Shown here piece by piece: positions 1 to 64,000 of a stretch of DNA of 64,000 nucleotides. Under the pieces are notes generated by a model. It was not told the DNA's origin. It searched no databases and saw only the letters and a list, made by a program, of their open reading frames with translations. Numbering within the stretch: the first letter of the stretch is position 1; each line of letters starts with the position of its first letter. The position numbers and the translations under genes are program-made. This stretch comes from Paramacrobiotus metropolitanus (taxonomy: Eukaryota > Tardigrada > Eutardigrada > Parachela > Macrobiotidae): NCBI RefSeq assembly GCF_019649055.1, contig NW_026570244.1:868001-932000 (forward strand), read 5' to 3'.

Positions 1-868
1 GCTGCAGTTGCGTAATAGGCAAATATTTGTTGAGGTGAGCTGCTGAATGGAGACGCGGCCGATGAAGACGTGTTGTACAGCACTTGTTCCCCGCGTAACT
101 GATGCGTCGTCATTTTGTTCAAGTGCCGCCCACTGCGAAGTGGAATCGTTACGGTGGTCAAAATGTTTACCGTTATTTTTTTGCGGTTTGTGATTTGTTT
201 TTCGCGGGGGCCAGAACGTGCATCATGCCGCAAATCGACAATGCAAGTTAACAACAATTATTAGCGGACCCAGGACAGCACCGAGTACTGTCCAATCAAC
301 CAAGTCCATTCCACACCGACGAGCACAGTATTGCAGTACTTTGTGTCAAACACTCCTGCAAAACTAATGCACAGTCGAATATGTGTATCATGTTACGATT
401 AGCTATTTGGCAAATTTTTTTCTCGATCATTATAACTGAAATTAATTATATATATACGGAGACGCAGGACATTAATCATAACTCATAAGCATCTTAATTA
501 ACATGTAGCGATAAGCTATAAATACGACCAGAAGAGTTACACTTATGGTAGTATTGCTTTTTTTTCAATTCAGCGCTAAGGCAACTATATATATGGGAGT
601 AATTAAAAGATACATTTCACCTGCTGTCTATGTATGTTGTAAACCTTCTCAATTGTTTGCAGGGTAGCATTACGATTGTGAATTTGTGGAGTTAGAAGTG
701 GCCAAGTGGATGTGCACTGCATAACGGGTAGTAGCTTTGAGTGGAGGACAAAAGACGATTCACTGTTGTCAGGAAACCGGTTCCCGTGGAGAGGCTTTCT
801 TCTCTCGACCCTTTCCTGGCTTGCCAAGCCGGTGTTAACTGGACCGATTGAATAAACCGGAGAGCAGA
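1..868. other. 5' spacer, no gene seen
   Basis: AT-rich non-coding sequence upstream of the first secreted-protein gene. A TATA-like run of alternating TA lies near 586-595, about 275 bases before the first ATG, and could belong to that gene's promoter, but nothing else supports this. Short open frames on both strands show no signal peptide, repeat or family resemblance. Confidence 0.5.
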
Positions 869-1590
869 ATGCACCTAATAATAATTGCTTCTTGGCTGCT
901 ATGCGCCGTCATTGGTACAAAATAGCATTTCCATAATAAAACATAATTGTATATACCCTATACGTAGTTAGCTCTGCAGTAAAGGTGCATCTGACAGCGG
1001 TGTACATGTCGATATTTCTTTATAGGGAGCGTGTGGAGTCAGGGCCTGCCGACGTCGAGCGGGACGGGCATGAACTACGGCGACTGGATGAACCTGGCCT
1101 CGCAGTACGCCATGTACAAGGGCGACACCACCGCCTTCCAGATGAACCCCTACCTCAACCTATACAACCCCTACAACGTCCAGAACGGCCTCGCCGGCAT
1201 CAACGGTACGACGGCTACTCTACCCTGGCGCTTCTTATATTACTCAATCAGCACATGTTCCATACGCATTATGCTCAGTATCTCTTATAAATATTAAAGC
1301 CAGTTAGCCTAATAGTATGCCGGTTATAATTATTTGTAGGCTACCCGTTCATCGCCGCCGGCAGTCGCTCCAACCGCGGTCCCATGTAAGCTATTCATGA
1401 GAAATGACTTTGATTCACATTCTACATCAGAGAATTTATTTCTGTTTTTCTTCTCGCCCCATGTATGATGTTTGTAACTCTGTACAGGTACAACCAGCTG
1501 AGCCAGTACGGCCTGACCTTTCCGCAGTTGTACGGCATCTTCGGCACCAACGGCTATCCCTTCTACTCCGCGCAGAATCCCGTCGTCTGA
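869..1590 (+). CDS. small secreted Gly/Tyr/Asn-rich protein (4 exons)
   Basis: The exons are 869-914, 1026-1205, 1340-1385 and 1488-1590. All introns are GT-AG and the phases (1, 1, 2) join into one frame of 124 residues ending in TGA. The first exon is a typical signal peptide (hydrophobic I/L/A/W run, residues 3-15) and ends in a phase-1 intron inside a Gly codon. The mature part is rich in Tyr, Asn, Gly and Gln, with motifs such as NPYLNLYNPYN and FGTNGYPFYS, and has no Cys after the signal region. A secreted structural or matrix role is inferred from composition only; no family was recognised. The exon-1 layout is shared with the genes at 3269 and 10145. An AATAAA at 1933-1938 could be its polyadenylation signal. 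Exon structure is well supported; function is unknown. Confidence 0.8.
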
Positions 1591-3268
1591 ACGGGCCGAC
1601 TGCCAATGCAAATTATGCAGTCACAATCCCTGCAGGGAAGATTTTCACTTGAAACAAAATGGTCGTCGCGTCAACGCTTACCGTTGACTGCACTGTATTC
1701 TTGGCTGTGATGGGTTGTACCGGTTGTTGCGCCTTTTTTCCTAGCCTTGCCGCTGGGGTTCCTGTCGGATATCGTTGCTGTATGAAACATGCACTGGAAA
1801 GGCACCGGTCGTGTCCATATCTACTCGCTAGCTTGTTACATATTCGCTTGATTATTTGTAGTCATTTAGGTATGTCCGACATTAAAAAACATTTGCCAAA
1901 AAGTGCAAAAAACTCGAACTCGCATAACGTGAAATAAACTAATTAATATTATTTATACGTCTCTCCTCTGTTTGGTGGAAACGGGGGTCTGGAATCCTTC
2001 TGAAACTATTACGCTTAATTAACTGATTGTGAGTGAACCAGATTTATGTATCTGCAGGTAAACTACGCGTATCCCAGTCTGGGAAAGCTCAGTCGAGGGA
2101 ATAAATGCCCGGCAGAACACTCAGATCATGGCAAGTTCAGAAAACATATACTAGTATATGCCGGCAAATTTAAGGCAGAGCGTCGCACTCTATCGCGCGT
2201 CAAGGACAAGTGCACCGTTCCGCAATTTGTAAAGATTACTCACTGTAACGGGCTTCTTTTATTCTGCATTACATCGAATCTGCAGTTTAAATTGGCAAAA
2301 CGTAAAATTTGTGTTACCATAAGGAATGTCACATAGGTCAATAAAGTTTATTGTTTAAGTACACTGTTAAAATTGTGTTCGATTGGCACAATCAGTCATT
2401 AAGTAAATGGCAGGACTACTTGCAGTCGCAGCTAATTCGCAAATTGTCACGAGCCGGTACGTAGATTTTTGTCATAGTTTGCGCTGCACCCCGATTTATC
2501 GGCGTAAACAAACGAATAGAATCTGATGGTAAACCATCGATAACACTGCTAAACACATCACGCGCTAAATTTTCTGCTGTATAAGCCGAATGGCCCTAAA
2601 ATATTTGTCCACAAAAACAATGGCCGTTAACATGGATGCCCAATTAACGCGCTGCTAATGTACGTACAGGTACTATATACACTTATGCCACATCGCTGCT
2701 ACCACTGCACAGGTGTATAATTAAGTAACAATTCTATGAGTAAAACTGCGAGCTAGTGATGCCGGTGTGTAGCAATATTGCATACACCGATTGGTGCCTA
2801 CTCGTCCAGGCTCCACATTACAGAACAATGAGGGCGCACTCCAAAGGTCACTACCGTTTTCAAGGTGATGCAACCAGGTTACCACACATTGCAACGCTGC
2901 ACTGACTGTGATTTCAAAAACAGTACATGATTCGAGTAGCGCCTGGCTGGACCAGCGTATTGTAGGGAATGGAAAATACATTACGATGAATGCATATGCA
3001 GCGACGCCGACAGTGTCACAGTAGCCGGCGTGCAGCTGTTTTTCCGTTCTGTTCTGTTCTGCGGCTTGTTTGTGTACACGCTGCGATAGTCAGTAAAGAT
3101 AACCAGTGGCAGTGGCTCGTGACGGCGCCGCGTTTGCACAAGCAGCCGCGGCGTTAACGTTGGCGATGATACAGTAGAGGGTTATTATGATTGCTGTTCC
3201 ACATCCGGCCTGTGTTGACTTGACTGGCTGTGCACGTGTTTGTAACCGATGCAGCGACAACCAGTGCA
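1591..3268. other. 3' UTR and spacer
   Basis: AATAAA at 1933-1938 suits the preceding gene; another lies at 2340-2345. An open frame from an ATG at 2046 to 2336 is followed closely by that second AATAAA, but its composition is not protein-like and no exon partner is visible, so it is not called a gene. Nothing else seen. Confidence 0.5.
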
Positions 3269-4238
3269 ATGGAATCACCTGTGAATATCCAAAGAAGGAG
3301 ACGCAGCGGAAACGCCGTAGATGGCTGCTGTAGAGCCAAACCTGTTCGGGAAGAATTCCTGCCCAGCGATGAGCACCACGAACGCGACATGCAGACGGCT
3401 GGCCACTGGCGTCCATCCTACTTTCGGAGCGCCACTACTAGCTGGCAGTGTTTTTCCGCCTTGCTCCTCTTCCTGCTAGCTAGTGCCGGCTGTCCCGTTG
3501 CCTTTGGTAAGTGCACCAGATTATTCAACCGGTAGTACGCCGTTCGCACACCTGCATGCATTTTGTCGGGATATTTAGCCGGTGCTTGTTGTCCGCAGGT
3601 CAGGGAGCGGGCCCGATGGGATCCATGTCCGACTACTACGACTACGCATTCGGGTACGATGCTCGTGTGTTCTGTCAGTACAGAATGCTAAGAAACCGGC
3701 GTTTTTCATTAGGAATCCGTTTCTGGGCTACTGGAAGAACCCCGGCAACAAGAACCCTTATGGCTCACAGCAGGTGCCCTACGGCGGCTACGGCAACTAC
3801 GCCAGCGTCTCCAGCCCGTACGGCGGCCTGGGCGGCGCCGGGTACGGCTACGGGCTGGGCGCGGCGGGACTGGGCGTAGGCGCCACCTACACCGGCGGAA
3901 TAGGTGGCTTCGACCGGGCGCCTATCGCGTCGCCCTCCTACGCCTACGACCGTTTCCCATCCAGCAGTCTGGGCGTCAACGACCTCAACTACCCCGTCGG
4001 CTACGGCGGCGGGGCCGGCCTGGGACTCCCGTACGGCGCCTACGGTGCCGACCCCGGCGGTTTGTACGGCTACGGCCGCGCGGGCTTCTACGGCAGCGTG
4101 GCCGGAATACCGGCTGCCGGTGCCGGACTAGGCTATGCCGGCTACGGTGCTCCGGTGGTGGACTCACGGACCCCGGCGGATCGGGCGCTGCAGAACCTGC
4201 TGGTCTCCACCTACGCTTACAAGCCCTGGTATCCCTAA
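3269..4238 (+). CDS. secreted Gly/Tyr-rich protein (3 exons)
   Basis: The exons are 3269-3506, 3599-3653 and 3713-4238, in phases 1 and 2, giving one frame of 272 residues ending in TAA. Exon 1 ends with a strongly hydrophobic Leu/Ala stretch (about residues 62-78), followed by a phase-1 intron within a Gly codon, as in the neighbouring genes. If translation starts at the second ATG (3389, residue 41) this stretch becomes a normal N-terminal signal peptide, which is attractive. The long last exon is dominated by Gly, Tyr, Ala and Pro in GYGG, YGAYG and GAGLG motifs, typical of structural secreted proteins such as matrix, silk-like or cuticle proteins; that role is inferred. No catalytic motif is seen. 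The gene lies between two smaller relatives and probably arose with them by old duplication. Family not identified. Confidence 0.78.
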
Positions 4239-5911
4239 TGCGCATCCGGGTCCGCTGCCCAGACGCATGACACCTACGTAATGTCCCCTTTTGGGACCAC
4301 TGCCTCTCTTAACCAACTCCAAAGGCCTACCTGCTCCCATCATCCGTATCAGCAGCAAAGGTCGTGTGTGCTGCCGTAATTATCATGGTTAACTAGTCGA
4401 AAGGTGACGACGGCATTTCTAAAGAGGCGCATACACTCGTGATATGCATATCGCTTTCGCTCCAACTGAATTCCTCTGCAAACAACCTTGACAGTTCTAC
4501 TTACCTTGCGTAGTTACAAGTGTCTGCTACAAGTGTGCGGTGTGTTAGTCTGTACAAGCGCCGAAGTAGCGAAAATCCCGTTTTTATTTTATTCACGTAA
4601 CATCATTAATGTTACATGTCCCGGGTGTTTATTTTATTCATTAATCAGTTGACTGAATCATTGTGCATAAAGAAAGAAACTTGATAATAAGCGGAGAATG
4701 CCGAAACGCAACGCCTGGAAGCTGCAGCATCAAAGTCTCCATGCAAATTGTACTCATATCTAGAGAGATAATAATATTATGCTTTTATACGAAGAAATAT
4801 GAATTAATACGATGTACTGCTCCAGTACAGTGTGTAATTGATACGAATTCAAATACGGTGAATTGTATAGAGCAGTTATTGCATGTATCTGGTCGACTGA
4901 AACAATAATAACATTCAAGCTTAATAAAGCCAGCATATATTTATATATTAAGTACGTTGTGCCGGTAGCCCGCACAGCCGGTACATGTACAATACCCATG
5001 CAGTGTATGCACCAAGCCTGGCTGTCGATTATCGATTAGATGAGAGAGACAGTGCCGGTGCTGTATCTATCTATCCCGTTTCGCCGTCGCACCTGCACTA
5101 GCGCATCTAGCTATGACTTCCTGCAGCGGCCTACATCCGGTCACCTCAGTCAACAGCATTATGCGACTGCAGCCAGCCAGTCGTAGTGTTGCCGGCTGGT
5201 GTCAATAACCCCGCCACGTGCGCGCAGCATCGGGTTCATATATAGCCCGGATGGTATGCCGGCTGCACTGCACTGCATCCACCATCCCGCGACTCCCAAG
5301 CCATACAAGCCAGCTTTCAACCTAGCTCTGCCAATGTCTTCCCTTGTCTCTTAACCATAAACTCCATGTACATGTCATGACTGGCGTTTTTGCCCGCAGT
5401 GCAGAATTCTTCCATGCTTATGGGCACGCCAAGACCCGTCGCAAAGCGATAGTATCCGATCCGGCAGCCGGTAGGTACCGTACTTGGGCAAAGGAACGCT
5501 TCAAATATTGTGCCATTTGGACGTCACAGTGTACAGGTAGCTAGCCGGTTCTGTGCAGATGTGTTGGCGGTCGTTGACCAGCTTGTGTATGGTGAAGGGC
5601 ATGAGCAGGAGCATCACCGGCCTGCTCAACTGGCCGTGGTCAGCCGGCATGGCTGCTGGCTCGCTTTATATATAATACTCGCAGAGTAGCAGTAGCTGCA
5701 CACTTCGTAATACTCGTAATGTTATTATAATATTATTGTATAAATGACTGCATGTACGCACGCCGCATATCGTTTATTGGTTATTGCAAAGTAGGCAGGT
5801 AACCCATTAAAAGCTAGGATCGTCATCAAGCGTGGGAATTTAAACCTGGCTAACATAAGAAATTTTAGACGGCAGTAGCCCTACATCATTGACAAGTGAA
5901 AATAGTGAAAG
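4239..5911. other. spacer, no gene seen
   Basis: 3' flank of the Gly/Tyr-rich gene followed by unique-looking sequence. AATAAA occurs near 4921. A TATATA box-like element lies near 5239-5246 in a CpG-containing stretch, but no credible coding exon follows it. Confidence 0.45.
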
Positions 5912-6619
5912 TTAACCAGCAATTTTAACATATTTCAACGCATTGCGAAAAACAGACAGAGAAGGGCTGTTAAGGATATCATTTCCGGCTTGGTTTAATT
6001 GGCTCATGATACTGTTCAGCCTCGAGGCCAACGTGGACTTTCCCGTCCTTGTCCTTCCCTGTCCTTCGATGAAGGTCCGGTTTCCGCTTCGGAGGCCGTA
6101 CGGTTTGTCATCCTGCTTCACGACGATCATTTCACTGAGGTAGCGGGGCACCTGGAACTTGTCCGGGTGCAGAATTTCGTAAAGCCACGTTACTTGCTGG
6201 TTTTTCCATCGCTCAAACAGTGGCACAATCTCGAATTGCTTCATCAGGTCGGTGGCGGATACTTCGGCATAGTTGGCGATTGCTCGAATAGCTTTTCTTT
6301 GCGCGACAGCCAGCGGCTCCAGCGTGGACACAGGCGCACCGCTCCACACAGTGGAGCAATGGTCCAGGTGGGACTGGACGAATGCGTGATAAAGTCCAAC
6401 GCGTTGGGGCAGCGGCAGTCCGCTCTTTACACTGTTTATGAGGGCAATTCCATGATAAGCACTTTTTTGGACCTTTTTAATTTGATCGGTCCATTTCAAA
6501 TGCTCATCAATTATCACCCCCAAGTGCTTAACTGATTTTTCCGGTTCAAGCTTATGCCCATTCAGATCTACTGACACAACACTTTTATCACGGCTGTAAG
6601 CCGAAGTGACCATTGGCAA
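5912..6619 (-). mobile_element. LINE reverse-transcriptase C-terminal fragment
   Basis: An uninterrupted minus-strand frame of 235 codons matches the C-terminal part of the second ORF of a CR1/Jockey-like non-LTR retrotransposon. The diagnostic stretch reads VKHLGVIIDEHLKW, followed after ~50 residues by a segment with SHLDHCSTVW and later AVAQRKAIRAI, as in the post-catalytic region of these enzymes. The frame ends at a natural stop at 5912. Upstream of 6619 neither the catalytic reverse-transcriptase block nor an endonuclease is found, so this is a 5'-truncated copy, the normal fate of such elements. No clear tail or target duplication was identified. It is oriented against the secreted-protein genes. 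Clade assignment is uncertain. Confidence 0.85.
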
Positions 6620-9600
6620 TTTTGAGCAATGGTAGTATATCTATATGAATGTAGTATATCTATATATTGGTATAGTTCTATGCGCTTATATGACCTGCAT
6701 ATATATAGACCGGAAACAAGATTGCCAAAAACGTTAAGTGTCTTTTAAATATTTCTTTATGTAGCGTGCCAGTAGTGGACAGTACCAGTATCGCTATGCC
6801 ACTCCAGTATACGTACTCGTAGATGTCTCTTCTTACGGAAGCCACGAAGCTTCCCGATCCCCTACAATTTCACACTGACAAAGACTGCAATGATTTGCAC
6901 AACTTGATGACAAATTTTCGTTTAGTTATTGCTTCAGATACTTATGTACTGTAATCAATGAAGAATTCGGGAGAACTTCTCCCTTAGCGCTTGTGCGTAA
7001 TGCACACGTGAGCGGACAGCGTCCGATGACGTCAATGCGGGCGTTCGCAGAGAACGACCTGCTTCCCAGGAGTTACAACGTGCGTGTGAACGACGCCAGG
7101 CTAACGGTGTTAATGGCAAATGACCAGCAGTGTTCTCTACAACCTCAGCCGCCTCGAAATTCCTTAATAAACAGTGCAAACTACGCCGCGCAGTAATTGC
7201 GTTTCGTAAATATACGAGCCGGCGGCCGAGTTTGAATACCTGTTTTGCACCTGGCAGGCGAAGGCAAGGCCGACACCGCTACGCCGCAGCGTAGCGCTAG
7301 AAACCTTGAGCTAGAATGTGTAACAGATCTGGTATGGTGCAGGAAGTAGCGCAGTCGGAAATATTTTTACCAACTCGTGCAATGAGACGAAAAAACCGGT
7401 TACAAGTGAACAACATGCTGCTCCACCGTACCATACCGCCCTGCCCGAGCTGTATACTACGTGTGTGAAATCATGGAAAACGCAGCAAGCTGTGGTCAAG
7501 CTAATGGTGGACGGTGTGTAAACCTGTATAAATGTACAGTACAGTATAATTTAATACGGGTGCAAATGCCATGCCGAGAAAACACAGCCGTACTTTGGGA
7601 CTGCTTTATGCGGCTAGTTGTTTCGATGTACTGTACTTGTACGCCAGCACAACTGCACTAGACAATAATACTGTATCATTTTATCATCCAAGTGAAACTG
7701 TGCGCAGTCTACTCCAAACCTGTCCCAGGTATGGTCTGCGTACACCGGTACAATCAGTGTTTGTGAGCGAAAAGAAAAGCCAGATATCGGATTATGACAG
7801 AGTACATTGGTATGGGCTTAAGCTTGAACTCTTCAGTGTCCAGCGTAATAATTATAAACAACTCGGAGTGGTCACTGACACCGGCCGCTGTGGCTGCACG
7901 TAAATACCGCACCGTCCATCTCCCGGGGAAACCAGTTTTTCATTCTGCACTGGGACTTACACTTGCTGTAGAAGTACTCATACTTCTGTACCGGCGCTTA
8001 ATACTATATTATCCGCAAATAATATTACATACTTTAACTTACTTTACATTGCCTAAAGTGCATATTATTAGCGTCGGCATGGCGCACCTGTGCACATTAT
8101 TTTGAGCAGCGTATGTACCGTACCTGTATGTGTTAATATGATTACGGTAAGCTCAGCGTCAACGCTGCGGGGCACTGCATTGGCTGGCATCGAGCCATGC
8201 TCATGTTGTTACATATTTTCAAAGCTAGAGTGGGACTGTTATTCACGCTCATGATCACCCAGTCACAGCATTCAAAGCAGTCGCTAGTTATATATTTTAG
8301 TATAATTCATCCAATTCGCTGTGCTAGTATTCGTGCTCTGTTTGTTTGCCGGCAACCGCTTATAACCGTTATTAGACTTAACGTTATTGCCCATTAAAGA
8401 CCGACCTGTAGGAGAGTACTTACCATACACTATATTCTACACTGCAGCGGCCGCAACTGATGTCAAATAACAATTACTTAGCCCCGCTCATGCGTATCGA
8501 TCTGTATCTACCTGTCGGAAGTACGAGTACCTATAGATCTCACTGACGACCATCATCGTTGTACTAAAACCGGCTCGTACTGTACCTGCTACTCTAGGTG
8601 AGTAATGCATTTTGATATTCTATACAGTAGCTGCATTAATGTACGTGTGACAGCCATTACGATACGGTGGCGGTGCAGGCATCACGCTGCAGAATGCATG
8701 CATGATGCAGCCTTGATGGCGCAGTGCAGTCCAACGCTAATATTCAAGTTCTTGCCATTCAAGTTCGCCGTTACAGGTTTTCTTAATGGTTACTAGTTTT
8801 CTCGTTGAGGAATATTGTGGTCGCTGTTCCCGGACGCAGCTGACTCGTTCCCCTTAGTTATTACTGCTTAGCGCCAGCTGAAGGTCAAACAGCGCGCGGT
8901 GTTTGTTAATGGTCTGGTTTGGAATTGGAATCCCTTAGCTAATAAGCCGCCTGCGGTAGGTACAATACAGATAATCATACTACGGTTGCAACAAGGGACG
9001 TAATATGCCACCTAATCCTAATCGTTGGCAGCGGAAGTCCCTGCCACTAATAATTATTGTGCGTTAACGTAATTAATATTAGCGAACAAAAGGGACAGCA
9101 AAGTGCAGTCAATGCATATACCGGCGACTACGGACGTTATATGAGACTGTGGAGTCACTTGACTTAATTCCGCTTGAGAAGGTACTGCCGGAGACTGTAG
9201 CCGCTCCGCCCGGAAGCGGATAAGATTGCTCATTAAGGAGCAGTCAGGCAATTAACAGCGGGCTTAGCTGCAGTTGCGTTATGCGTTTGTTGGCGTTGGA
9301 TCCGCTGCTTTTACATTTACCTGTGATTAGTAATCCCTACAGTCTATTAACGTACATGTGCAGATACAGATACTGCCGACTGCATAGCATGTCGATCGAT
9401 GTGTGCGCATTGTTATGGTTGGCCTTATAAAGTGGGCGAGAATGAACGGCAAATATTGCCATAGGCTAGTGAGGCTATGCACTATGCCCGGCATATACAT
9501 GTATGCAGCAGGACTGCCTCCATTCAATGCTGTTCTGCTAAGTAATTCAACCAGCAGTAATGCAGTGCGCCCGGGAATTTCAACGGGAGATAGACAACTG

Positions 9601-10144
9601 ATCCAGTCCGCGGGTTCAGGTTAATGTGTTTGCGGTGTGATTGCAGGTGCACAATATAACGTAATCCACACCACGGCTTCCTCGCTGACCACGGCGTAAA
9701 AGAAGATAAACTCCCCTGGCAGCGCATTATTCTTCTCTGGATCGAATCGGACATTAATCGTGCTTAATGTGGATATGTACGATTAAGCGCACCTCCGTCG
9801 TTTATACGTCATACCGTTTGATTATACGATTATAACGGCCTCCTGCCGATCGGATACTGATTTCACTCCTATCTGACCGGAAGTTCACGTGCACCTCTTC
9901 ATCGTCTGATCATTGTGGCATACAATAAGTTGGTGTAATCGGCTGCGATTGGGATTCCTGTTGCCTGCTGTTGTTGGGAACTTCTACTGATAACCACGGA
10001 TAGCGGTTACTGATAACGTTGCCTTCCCTTGGGAAAATTCCTCCAGTTGGGATTATAGTCTACTGCATTTCGGCACCCAGCGATTTTCATCGTTATAGCT
10101 CACACTTTTATCGTATTTTTATCGTTCGTGGCGGAGAAGGAAAA
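6620..10144. other. long spacer, no gene seen
   Basis: About 3.5 kb with only short open frames. None has convincing codon composition, splice-linked partners or known motifs. Many short self-complementary CCGG-containing words occur, as elsewhere in the window. It may contain regulatory DNA for the gene at 10145 or decayed repeats that I cannot recognise. Confidence 0.45.
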
Positions 10145-11942
10145 ATGCAGGGAATTGTTGAGTCGAGTGTGCTGCTTAGCGCCGTCATCTGGCTGTCACT
10201 GGCGTGGACGGCACTAGGTCAGTGAATGCACGTCCTCCACGGATAGTACAATGTCGTAGTTCTTACGTTCATAGTCATCTGCCTAGCGTATATTTTGCAC
10301 ACTAATGCGGTATAGTAGTGAGGCTTTTTTCCTATGGCTGTTTGAGATATGTCCGGTCGGGAGTCCGGGTTCTGTCCTCCGGACCGCCTCCAGAGACGGC
10401 CGCCCGGAAACGGGACGACCATCGATCTGTCCAGCGAAATGGACTGTATTATGCATCTTAATCAGTTAAGAGCAGCGTTCTGATAATACGTTAGTCGGGG
10501 ACTTGATTATGTGTATACCTGTTGCAGTCCTTAATTTTTCTTCAAAGCCGGCAAATTAGTGATCGCCGACAATGCAGCTGACCAGTGAAAAAGGGGCCAG
10601 TGTCCAGCTTAGGTGCTAATCTTAGGAAGATATCATCCTGTCCAGCAGTGTGAACACAGTACGAGTACAGTTGCACTGATTAAGAGGGGCCGAACCCGCC
10701 TGATCCCGCCTGATCCGGTTGTACTGCTAATTGTTAGTGCAGTCCGGCCTAGGCCTGTGCCGCTATAAGCTGATCCGGCGCGTGTCAGCGCAGCAAAACA
10801 AACAGCACTGCTTACACAGCGCTGGCTTTGTTCCCAGGCACGAAAACCATGCTACACATTATTTTATTAATTGACTGCTAAGCAAACACTGTTACGGCTG
10901 ACCTTCAGCTCTACATCTCTTCCGCCAGTCGGCGCAGCGCGCACTCTATACACTTCTGTGCAATAAAGTACTGCAATTCGCGGGTCTCCTACGTAAATGA
11001 TTATTGTAGTATCTGTCTGTAGCTGCATTAATATTTCGTGCGGTTTTGAAATGATACACTATTCTACCTGTATTACCTATCCCGTTTCAAAATTAATCTG
11101 TAGTTCAAAATGCCGGCAACTACCCCATTTCGTTCAGAGCAGAAAATCTTGAGGGAAAAAATGGTTTACCAAAAAATTCTAATCGTTGTCACCGGCTTCT
11201 AATGCATCGAAGAACGATTTGTTGTGAAACAAAAAGAAAAAAATAAATATGCTTACTGTAGCGATCTGCACGCTTATTACGCCGGATAGTGTTGGGGAAA
11301 TATTTTGGAGTAATCAGCAAAAGTAAATCGTAAATGCGGCCAAATATAAGTGGCTGCTTGGTGGCGTTATGAGTGTTTTCTAAGTGTCTCAGATTTATGC
11401 AAACATCGTCGGGGTGTTGGTTGTGTCACGAGGATCCCGCGGTGCTGCGTACATGCGCTGAATTTACCAAGCTAAATTACCGTGCACAAAAATCACGGGA
11501 AACGTTACGCTAAGAGAACTGTCTGTCCATTTAGTGTCCTGTTAATTAAATAGTGCTGATTGTAAATTTGTGATTTGCAGGTCAGTACAACCAATACGGA
11601 TACGGGAACCAGTACGGGTACGGCGGCGGCTTCTACGGGCAGCCGGGCAGCTACGGCCAGGGCGGCTACGGCGCCGGCGCGGGCGGCGGCTACAGCCCCA
11701 TGGGCGGCAGTTACGGCGCGGGCGGCGGGGCGGGCGGGTACGGGCAGCAGCCGTACGGCTCGCAGTACGGCATGTACGGACAGGCCTCCGCCGGCAACAT
11801 GTACGGCCCGCAGTCCAGCTACGGCTACGGCTACGGGCGTGGCTACTGGGGCGCCGCCAGCGGCACGCACCAGCACGGATATCTGGCCACGGTTTTGGCA
11901 CTGCTCACACTGGCCCTCCCCTGCCTAGGCCTCGTCAGATAG
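10145..11942 (+). CDS. secreted Gly/Tyr/Gln-rich protein with GPI-like tail (2 exons)
   Basis: Exons 10145-10217 and 11581-11942, joined in phase 1 inside a Gly codon, encode 144 residues ending in TAG. Exon 1 is a signal peptide (VLLSAVIWLSLAWTALG). The central 100 residues are almost entirely G, Y, Q, A and S in GYG, QYG and GGSYGAG repeats. The last 20 residues are hydrophobic (LATVLALLTLALPCLG) and follow a small-residue stretch, resembling a GPI-anchor addition signal, so the mature protein may be tethered to the outer cell surface; this is inference. The 1363-base intron is much longer than those of its relatives at 869 and 3269, which share the signal-exon/phase-1 layout. AATAAA at 12333-12338 is the likely polyadenylation signal. 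A structural role is inferred from composition. Confidence 0.82.
10218..11580 (+). other. long intron of the Gly/Tyr/Gln-rich gene
   Basis: Non-coding, from a GTCAGT donor at 10218 to TTTGCAG at 11580. No exon-like or transposon-like structure was recognised inside it. Its length is unusual beside the ~60-250-base introns of the related genes. Confidence 0.7.
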
Positions 11943-12332
11943 ATTTGATTGGGCTGAGCCCGTCGTGTGGAGTAACCTTTCTTCTGCCATCCCTCCCACT
12001 GTCTACCACTTCCGTTCCGTAACGCGTGCTGCTGTACATCTAGCCTGTCTGTCTGGATGAGCCTGGTTTTATTCGCGCCTAATGGTGAAATGTCCACTAC
12101 CGGTGCAGATTAATTAGACTGGATTAATTAGTTTATTAATTTGGCGAATCTACGTTTCTGTTGGCATTTGTATTCTTGTTGACACTGTTTACTAGATGAT
12201 ACATATCTCTTGTTACGCGCTGCATCCCGTGTACAGTACATTATCCGCGACTCTGTTTGCTTGCTTCTTACTGTTAGCTTCAGCCAATTAATTTGTCGGG
12301 TTTGCGTGTTTGTTGGACAGCTGCATAACTGC

Positions 12333-12338
12333 AATAAA
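12333..12338 (+). promoter_or_regulatory. polyadenylation signal AATAAA
   Basis: Canonical hexamer 391 bases after the stop codon of the Gly/Tyr/Gln-rich gene, with no intervening gene on this strand. Confidence 0.5.
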
Positions 12339-13379
12339 AGGTCAAGAGCCACCTTTTTCTCAGATTAGTTCTGGCCTCTAACTCAGTTTAGAAAGGTGGA
12401 CACGTGCTCCTCAAAAATATCGATTAATAATAATCCGTTACTAACAAACAAGTATAAACAATTTTGGCGAAGCTGATCGCTGCGCCGTTATTTGCCCGCT
12501 AACTTAATGCCACAGGATCTGCGTAATTTATCTACCGGTAGGGATTAGTGCGCAAATTAAATGAAAGCCGTTAGGGTAATTTCCGGGAGGCGCAGCTGAT
12601 TCATCTCGTGACCGGTATTGAGCGCTGCTGCCCCGGAATCAACCTCGATCGTCTTGTGTGTAATGGCGCGGGAGTCAACCTCGCCCTGGATAAGCATACC
12701 TGTATACGTAACAGATACGTAGCACTACGCCAGAGTTGTCGGACTTCACCCGCTCCCGGCGCCCAAATCACCACACCGATCGTCGGATCGCATTATTGTG
12801 TAATGCGCTTATTGCTTCTGAGCTTTTGTCCCTGTGTCGCCTTCCCTGGCGTCTGTACACATACTGGCACGGTGGCACCCACTGAGCCCACGGGAATAAA
12901 ACATACAGTTAAATCCACATGTCCAGCTTTCATAGGACAGATAACGCCTATGCCGCTTTGTACCTGCAACTGTTAGTAGAACCTAATTAAGTAAGTAATC
13001 GAATGACAGAAGTACTGTAATCCGGCCGTCGGAAGAAATGAGCAAGTTGCCATGGATGCTGCAGAGAACACACACATTACTGCTTATTAGATGTTCGGTG
13101 CGAGTATCCGCTTCAGCTTGGCAAGTCGTAGGTACCATTGCAAAGTAATTTAAAGTTCGCAACTAAATTTAAAGTTATGCACGTGAGGCAGATAAAAGCA
13201 GATATGTACTGGTATTTATTGAATAGATACGTGACCTTTTAAGGAAAGATAACCGTACCATAATTTAGCGTGTGTGTAGTCTGTACTGGAAGTGTTACTG
13301 TAGTTGTATTAATTTTGCACATCCCACGAACACGCCACAGCGCGTTAAGAGAGGAGGAAAGGTATAAGTAACACAGTAG

Positions 13380-13515
13380 TAAAATAATACACAATTATAA
13401 TAATTATAAAAGTTTCACGATTAATAATTATAAAAGTTATTAATAAATATAATTATTAAGTTATTAATAATTATAATTATTAAGTTATTAATAATTATAA
13501 AAGTTTCACTACTAT
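13380..13515. repeat. AT-only imperfect tandem/palindromic repeat
   Basis: Repeated units of the type ATTAATAATTATAA and TAAGTTATTA recur in direct and inverted order. Two copies of AAAAGTTTCAC lie on the same strand within it (near 13408 and 13498). Low-complexity DNA or the decayed core of a small foldback element; no target duplication was identified. Confidence 0.7.
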
Positions 13516-14467
13516 CAGCGTACACCTGGACGGTATTAGCATTGAGAGCAATTACTTAATGTTGAAGTACATACATAGTATTCGCTGGTTTTGATATTAA
13601 AGCATCATTAAGTGCTTATGTAGCTCATTTGATAGAAGAAATATAACAGAAATTAAATTGAATACATTATACAACGCGCACTGGACCGTGCCGAACTGTT
13701 CGTTTCTCATTAGCAGTACAATTATTGTACTGCTGGGAAAGGTCATACGCTGGCCATGCAGTGCCGTGGCCCTCTGCAACTGCATTCACTGGGCGGGACG
13801 GGGACCGATGCCTGGCTGCTGGGACGCGCTGGCTGGTTGGCAGCACCGTGCGGACGGACATGGGGAGCCTGGTGATCTCAGCCGGGAAGCAAAGTGGAAC
13901 GCATCGAAAGGGAAAGCTCTGACGCATCGCTAACCACTGTCGCCACTGCAGACTTAACCTGCCGATTGATATCGATCCGCCGTGAGTAATGCTCTTAATT
14001 GTCCTGCGATCCGCTGCCGCATCCTAATCGTTGCACTCGTCCCATTCCTGATTCATCGCTTGGTAAAGTGAAAAAGAGGGATCGATAGCGAAGTATCGAT
14101 GCTGCTCACAACCAGTGCATGTTCTCTCAGCCGCAGTCACCTGCAGGCTGCAGATTTACACAAACTCCTACTGTTGAATGTCGATGCACCCGCACGATGC
14201 GTGCCAGCGCAGCGTCTGCTGACACACTGCACTTCCAGCACTGAAATGTGAAAATTTAACCCCTTCTTCCCGCTGCAGTCGACAGCGCGCTCGTGCTGCA
14301 ACGAATATAATTTTTGCAAAATGCTGTGTAGCAGCCTTGGCATTAATTCTATCTAGCTACTATCAGCTTATACCGTAATACAAATCACGATGCGCTTATC
14401 CCATAACCAGAATCTCGACCGGCGTTTCCCGTTCCCTTGCAGGCCGCCTGTCCGACGCCCAGCCGGC

Positions 14468-17400
14468 ATGGACCCGTTGCGCCGACTGGAGGAGATCTCG
14501 CGTAAACTGAAGGAGTTGCAGCGTCTGACCCGCGAAAGCCCGCAGCTGCGCCTCAACGCCGACGCATTTGCGGAGCATCCGGCGCCGCGGAGGGAGCCAG
14601 ACCAGCCACCGGCGCTGCGGGCGACCGGCCAGCAGCGTTGGACCCACGTGCACACCGTGGAGCAGAGCCGCCGCGCAGTCACCCTCTCCCGACCGCGCGG
14701 ACACCGGCACCCTGGCCCCGCCGTCGCTGCAATACGCCAGCGTCCGTCTCCCCGTGGGCGGACGCTGTCGGCTCGCCGTCCAACCCTTAACCGTCCCCCG
14801 GCCACCCTCACCAGTCGCTCCAGCCGCTGCAGCCCTCTTCCGGTCTGCACCTGCCGTCCCGACTGCCCACGCTCCCTATCCCCGGGAGGTCCCGACGACA
14901 GCCTGGCCAGTAGCCAAATGGCTACCCGCCTCGGGGATCCGTATCCGCGGATAGGCGCGCCGCCTGCCGTCTTCACGGCACACCGGCGTCAGCAGCAGTC
15001 CATGAAGATGGCCAAGTGCCTCATGCGGGACACTTGCGCAACCACTGTGAGTGAGTGCCCGACAACGTGTATCCACGTCGAGCCAGTAAAACAGCCTTTT
15101 TCTTTCTAGATGAACGCTTCTTTTTGGAGGGGAAGGAAACAGCCCGCTGCAGCTGCCGCGTGGTGGAGATCAGTTCGTCGGAAACCGCCGTTGCCAGTGA
15201 CGAGTGCCTCACCGCTCCACTTCCACCCGTGCCCACCGCCGCCATGCACAGGCCGGACGCGGGCGACCTGGACCCGCACACCGCCCAGATGCAGTGCGGC
15301 GCCGCAGTGCCGCTACGAGCCCCGCAGACACTGACGGTCAACGCGGCCTGCTCGCCTACCCACCTTTCCCTGGCGTCGGCCCACAATCAGACGCAGCCGG
15401 CGGCACACGCCTCCTGTGGGGCCCACGCCGCGCCCAGCCAGTGCTCGGCCCAGGTGTCCACGTCGGCGCTGTGTCACCGCGCCGACACCGGCGTCCAGTG
15501 CAGCCAGCACCCACTTCCAGGTGCTGCCGGACTGCCCGTCTCCGTCTGCACCTCCACGCCTCGCTTTGCCGTGCCGGCGACGAAGAGCGCCGCGGTCTGC
15601 ACCAGCGCCACGCACACCGGAGGCGCCGAGCTGAACGCATGCCGATCGCAAGCCTGTCAAACGGCGCAACACACCGTGTCCCGCTCGCAGAGCGCCGATC
15701 GGCTACATAACACCACGGATGCAGCCGCCGGGCGCTCCGCTTGCCAATTGGCACACTCCAAATCAGCGCAGGCGCTCACCGCCACCCTGTCGGCCTTTAC
15801 GCAGCCCCATAAATTCCACTCAGAGCAGACCCTCGACCGGATGCACGTGGGCACCAGTGCGGCGCCTCTTCCGTGCCCTCCGCCAAAAGACACGCGCTCT
15901 TGCGGAACAACGCACTCTTCGCTGACCACCGCTAAATCGGCGTGCACCGGCACCGACCCAACGCACGTTCCCACAAACGTCAACGCCGGAACCAGTGCAG
16001 CGCCTCTTCCCTGCAACCAGCCGAAGGACGCTCGCTCCTGCGGGACGTCGCACAGCCAGTTGGTCGCAGTTAAATCGGGGTGCACTAGCACGGAGCCGGA
16101 ACTGTCGGTAAACGTTCCGTCCAGCGCGAACGTCGCCCGTACTGGAACCGTTGGACCGTTCAGCCACTCGACATGCTCCGTGGCCAAACAGTCCAAATCG
16201 GTCCAGTGGCAGTCGGCGTCGGAGGCAAGCAGTCAGGTGGCCGGTGCTGCTTCCTGCCAGTGCATGCAGCGAAGGTAAGTCAATTAACGGAAAGAAAAGC
16301 CCAAGATCAACAGCCTGGTTGCTTGTTTTAGGAGTGAGGTGAAGCGGCTGTTGGTGGAAGTGGCCAGTCAGCAGGCACAGGAGCGCCAACAAGCTAGCGC
16401 CGTCACTCTAGCCGACGCCCGCAGTGCCCATATCTGCCCGACCCGTTCCAACTTCTCTACCCACAGCCGAAATCAGCAGGCACCGCCCAATCGCCCACTT
16501 CCGGTGGCGTCCTGCTCAGCAGTTACAGTGGGCGGGGCGGTCAGCGGGGATCCGCTGCATTCAACGTCAACCGGCTCCTATCTGCGGCCCGACGTGGGCG
16601 CTTCCGCGTCCCTCGCCAACCCGACCGGTGTCCATCCGTCACATACTGCTGACCATCACAGACAGGTCTACGACGATCACTCGCAGCTGCTCTCTCCCAA
16701 TTACCACCCGCACATGGACTTGTCCCAATCACACCACTCCACCCACTTCCGGTCGTTGCATTCCCAGCCTACTTTGTATGGCGCGGCATCGGCGTCGGCT
16801 TCGATCAACTACCCAATTACAGGAGCATCAGGTATGTTCTTCGTTTACTTCGATATAAAACTACGACTTCCGGTTTGTTGAACGCATCCACAGGTGCGTC
16901 GGTGTTGGCCGAACAACCATCCGTCTGGCCGGCACCCAACGCCTCGCAGTTCACACTGCACTCCTCCAACGATTCGGCCATCAGCTATTTTCCCTCCTCC
17001 ACAACGTTCTTTTCCAACACATCCTTAAATGTACCGGCAAATACTACGTACGCCGGCGATCTCCGCAACCGGCTGCCGGGTAAGAAAGTCAGTCAGCTGG
17101 CAGTCGAACAACCATTCTCATTCTTTCTTTCAGATGAAAACGCCGAAGGGGAGACCTGCCCACTGGAGAACGCCAATCCGCCCCCAGCGGATGTCGATCC
17201 CGGCGATGTTTGTGAATTGCCAGTTGCGGATGACGTTTGCCCGCTGCCAGCAGTGCACCCGCTCGCCGCTGTAGTCAACGAGCTGGCCGACGCCGGAACC
17301 AATACATCCTGCACCGACCTCAAACAGGCCTCGGCGAAGCCCGACACCAGTGACACCGACGATACACCCAGTCACAAATGTCGTCCGGCTCAACAACAAT

Positions 17401-18502
17401 TCCGAAAACGCAAAGATCGGCACCGGTCCAGGAGGAGACCCACCGGCCGATACCCGTCCAGTCCGCGAAAGACCCGACGGAAAAGCCGTCGTTACCGGGA
17501 TCAATCATGCCGACCGACAGCATCCCAGCGTGCGGTAGGAAAGGTCACTGTGTATCGGAGCGACAGCCCGAGCAGCAGTCCATCGCGCACTGTTATCAGC
17601 AGCACCAGCACCACGCCCACCACCTTCAGTCCGGGCCGGGTCCGATCGGAGGGCGAGTTTGTCTACGGACGCGCCTACCGAGACCGCGACCGCCCCGCCG
17701 ACTACGGCACCGGGACCTCCGCCACCGGCGACGGCGGTGACGTGGACTGGGGACACCTGGTCGACGCGCTGGTCGATTCGTCCGACAACGTCCGCGCGGC
17801 CGAGGATGACCTTTGCGGTTCGCTGTCTGACTCCACACGTAAGTTAAGTGAAACTCCAGACTCTGGAGTCCAGAGTTTTTCGGAGCATATGGGAGTCCAG
17901 TGTTATGTTTAGTCACCTATGGCACGAAACGTCGCCGACGTATGCATCGAATAACGCAGTACCTCCCTCTCGGCGACGGGACTGGGAGGAGCACGTGGAG
18001 GCCGACCAGCGTGGAAACCCCGAAGCGCCGGTTCCCTCGAAAACAGCACTACTCACTGGCCAGCGGCGGCTTTGTGGACCAACAGAGCGACAGCGAAGTG
18101 GAGGTGGACTTGCGCATGGCTGCATGTCGGCCAGGTGCCGGCTCAGCCCGGACGGCGGTGTTCCGGCCAACAGCGGAAGCGTGTGCGCTGCAGGTTAGAC
18201 ATTTTTGCGTCTTTTAAGTTGCGATGCAGCGAAATGACTGTACTACATGCATGTAGATAAGCCCGCTTTACGGGCGTCCGAAGATACAGCCCACTGCAAC
18301 ATTAACCGGTGACCGGAAGTTGGAGGGAAGCGGGCGAAACGGTCTATGCGGATTGAGACAGCGCCAACAGCCAGGGCACGGCTGCAGTGTGTGCCAGGCG
18401 GAAGCAGCTGCCAACACAGCCGCACTTCTGGAGTCGGGAGACTCATCGGGCAGCGAGGACCTCGAGGCCGGTCAGCTGATGATTCCCCGCACGCACCTCT
18501 AA
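14468..18502 (+). CDS. large low-complexity, probably disordered protein (7 exons, ~1183 aa)
   Basis: The exons are 14468-15050, 15110-16274, 16332-16831, 16894-17079, 17134-17838, 17913-18193 and 18371-18502. All are GT-AG with matching phases, and the total of 3552 bases is an exact frame. Residues 1-35 form a short charged helix or coiled coil (RLEEISRKLKELQRL). The rest is rich in Ser, Thr, Pro, Ala, His and Cys. Residues ~455-540 hold two copies of a 37-residue repeat, residues ~890-950 are an Arg/Lys/Ser-rich block (RKDRHRSRRRP), and the C-terminus is acidic. No enzyme domain is recognised; a scaffold or nucleic-acid-binding protein is possible. The 54-base fourth intron (17080-17133) is a multiple of three without a stop, so retention would keep the frame. 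The final intron is less certain: reading through 18193 would end the protein at 18217. An upstream 5' UTR exon is likely. Confidence 0.7.
15850..16098 (+). repeat. coding tandem repeat, two 37-codon units
   Basis: Units at 15850-15960 and 15988-16098 are both 111 bases and in frame. They encode closely matching segments beginning GTSAAPLPC and continuing through PKD-RSCGT-HS, KS and CT. They are separated by nine codons. Equal length and conserved Cys spacing indicate an internal duplication within the large low-complexity protein. Confidence 0.85.
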
Positions 18503-19662
18503 CGGCACGCGTTGTTTGCCTTAATTGCGCCTCTGCCTTGCACAGCGCTGTTAACGTTTTGCAAATAGCAGCTAAAGTCAAGGTTTATTATGCCCAATGT
18601 GGCTCTTGCTGCAAAGGTCACCCCCTTAAAGCTTGTCTTTGTGCACGCGTTGTATTCCTGGCAGCGGGGCTTGTTGACCTTTTTCACTGCTAACGGCTGT
18701 ACACTAGCAAGCTGTACCGCACAATGTAGCGGATTTGTGGTGACACGTGCGAGCACATGGCTGACTACATCGCCACCCGACACAACAGCAGGCCGTCTCG
18801 CTCCGGTCGGGAAGGAATTACTTCCTTGTTATTGTTGCGCGCTGCGCTTAACAATCAGCAATGTCGCTTGCGATGACTGTATTCTGTAGCACGCTGCGCT
18901 ATGTATTTGTCCAGCAGCTATTTCCGGTTTCAATACATCGTCGTATACTGTTCTATCACAATACTATCAGTACAAAATACCGGTTGCCTCGATAGAGTAA
19001 CTCACTCGTCTAATAATAGCACCAAAGCCGGTATGTTTTTTCGTTGTCAAATCACCGGAAATCAGCCGGTGTGGCCGCGTTTTTGTCGTTCCGCAGATGT
19101 TTTCCCAATCATGCCAACCGCTGGCCACGCACACCTGCATAAACATTCAATACCGTCCCATAAGCTTCTCCAGGCTGGCTGCCTGCGACGCTGCATATCG
19201 GTGTAGATATGCGCGGCGTGTCAAGCAAACCTTTAGGCGACAAAGCGCTTTCACTGCGCTAACGCAAGACAGCGCCTTTCACTGCACCGGCGATGATGCA
19301 TGCCGGAGGTATGCAAAGACATGCCGGTTACCGTACCGGCGTCAGAGTGCAGCTCAACAGAAAGTGCCAGCCATGCAGACGTTTTTGAGGACTGCTCGCT
19401 TCAATTACATGCAACCCGCTTGATTATCACATTTTTATTACATGTAAACCGCTGCACATAATCACGTGTAATGTGATAAGTTAGCTTGTTCTCTAATCCA
19501 CTACACCATCCCCCTTCTCATTTACACAGCAGGGCTAATTCGCTAATCCCGGCCGCAACGCTTCCGCGCGCCAGATCGCAGCCGGGCTGCAATCAATCGG
19601 AAGCACTACTGCATCGACATTCAATGCCGGCGTGGGAGGCCGGCAACGGTTCGGGGCCGGCG
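18503..19662. other. spacer, no gene seen
   Basis: The 3' flank of the low-complexity gene and 5' flank of the Cys-rich gene. Several short plus-strand open frames exist but lack ATG context and protein-like composition. From 19486 a frame is open into the next gene, with a possible alternative start at 19624. Confidence 0.45.
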
Positions 19663-21007
19663 ATGGCCACCATCAACCTGCTGCTGCCCATCGTGGTGAC
19701 GGCGCTGGGCCAGGCCGGCCAAGTGCTCCTCTACATCCCGCCGGCCACCGGCAGCCAGCTGCCCACCTACCCCTTCCAGCTGTACGCATCGACAGCCAGC
19801 GGAAGCGGCGCCTCCCGAGCGTGCCCGGTGGACCGGCCCTTCGTGGGCTGCAGCGTGGCGCCCTGCTCGTCCACCGGCAGCAGCGGCCTGTGTCCCAACT
19901 ACCCGACGGCCGTGTGCATTGACGACATGTGTGGTGGCTGCACCGCCCGCTTCTACATTCCCCGCGGACAATGGCCACAGTTGGCAGGACAGGCCTCGGC
20001 GGCGCAACTGTACTGGGCGTCGCCTAACGCCTTCACGGAGGTCACCGTGCAGTGCTTCGGCCCGCTGCCGGTCCTGAGCTACGGGGCGTGGCCCAGCGCC
20101 GATCCGTCGGTGACGCCGGTGTCGGCCTTCTCCATCTCCCGGAGCTACTGGTCCGCGGTCGACGTCTGTCCTCCCGGCGTACCGGTATATTTAATCAGCC
20201 CATGTTTTCTTCAGTGTATTACTGTTTTCTCTACAGATAACGGAGAAGACGTGCATGCCCAACCGGCAGACACCCTGCCAAGTCTTCCGCTGTCCGCAAT
20301 ACCCGGCAGCGGAATGCGTCAACTTCCACTGTGGCGACTGCCGCGCGCAGTTCTACCAGAACGGCGTGGACGTGTCCCAATCCTGCGGGATCACCAACCC
20401 CCAAACACCTACCTGGAGAAACGCTGGAAGCCCATTAAGTGGTACATTGGCTGACCAGCTACCCGTTCCCTACAACTCCAACCCCCTTCCGGCCCCCGGC
20501 AACACCGTCGGGCTGGCTAATCCCGCGTCAGACACCGGCTGCCGTGTCAGCACTGGCCGGGCGCTCCTTCCGGCCCCGGCCAACCTCTGCAACTACGACA
20601 CGGTGTGCCGCGGCCTGGACGTCCCGTCCGTGTGCCCCCAGTTCCCGGCGGCCGTCTGCAGTTCGGATCCCTGCGGCAGCAGTTCCGTCAACCCTACGGC
20701 GGGCGTCTGCCGGGTCAAGTTCTTGCTGGGCTCCACGGACGTCACTTCCGTGTGTTTTCCACCGCGCAGCCAACCGGACGCCGGGAGTCTGTCCATCCCG
20801 GCGGCGGTGGTGGCGCGGTTGTGCCCGGATGGACGGGCTTTTCGTATCGTCTGCAATTTCCCGCCCTGCGGCCGCTACGGGTCCGGTTGTCCCGGATATC
20901 CGGCGGCGCGCTGCCTGGAAGACAGCTGCGGTGCCTGCACCGCGCGATACTTCGTCTCTGCCACGGAAGTCACTTCCTTATGCTATCCTTACCCCACAAA
21001 AAAGTAG
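19663..21007 (+). CDS. secreted protein with four Cys-rich modules (2 exons)
   Basis: Exons 19663-20184 and 20237-21007 join in phase 0 to give 430 residues ending in TAG. The chosen ATG yields a signal peptide (INLLLPIVVTALG); an in-frame ATG at 19624 would hide it. Four modules of ~50 residues (about residues 54-104, 180-226, 290-345 and 370-425) share a core C-x2-[YF]-P-x-A-x-C-x4-C-G-x-C-x-A-[RQ]-[FY]. The third module has an insertion in place of the second half of the CGxC core. Comparable Cys-rich repeats occur in uncharacterised secreted proteins of other invertebrates (from memory). Extracellular and disulfide-bonded by inference; no catalytic residues are seen. It ends 171 bases from the convergent AMP deaminase stop, and AATAAA hexamers lie at 21051 and 21079. 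Confidence 0.8.
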
Positions 21008-21027
21008 CAGCTTCTTGCCTTAACAGT

Positions 21028-21084
21028 CTGTACATTTTATTTTTATTGTAAATAAATCGTTCTGTGGCAACAGTGTGAATAAAA
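21028..21084. promoter_or_regulatory. shared 3'-end region with polyadenylation signals on both strands
   Basis: The plus strand carries AATAAA at 21051-21056 and 21079-21084 for the Cys-rich gene. The minus strand carries AATAAA (seen here as TTTATT) near 21035-21046, which could serve the convergent AMP deaminase. If both are used, the two messages overlap at their 3' ends. Confidence 0.4.
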
Positions 21085-21178
21085 TTTGGCACATAAACAA
21101 AATTAGCAATTTTATCGCTTTAAATAAGCTATAAGCACAATTTCTGTTTTTATCATCGCAAAAACACCGGGAACGAAA

Positions 21179-24663
<3,485 letters not shown>

Positions 24664-25449
24664 GCTTCGAGAAATCACCAAAACAAATTTCCCACTTACT
24701 CTGATTCAATCCTGGGCACCGGAAAGCAAAATGACAAGATTATCAATAGCTGATTATATATTTATAAAATAATTATATAATTGCATATATTAATATGAAT
24801 AAGCATATAAATATACGCATATTATCATATATATATGCGTTATACATTTCTATTATTTACATAAACAGTAAACAAATATACAGCACATATACGTACACAT
24901 AAACGCTAAACACATATATACAGTTTATTTGCAGATAATTTTAATGAACGCACAGATCACGCTGATTATGAGCGCTATTTGAAGTCCCTATATTGTACAT
25001 TGTACAGGGAGTATTTGCGCCGAAGGCGAACGTTATATTTGATTCCCCGGTGAGTGTGTTATTAAACGGGGATTATCGATCAGTACCGTAGTTTATCGGG
25101 CAATATCGATATACTAGTAGACCCCGCGCAAACTGCGCGGAACAAATCAGCTACAAATAATTTACGTTATATACAGGCTGCTAAGACTCAAATTATGATT
25201 GAGATACTGTACTAATAGGAAGAATACGGATCATAATTACAAATTCTATATTTTAAATTCGATTATGTGTTGCAACTTGCAAGTGTACTGGTAAAATTAC
25301 CTATACTTCTACGGTAGTATGGCTGACACCGCGCAAAGTGCGCAGATGAAATCGACTGCTGCCTGATGATAAATGCAGTTAAAATAAAAATTACCGCATT
25401 TGCTAATACAGTTAACTTCGCTGACAAAAACTAAGTTATTACCGAATTA
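24664..25449. other. AT-rich spacer, no gene seen
   Basis: Upstream of AMP deaminase, hence its probable promoter side. 24760-24960 is strongly AT-rich with scattered ATATAT runs; a short CpG-containing repeat-like stretch follows near 25060-25140. No open frame of interest. Confidence 0.5.
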
Positions 25450-25909
25450 CCGTAATTATCGAATTTGCACCTCCCCGCATAATAAGGCACTCTCCGTAAT
25501 AAGTAAGCCCCCTCCCATAACCCGTTTGAAAAATAGTTCCTCCCGAATTTGCCTCCCATGGGGGTGTTATTAAATGTTAAGCGCCACGAAATGATAGATA
25601 TAAGGCCAATTGCTTCGTAATAACTGCTATGATGTAATTAATAAACAGTAAACGGTCACAAAAATAATTTGGTGCTATGCTTCAGAATGCTGCTCGTAAG
25701 GTTCTGAAACTGCAGACACCGGTATCTACTGCGTTCAATTTCAATGGAACAGAATGCGCAGTTGTTTGAAAAATAAACGTCCCCTTCTGAAAAATACTGT
25801 TTGAAAAATAGTACCACCCCCAGAAATAACGCCTCCTCCCCGAAATAAGACCCCCTACTCCAGGACGTTTGAACTTTTGCACCCCAGGGTGCAAATTCGA
25901 TAATTACGG
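25450..25909. mobile_element. non-autonomous DNA transposon, TA target duplication (~460 bp)
   Basis: The two ends form an inverted repeat of about 22 bp beginning CCGTAATTATCGAATTTGCA, and the element is flanked by TA on both sides (25448-25449 and 25910-25911). The interior has strand-asymmetric subrepeats: C-runs alternate with AATAA and GAAAAATA on the plus strand. No transposase frame is present. TA duplications point to a Tc1/mariner-type mobiliser, but that is inferred from the target site alone. Confidence 0.78.
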
Positions 25910-26514
25910 TAAGTGATTTTTTTCCAGCGGCAAGTGGCAATCCCACACCAACTAACTACTTAATACTTAACTAACTATAAAAGGTTCAATTGTTGCAGTC
26001 TTGCAGAGCTGGCTGATAAACTGTAAGAAAAAAACTGCCAAACGATGTCTCACTTAATTGCTGCTCCTCCTGCTTAGCGAGCTCCGCTCGCGCAGCAGCT
26101 CCGTTTCGCCTTCTGTAAATATCAGTTTTTCATTACTAATTTTAAAAATACCGTCTTTCATCGGTATAATATTAATACGAAAGCTTCTATTAAAGCTTTT
26201 ATTAAAGCTTCTATTAATACGAAACTAAAGAAACAGTGTCAACAGAGAAATGATTAAGTTAAAACTACCGCAAAACACTGCCTTTTACCTAAGTATCAAG
26301 CAGCCACCGTCATCCCGCAGCTACTTGATAATTGGTACTGCCAGGCTGCCAGCAAGATTCACGACGCATGCAGCTCTCACTTGGGACACTTCCCTAAGTT
26401 CCCTGGGTCGTTTGTGCGTTCGGTTGTCAAAATAACTTAAATCTTTCTTGTGCCTAAATTTTTATTATCCTTAAACCCACCGCTGTTAATATAATGTTTC
26501 TTAAAGCCATTGCA
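25910..26514. other. spacer between two transposons
   Basis: No gene. 26170-26225 holds a short tandem array in which AAGCTTCTATTA / AAGCTTTTATTA units are repeated three to four times between two ATACGAAA words. Otherwise nothing recognised. Confidence 0.45.
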
Positions 26515-26809
26515 GACCAAATTAGAGCCCCCAAACAGTATACTGTACTGCCGTATACGGCATACTGTACGGCACAACAGTACGTAACCGTAGTGAAAAT
26601 TGGTACTGTAACGGAAGTGCCGTACGTAACCGTAAGCCAAAAACACGGTTTCACAATGGGCTTGCCGTATACGGTACTGCCGTATACGGTATACCGTACG
26701 GTCAATCCCGTTATTTCTGCCGTAACCGTACCGTAGCCGTAGGTGCCGTAAGCGAAAACCGTACGTAGCCGTACAAAAATTTGTTACTGTTTGGGGCTCT
26801 AGACCAAAT
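26515..26809. mobile_element. hAT-like MITE with 8-bp target duplication (element 26523-26801)
   Basis: A perfect 8-bp direct repeat GACCAAAT (26515-26522 and 26802-26809) brackets a 279-bp element. Its ends are inverted repeats: TAGAGCCCCCAAACAGTA on the left; the right end reads TAGAGCCCCAAACAGTA on the opposite strand, one C shorter. The interior is packed with subterminal CCGTA/TACGG words in both orientations, including palindromes such as CCGTATACGG. These are hAT-superfamily hallmarks: 8-bp duplication, short inverted repeats and clustered transposase-binding words. No transposase is encoded, so the element is non-autonomous. The perfect duplication suggests a fairly recent insertion. 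Confidence 0.9.
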
Positions 26810-27223
26810 ACATCAAAACAAACAAAATTTTTCGAATTTTGTTTCACGATATAACCCGCGCAAGCTCTGCAGCAAGGCAGTTACTTTAAGTCTTCGCTGA
26901 TTGGTTGTGTTGGGGTTCCGTGGACTTTGTATGGTAGGGTTTTTTACAGTTTTCTCTCAAACGATGTTTGTTTTTTGAAATCCGAAAGTTGCGGGCTCAT
27001 CTACGAAATCAGCGCTATCGAATGATCCGTAAATGTTGAATATTGATCCACTCTGCGATTCTGGGGGATTTGACAGACACACTGGTCACGCCCCCTGTTA
27101 ATCTTTTATTATAAAGGATAGCTTATCACGCAGCGGGCTGCGTAATAACTATCGACGCAGTTGTAACCGCGACGCCAGTGAACCGGCAATTAAGCAGACC
27201 AGCCAATCAAGCTAGCAGTCGAC
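26810..27223. other. spacer, no gene seen
   Basis: Non-coding sequence between the hAT-like element and the 3' end of the minus-strand gene. A small GC-rich hairpin (CGCAGCGGGCTGCG) lies near 27128. No open frame of interest. Confidence 0.45.
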
Positions 27224-27674
27224 TCACAGATGCTTCTGGATGGCAGCGCGCTCCATTTCCTCCTCGATGGGCGCACGCGGACCTGCAAAGGAGAGCGCGT
27301 GACAGGTGCGCAGTGTGCTTAAACAGTCTGCTTAATACAGGCGAACGGAAGCAGACGGTCCGCGCAACATGATAGCGTTGATGTTCACGCACCTTCGTAG
27401 GGCGCGGCGGTGTCGAGGCTGCAGGAGTAGTTGTAGGCGCCCATGCCCTCGCCGGCGCAGGCGCTGTCGCTGCGCTCGGGGTGCGCGAAGGCCCGCTGCG
27501 CCATGCCGTTGGGCACGCCGAAGGGGTCGTTGTCGCTGCGACCGCCATTGCCACTGCCGGCCGCTTCACCGCCAGCCACGGCGCAAAGGTCACCGGCCAG
27601 GGCGGCCGTGCTGTCCGCATCCGGCAGGCTCTCCTCGGGCCCCGAGGCATCCTTCTCCATCAAGATCCAGTGCT
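27224..27674 (-). CDS. unidentified protein, C-terminal two exons (5' part not found)
   Basis: Two exons, 27674-27393 and 27282-27224, join in phase 1 with good GTGCGT and TTTGCAG splice sites and end in TGA. They encode about 113 residues. The first part is acidic and Gly/Ala/Asp/Ser-rich; the end is a compact charged helix (APIEEEMERAAIQKHL). The first exon opens at a CAG acceptor and needs one base from an upstream exon, so this is probably the 3' end of a longer gene. No upstream exon was recognised between 27.7 and 29 kb. The ATG at 27660 is an alternative start if there is none. No family recognised. Confidence 0.55.
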
Positions 27675-29273
27675 CTGCCAATATATACCTTAGTTATTTC
27701 TAAGAAAGTCAACCGCTCCAACTCAGGATGTGATCTTTACCCTCGCGACAGGACGCTATGGATTAGACTGCAGTTGCCCCTTACGGTTGATTGCGCAAGC
27801 GGTTAAGCTAATTGCCTTGACCTTCTCGTCTGCCGGTCTGCGTTTAGCCGCTAATCTGCTTAATCTAATGGTCGACGGGCGGGTGTTAAATGTTAATCGA
27901 GCAGAATCAGCATTAATTACGGACGAAACAGTGTCGACGGTGCCCGTGTGCAGCATAAATGTGTTGGAAATTAGTGACAGTGACGGATCGAAGCGGGATC
28001 AGTCTGGCTGTGCGGGGATATGGCAGGATCGACGGCAGTCACGCAGCTGCAGACGCTAATCATTCCTGCAGTTTTATGACGTGGCTGCCTGCAGCTGTGC
28101 TATAATACGTACATACTTAGCGTATTGCATGTACGGTGTACCTGCTAGCGCGACGCAGGTCGGTCGACCTTAACCATGATCAGGATATATATTGACTATT
28201 CAGGAGCGGTTAAGACCGGCACAGTGCTATTGGATTGTTATTTGCCCGGCAGCGTTATGCAACTGAGTGTATATATTTGATCCAACGCGCATGGATCGCC
28301 ACCGCCGAAGCAATCATCCCACGCCGATTGCCCGATCCCCTTTCCCTGCCGGCGGGCACGCACACCAGCTCCTGCATCTGCCTGTGCAGGCTGTGGATGT
28401 GCTGGCAGGATGATACGGACACAGCTGCACGATGCATCATCCGTCCACTGATGTATTTACACTAAGTACTTTTTAAACTGCCTCCACAACTACACGTTAA
28501 TCACGTATACATGCACGTACGGTTATAGCATAGGTAAGTATATACCTATACATATCTGTGGGAGGGAATCGCCGAATCGGGAATCGTGCGATACAGACGC
28601 CTGGCCGGGGCTGCGTGTGACTTGTCAGTGCGAGATGCAATTAAGTGTAGTTCGTACTTATGTTGTCCCACATCGGCCATGGGAAGCGGCAGGGACGCCA
28701 GACCAGACGTTAAATACCTGCCGACTTATACGATCGCCGTACCATATAGTACTAGTACCTTGTAAAATTACAAGTAGATGCATATCTCACTAGGCCGGCG
28801 CGCGGCACTGCGGCGGAGGATCGGACGGAATTGATTTAACTTCTTCCTGCTTAATATTCCAATATTCAGCTCCGGCATCGATCATGCCCCGGGTCTCCCG
28901 TCCGACCTTCATTCACTGCCTCAGCTAGTCTATCTGTAGTAGTCGACCAGTATCATCAGTTCCCATTTAAATTCCTGAATTCGCTGCCTGGCTAACCGAG
29001 TACATTCTATAGAAGTATTTCAAACAGTGTGCACTGTTCTGAACTCGTCCAACGTCGCGCTGTCAAATAATAATTACCGGCTTCTTAATGGATCTTATGC
29101 GGCACGGCACATCTTTTATGACATGATTGACATGTATCGTAATCCTGCAGCTGTATATCTGTACAGTATATATAGTGCGTACAACGCACACTGCGCAGCA
29201 CTGCTTAATTCCAACGGGCTGTTTCGCTTTTGACGATACTTAATTACAGTATATTACTTGAACTATGAAGTAT
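27675..29273. other. spacer, no gene seen
   Basis: May hide upstream exons of the minus-strand gene ending at 27224, but none is convincing. A small minus-strand frame at 28440-28255 has no protein-like features. Otherwise unique-looking non-coding DNA. Confidence 0.45.
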
Positions 29274-29391
29274 TGTGATGTGCAGTACCTGGGAAATCTT
29301 CGGAGGAGGAGAAGACGGCCGGGAAGTCCTGTCGGCAGGAGCGCAGTCCCGGTCGCTGGCCGTGCGCGTGCGTTGGACGGCCGTCGTGGCG
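29274..29391 (+). repeat. segmental duplication, segment A, copy 1
   Basis: Nearly identical, in the same orientation, to 40282-40400 (only a few differences over ~118 bases, including the run CGGAGGAGGAGAAGACGGCC). The match ends abruptly at GGCCGTCGTGGCG, where the inverted segment B begins. Confidence 0.9.
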
Positions 29392-30237
29392 CGGATCGTA
29401 CATGGTTGTTCCACGGTCGTATATTACACCGTAGTTGCGGCCAACCGTACCCAGCGAATGGCCAACCGTATACAACCTACTGGTTATTTGGGGCAACTCG
29501 CCTTACCACTGTCGCTTTCCTTAATTAAACTGCCCTTCAATTGGGAGGACATTGTAGCGCTATAGAACCGCCGCTGTTACGAGTAATTATACAAACACCG
29601 GCAACAATTAATCAGCGTCCGTTTTTCCCGAAGATCAACTTCCGGCGCACAGCGTTCGAGCCCAGCGACATGGACCATCACCGTATACCGCTTCTTAAAC
29701 TAACAATACTTCCACCATTTAACTGACGAGAAAAACCGCGTGCGTCGGCAAACATCGCACACAGTAGGTGCATACTACATTGTGCGGCGCCAAAACAAAC
29801 TGACCTGCCAACTATTGTTCACCTGCACAATACAGAAGGAAACTGCATCGCAGATCGGCTACAGTTTCCACTTTAACTGATTTACAGTGCATTGAATTGA
29901 TATTCTGCTTGGCGTAGCAAACTCTGCAAGGGGAATTACACAGCACTTTGCAGCGTGGCACGGGCCGGGCTGGGCGGAAGTTTAGGGAATCTGTTATTCC
30001 GAGTCAGCCGCGTGGCTCTCTCTCGCTCGCTGTTTGATTTCTTCGGCCGCGTTGTCAGCACAACAACAGCCCGCATGCTGCCGGTTGCACTGCCGGACTA
30101 CAATGCAAATATATTACACGAAGCGGAGCGGATCGATACAGGCGCAACGACGCTCCTGTCTCCGCCCGGATCCTGTGCCTAAGCTTTATATGTAAGACGC
30201 AGAGGCTCCCTTAGCCTCCCTTAATTCCGGACCGGCA
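29392..30237 (+). repeat. segmental duplication, segment B, copy 1 (inverted relative to copy 2)
   Basis: Matches the reverse complement of about 40401-41232. Landmarks shared in order include TTAATTAAACTGCC, CGTGCGTCGGCAAAC, ACAGAAGGAAACTGCATCGC, GAAGTTTAGGGAATCTGT and a final AAGCTTAG-type word. It is non-coding on both strands apart from chance frames. Confidence 0.88.
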
Positions 30238-31000
30238 CACACGGCGCCGGCAACTTGCCACTTAGATCTATATCACTGATGCATCTCCTCAGGATGCGCT
30301 TAAATCTGCCCGTTAAGAGCTCAACTGAATCCCTCTTTTAATAATGTTGCTAGCTCTCTTCATGTACAGTATATGTCAGGCGGCATTAATTGTGGTACCT
30401 TACTCTTCTGTTTGTACAGATACAGCGCAACAACTAATTCTCTCCATTTATTTCGCTGTTTTCCTTATTACCGTACAGCAAGTATTCTCACGTCTCCAAC
30501 CGATCAGAAGGCAATCAATATTCAAAACGATCCATGCTAGTATTACGCACAATTCTGTTGTAATAAAAAATTCCTCATTACATACTGTATCTCATCACCT
30601 ACAGACTACACAAAACATTGTAATAGGTCATTAGCAAAAAGCAAGCCGATGAAGAAACTGGACAGCGAGAAAGCATACCAGCGGCACGATGTGGCGAAGC
30701 TTCGTCTATCTTATAATTTGTAACTAAAGAAACAATCACTCATTAACGGCAGTGATTTCGGCACAGCACGTTCTTGGTCTGCAGACAAACTGAGGAGCTG
30801 AAGGAGCTGTTTATCCGTATTCCGGAAGCACAGATGACCCAGGACGCAACATCACTGTGAAATAACGTTCGGTGTTGGTGGACACTTAGGCGTAGTACAG
30901 TGGCAGCGATGCCACGAGATTGTCCGTCCGCGGTGACCTTTGTGTTCAGCATGGCAACTGCGGTAGCAGTCTGCCAGTGCTACTATGTGGTTTATGTTAC
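30238..31000 (+). repeat. segmental duplication, segment C, copy 1
   Basis: Direct-orientation match to 41233-42105, at lower identity than segment A. Shared words include CCTCAGGATGCGCT, GTCTCCAACCGATCA, AACATCACTGTGAAAT and GGTGACCTTTGTGT. Copy 2 carries an extra MITE at 41288-41449 not present here. Confidence 0.85.
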
Positions 31001-31350
31001 TGTTATTCCGCTGCTGTAGCGCAGTAGCGCGGAATGGTTTTAAGAATATTAAAGCCTCCGACCACACCGAGTATTTACGAACACTCTCCCTGGCCTGCAC
31101 ATTGCCGACGCAGCGCTGCACGGTCCATTCATTCCCACTGACAATCCTGCCCCGGGCGCAGAAAGTCGGCGCGGCATCCCAGCAAAGAGGGCAAGGTCAC
31201 GCCGGCATCCGCACGCGCAACTGGCTAGCAACGTTTCAGGCCGGTGACCTCCCACCACCGGGCCTGTTTGCCGCACACCGCGCATGCACGCTGCCTACCG
31301 TCGGCGGGAACGCGGTCCTCCAGCGCTTGAATAACGGCTGGCATCGTTAG
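31001..31350 (-). pseudogene. relic of H-x4-H zinc-finger gene family (last two exons)
   Basis: On the minus strand this stretch closely resembles 52900-52700, the last two exons and intron of the first zinc-finger copy. Shared words include CGCCGACTTTCTGCGCC, GGATGCCGGCGTGACCTT and GAGGACCGC. The Met-Leu-Trp-His finger core is missing, and stops interrupt the frames. It is inserted within the segmental duplication here and absent from the second copy of that duplication. Confidence 0.8.
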
Positions 31351-31499
31351 CCTGCGGATCGTTGGTGAGGGCCTCCCTCAAACGGATACGCAGGCTAACG
31401 ATGTCTTCCAGATGTATCCGCTTGCGCCCCCAACGGCCCAGTTGCAACCCCCCCAAGACAATAAATACGTCAAAAAATAGAGAAAACTGGCTCAAAACA

Positions 31500-31790
31500 T
31501 CCGCTTGTCTACGTACATATTTCATAGAATTATGGGCTATTTCTCCAGTTGGAGAACCGGGCGGAATCCCTCGCGCTGCCTCTTCCAAAAGATAAGGGCG
31601 GCCCTGTTTGTCCTTTTTACGAAATTTCGGGATGACCCCATACTAAGTATTTGCTAAAATCTGCAGCGTGCTTCTTCTTTGCCAGCACGTTGGAACAGCT
31701 TAAAGTATTTTCTGACCACAGACCCTTAGAAACCAACAAACATTATGGAAAATATGCAACAATTATATATGATCATGAAGTATACAGTGC
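31500..31790 (+). repeat. segmental duplication, segment E, copy 1
   Basis: Direct match to about 42205-42480, sharing CTTCCAAAAG, TTTCGGGATGACC, AGTATTTTCTGACCACAGAC and TATGGAAAATATGCAACAA. Related sequence also occurs near 47460-47560 beside the second LRR gene, so this segment belongs to the flank of the LRR repeat unit. Confidence 0.8.
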
Positions 31791-31859
31791 TATACACTGT
31801 ACAATATAGTATTATACAACTATGGAAAATATGGAACTTTTCGGCACATCGTTCGACCT

Positions 31860-32250
31860 AAACTGATTAGCCGTTTAGGAATCCATAAGAGCCACGAGGA
31901 ATTACAGTACGTTTTAAAGGGTAAGATTCTATGAATATAAAGACATTTCTATGACCAGCTGCTTTCCCGGAGGACGTTTATTTCATCCATAAATCTCAAC
32001 CTAGAAATTGTTGACAAAATATGCAAGATAACAATTAATGTAATCATTATCTTTGTTTGTTCTACCCAGAACAGCATGCTGAATTAGTGCTATAAATCTG
32101 TCGAAACTACACACTTAATAACAGGACATCCACAGCAGATCCACACCGGACCGTTCACCGGACGCCGACAGGCTATTCATATGCGCAACGACTGAGGATG
32201 TGCACATGAAGGATTCGCCGCACTGTACACTCTACACCATTGGTCCATTG
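31860..32250 (-). pseudogene. relic of an LRR gene unit (internally deleted)
   Basis: 31880-32100 matches the 3' flanks of the two LRR genes (47690-47840 and 43850-44030). 32119-32170 matches part of LRR exon 2 (around 44320-44362), with the shared word CCACAGCAGATCCACA. It then jumps to sequence matching the far side of the LRR gene near 45830, shared word GATTCGCCGCACTGT. Almost the whole gene body has therefore been deleted between those points. Confidence 0.75.
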
Positions 32251-32562
32251 CCAACCCTATTATCCAGTTATTCTGACTAGACTAAAACTAAAACATTCGA
32301 TATATTAAATTATAATAATTAATTCTAGGAAGGAAAACTAAAATTTATTGGAATATTTTGTTAATGTTATTTTATGAACTGGTTTATTTCTGATTATAAC
32401 ACCCTTTTTGAAAAGGTATTTTGGGTTAGCATGTACAGTATCATCTGGTGTGTTCTTTGATACGTACAGTATATCATGAATTGGTTTGCGTGACTGCTGT
32501 TTGTGCTAGTTTGACAGCGTGGAAGTATGCTTCGTTGTAATTGCATTGTTATGTTAATAAAG
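32251..32562. other. spacer, no gene seen
   Basis: AT-rich sequence between the LRR relic and the glutaredoxin exon. I looked here for an upstream glutaredoxin exon with the CGFS active site and did not find one. Confidence 0.5.
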
Positions 32563-32777
32563 GCGTGAAGGACTTTAGCAAGTGGCCGACGATCCCGCAG
32601 GTGTTCATCGGCGGGGAGTTCGTGGGCGGGAGCGTCAACCTGCTGCAGATGCACCGCAGCGGCGAGCTGATGGACACGCTGAAGAAGGCCGGCATCCACT
32701 CCACCATCCCCGATCCGAATCCGCCGACGGAGGCCAAGGCCAGGAACAGAAGACGTAGGTACATATACGATACATAG
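32563..32777 (+). CDS. monothiol glutaredoxin, C-terminal exon only (GLRX5-like)
   Basis: After an AATAAAG acceptor the frame encodes the second half of a monothiol glutaredoxin. It has WPTIPQVFIGGEFVGG, with the conserved cis-Pro (TIP) and the glutathione-binding GG segment, followed by the LLQMHxxGEL helix. Mitochondrial GLRX5 serves iron-sulfur cluster assembly. The C-terminal tail is basic (ARNRRRR) and the frame stops at 32777; a GTAGGT just before the end could instead be a splice donor. The N-terminal half with the catalytic CGFS motif was not found upstream, where relics of unrelated gene families lie. Either it sits behind a long intron or this exon is an orphan. Codon choice is GC-rich, as in the other real genes, which argues for function until recently. 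Confidence 0.75.
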
Positions 32778-33085
32778 TTACCATATTTTCAAACTAACCA
32801 TAAATGCAGAGTGGACAGCGGTCAGTAGGTACATATACGTTAACTGCCAGATGTGTATGATTGATGGATACACTTCAAGACAGCGCGATCATTGAAAGAT
32901 GTATTACGCACATGATAATATGTACAGTACATTTACTGCTGTACATGATTCTAAATGTAAACACGTGAATAGCTAGTTATGCCGGGCGCTGGCCATATGT
33001 GTGGCTGTTTATCTCTCCGGCTGTCTCCGTCCGGCTATGTCTCCGTAACAACTGCACGCACAAAAAAAAACACTGCAGAGTCTTT
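32778..33085. other. spacer, no gene seen
   Basis: Contains a short direct repeat of GGTACATATACG (near 32757 and 32829). Otherwise nothing recognised between the glutaredoxin exon and the end of the convergent F-box-like gene. Confidence 0.45.
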
Positions 33086-36000
33086 TTACAGTCGAAAAGC
33101 CTCGCTGATGGCCAACAAGGCCATCGTGCTCAGCTGGCCGAAGTCCAGCTGCCTCAGGTCAACATTGTCCCAGAGTAGTGGTGTCCCGTCCGATTCAAAT
33201 CCACCGAATCTACCGTGCACAACGTGATTTTCTAACTGTTCGTGGCGCTCTGTTACTTCATCAGCATCAGTCGATCTATATGATCACGTGCAACCGATGT
33301 GACGGTATCGCAGCCGTTCTCACTGCCACTGCAGCACGACTGGTTGATTATTGTTTGGTTATTGAATAGCCAAGGCGGGTAAAATTCGGCATTATCACAT
33401 ATCCTTATTTAATTCGCAAAGAACATCAAATATGCTCCGACTAATGAAGTCACCACACTCCATTAAACAACAGCAATACGTACACTACAGATGTATCACG
33501 TCGCAGACTTACACGGACAACATGTGGCGAATGCGTTGCCATTCATCGGGATAACTGAGCTTGTCCAGCCAGCGAGCGTGAATCGCCCGAACTTTCCGGT
33601 ACACATCGGCGCCGGCGGCAGGGAAGGCGGCGTCGATAGCGCGCAGGAACCGGCTCATGACGCACTCCCAACCGTCGACGCAGGGCAGAATGACCCGGCG
33701 CAGGGTGATCTCGGTGGTATTAATAGTCAATAAATTTCCAAGCCCCTTTCTCATCAAGTCGATTGCTGGGATTATCAACTGTTTCTCCGCCTCGGGAAGC
33801 GGGACTAGATCTTCGTCGTGAAGCACATACAAAATAGGTTTACAAAAGAGACGAGATACTTTGTAGTTGTGCAGGATCAAGGTTCGACAGTGGTCTCTGA
33901 AGGGCTCAATGAGGCGCATGATGCCGTGTTTCGGCAACGAACTCGCGTCATCGTGCAAGCAACCACCGAAAGGAAAGCGGCCATTTCCAATGACGACCCG
34001 GGGCAGGTGGAGATTTGTAACGCCCAGCCAAGCGGGGATGAAGAAAGTGTGCTCCTCGAAGTTGAGGTCCGTTATGGTGAGGCTCTTGGTCGCTGCACTG
34101 ACTGACCGATGCAGCAATAGTGCCACGTTGTAGCAACTGTCGATCAGGCAATCCGTAGAGACACAACCTTTGAGGCTGATGGTGATGTGCTCGTCGTGTG
34201 CCCCAGGAGTGTTGGATATCGCATGCCACAACCAGCAAACGCTAAACAAATCAAAGGGGCTTTAAAGTAGAAAATCGTCAACAAATGAACGAAATATAGC
34301 GTCTGGATACTAACTGTCAGAGCAGTCAGCATCAGTTTACATACCACTAAAACCACCACTAAAAACCAATCCGATCACTAAGGTCTAAGACTATCGTTTT
34401 GACTACGAAGTATTCAAAGTCTATGTCTCACATTGACTGGCTCTGACCACAAACTCCGACCAACAAACAAAACCTAAGAAAACTAACCAGCGTGGCTCTG
34501 TTCGTTAGGTTGCCGGCTGTAACTGAGAATATCTTACGAAATTCTCCAGTTATGCCGATAGCCTTGTGGTGCCTCTCTCGGCCTTAGAGAATAGAGGTTG
34601 CGGGTTCGATTCCCGCAGTCGGCAGATTTTTTGCAAATTGTGTAGTCAGCAGCGGCCAGTCTAGCACCATTTTGCTGGAAGCTTGGGGGCGATTTTAGAG
34701 TAAGCAAACTGTAAGGCGCGATGGCCAACAACTAACTAACTCACCGTCTCATCCGCATTCGAGCTTGAAGATCCAGATTAGCCAATATTTCAATTAAAAT
34801 AATATGGGAAATACTGCAGACACTGGGTTCCGGATCAGTAATCTCAGATGCTGTAACATAACAATCGTTTAGTACAGTCTAACCCGAATCATCCGATTCT
34901 GAACGAGATTTCTCAAACAAATTTTGCAAAACTGTTTAGCACGTTTCGACTGTGGGTAATTCTTACAGTTGCTACCATACCATACCATGAGCGTTGCCGA
35001 AGCGTCTCCGGCACTTTTCCAAAGCCACTCATATTATTGTTAATTATGTAATGTTAAGATAACATTATTATTTAATAAGTTAATATCGTATTAATAAGTG
35101 CGTTTGCTATTACTACAGTAGTCCAAGTCTATGATTGCAACCTTTACCGCAAAAAGTTGCACTCGCATCATTAATGTTCCCACAAGATTCTCCGTTGTCG
35201 GGGCAGTCCAGGTATTTTAAAGGTGGTCCATGATGCCGGCTCTTGAAGTGTTTATCCAGAACCGCATGCAAAGCAAGTCTAGTCCTTTCGTGCTCAACGA
35301 TTGTGTCCATAGTATGAGTTATGACAACGAAAGTGCAAGACTTCGATTCAACACTAAGGTGAAATCGACAACCGTCCGACAGCGCAGTTGCGGGATTAAA
35401 ACGATCCTCTTGGTAGCTGCGGCGAAACAGTGCGATGATGCGGTATACATCGGCGGCTTCCTGCAGAACCTGGTCCGTTTTCAGAATAGGGATAATGTAC
35501 TTCCTGTACGTCAAAAGGTTGCTTTTATCTTGGATGCGCAGTTCATTAGATGGCAGCTGTTCCACTATTTGACAGCGGTCCACCACTTCAATCAAGGTAG
35601 TAGAGGTGTGGTCTGTTACGTCAGAAGTCTCCCAGCTTACGTAACACAAGCGACAAACTGTGAAAACCATCGGAGTTTCTTAAAATTCCGTATGCATTCT
35701 TAGGCTTTCTTAAGTTTTCTTTGGTTTCACAAGGTTTTGTGCGTATGCTTGTTACGCTTTTATGATTTTTAACAAGCTACAGTTATTGCTTTGCATAAAA
35801 TAATACCATTGACCCGCCTAATAGCGGCCTAAATGTGCCCAAGCCGAGACGCTTTGGCCGACATGAAAACGGAACATGTGATCGGTAGTCCTTCCTTATA
35901 GAACTCACTTTGAACACAAGCCAGCAAAGTGGCAGGACGAAAGCGAAATGGTCCGTCCATCTCGTCTCGTAGCGCCACCCATATTGGCTTATCCTTCCAA

Positions 36001-36125
36001 TCTGTCAGTGACTTGCTGTCGAAAATGAGCGGCAAAGGGTATACGAAGCAGGATAGAATCCAACACGCAGTCTTTTTCCTGGAGTCGAATTCAACGAACG
36101 CAAAGTTCTCGTCCGAAGTGATATC
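33086..36125 (-). CDS. F-box-like family protein, possibly broken (4 exons seen)
   Basis: Exons in coding order: 36125-35909, 35657-35148, then 34241-33513 and 33209-33086. The first pair joins in phase 1 and the second pair in phase 2. Exon 1 has a charged segment ending VALRDEMDGPFRFRPATLL. Exon 2 holds an L-x-YRKY-x2-P block and a CRFHL segment. Exon 3 starts with VCWLWHAI, which looks like the end of an F-box, continues with HITISLKGC, LPRVVIGNGRFPFG and ARWLDKLSYPDEWQRIR, and exon 4 finishes the protein (PLLWDNVDLRQLD). From memory this order matches a large hypothetical family in tardigrades, where such proteins carry an F-box and may be ubiquitin-ligase adaptors. The F-box start is not found between exons 2 and 3, and their phases do not fit, so an exon is missing, diverged or lost. 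The 5' end is also missing. Exon 3 read through its donor would stop at once. Confidence 0.6.
34554..34624 (+). tRNA. tRNA-like sequence or SINE head (probable pseudogene)
   Basis: 71 bases begin GCCGATA and end AGTCGGCA, giving an acceptor stem with about five pairs plus one G-U. It has a perfect T arm (GCGGG, loop TTCGATT, CCCGC) matching the internal B-box promoter, and an A-box-like word near the start. A T6 pol III terminator follows at 34627-34632. The D arm is too short, and the anticodon stem can only be drawn as TCTCT/AGAGA with a loop lacking the usual T33. A degenerate tRNA or tRNA-derived SINE head therefore fits better than a working tRNA. It lies in the gap where the F-box-like gene should have another exon. 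Confidence 0.45.
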
Positions 36126-38512
36126 CTGCAATAAATGACGCGACTACAGCTATATGCTCAGTATCAGACAGTCCGTAAGGGTGGTGGTTGCGCACGGGGC
36201 CACGGGCGACACTCACTCCCATCCCGAAGTGAAAACCAAACGAAAACATAGCGTGACCAGAGCTGGGCTCTGCATACAGGCTTGTACAACACGGAGATTT
36301 CGCTTAAATGTGCAAAATTCTCTTTAAGGTTTCGTTTCAGGTTTTGCCATTTTCCCTCATTTAGCGCTTCTCATTTCAGATATCATTCTTGAACCGACGG
36401 TAGGACGTTCATAACTACTTCTACAGTAGAAGACTAAAAGTAGCACAATTCACGCTAGTACCAGTACCAGTACAGAATTCCAGTACCAGTACAGAAGCTG
36501 AAAATTCTGGCGCCTGATACGAATATTTTTATTCGTCATGTCTACGCGCGAGAATTCTTCGGCGATACTATTTATGGCCATACCCACTAATCAATATCGA
36601 GATTTTTTTCAGCCCTAGAGTTGTTGAAACCTGGAGTTCTCAGTCCTAGAGTCCTAGAGTTTAATTATCGCATCAGTCAAATTGTAACTAGTCAGTCACT
36701 CCGCAGTCTTTCGGAAACCGGTACGTATTACCAACCTAAGTAGGGATTCCCATCCACTTGTACATCATCTGCCGCTAGGCCCGCTACAAAATTATTATTA
36801 CTGGTCACAGGAGTTTATCTTCGTGCGTTTCTTCACTGTGGAGGAGTTGCGATCCTATTTATTTAAGAACCACTGTCGCAAATCTTCGTCCCGGGCGTAA
36901 TTTACCCTTTTCAACTGCTTCCCCGCAGAAGACCATACGCATACGCAAAAGCGTATTCCAAGCAGTTGTTACTGCCGGGAGACTGGGCGTACACAAGGAC
37001 GTATTCGATGGCCACCGGCCCTTGGTGTCGGGATAGGAAAGCAGGAAATCAGCTGCAATTTCATGCGGGTGATGCTGACAGTTTTCTTCGTCGGAAGGGA
37101 ACCTCGCAGATTGGGACGATGTACATTATACGCCGGCTTTCTTATCGTACATACCAGCTTCACTGCGCTGTATGGGAAAGTGTCGTGTAACGGATGCGTT
37201 TTGGACGTCTTCGCACTGCCACCGGGATTACTAAAGACCTTATTAACGAGGTCGCTTCGTTCCTCGATAATGCGCGAAGCCACAGCGCAAGATTCAAATC
37301 TGTCTCCTATTTTAGTTACTAATAACATAGTGTCGGCTCATTATTACAGAAACGCCCTTCAGCGCAAATCGCAATGTCCTTCCTGTACAAAGGTGACTTT
37401 TACAGCATTTACAGACTGTACAGGTTGTTATGACATAAAAAATAATATAAACTACAAAGTATTTACAGTTAGGTGATCTATATCTTTTTCATTTGTAGCT
37501 TCGTTCCTCTCGAAAACTTTCGCGCGTAGCCAAGCCATTTTCGAATTTCATTCCACTTCGGAGATATTCCGGGTACCGAATTTCCTAATAATTCGAGATC
37601 AGGTTTTGGCTCAAAGTTTGCTTTTTGATGGAAATGCTTTCTTAGTGTAACCAAAAAGCCGCTATGTGCCTGAGCGTGGGCGAAACTGGATTCCAGCGTG
37701 CTTTGTTACGGGTATTTTTGGGCGTCTCGTGGACGCTTAACCGCATTCAGTTTGATGGACTTTAAACAATACAGGGCTGAAGTGAACATCAGCCTATTAA
37801 GCCAAAACGCCACAAGGACAAAACGGAAGCCGAATACGCCTAACAAGCTAGAACACACGGTTTTACTCTAAACTGTAGCTTTGTTGCTTGGTATACAGAA
37901 TACACGTACCTGTAAATAACCTAACCACCAAACGCCGTCATGGCTCCGCACTGCAACCGTATTCTGATGACTGAATCTGTCAACCCCACGCAACAGGCGT
38001 CTAAATCGTGGCAGACTTGTCGGGCTTTCCATGCTGACCTACAGCATAATAGCACATATGTATTACTAGCCACATAATAAATTAACCTGTGATAGGTGAT
38101 ACATAGTTCAGCGATGCTTTGGAGCACGTTTGTTAGTCAACAAAGTTAAATCTTGTAAAAATGCATATCGGTTCGCTTTTCATACACTGATATCGGTTTT
38201 TCTGTAATTTATTTGACAGAACCAGAATGTAATGACTCCAGAGGTTATGTTATTTACAAAATTGGGATCGTGATAGTACATTGTTTGGATGGCAAAGATG
38301 TTTTAAAACCATTTCAACACCGTAGTTAACCATGAACACGTAGTGTTGGAAGATTGTCACTTTGTCAAGGAGCATCTGCAATGCTTGCAGGCTGTTGCAT
38401 CCCAGTGGTCACTCGAAAGGTGGCATTATTAGGTAATCGAACAGTGCGGTCGAACTGTATTTCATATGTACGATTCTTATAGTATCACAAAATCCTAGCC
38501 TAGTAAATGCCC
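36126..38512. other. spacer, no confident gene
   Basis: Should contain the 5' end of the F-box-like gene, but no exon is convincing. Overlapping open frames on both strands at 36966-37476 have no known motif. Near 36455-36500 CCAGTA units are tandemly repeated and CCTAGAGT words recur near 36640. No further structure recognised. Confidence 0.4.
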
Positions 38513-38584
38513 AAAAATTAAGTATATATATATATATATATACTTAATTTTTGCAGCGCATATATATATATATATATATATATA
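38513..38584. repeat. TA dinucleotide palindrome and adjacent (TA)n
   Basis: A (TA)n core flanked by AAATTAAG and CTTAATTT makes a perfect foldback of about 40 bases (38513-38552). A second pure (TA)n run at 38560-38583 follows after a GC-containing spacer. Simple-sequence DNA prone to cruciform formation and length change. Confidence 0.85.
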
Positions 38585-40281
38585 ATTTCGCGATAGTGCA
38601 GGTGCTGTATTTCTTAACTACATATTTATGTTACGTAGTCACCATTTTCACGATCCACATGACTTCGCGCATAGAAATAGAAACACAGAAATCGCACGTC
38701 CTGCTGATCGGTTCTGCCTCTGTGTAGATTCGTCAACCCAAATTTTATTTATTTTGTTTTGTTTTAGATATTTTAAGATTCGGCCTCTTTTTACGGTGTA
38801 TAACTGGTAAATTGATGTCCAAAAGTTAGAGGAGTGGAGTGATTACCACCTGACTACGTAAAACAGTTAACACGAAATTTTCCAGTACATGAAAACTTGA
38901 TACGCTACTGATCCCCTGCAAAAATAACAATACAGTACTGTATTATAAATTATCTTAAAAGTGATACGTTGTTGGGAACTGTCGAAATACTGTTACGTAC
39001 GCGCTATCAAAAGTTGTTAGACCTACTAAAATACTGATACTGTAATCTGTATGCAGTTTTGGGGAGCTCTAAACAGCGCGGCCCCGCGAGACATTGTCTT
39101 ATAAAATTTAATTTTACTTAATCACTCACCTAATTTGAAGTCTCTTTGTTGTACTCCTCCTTACCGCGTAAATAAATCTACTGTTTAGCAAATTGAATTT
39201 GAAAACCGAGCACTTTACGGGCTCTTTGAATGGAAACAAACTTAAAAGAGTGCTACTCCAAATGGTTAACGATTTACGCAAAAACAGAACTACCAAAAAA
39301 TGAATTTGTTGAAAGCCTTGAAATCCTTCACGAATTTCGCGATTTAATGCAGCTTTACGCATTCCAGACGGCCAGGTGCGCTAAGGAAAACGACCGCAGA
39401 AGCAAATAGGCTGGTACTCTTTCAGACCTGTAGTCTGCCGGTGTTCTAGCGGGTTATATGGCTTTCGAGCAACGGAGCCTTGGTCCACAGGTGCAGAGGC
39501 AGCAAGCATGCACTGTCTGGACTAGCTTTAGCTTTTTACTGACTGTGATAATACTATGCAAGTGTTGGAGTATTCCTTTTAGACTAAGACCCCCTGTCTA
39601 ACATGGCATAAATATTCTGAACGGAAAACAGTAACGCTGCGATGCAGTGAAATTCAGCGTGGTGTCCTCTATATAAATACGAGTATATATCATATATAAT
39701 TTTATATATTCGTGTATTAATCAATAATCACTACCGAGTACCGAAGACCGACCAATAAATATCCAATTAACGAATGAAACGACACCCTACTGAGATCAGA
39801 AAAGCGCACAACCTACAGAAAAAACTGCAAAAGCCAAAACTTTGAAGTTCAAACCAAAATTTACCTTAGGTACTAGTTACTACAGGGTTGATAACACAAA
39901 ACGCAACAGCTGTCACCTGCCTCCGAAGCTAGAAAACAAGTTATCATAACTATAACCGGAAACAATTACGAAGTTTGACTTCTAAAGAGGAATTTTCAAG
40001 AAGGTTGCTATAGGGAATGAGAGCGGGCATTGTGTGTGCTAAATGTTTAGGAATTCGCCCGAAAAACAATGAACAGGACACCGGCTGGGTATTTCAGCAG
40101 CAGAGACGGAAGGGAAAAAACCTCACAACTTGATTCTTAATTTCACGTCTTGAAGCGGATAGCTCCACCCGCGCTGCCGTGCGCCTCACGTCGGGAACGA
40201 GGAACGTCTCATTCCAGCAAAGATTTTGCAATAACCATTAATTTTGCCATCGACTTCTGCAGGGGGCGCTGCGCGGACTGA
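38585..40281. other. spacer, no gene seen
   Basis: AT-rich non-coding sequence with only chance open frames on both strands (for example 39362-39126 minus). It ends where the second copy of the segmental duplication begins. Confidence 0.5.
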
Positions 40282-40400
40282 TTATGATGTGCAGTACCTG
40301 GAAAGTCTTCGGAGGAGGAGAAGACGGCCGGGAAGTCCTGTCGGCAGGAGCGCCGTCCCGGTCGCTGGCCGTGCGCGTGCGTTGGACGGCCGTCGTGGCG
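40282..40400 (+). repeat. segmental duplication, segment A, copy 2
   Basis: Same-orientation match to 29274-29391, ending at GGCCGTCGTGGCG, immediately followed by the opposite end of segment B compared with copy 1. Confidence 0.9.
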
Positions 40401-41232
40401 GTCCGCAATTAAGGGAAGGATCCTCTGCGTCTTTAAGCTAAGCTTAGGCGCCGGATCCGGATCCGGAAGAAGAGAGGAGCAGCGTTTCGCCTGTATCGAT
40501 CCGCTGTGCTCCGTGCATTCGTAACGTGTGTTTGCATTGTAGTCCGGCAGTGCAACCGGCAGCATGCGGGCTGTTGTTTTGCTGACAACGCGGCCGAAGA
40601 AACGAAACAGCGAGAGAGAGAGAGAGCCACGCGACTGACGCAGAATAACAGATTCCCTAAACTTCCGCCCGGCCCGACCCGCGCCACGCTGCACCGTCAA
40701 AGTGCTGTGTAATTCCCCGTGCAGAGTTTGCTAGGCCAAGCAGAATATTAATTCAGTGCAGCGAAAAAAAGTGGAAACTGTAGCCGATCTGCGATGCAGT
40801 TTCCTTCTGTATTGTGCAGGAGAACAATAGTTGACAGGCAGTTTGTTTTGGCGCCGCGCGCACTACGTACTGTGTGCACTGTTTGCCGACGCACGCTGTT
40901 TTTCTCGTCAATTAAAGGAAGGAAGTGTTGTTAGTTTAAGACCGAGATGGCCGCCGGGGCCTGGGCTTATACCGCCGTCAGGCGCGTCAGCGAGACTAAG
41001 CGCTGTGGACCGGAAGTCACTCTTTGGGAGGAATGGACGCCAATTAATTGTTGCCGGTGCAGTTAGAATTAACAGTGGCGATGATGTGCATAGACTTCCT
41101 CCCGATTGCAAGGCAGTTTAATTAAGGAAACAGACAGTGGCAAGGCGCATTGCCGCATATAACCAGTAGGTTGGGCGCAACTACGGTGTATACAATATAC
41201 ATATATAGCACCGTGTAACAGCCGTGTACGAT
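40401..41232 (-). repeat. segmental duplication, segment B, copy 2 (inverted relative to copy 1)
   Basis: Reverse-complement match to 29392-30237 along its whole length, including TTAATTAAACTGCC near 41120, the GA-rich tract at 40610-40625, and the CGGATCC/AAGCTTAG end at 40436-40460. The GA tract is longer here than the TC tract of copy 1. Confidence 0.88.
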
Positions 41233-42105
41233 CCTCGGCAGTCCGGCACGCACCGCTGCGGCAACACTCCCACACAATTTTGTACTAGTGAGTCGGCGAA
41301 GTCCGCCGTAAACCGTAAAACGGGCACCGCTTTTCATCAAGAGTACAGAGTTAGACAGAGCGTGTGTCTAACGAATTTCTGTCTGCTCCCTTGATTAAAT
41401 GCGTTTTACGGCGCCCGGTCGCCTGCCCAGGCGGACTTCGCCGACTCACTACTATTGAGTATTGACTCTGTGTCCTCAGGATGCGCTCAAATCTGCCTTA
41501 AAAGTCCAGTTTAGCTTCTCTACTAATAACACTGCTATCTCTGTGCACGTGCACGTGCTTGTCAGGCGGCATTGATTGTTCTTTCTTGCTCTTACCAGAT
41601 CAGCTGCAAGTATTCCCGAGTCTCCAACCGATCAAAAGCAGTGAATATTCAAAATAAAACTAGTAATTATCCACATTACTGCAGTTCTGTTCTGTTTCTC
41701 AATCAAAACGTCTGATTACGTACTAAACTGGACAGCGAGACATTAATGCCTGGCAAGGGACGATGCGGCGAAACGTCGTCCATTGTAAATATGCAACTGT
41801 ATGCATGCTCTGTACGTAACCAAAGGAACAACAATTACCAATTAAGGCAGGTGGTTACGTTGCAGCACCTGGTCTTCTTGGTCTGCAAACAAATGGATGA
41901 GCCGAAGAAGTTGTTAATCTGCAAGCATAAATGACGTAACATCACTGTGAAATCACATTCGATGTTGGTGGACACTGGATACTGGGGCGTAGTGTGGCGA
42001 CAGCGAACGCAGCGACGCCACGAAATTGTCTGTCGACGGTGACCTTTGTGTCCAGCTTGGCCACTGTGGTAGCAGTAGGCCAGTGCTCCTGTATTGTTTA
42101 CGTTG
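41233..42105 (+). repeat. segmental duplication, segment C, copy 2
   Basis: Direct match to 30238-31000 interrupted by the MITE at 41288-41449. Downstream of 42105 it lacks the zinc-finger relic found in copy 1. Confidence 0.85.
41286..41451. mobile_element. TA-flanked MITE (element 41288-41449, 162 bp)
   Basis: Perfect 20-bp terminal inverted repeats GTGAGTCGGCGAAGTCCGCC are flanked by TA on both sides. A second, inner inverted match (CGTAAAACG) extends the pairing after a gap. There is no coding capacity. The corresponding place in the first copy of the segmental duplication (near 30270) has no such element, so it inserted after the duplication. Tc1/mariner-type mobilisation is inferred from the TA site. 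Confidence 0.88.
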
Positions 42106-42204
42106 CGGCGATGGTAGCAGCTGTTTAACTGCTTTTTGCTTGTGTGCGCCCGCAGTGCCGGCAGTGGCGAGTAATTATAGTGAAGATATTGAACATCCAC
42201 TTTT

Positions 42205-42480
42205 CTATGCTTTTCATAGCATTTTAGGCCATTTTTCCCGCTGGCGCGCCGGGCGGAAACCCTCGCGCGACCCCTTCCAAAAGCTAACGACGGCCCTGCG
42301 TGCCCTTTTTACGCAATTTCGGGATGACCTCGTACGAAGTATTTACTACTTACTGTCCTTGCAGCGAGTTCTTTCTTTTCCAGCACGTTGGAACAGTTCA
42401 AAGTATTTTCTGACCACAGACCTTTAAAAAGCAACAAAAATTATGGAAAATATGCAACAACTATGTATAAAGATCAAGGA
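42205..42480 (+). repeat. segmental duplication, segment E, copy 2
   Basis: Direct match to about 31500-31790 with the same landmark words, leading into the flank of the first LRR gene unit as in copy 1. Confidence 0.8.
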
Positions 42481-44055
42481 AATAGAACTACATATATCAT
42501 GATCTGCCGCCCGTGGAACATGGCTAGAAAAGACCGCCACGTAAATTAAAAAAACCGACTTCACCATTAAACTCAGCATGTTCCAAAAGGCTTGCACATG
42601 CATTTTTCTTTCAAACATATCTGTCCCGGGACCATCGCTCGGAAGCCGGTACCGGTACAGACACAAGCTCAAGGTGACCTAGAAAGACCATTTAAAACAC
42701 TGTTGCGTGGAGCAATAAATATTCACATAGTGTAATCGAAGAACTTATCTGTTTTGGATAAACTCTACAAAAATGTTTCAGAAACTTTTCTACAAAATAC
42801 GATATTAAATCGAAGGAATTCGTTGGACTAGCTACCACATTACTTATTTTACTAGCAACAACAGCCAAAAAAATGCCAATGCTAATTGTACACAGTCCAT
42901 TTCTTTAATTATCGGTAATACCGAAAAGATCAAATTTCGAAAAAAGTTTGCATAACATACATGATGCTAAATTACACGATACCAAATTGATGTATTTACA
43001 TGCACGGAAACTTTCGTTTTCGCGCGCTCTTATACGTACACTGTAAATTTTAAAACACATAAAATCTGCAAAGGACATCAAGTGTAGAGGTCATCTTAAA
43101 AGTTGGAAAAAAATTGTGGAAGCTTCGTTCAGTGTAAAAACGATTGGGATCTCAGTTATTTACTCATATTCGCTTACATGCAAAATTTTGAGGATAAGGA
43201 TAACGGTTCAGAATGAGACTTTTTGTACACCCAAATGCATTTACTGTAGACATTTAAGCATTTTGTTCTACTCGTATCTGATAATCGGTTTTCCCACCCA
43301 TGTTATACAAACCATTTGGATGTAGAATGCAAGGAAGCTAGAAGGTGTTTGAGGATGCGCGAAAGCGAAATTTCCCGGGGATGCACACGAATTTGCAGTG
43401 CTGTTTGCCGTGCTTCTATGTGTACTCGTAGCATTTGGGAAAACGCGCTTTGTCCACTTGAGGACACTGAGTGGAAAAGCAGAAGCGATAGCTTGCGGGG
43501 CCTGCCCACTGGTCCGTGCTAAGACAGAATATCTGAGCTGTCGATACAACAGAACCGCTCAAAAGGTCACACTATCTGCTGACCAAACCCACTTTGTAAC
43601 CGGCAACGTTCTTGACCGTCGATCAGAGCTATTGAATGAACGGAAGTTACCGGGCCTCCTGTTGGTGTTAACGGCTTAGACCGGATCAGTGCGTAATTAT
43701 ATAACACTGACCACTGCCCAGCACACTGCTACCGTAATACTTTAGCTGACAAATTAACAGAACCCTGCAAAGCTCACCAGTCTATCAACCGATCAAGTCT
43801 AGTGAATAAAGGGAACGGTGGCCAGGAACGGTTTCAGGGCAGCTTTCAGAAATTTACGTTCCCAGAGGATGTTTATTTTATCCATATAATTATCACAACC
43901 TAGAAATTGTTACAACAAATTGCACAGTAACGACTAATCTGACCATTTATCCTTTTCTGTCTCTCACGCAGGAGAGCATGCTGAATTCATGCTATAATTT
44001 TGGTGAAATTACACAGTTAATAATAGGACAGGTATCTGTCTAGATTTTGGTCAAA
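42481..44055. other. spacer with one doubtful open frame
   Basis: 43860-44040 is the repeated 3' flank of the LRR unit, also seen at 31975-32105 and 47800-48330. A plus-strand frame from 43398 to 43679 begins with a hydrophobic segment (LFAVLLCVLVAFG), but it opens at GTG, has no upstream ATG in frame and no second exon, so it is not called. Confidence 0.4.
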
Positions 44056-45664
44056 CTAACGATAATTTCCAGATGTGAGCTGCCGGAATGTCCACACTGT
44101 ATACGATGTACTGTTGGCTGAGTCGGAAAATTCAGTTGGGTAGCCATTCCTTCGCTGAATCGTATAGTTGCCGCAAGTCCACATGGAAAGGGGCGATTGC
44201 CCCGAGTACATGATATGCGCGGGGCGCGGCTGCGGACGGAATGGCTTGGCCAAGAACTGGCTCAGCTTCTCCACGGACGCGCAGAGACAGCGTTTGTCTT
44301 CCAGACACAGCGGATTCCACAGCAGATCCACAGCGGGCCGTTTACCGGACGCCGACAAGCAGTCCAGGACACGCTGCTCCACATCCGTCAGACTGTTTTC
44401 ATCCAGCGCCACCCAGAATATCCGCCGCATGGGGAACAAATCACTGGTGTGCAGTCGCGAAATGCTGTTGTGGGATAAACCGATTGACTGCAACAACAAC
44501 ATGCATTAGTGTCACTGTGTAACGACCAGCCTGACATTAATTATGTTACTTAATTCAGCTTCTGCCCCACCCGCACGAAATGTACGGCGCTAAGGGAAGT
44601 GTTCTGGTCAAACTTGTATTTTGCGGATGATTCGCTAACACGAAGCGTACAGTTTTGAAGAAAGATACTGTAGCACGTAGCAACGACTGTTATGTTTATG
44701 TATTGTCAGCTGATGCAGTTCGATATGCTGAGTCAGTATGCGATAGCGAGCTCGCCAATAAACTAGTAATTCACGACAGATACGATCATTGCATCGTTGG
44801 CGCGATTTAATTCTGATATGAGCAGCTGTTTGTGTTAGGACCACAGCTTTCGTGACCTTTCACTACAAAGTGCGTCTCGGCCATTGCAGTATTCCTTCCA
44901 CAACAATCGCAACGACATTAATGGTAAGATGGATTTTACGGCGCAAAACGCGGACTGATGTCGCTGCTTTTGTGCCGCTCTGAGAATATGAATTAATATT
45001 AGTGTTGTGTTGTCACCTCTATGTTAGCCGCCAGCGGTTTAAACACAAACCAGTCGAACGTTGGGAAATGGTTGCCGGAAATGACCAGGTGGGTGAGCCG
45101 GTTTGGCGACGCGCTGCCACCGACGGGCGTCCATGACTGGAAGGCATCGAGCGCAATGGCCGACATACGGTTGCGCGTCAGTGTCAAAAAACACAACGCT
45201 GAGAATCCCACCAACGTATCGCGCGTCAGCACAGGCAAATAGGTATCGGTGATGGCCAGCCTTTCCACGTTCTCTTTGACATTGACCAGAAACGCGCCCA
45301 CCGGAAACGGTGCATCGCCGCCCGACACGGCTACGTTGGAGATGTCCAGCTGCGTCAGGTTGGCCAGCGGCGGCAGCGGATCCGCCGTGGGCAGAAGATA
45401 CGGGTATCTGCATATCTCCCCCGGTGGGAAGAGGCCTATGCGCATCCAGTCGGCGCTGGGCGGGATGGCACTGAGGTTGTACACCGGCTCGTAGCATCGG
45501 CAGCCCGGGACAGGGAATTCGAATTCGGCGCTGCAGGCTGGCAGAACATGCGGACTGCAGTAGTCCCAAATGCACTTACTCCCAGATGGTGTCTGGTCCC
45601 CAATGGGAAGCGGATGGACCGGCGTCCAGGAAAGGCTCAGGAGAGCTGACACCAAGACGATCAT
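44056..45664 (-). CDS. secreted leucine-rich-repeat protein, intact (2 exons)
   Basis: Exons 45664-45017 and 44487-44056 join in phase 0 (GAG donor, GCAG acceptor) to give 359 residues. A signal peptide (MIVLVSALLSLSW) is followed by a Cys-rich N-terminal cap (about residues 31-60, CSPHV to GCRCYEP). Then come irregular leucine-rich repeats, recognisable in LTQLDISNVAVSG, LCFLTLTRNRMSAI, LTHLVISGNHFPTF and, across the intron, IGLSHNSISRL. A C-terminal cap carries WNPLCLEDKRCLCAS. There is no transmembrane segment, so it is secreted. Many such proteins bind other proteins in signalling or immunity; the role here is unknown. It is clearly paralogous to the gene at 50665-48386 and shares the intron position. 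The 529-base intron shows no element. Confidence 0.85.
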
Positions 45665-46789
45665 TCTTCTTGGCCAGAATCAAATCCGATCAGCAAAAAT
45701 AAGGTTTATTACTGCAGTCGACGTTAGCACTTAGCACTACTGTATATCGGCAGAAATGGCTTTAATCAGTTGCGAAGTGACTTTTACTGCCTTCAAGTTG
45801 TATGCCGTGTACTGAGCCGTAGTGCGGCTATTCATACGCACAACAACTGAGCCGGGAAAGATTCGCCGCACTGTGCACACTACACCAATGCCAACCTAGG
45901 ATAAACTGCTGCTCTCTAGTCGCTGCTAGGTGGAAGCCATTAGCCACTGCTTGCTGGCCGGCAAAGTTCCGCTTGGCCTCATTAAAAAGGAAAGGAGCAA
46001 GCAACGTTAACATTTCCTGATGGACAGTGATTGTGATTAAGCTGCATCATAATTTTCCCTACCGAAGTCACCGATAAAGCGCAAAATAACAAAGAAGTGG
46101 GTGTGAGGTAAAGTGGTTTAGCTGCGATTCAGCTGGCCACTCGGCCTTGTCAGAACGGCCTCCATTCCTGACAGTTGCGGTTGCGGTTTGGCAACTGGCC
46201 GGGCCAGTCAAGCCGGCTACCTCTTCCTGTGTACTGTAAGCGTGTGCAGTGAAGCTATAATAAATTATACGAGTAGACGTGATAGATCTCGTACAACGTA
46301 AAAAGATCGATATAATCGTCAACGTACACTCGCTCTGGCGTTTAAAGCGGGAGCTGTTCTGAAAGAAATGAATAGTATCTCGCCGGGATTTTAACTACCG
46401 AGTACAGATACGGGCATTTAGTAAATTAGTACCGTACATATTTAGAAAATGGTAGTAATGCATTCGGTAGTGTATTAAAATGTGTTAGGAAAGGTCATTA
46501 ATTTTAATTTAAATTTTCACTTACGAACGTAGCAACAGTTAATTCTATATTTCAGTTAAGTACTGATGGACTTTAGTAAAGTATGGAGGTACTGGGGTGA
46601 TTCGGGTTTGCCGAAATCATTTGTTTGCTCTATTCAAAGGAGTTTAAAAAAACTAGGACCGTCTGGCCGGGTTTTGTCGAATATGGGCTTTCAGATTATG
46701 TCAGTGGTTTCTGGTGATTCTTTACGGGAAAGTTGGGTTGGTGTATCCCTTATTTATTTTTTGTGGTAATAAAGATGTCGAATCTGGAT
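45665..46789. other. spacer, no confident gene
   Basis: Includes the 5' flank of the first LRR gene, with similarity near 45830-45900 to 32170-32250. The plus-strand frame at 46566-46769 (opening MDFSKVWRYW) has no recognised relative and may be a fragment of a retroelement. Confidence 0.4.
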
Positions 46790-47225
46790 AATTTGACCAT
46801 GAACAGGATTTGACCAGCGGGCAGCTCTGCTTGCCGCTGAACATCGCCGGACACGGACGCACCAAGTTCAGTACGACACTGCGCAGCTCGTGTCGGTGTG
46901 TGGACCTTCATAAAGGTGGGGGCCACTGCACGCAAGTCAGTGCAGGAAGCCTTCTGCTGGGCGAATGGGCAGCGGATCCAGCATGAAGTGCGGTGAACGA
47001 GAACGCTGATCACACCAGATCATTCGGACTATTTTGACGCACAGGCCATAGGGTCGCATATATATATATATATATATATAAATAGGGTTGCATATACTCG
47101 TACCTAATAGATATTCTTGACCGCTTGACGCGATCTTCTGCTCGGCGAATCGTAAAAATAATCCTTTCAAGAACTACTGGAAACGAAACAAAAGCCATAC
47201 ACAACTGCCACACCTGGGTGTGGGC
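46790..47225 (-). pseudogene. relic of H-x4-H zinc-finger gene (promoter and exon 3)
   Basis: On the minus strand 46985-46800 is recognisable as exon 3 of the zinc-finger family: it opens FMLDPLP, and later the word GTTCAGCGGCAAGCAGAGCT parallels the second finger. Frame breaks and stops occur throughout and the Cys/His ligands are largely gone. At 47201-47220 it keeps the conserved upstream CTGCCACACCTGGG-type motif of the family. A (TA)n run sits at about 47058-47080. A similar relic lies at 51600-51900. Confidence 0.75.
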
Positions 47226-47851
47226 ATGGTTTCATCGCCGGCATTGCCGGAAATCATGTCAGTGACCTTTAATAATAATTTGAATAGGAGCACGTTACAT
47301 GTACTTTTACCGACGCACATACCTAACTTATTTCAGGGATAGGGTTTTCGGCCAGTAATTATTATCTTTTATCATTATTGCCATCAAAAGCAAAAGCAGT
47401 TATCAAATACTAGTAAGCTAGGCGCTTTTCTTGAGCATCCAGCAAAACATGACATCTATCCTTAGGACAGTATATTCTTGGTCCCGAAGACATGGAAAAT
47501 AAGCATTGGGAAGTATGCAGCAACTATAATACACACCGAAGAAAAATATGGAATTTTTCAACATAAAGTTTATGATCAAAAGATATCTGTACGTTTATGC
47601 AGTCTATGTACCAGTAGTTTATGATCCATCGATATGCTTAAAGTTACGATAAAGTTTGTGAAATTTATGATTTATTCATGATCACCAACTAATCACCCGT
47701 TGACGAATCCGTAAGAACCACGAGGAATTATGGTACGTCTTGGACGGTAAGATTAGATGACTATAAGTGTAACCGAGCATTTTTATGGAGCTACTTCCCA
47801 GCGGATGTTTATTTCCTCCATAAATCTCAACGTAGAAATGGGTGAAAACAG

Positions 47852-48251
47852 TATTGTAGCGATAGAAGTTGTACAGCCGTAAGACCACCCAGTTATGATT
47901 CATCATTGCGTTATGAATTCTTGTCCTTTTACCGGCTAGCTGTTCTTCTTCACAATTTCTAGAATTCAGTCATGCCTTCGCTTGTTACAGCTTGCATCAA
48001 CTTGATTAGCTTGTTCTGCTTGTTAAACTCTTGTCTAAACCTTGATCCCTGTTTTGCATTGTTCTTGTCATTAAACATGCCGTGAACTTCCGTTGTTACG
48101 TTCAGTAATTGTGTTACGTCAGTAAGAGCAGTCCCGGCCAGCATCGTTGCCGGCCGTGCCAACCTTTCATCCCAACAGCCCACACAACATCGTGGTACGG
48201 TCAACACGCCAACCCACTAGAACAGCAGCCAGATCGGCTACTGTTACAGTA
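47852..48251. mobile_element. 400-bp dispersed non-autonomous element, copy a
   Basis: Closely similar along its whole length (roughly 90 percent by eye) to 53525-53926. Ends are short imperfect inverted repeats (TATTGTAGC... and ...GTTACAGTA). It interrupts the 3' flank of the second LRR gene at a point where the other two LRR units (near 32010 and 43910) are uninterrupted. No coding capacity. Confidence 0.8.
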
Positions 48252-48385
48252 TGCATCATAACGAGCAATGTGATCATTATGTTTGTTTCCATGACCAAAA
48301 CAGCATGCTGGATTTGCGGTATAAGTTTGTTAAACGCTAAACTACTCTACAGGACAGCCATTGTTAGGCCTTGATTTGGGTAAAA

Positions 48386-50665
48386 CTATTCCGACTTTCC
48401 CCATAAAATCTGCCCGAATTTGTTCACTTTATATGTTGTACTGTTGGCTGAGTCGGAAAATGTAGTTTGGAAGCCTTGCCTTTGCTGGACCGTATAGTTG
48501 CCGCACGTCCACATGCCGGTAATCGGCGAATTAGAGTGCATAATGTGTTCTGGAAATGGGAGCGGCTGCGGACGGAGTGGCTTGCGGAAGTATTTGCGCA
48601 GATTCTCCATGGAAGCACAGCGACATCGTGAGTCCTTTAGGCAGAGCGGATTCCACAGCAAATTCAGCCAGGCCCTTTCACCGGACGCTGACAGGCTGTC
48701 CAAAACGCGCTGGTCCACACCCGTCAGACTATTTCCATCGAGGTAGAGAGAATATATGTTGCGCATGACGAAGAAACGACTCGAGTAGAGTTGAGAAATG
48801 TTGTTCTGGGATAAACCCATCATCTGCAACAACAACAATTACTGTAACTACATACCCAGCCTGAAGACAAATAATTAAACGTTGGCTCGACCTGCACCTA
48901 ATTAATCGCGCCAACAAGAAGGGTCACCGTTTATTTATTTCCGGACGATTCGTTAGCATGCACCGTACAATGCAGAAGAAAGGTGGCGAGCGCTGCATCG
49001 CCGCGACTTGCGATGCAGCTGTTTGTGTAATGAACGGCACTCCTGTCATGACCTTTCCTTAATATCATGATTTCGTTGCGAATGTTATTATTTCGATTCG
49101 TTACGCTTACGCAGTAGGATACTGCGTCCATAACATTCGCAAAGAACCTATTATGGATTAAACCGCAAAACGCCGATTGATGTCGCTGCTTTTCACATGC
49201 TCTGATATTAAATGTGAATTAGCTGCCCTTAGCAGAGATTCTGGGGCATGGCTAACTGCGTTACCGGCACCGTGTCTTGGGACTTCCCTGCGAGATCAAG
49301 AAGTCCGAATAGGATTGGCTTTACGATTCGGATTACCAGCAGTGATTTCACATAACTGCGTTGCGTGTGGAAAAGTAGTGCAACCCAGACGGCCATCACG
49401 GGCTTTCACAGGGACGTCAATAAAGGGACGATGGGCCAGACATCGGGAGATGAACAGTACAGCAAAAAGCTGTTGCGAAAGTGCGGGATTCCCATGTCAA
49501 ATGGAACCGACGGGCTTATCACAAAGCGAAGCGAAACGACCTGATGGCATGACACTTATCCCAGTCCGTCAGGGAATGTGTCTCTTGTATGGGATGTACC
49601 AGTTGGTGTACTATTGCCGATTCCCATGTCCACGGAAGTTCGAAAAAAAGGGAAGTTTGGGCCACCTGGCAGAAACGCAAAGCGACGGAAATACTCTTCA
49701 CTAGAAAATCGACACCATTTTTATCCTTTAGTGATTGAAACGTTGAGAGTTTTCGGCCCAGCTTTGAGCGAAATGGTACATCTCATGGACCGAAAAATTG
49801 GTGAATTAACTGGAGAAGCGCGGTATACTGCTTTTATCAAGTAACGTTTTAGTTAGGCTGTCATTAAGGGAAATGCTACTGCCGTGTTAAGTACTTTGCT
49901 TTTAACCCGCGGGGGGACAGCGATTTTGGTTGTTTTTTTAATATTTAAATTTTAACTGTGATGTAGAGTGCCAAAGCTTGCCTTTTTGTTATTTGATGGC
50001 TATTGCCTGTGCAGGTGAATTAGTGTTATGTTTCTTACCTCGATGTTAGACGCCAGCGGTTTAAAGACAAACCAGTCGAACATTGGGAAATGGTTGCCGG
50101 TAATGGCCAGGTATTTAAGCCGGTTTGGTAACGCGCTCCCACTAACCGGCGTCAATGACTAGAACGCGTCGAGCGCAATCGTGGACATGCGGTTGCGCAT
50201 CAAAATTAGGTACGTTAACGCGGAGAATCCCGCCAATGTGTCCCGCGTGAGGGACGGCAGATAGGTATCCACGATTTTTAACATGACTAATCGCTCTTTG
50301 ACATTGACCAGAAACGCGCCAACCGGAAACGCTGCATCGCCGGCCGACGTGCTTACGAAGGAGATTTTAACGGATGTGATGTTGGCCAGCGGCGGCAGCG
50401 GATCCGCAGTGGGCAGAACAAAGTGGGAACTGCATATCTCCGAATCCGGTGGGAAGAGGCCTATGCGCAGCAGGTCGACGCTGGGCGGAATGGCACTCAG
50501 ATTATACACGGGCTGGTTGCATGTGCAGCTCGGTACGTGTACAAGTACTTCTGGGCTGCAGGATGGCAGTTTATGAAGACTGAGGAACTCGGTGCCCTTA
50601 CTCCCGAAGAAAGCTCTGACCGGCGTCAGAAACAGGGTTAGCAAAACTGATACAAGGACGATCAT
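48386..50665 (-). pseudogene. secreted LRR protein gene with one in-frame TAG (2 exons)
   Basis: Exons 50665-50039 and 48823-48386 join in phase 0 and have normal splice sites. They would encode 354 residues with the same layout as the 44-45.7 kb gene: signal peptide MIVLVSVLLTLF, Cys-rich N-cap, leucine-rich repeats, and a C-cap with WNPLCLKDSRCRCAS. Codon 169 (50161-50159) is TAG where the intact paralogue has CAG (Gln176). Everything after it remains in frame and well conserved, including LAITGNHFPMFDWFVFKP. Either the stop arose recently, or the protein is truncated to 168 residues, or the stop is read through. The 1215-base intron contains an antisense LINE fragment and is over twice as long as in the paralogue. 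Confidence 0.8.
49288..49845 (+). mobile_element. LINE 3'-end fragment, frameshifted
   Basis: A plus-strand segment inside the intron of the broken LRR gene. The first frame (LRDQEVRIGLALRFGLP, a Cys-rich CVACG segment, then KRPDGMTLIP) and, after a frameshift near 49580, a second frame (VWDVPVG, then LMDRKIGELTGEARYTAF) together match the C-terminal domain that follows the reverse transcriptase in one type of animal LINE (family recognised from memory). Reverse transcriptase and endonuclease are absent, so it is 5'-truncated and decayed. It is antisense to the host gene. Confidence 0.75.
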
Positions 50666-51527
50666 TCTTCCTGGCCACAATATATACTGTAATCAGCAGT
50701 AATAAAGTCTATTACTAATTTACTGTTACTGCAGCCGACGTCAGCACTATTTCGGCACGCGATAGCTTTAATCAGCTGCGAAGTGACTTTGGTAGCTTAA
50801 AGTTTTTGCCGTACACCGCCGTAAGACATACTGTATAGTTTACAGTACAACTTTCTTATGACCTCTGGTTACCTGTGGTTTGTACGAGTACTTTGTCGTT
50901 ATTACGTACGAGGTCAAATTTCTGTTCTAAAAGAGTGACCACCTTCCCTAACACTGTCAGCATTACTCACTGCGAACAGCGAATATCTTTCCGCAGACTA
51001 ACGGAAATTAATGCAGTGCGAAGTGAACGAGCAATTGTTAAATGAATAACTGGGGTCAGTGACAGTCACACCGGCTAAACTAGCTGTGTAAAGATAAGTA
51101 CAAGTACAGTACCTGTAGGTATTGCGTATATATCTATATTAGCGGTGGTTGCGAACCACATTACTGCACGAGCGCGAGCGCTAATACCACTGGGAAATGG
51201 TACTGGGATTGTGGAACTGGAAAAGTGTTACGTACGCTCTTCGTGGCGTCAGACAAATTTATGCTCTTGACGATCAGTTAATTGCAGCACCTCGCGCTTC
51301 GCGCTCGGTGCAAATAAATGAAATAATACATGTGGTTTTATTTGCCCATGCGTGCAAGAGCGGAGCCAGCGCGATCACAAGCTGCCGCCCGGGGCCCATT
51401 TCAACCGGACGCGGAAATCCGGTATCCGCTCCCCCGCTCGATCGGCATTCAGCTAAATCAAAATCAGCATGAATCCAATTTGGCTTTTGTCGTGGTCAGC
51501 TTGCTAAGAGAGTCGTGGCGAAGCTGA
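50666..51527. other. 5' flank of the second LRR gene, no gene seen
   Basis: Similar in its first ~120 bases to the 5' flank of the first LRR gene (45665-45800). Beyond that no paralogous or coding sequence is recognised. Confidence 0.45.
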
Positions 51528-51571
51528 ACGCGGACGCCAATAATAATTGTCGTTATTATTGGCGTCCGCGT
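51528..51571. repeat. perfect inverted repeat (19-bp arms)
   Basis: Arms ACGCGGACGCCAATAATAA (51528-51546) and its exact complement (51553-51571) are separated by TTGTCG. AT-rich partial copies of the arm continue to 51605. Possibly the remnant of a foldback element. Confidence 0.85.
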
Positions 51572-51599
51572 CGTTATAATAATAATTGTCGTTATAATA

Positions 51600-51900
51600 A
51601 TTATTCTTGACCAGCGAGCAGCTCTGCTTGCCGTTGAACATCGCCGGAGTCTAAATGCCGTGCAGTCGTGTGGTCTAAATGCGCCTTCAGCATGCATGTC
51701 CGGGCCGTTGCGTGGCAGCCGTTGCGGGCCTTTGCCTGCTCGCCGAAAGGTCACGGCAGCGGATCCAGCACGAACTGCGGTGAACCAGAACGCTGACCAC
51801 GTCATATCCTTCGCACTATTTTGACGCATAGGGTCGCTTCGCGCTGCACAGCTCTTGACGCGATCTTCTACTCGGCGAATCATAATCATAATAACACACT
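51600..51900 (-). pseudogene. relic of H-x4-H zinc-finger gene (exon 3 region)
   Basis: On the minus strand it resembles the relic at 46790-47160 (shared GCAGCTCTGCTTGCCGTTGA and CGCGATCTTCTACTCGGCGAA-type words as read on plus) and exon 3 of the functional copies (GCAGCGGATCCAGCA on plus). Frame and ligands are destroyed. Confidence 0.7.
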
Positions 51901-52611
51901 TCACCGGAAATAGCGGAAGTTATGTCATTGACATTAATAAATTGAATACGAGCATGTCACACGTACTTCCATTGCTGCCCAAAAAAAAATCATGAAAACA
52001 TATGATGATTCTTATTGCTAATCAATGTAATCACTGTGGGATTTTATTTCTCAGTACGTACAAAGTGAGCTCCGCTCAACAATCACTGTTATTAATCGCA
52101 TTTGCATACTCCATAAATCCATATTAAACTTTAAAAAAATGGTGGTGACCCTTCCGTTTACAGTCTTCGACAGCATTCACTCGTTGACAACCGGCTGATC
52201 GCGGAAATACACACGCAGTTAGTTACGTACTAGCCTACTACTGAGTAGGCATTTCTCGGCATCCATAAACAAAAAAAAGCCATTTCGGTACTGGCAAGAT
52301 ACAGCCGGAAATGCAAAATAACCGCCAGAAGCCGTCCGCCAACGAACCAGAACTGGACGAGAAAGGTCATCGATCGCTTGACCGATGGTTTATTCTAACC
52401 TTAGCGTCAATAAGGAAAACAAAAACACATTTACAAATTACAGGAGGGGAAATATCCGCACAATACGTGCTTCGTCAGACGCGCAGAACCGCGAGATGAT
52501 GGCGTCGCAGCGCCGGAAACAGAGCTGAGGCAGCACGGAGTATCACTGCGGAAACACCTGGCCTTGGTGGACAGTAACACTGCCCGTTGACATCGTCGAC
52601 AGTGTTAGCTC
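51901..52611. other. spacer, 3' flank of the first zinc-finger copy
   Basis: Shares words with 55150-55880, the 3' flank of the second copy (CCTTCCGTTTA, CGTTGAC, CCGGAAATGCAAAA), showing that the tandem duplication unit included this flank. No gene. Confidence 0.6.
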
Positions 52612-54787
52612 TCAAGGCACTGCGGGCTCTGTCGCGGGCGCATTCCAGACGTCGCGGTGCTCGGCCCGGACGTGCCACAGCATGTAGTCGCGCTGACAGC
52701 CCTCGCCCAGGCGCAGAAAGTCGGCGCGGCACCCCTGCAAACAGGAGAAGGTCACGCCGGCATCCGCAAGCTCAACTACCCCGCAACGCCTCAGCTCGGC
52801 GACCTACCTCCACGGGACACTGGTACCAGCACACGCTGCGTGCACGGTCAGTACCGTCGGCGGGAATGCGGTCCTCCAGCGCTCTCAGCCTCTGCAAAAC
52901 ACTGACTGTCAGTTGTCCTGCCTGACGCCGGAAGTGGCAAGTTTCTGCCAACCTGTTGCGCTTCCGGCGAGTAATCCGCCGACCATCCATCAGCTCGGGG
53001 TGCATGGCCTTGACGTGCAGTTCCATCTTATCATCGGAAGCGTTCAGCAACCGCTCGCAACCCTGCCAGGTACAGCACGCCGCGGTCATCACCGCCAGCG
53101 GGAACTAAACAGCGACGGGAGTGTCGCGACTTACCGGCGCCGTGGTACCGCCGGCTTAGTAGCAAGTCGTAGCGCTGTCCGTGCTGCTCCATCATGTGCA
53201 GGTGGATTCCGAAGCCCGAGTCGATGGCGTGGTCGCTGCAGGGATCGATGCTGCACATGTACTTGATGGTGCCGTCCTGCAGGAAACGTCGGACTATCGG
53301 TAATGGCGCACCACACTGAAGTACACACCCATACACAGTACCCACCTTGTCGACTTGCGTGGGGATGACGATCCTGTCGGGAATGATCTGGCTGGGGAAC
53401 AACCGGTCGGTCTTGTAGGCCCACGCCGGGAACCGGGAGCGGCGGGCGTGCGCCAGGTAGTGGAGACGCTTCTGCAACGGCGCCCAGTGAAGCAGGTAGG
53501 TAGTGCACATGCATAAACAGTGCATATTGTAGCGACAGAAGTTGTACGAGTACTACCATAAGACCACCCAGTTATGATTCATCATTGCGTTATGAATTTC
53601 TCTCCATTTTACCGGCTAGCTGTTCTTCTTCACAATTTCAAGAATTCAGTCTTGCCTTCGCTTGTTACAGCCTGCATCAGCTTGATCAGCTTGTTCTGCT
53701 TGTTAAACTCTTGTCTAAACCTTGCTCCTAGTCTTGCATTGTTCTTGTCATTAAACATGCCGTGAACTTCCGTTGTTACGTCGTCAAGTTAGTAAGAGCG
53801 TCCACGACCGCGCCGTTGCCGGTCGTGCCAACCTTTCATCCCAACAGCCCACACAACATCGTGGTACGGTCAACACGCCAACCCACTAGAACTAGAAAAG
53901 CAGCCAGATCGGCTACTGTTACAATATCCAGTGGCAGCAGCCTACCTGCTCTCGCTGCGGATCGTCCACCTTCGCCTCGTCCGGCTTCAAGGCGGCCCGC
54001 ATCCTCCGGTAGTACTTGGCGTGGTGCTGGTGCAGATGCTCGCGCAGGCGCATGTCGCCGGGGTCGTAGAAGGCCCGCGGACAGCTCTTGCCGGCGTTGC
54101 ACTGCGCCGGACAGGGGCACAGCACGTTGAGCAGCGCCCTCTGCAGGCCGGGGTGCGTGGCCTGCAGGTGCGCCTGCAGATGGCGGGGCTCGCCCGCGCG
54201 GAAGCCCTAGCAGGCCTCCACCTGCGCGGCGAAGGGGCACGGCAGCGGGTCCTCCATGAGCTGCGAAAAGACCCGCACTCAGACACTCCGTCACTATACT
54301 CTGCTTGACAACTCACATCGACACTGCCCATCACCAGCACGTGCTGGCTGTCGGTCGTCTTCGAGGCCCGCACGAGCATCTTGTCGGGGATGCTGAGGGC
54401 CATTTGCTCGGCGTCCGTATCGGGTCGCCCCAGCATCGCGCAGAATTTCTGCACAAAGTTCGTCAAGAACAGCACAACGCACGCGATAGCAGTACTGAGA
54501 ACAGATCGAACATCACAGCTTTAGCTCCTTACCAGTCTTTCCTTGGCTGGCTTCTTATCCTTGCTTTCTGCCTCCGCCAGCTTTACAGAAACATCATCCG
54601 GGGGCGCTGTATTTGAGCTGCCATTTTCTGAGGAAAATTGGGCGGATGGCGAAGTGCTGTCGTTGTGGGACGTCGGAGCGCACGCCGAGTTCGTCGCTTC
54701 GGCTGCTAGTCGGATTGGGCCTCCGTCATCATCCTTATCTTCGTCCTCGCATTTTAAGGCCGATACAGTATTGACTAGCTCAGACAT
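52612..54787 (-). pseudogene. H-x4-H zinc-finger family, copy 1 (broken)
   Basis: Eight exons are recognisable: 54787-54533, 54448-54317, 54260-53946, 53471-53346, 53276-53135, 53062-~52953, 52891-52808, 52734-52612. They encode an acidic Ser-rich N-terminus (DEDKDDDGG), a KFCAM..SIPDK segment, and five finger modules. Defects: a TAG at 54209-54207 right after the second Cys of finger 1, where other copies have Arg or Gln; loss of two bases at the end of exon 5, deleting a Cys of finger 4 and shifting the frame; and a shortened exon 7. Exons 2, 4 and 8 are otherwise clean, so decay is recent. The intron 53945-53472 holds the 402-bp dispersed element. It lies at the 3' end of a tandem array with copies 2 and 3. 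A truncated product or readthrough cannot be excluded. Confidence 0.82.
53525..53926. mobile_element. 400-bp dispersed non-autonomous element, copy b
   Basis: Second copy of the element at 47852-48251, here inside an intron of zinc-finger copy 1 where copies 2-4 have only ~85-110 bases. Ends TATTGTAGCGACAG and, on the other strand, TATTGTAACAGTAG form imperfect inverted repeats consistent with a TA target. No coding capacity. Confidence 0.82.
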
Positions 54788-55934
54788 TTTGCGTAATACG
54801 TCAGTCAATCTGTACGTATACAACGTCAAACTCGAAAGGAATGCAAGATGAAAGTCGACAACGACAAGTACTGGAAAGATCGACACGACCTGTTTTCGTG
54901 AACTGAGTCACTGATAAAGCAAAAGCCCTTCCAGTCTGCCGCACCTGGGCGGTTACCAACCTGCCATCGCTTTCGGTCATCGGAACTTCCTACGAGTGAA
55001 TCGGTTCTTTTAAGTTTTAAGTTACCAATCATGAATATGAGTACTAAATGACGAATCACGATTATCACTAATCAATGCAAATTTACATTTGCTTCCGGTG
55101 AGTAAATCAACCATCAGCAGTATGCAATCACTGTTACTGGATCAATCGCAATTATCCATATCAAATCCAAAAAATTATGGCCTGATGATAAATAAGGTGA
55201 TCCTTCCGTTTATAATTTTGAACTGCATTCCCTCGTTGACTACCAGATTAAAAAAAAAGTAAGACACTTAATTATACTAACTGTAAGTTGTATCAGTTGT
55301 ATGATGTACCTAATACCTATCATGTATGCGACTGCACAGTGCACAACCGGAACTGGTAGTTCATTTCTACAGGCGGAAGTGCACCAGTTTCTGAGTATTG
55401 GCGAGGTTAGCACCAGGTCAAACGCAGACAAGTCTTCTCCGGCGCCAAAATTAACGGCTGCGTGGGCTTTATTAGAAGACTGCGCGAGCACTAGCACTTT
55501 ACAGCCATACGTAGTTTCAGCTAATTTTCGCGTTTCTTGTTTCTCGCATCCGCTGGATAATACAAGAGAAAATTGACACTACTCTAGTGACTATACGTTC
55601 TAGTGACTTGTATGCAACCAGTGCTAGCAGGCGCATTCCTCAACATCAGTACAAAAACAGTTACTTCGGCATCGGCAAGAAACAACCGGAAATGCAAAAG
55701 AACCGGCAGACGCCGGCCGCCAGTGAACTCTAAGCAGACAGAACGCGCCGAGAAGGGCCGCGTATCAACTGCCTGTTTATTTACTCGAATTTCTGCCGTA
55801 AATAAAAAACTACTGTCAATTGACAGATTACAGGAGCGCAAATATCGAACAGAACATGCTGGGTCAGATGCCTAGATCCGCGAGGGGAAGGAGTCGCTGG
55901 GCCGGAAACAGGGCTGAGGCAGCACCACTGAGCA
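54788..55934. other. spacer between zinc-finger copies 1 and 2
   Basis: The left part is the promoter side of copy 1 (with the conserved motif at 54933-54953). 55150-55934 is the 3' flank of copy 2, resembling 52100-52560. No additional gene. Confidence 0.6.
54933..54953 (-). promoter_or_regulatory. conserved upstream motif of zinc-finger family (copy 1)
   Basis: As read on plus, AGTCTGCCGCACCTGGGCGG; preceded by AAGCAAAAGCC. It lies ~150 bases upstream of the copy 1 ATG. Matching sequence lies upstream of copies 2 and 3 and of the 47-kb relic. Confidence 0.6.
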
Positions 55935-58383
55935 TCATTGCGGAAACACGTGGCCTTGGTGGACAGCAACACTGCCAGCTGACAGCGTCGACGATGGTAG
56001 CGCAGGAGACGCTGCGGCCTCTATGGCCGGCGCATTCCAGAGGTCCCGGTGCTCGGCCCGGACGTGCCACAGCATGTACTCCCGCTCACTGCCCTTGTAG
56101 CCCATGAACACGGTGTCGCACGTCTGCACAACCGAGGCGAAACGTCATGCATTACTGCATTAGGCATTAGCATGGCAACTAAGCGCGCCAATCACAGTCA
56201 TACCTCCACGGGACAGGTGTAGCGCCGCATGAACAGTGCCGCGGTCCCGTCGCCGCCGTCGCTCGCTTGCAGACCGTTGGTGAGGGCGCCGCCGATGCAG
56301 TCGGGCGCAATCTGCTCCTCCAGTTTCTTCAGGTTCTGCACAAAACACCGCGTGCTAGTCGTCGCTAGTGAAATAAGACCGATGAATATCGGTTGAGTCT
56401 GCTTACCTGTTTGGCTGTCTCCGAGTAGTCGGCGGACAGTCCCAGCAGCTGCGGATGCAGGGCCTTGACGTGCGACTCCAGCTGTTCATTGCTGGCAGAA
56501 ATGAGCGCCTTGCACTCCTGCCGTTCATGCAATTGCAGCGTGGTTAACTGGGCAAGCAAGAACAGCTGGGTGACTGCATCGATGGACAAGACACGTACCG
56601 GGCATTCGTGGAAGAAGGTGGTGTCGGCCTCGAAGCGCTTCTCGTGCTCGGTCCACATGTGCACGTGTAAGCTAAAGGCCGGTCGCGGTCCGCCCACGCC
56701 GATCGCTTCGTTGCGGCACGGATCCACGTTGCAGAGGTACTGGATTTCCTCCTTCTGCACGACACGAGTTGTCAAGCGTCCGGAATTACCTCAACTGCTT
56801 AACTGTCAGTCGACGAGCACGCCTTGGTCACCCACCTGGATTTGGGTGGGAATGACGATCTTGTCGGGAATGATCTGGCTGGGGAAGAGCATGCCCACGG
56901 TGTAGGCCCACACGGGGAAGTAGATGCGGCGGGAGCGCAGTCGGTAGTTGAGACGCTTCTGCACCGACCACACTCATTTTCACAATCAATCATAATTATT
57001 ATAAATTAACTGAATTATTATTATTATATTTTATTCATTAATTACCCGGCACCGTGTGATTGGCCCTACCTGTGTTAGTCCGGGATCTTCGTCGGCGTCG
57101 GCCGGCTCCAAGGCGGCGCACATGGTGGCGTAGTATTTGGCGTGATACCTGCGCAGGTGCGCCGCCACGTGCATGTCGCCGGGGTCGTAGCAGACCTCGG
57201 TGCAGGTCTGGCCGGCGTTGCGCTTGGCCGGGCATGGACAGACGAAGTTGAGCAGGACGTTCGGCAGGTCGTGCTTGGCCTGCAGGTGCGCCTTGAGGAA
57301 GAGCGGGGCCGTCGCGAAGAAGCCCCGGCAGGGCGTCTCCTGCGCGGCGAACGGACACGGCAGCGGGTCCATGGAAAACTGCAAAAAACGTGCACTGCGG
57401 AAACTGTCACGAAGCGAGTGAAGCGCAGCGTACATCGACAGTGCCCATGACCAGCACGTGGTGAATGCCCGTTGCTGGCGAGTGGCGAACGAGGATCTTG
57501 TCGGGGATGCTGATAGGCAGCTGCGTCGTCTGGTAGTCGGGACGCTGCAGCGCCGCGCAGAATTGCTGCAATTAATAGGAGCATTCGTCAGCAATCCAGC
57601 ATTCATTGCGATGATCCGACTTATCTGCTTCCCTGTGGCCTTTGCAGACAGTTTAGAGAATTCACTCTCAAATTAGCACAAGAACACACTTCCAAGGTAC
57701 CACGATAATCTTACTGCGTGCGAGGAACCCAGACAGAATTCGCCGACGCTAATGTGCGTCTGCGCTAAACGAAAGGCGTGACAAGGACAACTTTTGGCAA
57801 CTGACCTGCGCCGCCTCTGCCGAGTGTCTGGCGATAATCTGCGCGAAATCCCGTCGCGGCCGTTGTTGCGCTGCTGGCTTCTCTTGCGCAGTAGTCTGCT
57901 GCGGAGGGTCCTGCTTCACAAGACTGCTCTCTGGACAAGATTTCTGCAACTAACTTTCCTCTCAGGATTTCAATTTAATGTTCTTTTACCATTAAGGTAC
58001 TTGTACACCCATCCCGCTAAGAAAGGCACAGTCAACGCCAGTCACTCGACTGCAGCGCAATCCGCACATCCAGCTCGTAATCGCAAGCCAAAAATGAAGA
58101 GAAGCAACTGCAAATGCCAAGTCATCTCGCTGCTTACCAGTTTCTCGTCGGGCGACTTAATGTCCATTCTTTCAGCAGACCCTCGGTGCGACTGCGCAGA
58201 CACACTGCCCTGAAATTCCTCCACACAATCGCTTTCCGGGGACAGCGGGACTGGTGATGAGCTGCTGTCGGTGTGGGACGTTCGATCGATCGCAGGCTGA
58301 GTACGCAACTGCACCGAGTTCGCCACTGCTAGTCGGGCTTCTCCCTCATGATTCTCATCCGGGACTGTTTTGCACACGGACAT
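55935..58383 (-). CDS. H-x4-H zinc-finger family protein, copy 2 (9 exons, 511 aa)
   Basis: Exons: 58383-58138, 57943-57806, 57565-57434, 57378-57070, 56958-56836, 56754-56599, 56517-56407, 56335-56204, 56123-55935; all phase 0 and GT-AG. Residues 1-128 are acidic and Ser/Gln-rich, ending in a short helix (FAQIIARHSAEAAQ). Residues 129-172 form a conserved segment with SIPDKILVRHSP. Then come five C2H2-like modules: C-x8-C-x13-H-x4-H, CPC-x9-C-x14-H-x4-H, C-x4-C...H-x4-H, C-x2-C-x13-H-x4-H (cysteines split by an intron), and C-x4-C...W-H-x4-H (also split). A basic KRLNYRLRSRR / LFPSQIIPDKIVIPTQ segment lies between modules 2 and 3. Zinc binding is inferred from ligand spacing. No known family was recognised; nucleic-acid or protein binding in the nucleus is a guess. 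All reading frames are clean, implying selection. Confidence 0.85.
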
Positions 58384-59424
58384 GGCGTACCTGCTGCGCC
58401 GTAGCACCTTTACAAATCTCTACGACCCAAGTTTCAATAATTTATATAACGACTTTTCTTCGCTAAGAAAATCACAACTGGAAAACTGCACCGCGACAAG
58501 CAAATTCAGTACTCGTAGTGTGTCTTGTTTGAGTTGTTTCCATCTGCAAGAATCAAAGAACGAGTCACTGACGGAACAAAAGCCGCATCAGACTGCCACG
58601 CCCGGGCGGTGCTATCGCTTCCGCCGGAAGTCACCACGCTTCGTTCAAATTCTTGAAAACGTTTACTTGTACATGCGAGTATTTTAGTCTTACTAAGCAC
58701 TTTATTACCATAATTATGTTATTACCATATTCGTGCTAATAACCATTGTTCATAATTAAATTTAGAAAACAGATGACCTCTGCGTTAACAATTGCAGGAG
58801 CATTCTCTCGTTTACAACCTTCTGCTGTTCGCCAGCAGTCCTGTGACTCCTGTTGATACTTTACTGAAGTGCACTCCTTCACGGCTTCGCCATGCACTGT
58901 CATAGTGCTTAGTGACTTGGATCTTTTATTGGGGTTGGCGGCACAAACCACAAAACAGTCAAACGTTATCCAAGTTATAAAGGTGGATTTCCACTAATAA
59001 GAATTGTATCGAAGTATAAGAGTTTGTACATTATGTATGAATGTATGATACATACTTCTACCCATCGCAAATTGCGTATTACACACACCATTCACTCGCC
59101 TATTCTACGGTTCCCTGTTTTCGCCCAACCATTTCCGTAGTCAGACGATTTGCGCCATGAGCTAAAAACAAGAACTTGCACGCACCGTCAGGCGGTGAGT
59201 TGAGCAGCGAGAACAGTGCTTCGAGATGGACGAAATGCCGTTTAATGTTTAATATTCCACCAGTCACGCAGAAATTAAAGACGGCAAAACATACATTTAC
59301 TCATTGACAAAATTCATCAAAGGAAGGCAGGTCAGATCCAGTCATTCCTCAGCGCCAACCCAGACGAGCTACCGATCACTGCGACGACACAGCGTGCGCT
59401 GCCGTGTTGGTTGAACAACGACAT
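58384..59424. other. spacer between zinc-finger copies 2 and 3
   Basis: Promoter side of copy 2 with the conserved motif at 58591-58610, then the 3' flank of copy 3. Related words to the other 3' flanks occur near 58770-58830 (CAGGAGCATTCTCTCG). No additional gene. Confidence 0.6.
58591..58610 (-). promoter_or_regulatory. conserved upstream motif of zinc-finger family (copy 2)
   Basis: As read on plus, GACTGCCACGCCCGGGCGGT, preceded by GGAACAAAAGCCGCATCA. About 210-225 bases upstream of the copy 2 ATG. Includes a CCCGGG palindrome. Confidence 0.65.
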
Positions 59425-61543
59425 TCAACTCGGCTGAGGACTGACCTCTGCCGCCTCCGCGGCCGCATCCCAGACGTCCGCGTGGTCGGCGCCCACGTGC
59501 CACAGCATGTACTTGCGCGCCGACCTCGCCTCGCTCAGGAACACTTTGCCGCACGTCTGCAAAGCGAACACATGAATTTACCATTTACGATGATCCCCGC
59601 AACGCCAGACTGCGCATATCCGGCGCATTGTTACTGACTGACATCCCACAAGTCTGTTCAATCAACAATTAATAATAAAACAAGCAAACTTATTCTCAAA
59701 CTGCTCAGTAGCCTACGGATGCCGGTAAGTAACGGAAACACAGAAGCAGTACTACCTTGACACTGACAGGGCACGTGTAACGCTGCAGCAACAGCTGGCT
59801 GCCATCGTCAGCCTGCGGAGTGTGCAGAGCGTTGGTGAGAGCCTCTCCGATGCGGAGGGAAGGGATGCTGTCCTCCAGATCCTTCCGCTTCTAAACAACA
59901 AACGCACACCTACTACGACGCTGATGTGGCGTTAATTGGACACAGTTGCAGTACCTTCTGGGCGGCCTCCGAGAAGACTTTGCTCAAGCCTAATACCTCG
60001 GGGTGCATGGCTCTGACGTGGGATTCCAGCTGGCGATCGCTGGCCAACACGATTTCCCCACACACCTGCAACAACCGGCCATGTAGTCATGTATTTACGT
60101 ACTCGGTCAGCAGTCAGTGGCAGTCACGTGTTGCGTGTGTGCTAATCTAAGAAACTCTATAAATTATTAAAGCAGTAATGTTTTGTCGTAGCAGTGAGAT
60201 TTGTATGCAACAGAATACGTGGATAAGATCAAAGCGACAAAAAGCACTGAGCAAGTATCAGTTAGCTGGACCTACGTTAGCCGTAGTTAAGTAGCACCGA
60301 CGCAGAGGGTATGCGACGCAAGGAGAACACCAAACGCTAGCGGAGTCTCACGTAATAAACCACCTATAGAAACCACGCTGCTCTGTCACCTCTTCGGCAG
60401 GGCATTTGTGGAAGAAGTTGGTGCCCAAATCGAAGCGGGACGCGTGCTGCATCACCAGGTGATGGTGCATTTGCCGCGAACCTTGTGGACCGCCAATCTT
60501 GTGATCCAGGCACGGATCGATGTTGCAGATGTACTTGATTTCACGCTTCCCCGGCTTCTGCACGAAACAACCGAGCAGTTCAACAGCTACTCTAGCACAA
60601 ATAATCAACCAATTCCTCATTAACATCACGGCCATGCCTCGCCATCCACGTCGCCCATTTCCGTGCGAATAACGATCCTGTCCGGGATGATCTGGCTGGG
60701 GAAGAGCTCCCCCTTGCTGCGCGTCCACCCCGGGAAGAACATGCGGCGGGCACGACGCAGAAACTTGTTTCGCTTCTACAAATCATCAAATGACAAGTAG
60801 TTACTGGTCTCCATACCGTGGTTTACAAAGTCCTTCCCAACTTCAGCAACACAGCACTCTTGTCGCTCTTGCCGACATGCGGATCCTCTCCTGGTTCGAC
60901 CGACTCCAGAGCTGCACGCACCGCAGTGTAGTACTTCCGGTGGTCCTCCAGCAGGTGCTTGCGCATGTACATGTCGCCGGGATCGAAGCGCACCACCGGG
61001 CAACTCTGCCTGCCGTTGAAGCGGCCCGGACAGGGGCACACGAAGTTCAGTAGAACATTGCACAGGTCGTGCTTGGCCTGCAGGTGCGCCTGCAGCAAAC
61101 GCGGCTCGCAAGCATAAAAGTCTTGGCAGGCCGCCTCCTGTTCGGCGTAGGGACACGCCAGCGGATCCAACATGAACTGCCATCAATCGCATATACAGAC
61201 TTCAACACTGTAATACTTACACAGAAACAAGGTTCCAAATTATTAATTTCTTAATCTTTACCATCATCTCGTCCGACGTCCCCTTAACGATACTTTCTGC
61301 AAGTCCACCGTACAGTTTCGATGGCAATTTGACAGAGACATCCTCCAGAGCTGCTTCATCCGGGCAGGCATTTTCTGGGGACAACTGGTCCGCTGAACTT
61401 GACAAGCTCTCGACGTTGTCGGACTTCTGATGGCTCGCAGCCGTCGAGCCAGTGCCCGGCGACGCTGCTTGTCGGGCTTGTGCTCCCTCAAAATCCTCTT
61501 CCTCGCATGCTGATGTTGATACAGCAGCGATTATCTCAGACAT
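59425..61543 (-). CDS. H-x4-H zinc-finger family protein, copy 3 (7 exons, ~417 aa)
   Basis: Exons: 61543-61262, 61176-60877, 60775-60650, 60557-60390, 60065-59955, 59890-59756, 59556-59425; all phase 0. The N-terminus (residues 1-94) is acidic and Ser/Ala-rich. The 44-codon segment carrying SIPDK in copies 1, 2 and 4 is absent: the first intron is only 85 bases and holds no such exon, so copy 3 has lost it without breaking the frame. All five finger modules are present with Cys and His ligands intact (CPYAEQEAAC, CPCPGRFNGRQSC, CNIDPC, KCPAEEVC, TCPVSVKTC, each followed by H-x4-H). Finger 4 has C-x4-C instead of C-x2-C. The donor of exon 2 (GTCGGC) is the weakest splice site and could be shifted. 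It is head-to-head with copy 4, 487 bases apart. Function unknown. Confidence 0.8.
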
Positions 61544-62030
61544 TATTGCATAGCAGACATTTATAAGTAAGTACTCGACACGTTGTCGATTGATATCTTT
61601 GGCGATCCACAAAGATTCAACACCAAACTGCAAACCAGGAATGCTGAAAGTACGAGGAAAGAAAGTCACAGCTCACAAGCCGTGACAAGTGAAGAAAGTT
61701 GAAAGTTGTATCAAGTTTCGAGTGTTTCATTTCAAGAACCGACAGAACAAAAGCTGTATCAGGCTGCCACACCCGGGCGGTGCGGGTGATCATTCCGTTA
61801 GCATGAATCATCTGCCATGGAGTGCGCTTAAAGTTAGGCTGGGGCCGCTGGGCTGATGATCCATGCGTTCATTGCGTTGTGCATGTTGCAGTTGCAGTGC
61901 AGTGTGCAGACTCGCAGACCTGAATTCACTTTCTAGATTCTACTGCCATCCAAAATTTCGAGTTTGTTTCTGCTCGTTCAAACGTGGTACTATCGCTGTT
62001 TTGTTAACATTAAAGTCAACTGCCAGAGTT
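61544..62030. promoter_or_regulatory. shared head-to-head promoter region of zinc-finger copies 3 and 4
   Basis: 487 bases separate the two ATGs, which point outward. The conserved family motif sits at 61761-61782, ~220 bases from the copy 3 ATG and ~250 from that of copy 4. The motif orientation matches copies 1 and 2, so it belongs to copy 3 by descent; use by copy 4 is inference. Confidence 0.5.
61761..61782 (-). promoter_or_regulatory. conserved upstream motif of zinc-finger family (copy 3)
   Basis: As read on plus, AGGCTGCCACACCCGGGCGG, preceded by AGAACAAAAGCTGTATC. Same spacing and orientation to its gene as in copy 2. Confidence 0.65.
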
Positions 62031-64000
62031 ATGGACGCCATGTCCGATTCGACGACTGTGTTGGCATCTTCCGAGGATGAAGATGAGAAGGGAACATCCT
62101 CGGAAGAGGACAAGGGAATCTCGGAACGTGAGTCGATCTGCGCTTCGCCAACCGATACCGTCGACCGAGCATCAAACAGCGATTACGGTTCGACGGGTTC
62201 CTCATCTGCCCAGTCGTCGCCAGAGAGCAGCCGCTTGAAGCCAGAGCCTCTCCCGGCCATACAGGAGAACCCACTTCCGAAAAAGCTGCGCGATTTTGAG
62301 GAGATCACTGCAAAATACTCGGCAGATGCGAAACAGGTGAGGAGCTGTTTTCGGTACACGAGCAGCGAGCTTGTTAAGAACTTAAGACTAATTATTATTA
62401 ATATTAGTAATTAGTCACTAATAAGTACAGTAGTGGCATTAGTGTACGCAGCTGCAAGAAAGTGACAGCATTACAGTAGTGATTACTGTAATGCTGTCAC
62501 TTTCTTTCAGCTGCGCATCTGAGACGTAAAGTATTCGTCGTTTCGATATTATGCTTCGTAGGGTTTAACATTTGTTTTCTTTTCGACAATCTGAGTGTTG
62601 ACGATGTGTTTTTACTGGCCGGAGTATAAGTAACATTTCAAGCGAAACATGTTAGTCCGTCTGGCTCAGTCAGCTAACAGTGCCCTGCATTGCAGAAATT
62701 CTGCGCGGCGACGCAGCGTCCTGATTACGAGGCGACGCAGATGGCGCTCAGCATCCCCGACAAGATCCTCGTTCGCCACTCGCCAGCAACGGGCATCCAC
62801 CACGTGCTGGTCATGGGCAGTGTCGATGTGCGTTCATTCCCGCATATCAGTGTGTCAGTTCACCAACGCTCTTTTCTGCGCAGTTCATGATGGACCCGTT
62901 GCCGTGTCCCTTCGCCGAGAAAGAGACGGCCTGCCGCGGCTTCTTGGCAAGGACCCCGCACTTTCTGCAGGTGCACCTGCGCACCAAGCACCCCCTGCCG
63001 AACGCCCTGCTCAACTTCGTGTGCCCGTGTCCGGCCCAGTACAACGGCGGTCAGACTTGTAAGGTGGCCACCTACGATCCGGGCGACATGAACATGGTGC
63101 CGCATCTGCGCAAGTATCACGCCAAATACTACGCCACGATGTGCGCCGCCTTGGAGCCGGTCGAAGCCGACGAAGATCCCGAACGGGTGCAGGTAGGGCG
63201 CACCGCACGGTGTCAGGGTGTTCAGATAGTAGTTAATAATATTTCCGACGCTGAAAGTGAGTGTGGTGTGGTGCAGAAGCGTCTCAACTACCGGACGCGC
63301 GCCCGCCGCATCCCTTTCCCCTTGTGGACCTACAGGAGGGACATGCTCTTCCCCACCCAGATCATTCCCGACAAGATCGTCATCCCCACCAGAATCGAGG
63401 TGGGTGTGCATGGCCGCTGTCCAGCGCGTGATCACAGACTCATAACTAAGCAGTTTTATTAATTCCCGACGTTTGAGCAACTCGTGTTGTGCAGAATGGT
63501 GAAATCAAATACATCTGCAACGTGGATCCCTGCAACGACCAACCGATCGGCGAGGGCGAACCGCGAGCGGCCTTCTGCTTTCACATCCACATGTACACCG
63601 AGCACCGGAAGAGGTTCAGCATGTTCACCACCTTCTACCACAAGTGCCCGGTAAGAGGCAGTCAGCCGGGTGTTGTTGCTTTCTGGCCGACGGTAATTAA
63701 AAGGCGATTGGCAGGGATGCGAGCGGATCCTCGTTGCCGCCCATGAAGAGCTGGAAACGCACGTGAAGGCTATGCACGAGGAGCTGCTGCATAAAGGAGC
63801 ACGCGTCGAATACTCGGAGGAGGCCAAACAGGTAGGCAGCTGCTTCCTCTGGCCGTTGGCTGGGGCTGGGCATGTCAGTACTCAGTAGGGTCCTCTTGCA
63901 GAAGCTGCAAGCGCTGGGAACAGCATTCCCTTCCAGTGCATCGGCGGCGCCCTCACCAACGGTCTGCAGCGGGACGACGGCGCCCCCGGGAGCGGCTCAC
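62031..64000 (+). CDS. H-x4-H zinc-finger family protein, copy 4 (runs off window)
   Basis: The plus-strand member. Exons: 62031-62336, 62696-62827, 62884-63192, 63277-63399, 63495-63650, 63715-63831 and a seventh from 63902 or 63937 past the window end; all earlier junctions are phase 0. Residues 1-102 are acidic and Ser/Glu-rich (SSEDEDEKGTSSEED) and end in a helix parallel to copy 2 (FEEITAKYSADAKQ). The SIPDK segment, fingers 1-4 and the basic linker are intact and closest to copy 2. In exon 7, one base is missing relative to copies 2 and 3. Splicing at GCAG (63901) would shift the frame, but an alternative acceptor TTCCAG at 63936 restores the family frame (CIGGALTNGLQ). Finger 5 lies outside the window. 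Intron 1 holds a near-perfect hairpin. Head-to-head with copy 3. Confidence 0.8.
62448..62514. repeat. near-perfect hairpin, 31-bp arms and 5-base loop
   Basis: Arms 62448-62478 and 62484-62514 pair over 31 positions with a single mismatch around the loop GTGAT; the inner arm contains GTGACAGCATTACAGTA and its complement. It lies in intron 1 of zinc-finger copy 4. It could be a small-RNA precursor-like foldback or a young palindromic element; the sequence alone cannot tell. Confidence 0.85.

Follow-up and report, generated by a model that had tools for sequence, protein, structure and literature searches.

A recently duplicating family of zinc-finger genes, most likely C2H2-derived and lineage-specific, in the tardigrade Paramacrobiotus metropolitanus

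The window analysed here, a stretch of 64,000 nucleotides from the tardigrade Paramacrobiotus metropolitanus (contig NW_026570244.1, positions 868,001 to 932,000), carries related genes whose products contain five Cys/His modules. The original prediction for this locus described an undescribed-looking, locally expanded family that it could not match to C2H2, SIAH, TRAF or CHHC fingers, and it speculated that the genes act in conflict or defence. Here we ask what kind of finger the modules represent, whether the family is under selection and what its members may do.

Related gene copies in the window

Four related multi-exon gene copies lie in the window; D is encoded on the plus strand, the other three (A, B and C) on the minus strand. 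Copy B is open throughout: its exons are open frames bounded by GT and AG, their lengths are multiples of three, and the exon profiles E2 to E8 all match. Its predicted structure has nine exons.

55938-58383, minus strand: copy B, nine exons, whole gene open
58138-58383 and 57806-57943, minus strand: copy B exons upstream of the SIPDK exon
57434-57565, minus strand: SIPDK exon
57070-57378, minus strand: exon with fingers F1 and F2
56836-56958, minus strand: IPDK exon
56599-56754, minus strand: exon with F3 and the first Cys of F4
56407-56517, minus strand: exon with the remainder of F4
56204-56335, minus strand: exon with the first Cys of F5
55938-56123, minus strand: exon with the remainder of F5

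The other copies and one relic were placed as follows.

62031-64000 and past the window, plus strand: copy D, exons 62031-62336, 62696-62827, 62884-63192, 63277-63399, 63495-63650, 63715-63831 and 63902-64000 and on
59428-61543, minus strand: copy C, exons about 61262-61543, 60877-61176 (F1 and F2), 60653-60775, 60399-60557 (F3), 59955-60065 (F4), 59756-59890 and 59428-59556 (F5)
52615-54787, minus strand: copy A, broken by a TAG stop inside finger 1
46809-46977, minus strand: frameshifted relic of exon 3 (F1 and F2) in two frames, from profile matches (E 2.4e-5 and 1.7e-4) and a three-frame reading

The locus had been predicted to hold three clean or nearly clean genes and one recently broken gene. 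Copy B bears out the former description, but C and D do so less well. Copy C has no SIPDK exon, as the exon-2 profile gives no match there, and the donors after its exons 3 and 4 are unusual. Copy D is open except for exon 7, which is one base out of frame when read from the acceptor homologous to that of copy B; by our reading, the frame would stay open from a TAG|GGT acceptor that lies 13 bases further upstream. Its last exon lies beyond the window, at 64116-64307 in continued numbering (locus L001). Copy A is the broken gene, with its stop at 54207-54209 in exon 3; the genome-wide exon-3 search flagged the same stop (C24:921955-922254), and the first Cys of F4 is also lost. At least three relics had been predicted as well, but profiles of exons 2 to 8 run over all 64 kb recovered a single one, in a scan that would miss exon-1 or non-coding relics because it used those exons only. 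This relic, at 46.8-47.0 kb, falls outside the range of 51600-64000 that the original prediction covered.

The acidic, low-complexity N-terminus that was predicted is present, as exon 1 is rich in acidic residues (D+E 17-22%) and in Ser and Thr (S+T 21-26%). The SIPDK segment, described as common to the copies, is found in three of the four and is absent from C. We considered whether SIPDK (exon 2) and IPDK (exon 4) are an internal duplicate, and do not claim it, as the match covers eight residues with an hhalign probability of 18.

Layout and ligands of the five finger modules

The modules of copy B are listed below.

57271-57357, minus strand: F1, C-x8-C-x13-H-x4-H, whose ligands vary little or not at all across 23 aligned copies
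57142-57240, minus strand: F2, three conserved Cys (C-x-C-x9-C) followed by x14-H-x4-H
56644-56733, minus strand: F3, C-x4-C-x18-H-x4-H, with weak PDB profile matches to GLI and YY1
56455-56604, minus strand: F4, spliced as C-x2-C-x13-H-x4-H, with intron 56518-56598 separating the two Cys
56049-56215, minus strand: F5, spliced as C-x4-C-x17-H-x4-H, with intron 56124-56203 separating the two Cys

Five modules all ending in H-x4-H had been predicted, and the His columns are indeed nearly invariant. Among aligned copies, F1 keeps its first His in 30/30 and its second in 28/30; both His are present in 30/30 for F2 and for F3, in 29/29 for F4 and in 21/21 for F5. The claim that introns split the Cys pairs of two modules likewise holds for F4 and F5 under GT-AG splicing; the splice sites are predicted from this rule and the Cys spacing of both modules depends on them. 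Spacing in F4 is C-x2 or x4-C-x13-H-x4-H across 14 aligned copies. For F5, 9 of the 20 spliced copies, all from outside the window, have the canonical x12 between the second Cys and the first His. F3 approaches C2H2 spacing (x13) in short-loop copies only, and F1 and F2 depart from C2H2 Cys spacing with enlarged loops of C-x8 to C-x11.

A hydrophobic residue stands at -3 from the first His in nearly every copy (F1 29/30, F2 30/30, F3 30/30, F4 29/29, F5 21/21). F5 additionally has Arg at +1 (21/21), Tyr at +3 (21/21) and Trp at +6 (20/21). In translations of the window copies, the fingers are separated by stretches of about 10-60 residues and not by the short conserved linkers of DNA-reading arrays. 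A profile comparison of F4 with F3 did not establish homology among the modules because the match was confined to 10 residues common to both alignments.

Relation to C2H2 fingers

The spliced F5 profile, searched against the PDB, reached a best E of 8.9e-6, and 26 of its 28 matches carried C2H2 protein names, including 11 Zif268/EGR1 chains or variants; among them were REF6 (8.9e-6), YY1 (1.1e-4) and a Zif268 fusion (2.6e-4). For the spliced F4 profile, C2H2 proteins made up nine of ten matches, including Kaiso and, as the best, ZFAT (E 0.006) with H-x4-H in register. The F3 profile gave three matches only (GLI, YY1 and GLI1, E 0.065-1.7), and the F1-F2 profile matched no C2H2 entry. Reversed controls returned no C2H2 protein for F5 (five matches, best E 0.026), F4 (one match, best E 1.7) or F3 (best E 0.17). 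After an iteration that absorbed its matches, the E5 profile matched F1 to F4. Against the PDB, the exon-2 and exon-4 profiles gave one chance match and none, respectively.

Pfam was less informative. In six exon reads from the window no cut-off was reached and two chance-level matches appeared, both in one read; the spliced copy-B protein matched no family at E<=10, and two peptides of L035 matched at chance level. Single sequences of exon 3 and of F3 matched weakly, with C2H2-type names in 7 of 15 and 1 of 3 families. For single F4 sequences the fraction was 2 of 16 (best Zn_ribbon_ACC, in 3 of 14 members, E 0.0012), and for single F5 sequences 4 of 10 (best zf_CopZ, 0.0094; PF00096, 0.11).

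A distant relative in the same genome, L034, connects exon 3 with Pfam C2H2 families. It reaches the cut-off (27) of zf-C2H2_aberr (PF17017) in two exons, at 32.1 and 27.1 bits, and matches an exon-3 profile rebuilt without it at E 1.6e-6 within the fetched loci (hhalign probability 94.7), but copy B genome-wide at E 0.0022 only. In a PF17017 search of the genome its second exon fell short of the cut-off, at 24.9 bits. Besides L034, one further place in the genome, on contig C3, reaches the cut-off. The genome search found no place in the window, and the six exon reads and the copy-B protein do not match PF17017 either, although 1 of 19 F3 and 1 of 23 exon-3 members match it weakly. DUF4729 (PF15866) is weakly matched by L034 and by 2 of 10 F5 sequences.

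Structure prediction added little. AlphaFold models of window exon 3 and exon 5 (four rows each) had mean pLDDT of 46 and 58, too poor to use. The F3 model had the order strand-strand-helix, too uncertain at this low pLDDT, and Foldseek returned two chance matches only for it.

These comparisons suggest that the modules look like divergent C2H2 fingers, and that the finger itself is not of a new kind; a C2H2 zinc fold is very likely. The claim that no C2H2 match could be made is thus overturned by the F5 and F4 profiles, whose reversed controls do not match, and the profile search that had been proposed as a refuting check returned a strong match to a known finger family (F5, E 8.9e-6). The ligand orders of SIAH, TRAF and CHHC fingers served for comparison, and here the prediction of no match stands: the modules end His-x4-His and none of these families appears by name in Pfam searches. 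Like GLI finger 5, ZFAT, YY1, REF6 and Zif268, the modules have two Cys, two His and the hydrophobic residue at -3. The H-x4-H lines up in register with that of GLI finger 5 and of the ZFAT finger, whereas REF6 has H-x3-H, one residue off. The family differs from classical C2H2 proteins in the Cys loops of F1 and F2, in the long loops before His of F3 and the window F5s, in forming no linker-joined array, and in that the window proteins tested stay below the cut-off of every Pfam C2H2 model.

Selection on the fingers

In 12 close paralog pairs, pN/pS was 0.016 at the finger His columns, a value as low as which arose in 0 of 5000 random column sets, and 0.01 at all 21 ligand columns, compared with 0.48 elsewhere. 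Median dN/dS over 244 paralog pairs was 0.46, which shows that selection on the family as a whole is purifying. The predicted constraint on ligands amid sequence divergence is therefore borne out, and the family is very probably a selected, zinc-binding protein. Putative base-contact positions had pN/pS of 0.67 (0.43-1.04) compared with 0.48 elsewhere, as high in 29 of 2000 random non-ligand draws; residues between the two His had a similar value (0.68), and helix positions +1 and +5 were slower (0.31). The suggestion of conflict or defence found no specific support, as dN/dS exceeded 1 in none of the 244 pairs and contact positions changed about as fast as residues between the His.

Genome-wide copies and turnover

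A genome profile search found at least 41 exon-3 places on 12 contigs at E<=0.001, a number that may include haplotype or assembly duplicates or relics. This fast-evolving family is expanded both locally, with four copies in the window, and across the genome. Among 33 copies examined, exons E2 to E8 all matched in 13 and E2 to E6 in 23. Of 201 matching locus pairs, 45 were listed; in these, close copies have introns and flanks in common, while for L004 and L011, which lie on different contigs, the match is confined to pieces in the gene region. Locus-pair matches, the stop in copy A and the exon-3 relic support the predicted birth and death of copies. Pattern matches in viral contigs (24) and prokaryote genomes (12) yielded no confirmed exon-3 relative.

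Possible role of the family

We consider it likely that these genes stem from a C2H2-derived gene and encode a zinc-finger family that is specific to its lineage and has duplicated recently. Its products perhaps dock proteins, a function that we infer from the layout. Each module would fold as a zinc-held beta-beta-alpha finger, with F3 to F5 probably nearer an ancestral C-x4-C-x12/13-H-x4-H and with F1 and F2 representing versions with enlarged Cys loops. The fingers would stand in three blocks (F1-F2, F3-F4 and F5) behind conserved linker segments, and the acidic, Ser-rich tail, probably disordered, may regulate or recruit. Because of this three-block, non-array layout and of the Arg, Tyr and Trp of F5, the first two invariant and the third nearly so, we suggest that the fingers dock partner proteins and that the protein is mainly a docking adaptor, a part of the explanation that we hold tentatively. 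Duplication, both local and segmental, would give rise to new copies, and some would decay.

KRAB-ZNF and ZAD-ZNF genes are lineage-specific C2H2 expansions in which clustered, duplicating genes are accompanied by decayed copies. The family resembles them in this respect, and its members could be DNA-binding C2H2 regulators expanded in the same manner in conflict with mobile elements, an explanation that we think less likely. The many clustered copies with broken members and the F4 and F5 matches to DNA-binding C2H2 proteins are consistent with it, and DNA recognition could explain why contact-like positions change somewhat faster than other non-ligand positions and than helix +1 and +5. Against it stand the distances between fingers, the nearly invariant aromatic residues at +3 and +6 of F5, and residues between the His that change as fast as contact positions; there is no strong excess of change at the latter. 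Copy B had no Pfam match and therefore has no KRAB or ZAD, and the family, unlike KRAB-ZNF and ZAD-ZNF genes, has five modules in a fixed layout. A further reading, which we hold improbable, is that these are undescribed, lineage-restricted adaptors with five fingers, in which the C2H2 finger acquired large Cys loops suited to docking proteins. On this reading the genes would be kept in repeated head-to-head pairs, and their birth-and-death turnover would reflect a part in genetic conflict, whether in immunity, in the germ line or in the control of mobile elements.

A distinct zinc fold that resembles C2H2 by its Cys/His pattern only, as first proposed, is highly unlikely. It would accommodate the unusual Cys spacing of F1 and F2, whose profile gave no hit in the PDB, the unreached Pfam cut-offs in the window proteins tested, and the zinc ribbon that heads the Pfam matches of single F4 sequences; the C2H2 matches of F4 and F5 with clean reversed controls, the iterated E5 profile and the link through L034 argue against it. 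Carriage of the gene by a mobile element would account for many dispersed copies, some of them decayed, but is scarcely credible given the conserved multi-intron layout, the shared introns and flanks of close copies, and the sharing of no more than gene-region pieces by L004 and L011 among the locus pairs listed.

The impression of an undescribed family holds in part. No published description was found in the portions of the literature that our searches reached, and the six exon reads and copy B stay below all Pfam cut-offs, but the F4 and F5 profiles match C2H2 proteins. Zinc-finger domains have been surveyed in four tardigrades, with C4 types in focus (PMC12941274). Pfam models do not detect the present family in the copies tested here, and domain-based zinc-finger counts could miss this clustered family of more than 30 intact and broken gene copies. 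The family illustrates how far C2H2 loop lengths can drift while the four ligands stay fixed. Should its role lie in conflict or in regulation specific to the lineage, the adjoining intact and broken copies would make it a good test set.

Gene copies in the window

The window (G000:C24:868001-932000) contains four copies of one gene, A to D, and one additional place:

58383-55938, minus strand: copy B, nine exons, all open
62031 to past the window end, plus strand: copy D, last exon in the fetched locus L001
61543-59428, minus strand: copy C, without the SIPDK exon (exon 2)
54787-52615, minus strand: copy A, TAG in finger 1
46809-46977: relic

The original prediction described three clean or nearly clean genes, one recently broken gene and at least three relics. 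Copy A is the broken gene and copy B is open throughout, but copy C is missing an exon and exon 7 of copy D is one base out of frame if read from the acceptor homologous to that of B. By reading of the sequence, this exon is open with an alternative acceptor 13 bases upstream; a sequencing error is another possible cause of the shift. Profiles of exons 2-8 scanned across all 64 kb retrieved a single relic rather than three.

A near-perfect inverted repeat (hairpin) was seen by eye at 62455-62515, in intron 1 of copy D. A near-identical out-of-gene peptide is encoded at ~48150-48230 and ~53820-53910, so that a repeat lies in both places, including an intron of copy A. The ~45-base short repeat at 52039-52084 has many matches across contigs, mostly 86-93% identical, and is possibly the end of a small mobile element. 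Open frames at 48386-50692 (minus strand) resemble leucine-rich repeat proteins by eye only.

The fingers resemble C2H2 fingers

The five modules (F1-F5, each ending H-x4-H) had previously not been matched to C2H2 fingers. A profile of spliced F5 from 10 copies matched 28 PDB sequences, 26 of them with names that we take to be those of C2H2 proteins; the other two were an unnamed protein and Box C/D snoRNA protein 1. The best matches were REF6 (E 8.9e-6), YY1 (1.1e-4, summed over partial matches) and Zif268/EGR1 (from 2.6e-4; chains or variants, 11 of the 28), with TFIIIA, Sp1 and others also retrieved. REF6 has H-x3-H, placing its second His one residue off. The spliced F4 profile had 10 PDB matches, nine of them C2H2, the best being a ZFAT finger (E 0.006) with H-x4-H as in F4. 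F3 matched only GLI (whose finger 5 was in register), YY1 and GLI1, with E values from 0.065 to 1.7, and F1-F2 retrieved nothing relevant from PDB (two glycosidases only). Reversed F3, F5 and F4 profiles gave no C2H2 match (best E 0.17, 0.026 and 1.7, respectively); F5 therefore stands out clearly and F4 moderately, while F3 alone is not significant. A hydrophobic residue lies three before the first His in 29/30, 30/30, 30/30, 29/29 and 21/21 sequences for F1 to F5. Judged by sequence, the modules are C2H2-derived and thus not a new kind of finger; a strong profile match to a known finger family, as seen for F5, is what the original prediction had named as counting against it.

L034, a distant relative on contig C11, matched an exon-3 (F1 and F2) profile rebuilt without it (E 1.6e-6 within the fetched loci; hhalign 94.7), and by reading its finger exon starts like that of the family. 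Two L034 exons reached the Pfam cut-off for zf-C2H2_aberr (32.1 and 27.1 bits; 24.9 bits for the second in a genome search), which the window family did not reach in Pfam scans or the genome search. We infer that L034 may be a relative that has changed little, the expanded family being a derived branch. The family shows enlarged Cys loops, a five-module layout that is fixed, and fingers split by introns, and no description of the family was found in the literature searched, mostly outside subscription journals.

Selection on the ligands

Median dN/dS among copies was 0.46, with none of 244 pairs (dS 0.05-1.2) above 1; B versus D gave 0.68. For 12 close pairs selected for this comparison, pN was 0.004 and pS 0.563 (ratio 0.01) over the 21 ligand columns, against pN/pS 0.48 at 283 other columns, a contrast perhaps exaggerated because the profiles favour copies retaining ligand residues, and partly circular for the 11 Cys columns, chosen by at least 80% retention among copies. 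The 10 His columns alone, fixed by copy-B position, gave 0.016, a value as low as which occurred in 0 of 5000 random column sets. The predicted selection on ligands amid divergence is thus borne out.

Possible mode of action

We tentatively favour, from sequence features, a protein that would act as a docking adaptor. The fingers fall into three blocks with long spacers, which is not the usual DNA-reading array, and F5 shows strong constraint (Arg +1 21/21, Tyr +3 21/21, Trp +6 20/21), its aromatic residues at contact positions arguing for a protein surface. A DNA-binding regulator seems less likely, but the contact positions as a group have a somewhat higher rate than randomly drawn columns outside the ligands (as high in 29 of 2000 draws) and also exceed helix +1 and +5 (pN/pS 0.67 versus 0.31), which counts against the protein-surface reading; residues between the two His are, however, equally fast (0.68). 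By composition, the first exon, which is acidic and rich in Ser, appears to encode a disordered segment. A role in conflict or defence is speculation.

Copies across the genome

When the copy-B protein was searched against the translated genome, at least 156 matches resulted, including at least 41 exon-3 places (E<=0.001) on 12 contigs: at least 11 on C24, 9 on C50, 5 on C339, 4 on C169, 3 on C248 and 2 each on C265 and C473, with one each on C18, C10, C84, C66 and C375 among the matches listed. Scores are nearly equal for the mirror-image places on C50, and likewise for those on C248; these may duplicate one another, which would reduce the count of distinct genes. Besides L034, the fetched loci held 33 family copies, some of them fragments; all exon profiles E2-E8 matched in 13 and E2-E6 in 23. 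Close copies have introns and flanks in common (among 45 of 201 matching locus pairs listed). A tree of 29 of the 33 grouped copies mostly by contig cluster, except that window copy C clustered with one located at C24 798 kb and that copies from C339 and C169 were intermixed.

Head-to-head pairs recur: C (61543, minus) and D (62031, plus) in the window, C24 798k/801k, C473 2.0k/4.9k, C169 49.3k/51.5k, and C339 15.3k/18.5k and 25.4k/27.7k. At least six such pairs are present among the matches listed; the pairs are not independent of one another. In the window, 488 bases separate the start codons of C and D, and a promoter may therefore be common to both.

At ~846-967 kb of C50, the copies listed are mirrored around ~906 kb, which would reflect either a palindrome of large size or a fold-back in the assembly. 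Loci L012 and L016 share 96% identity across a 1.96-kb stretch that takes in the main exons, but ~73% upstream, and finger 1 of L016 contains a shifted stretch; the pattern resembles that of a mosaic or of gene conversion.
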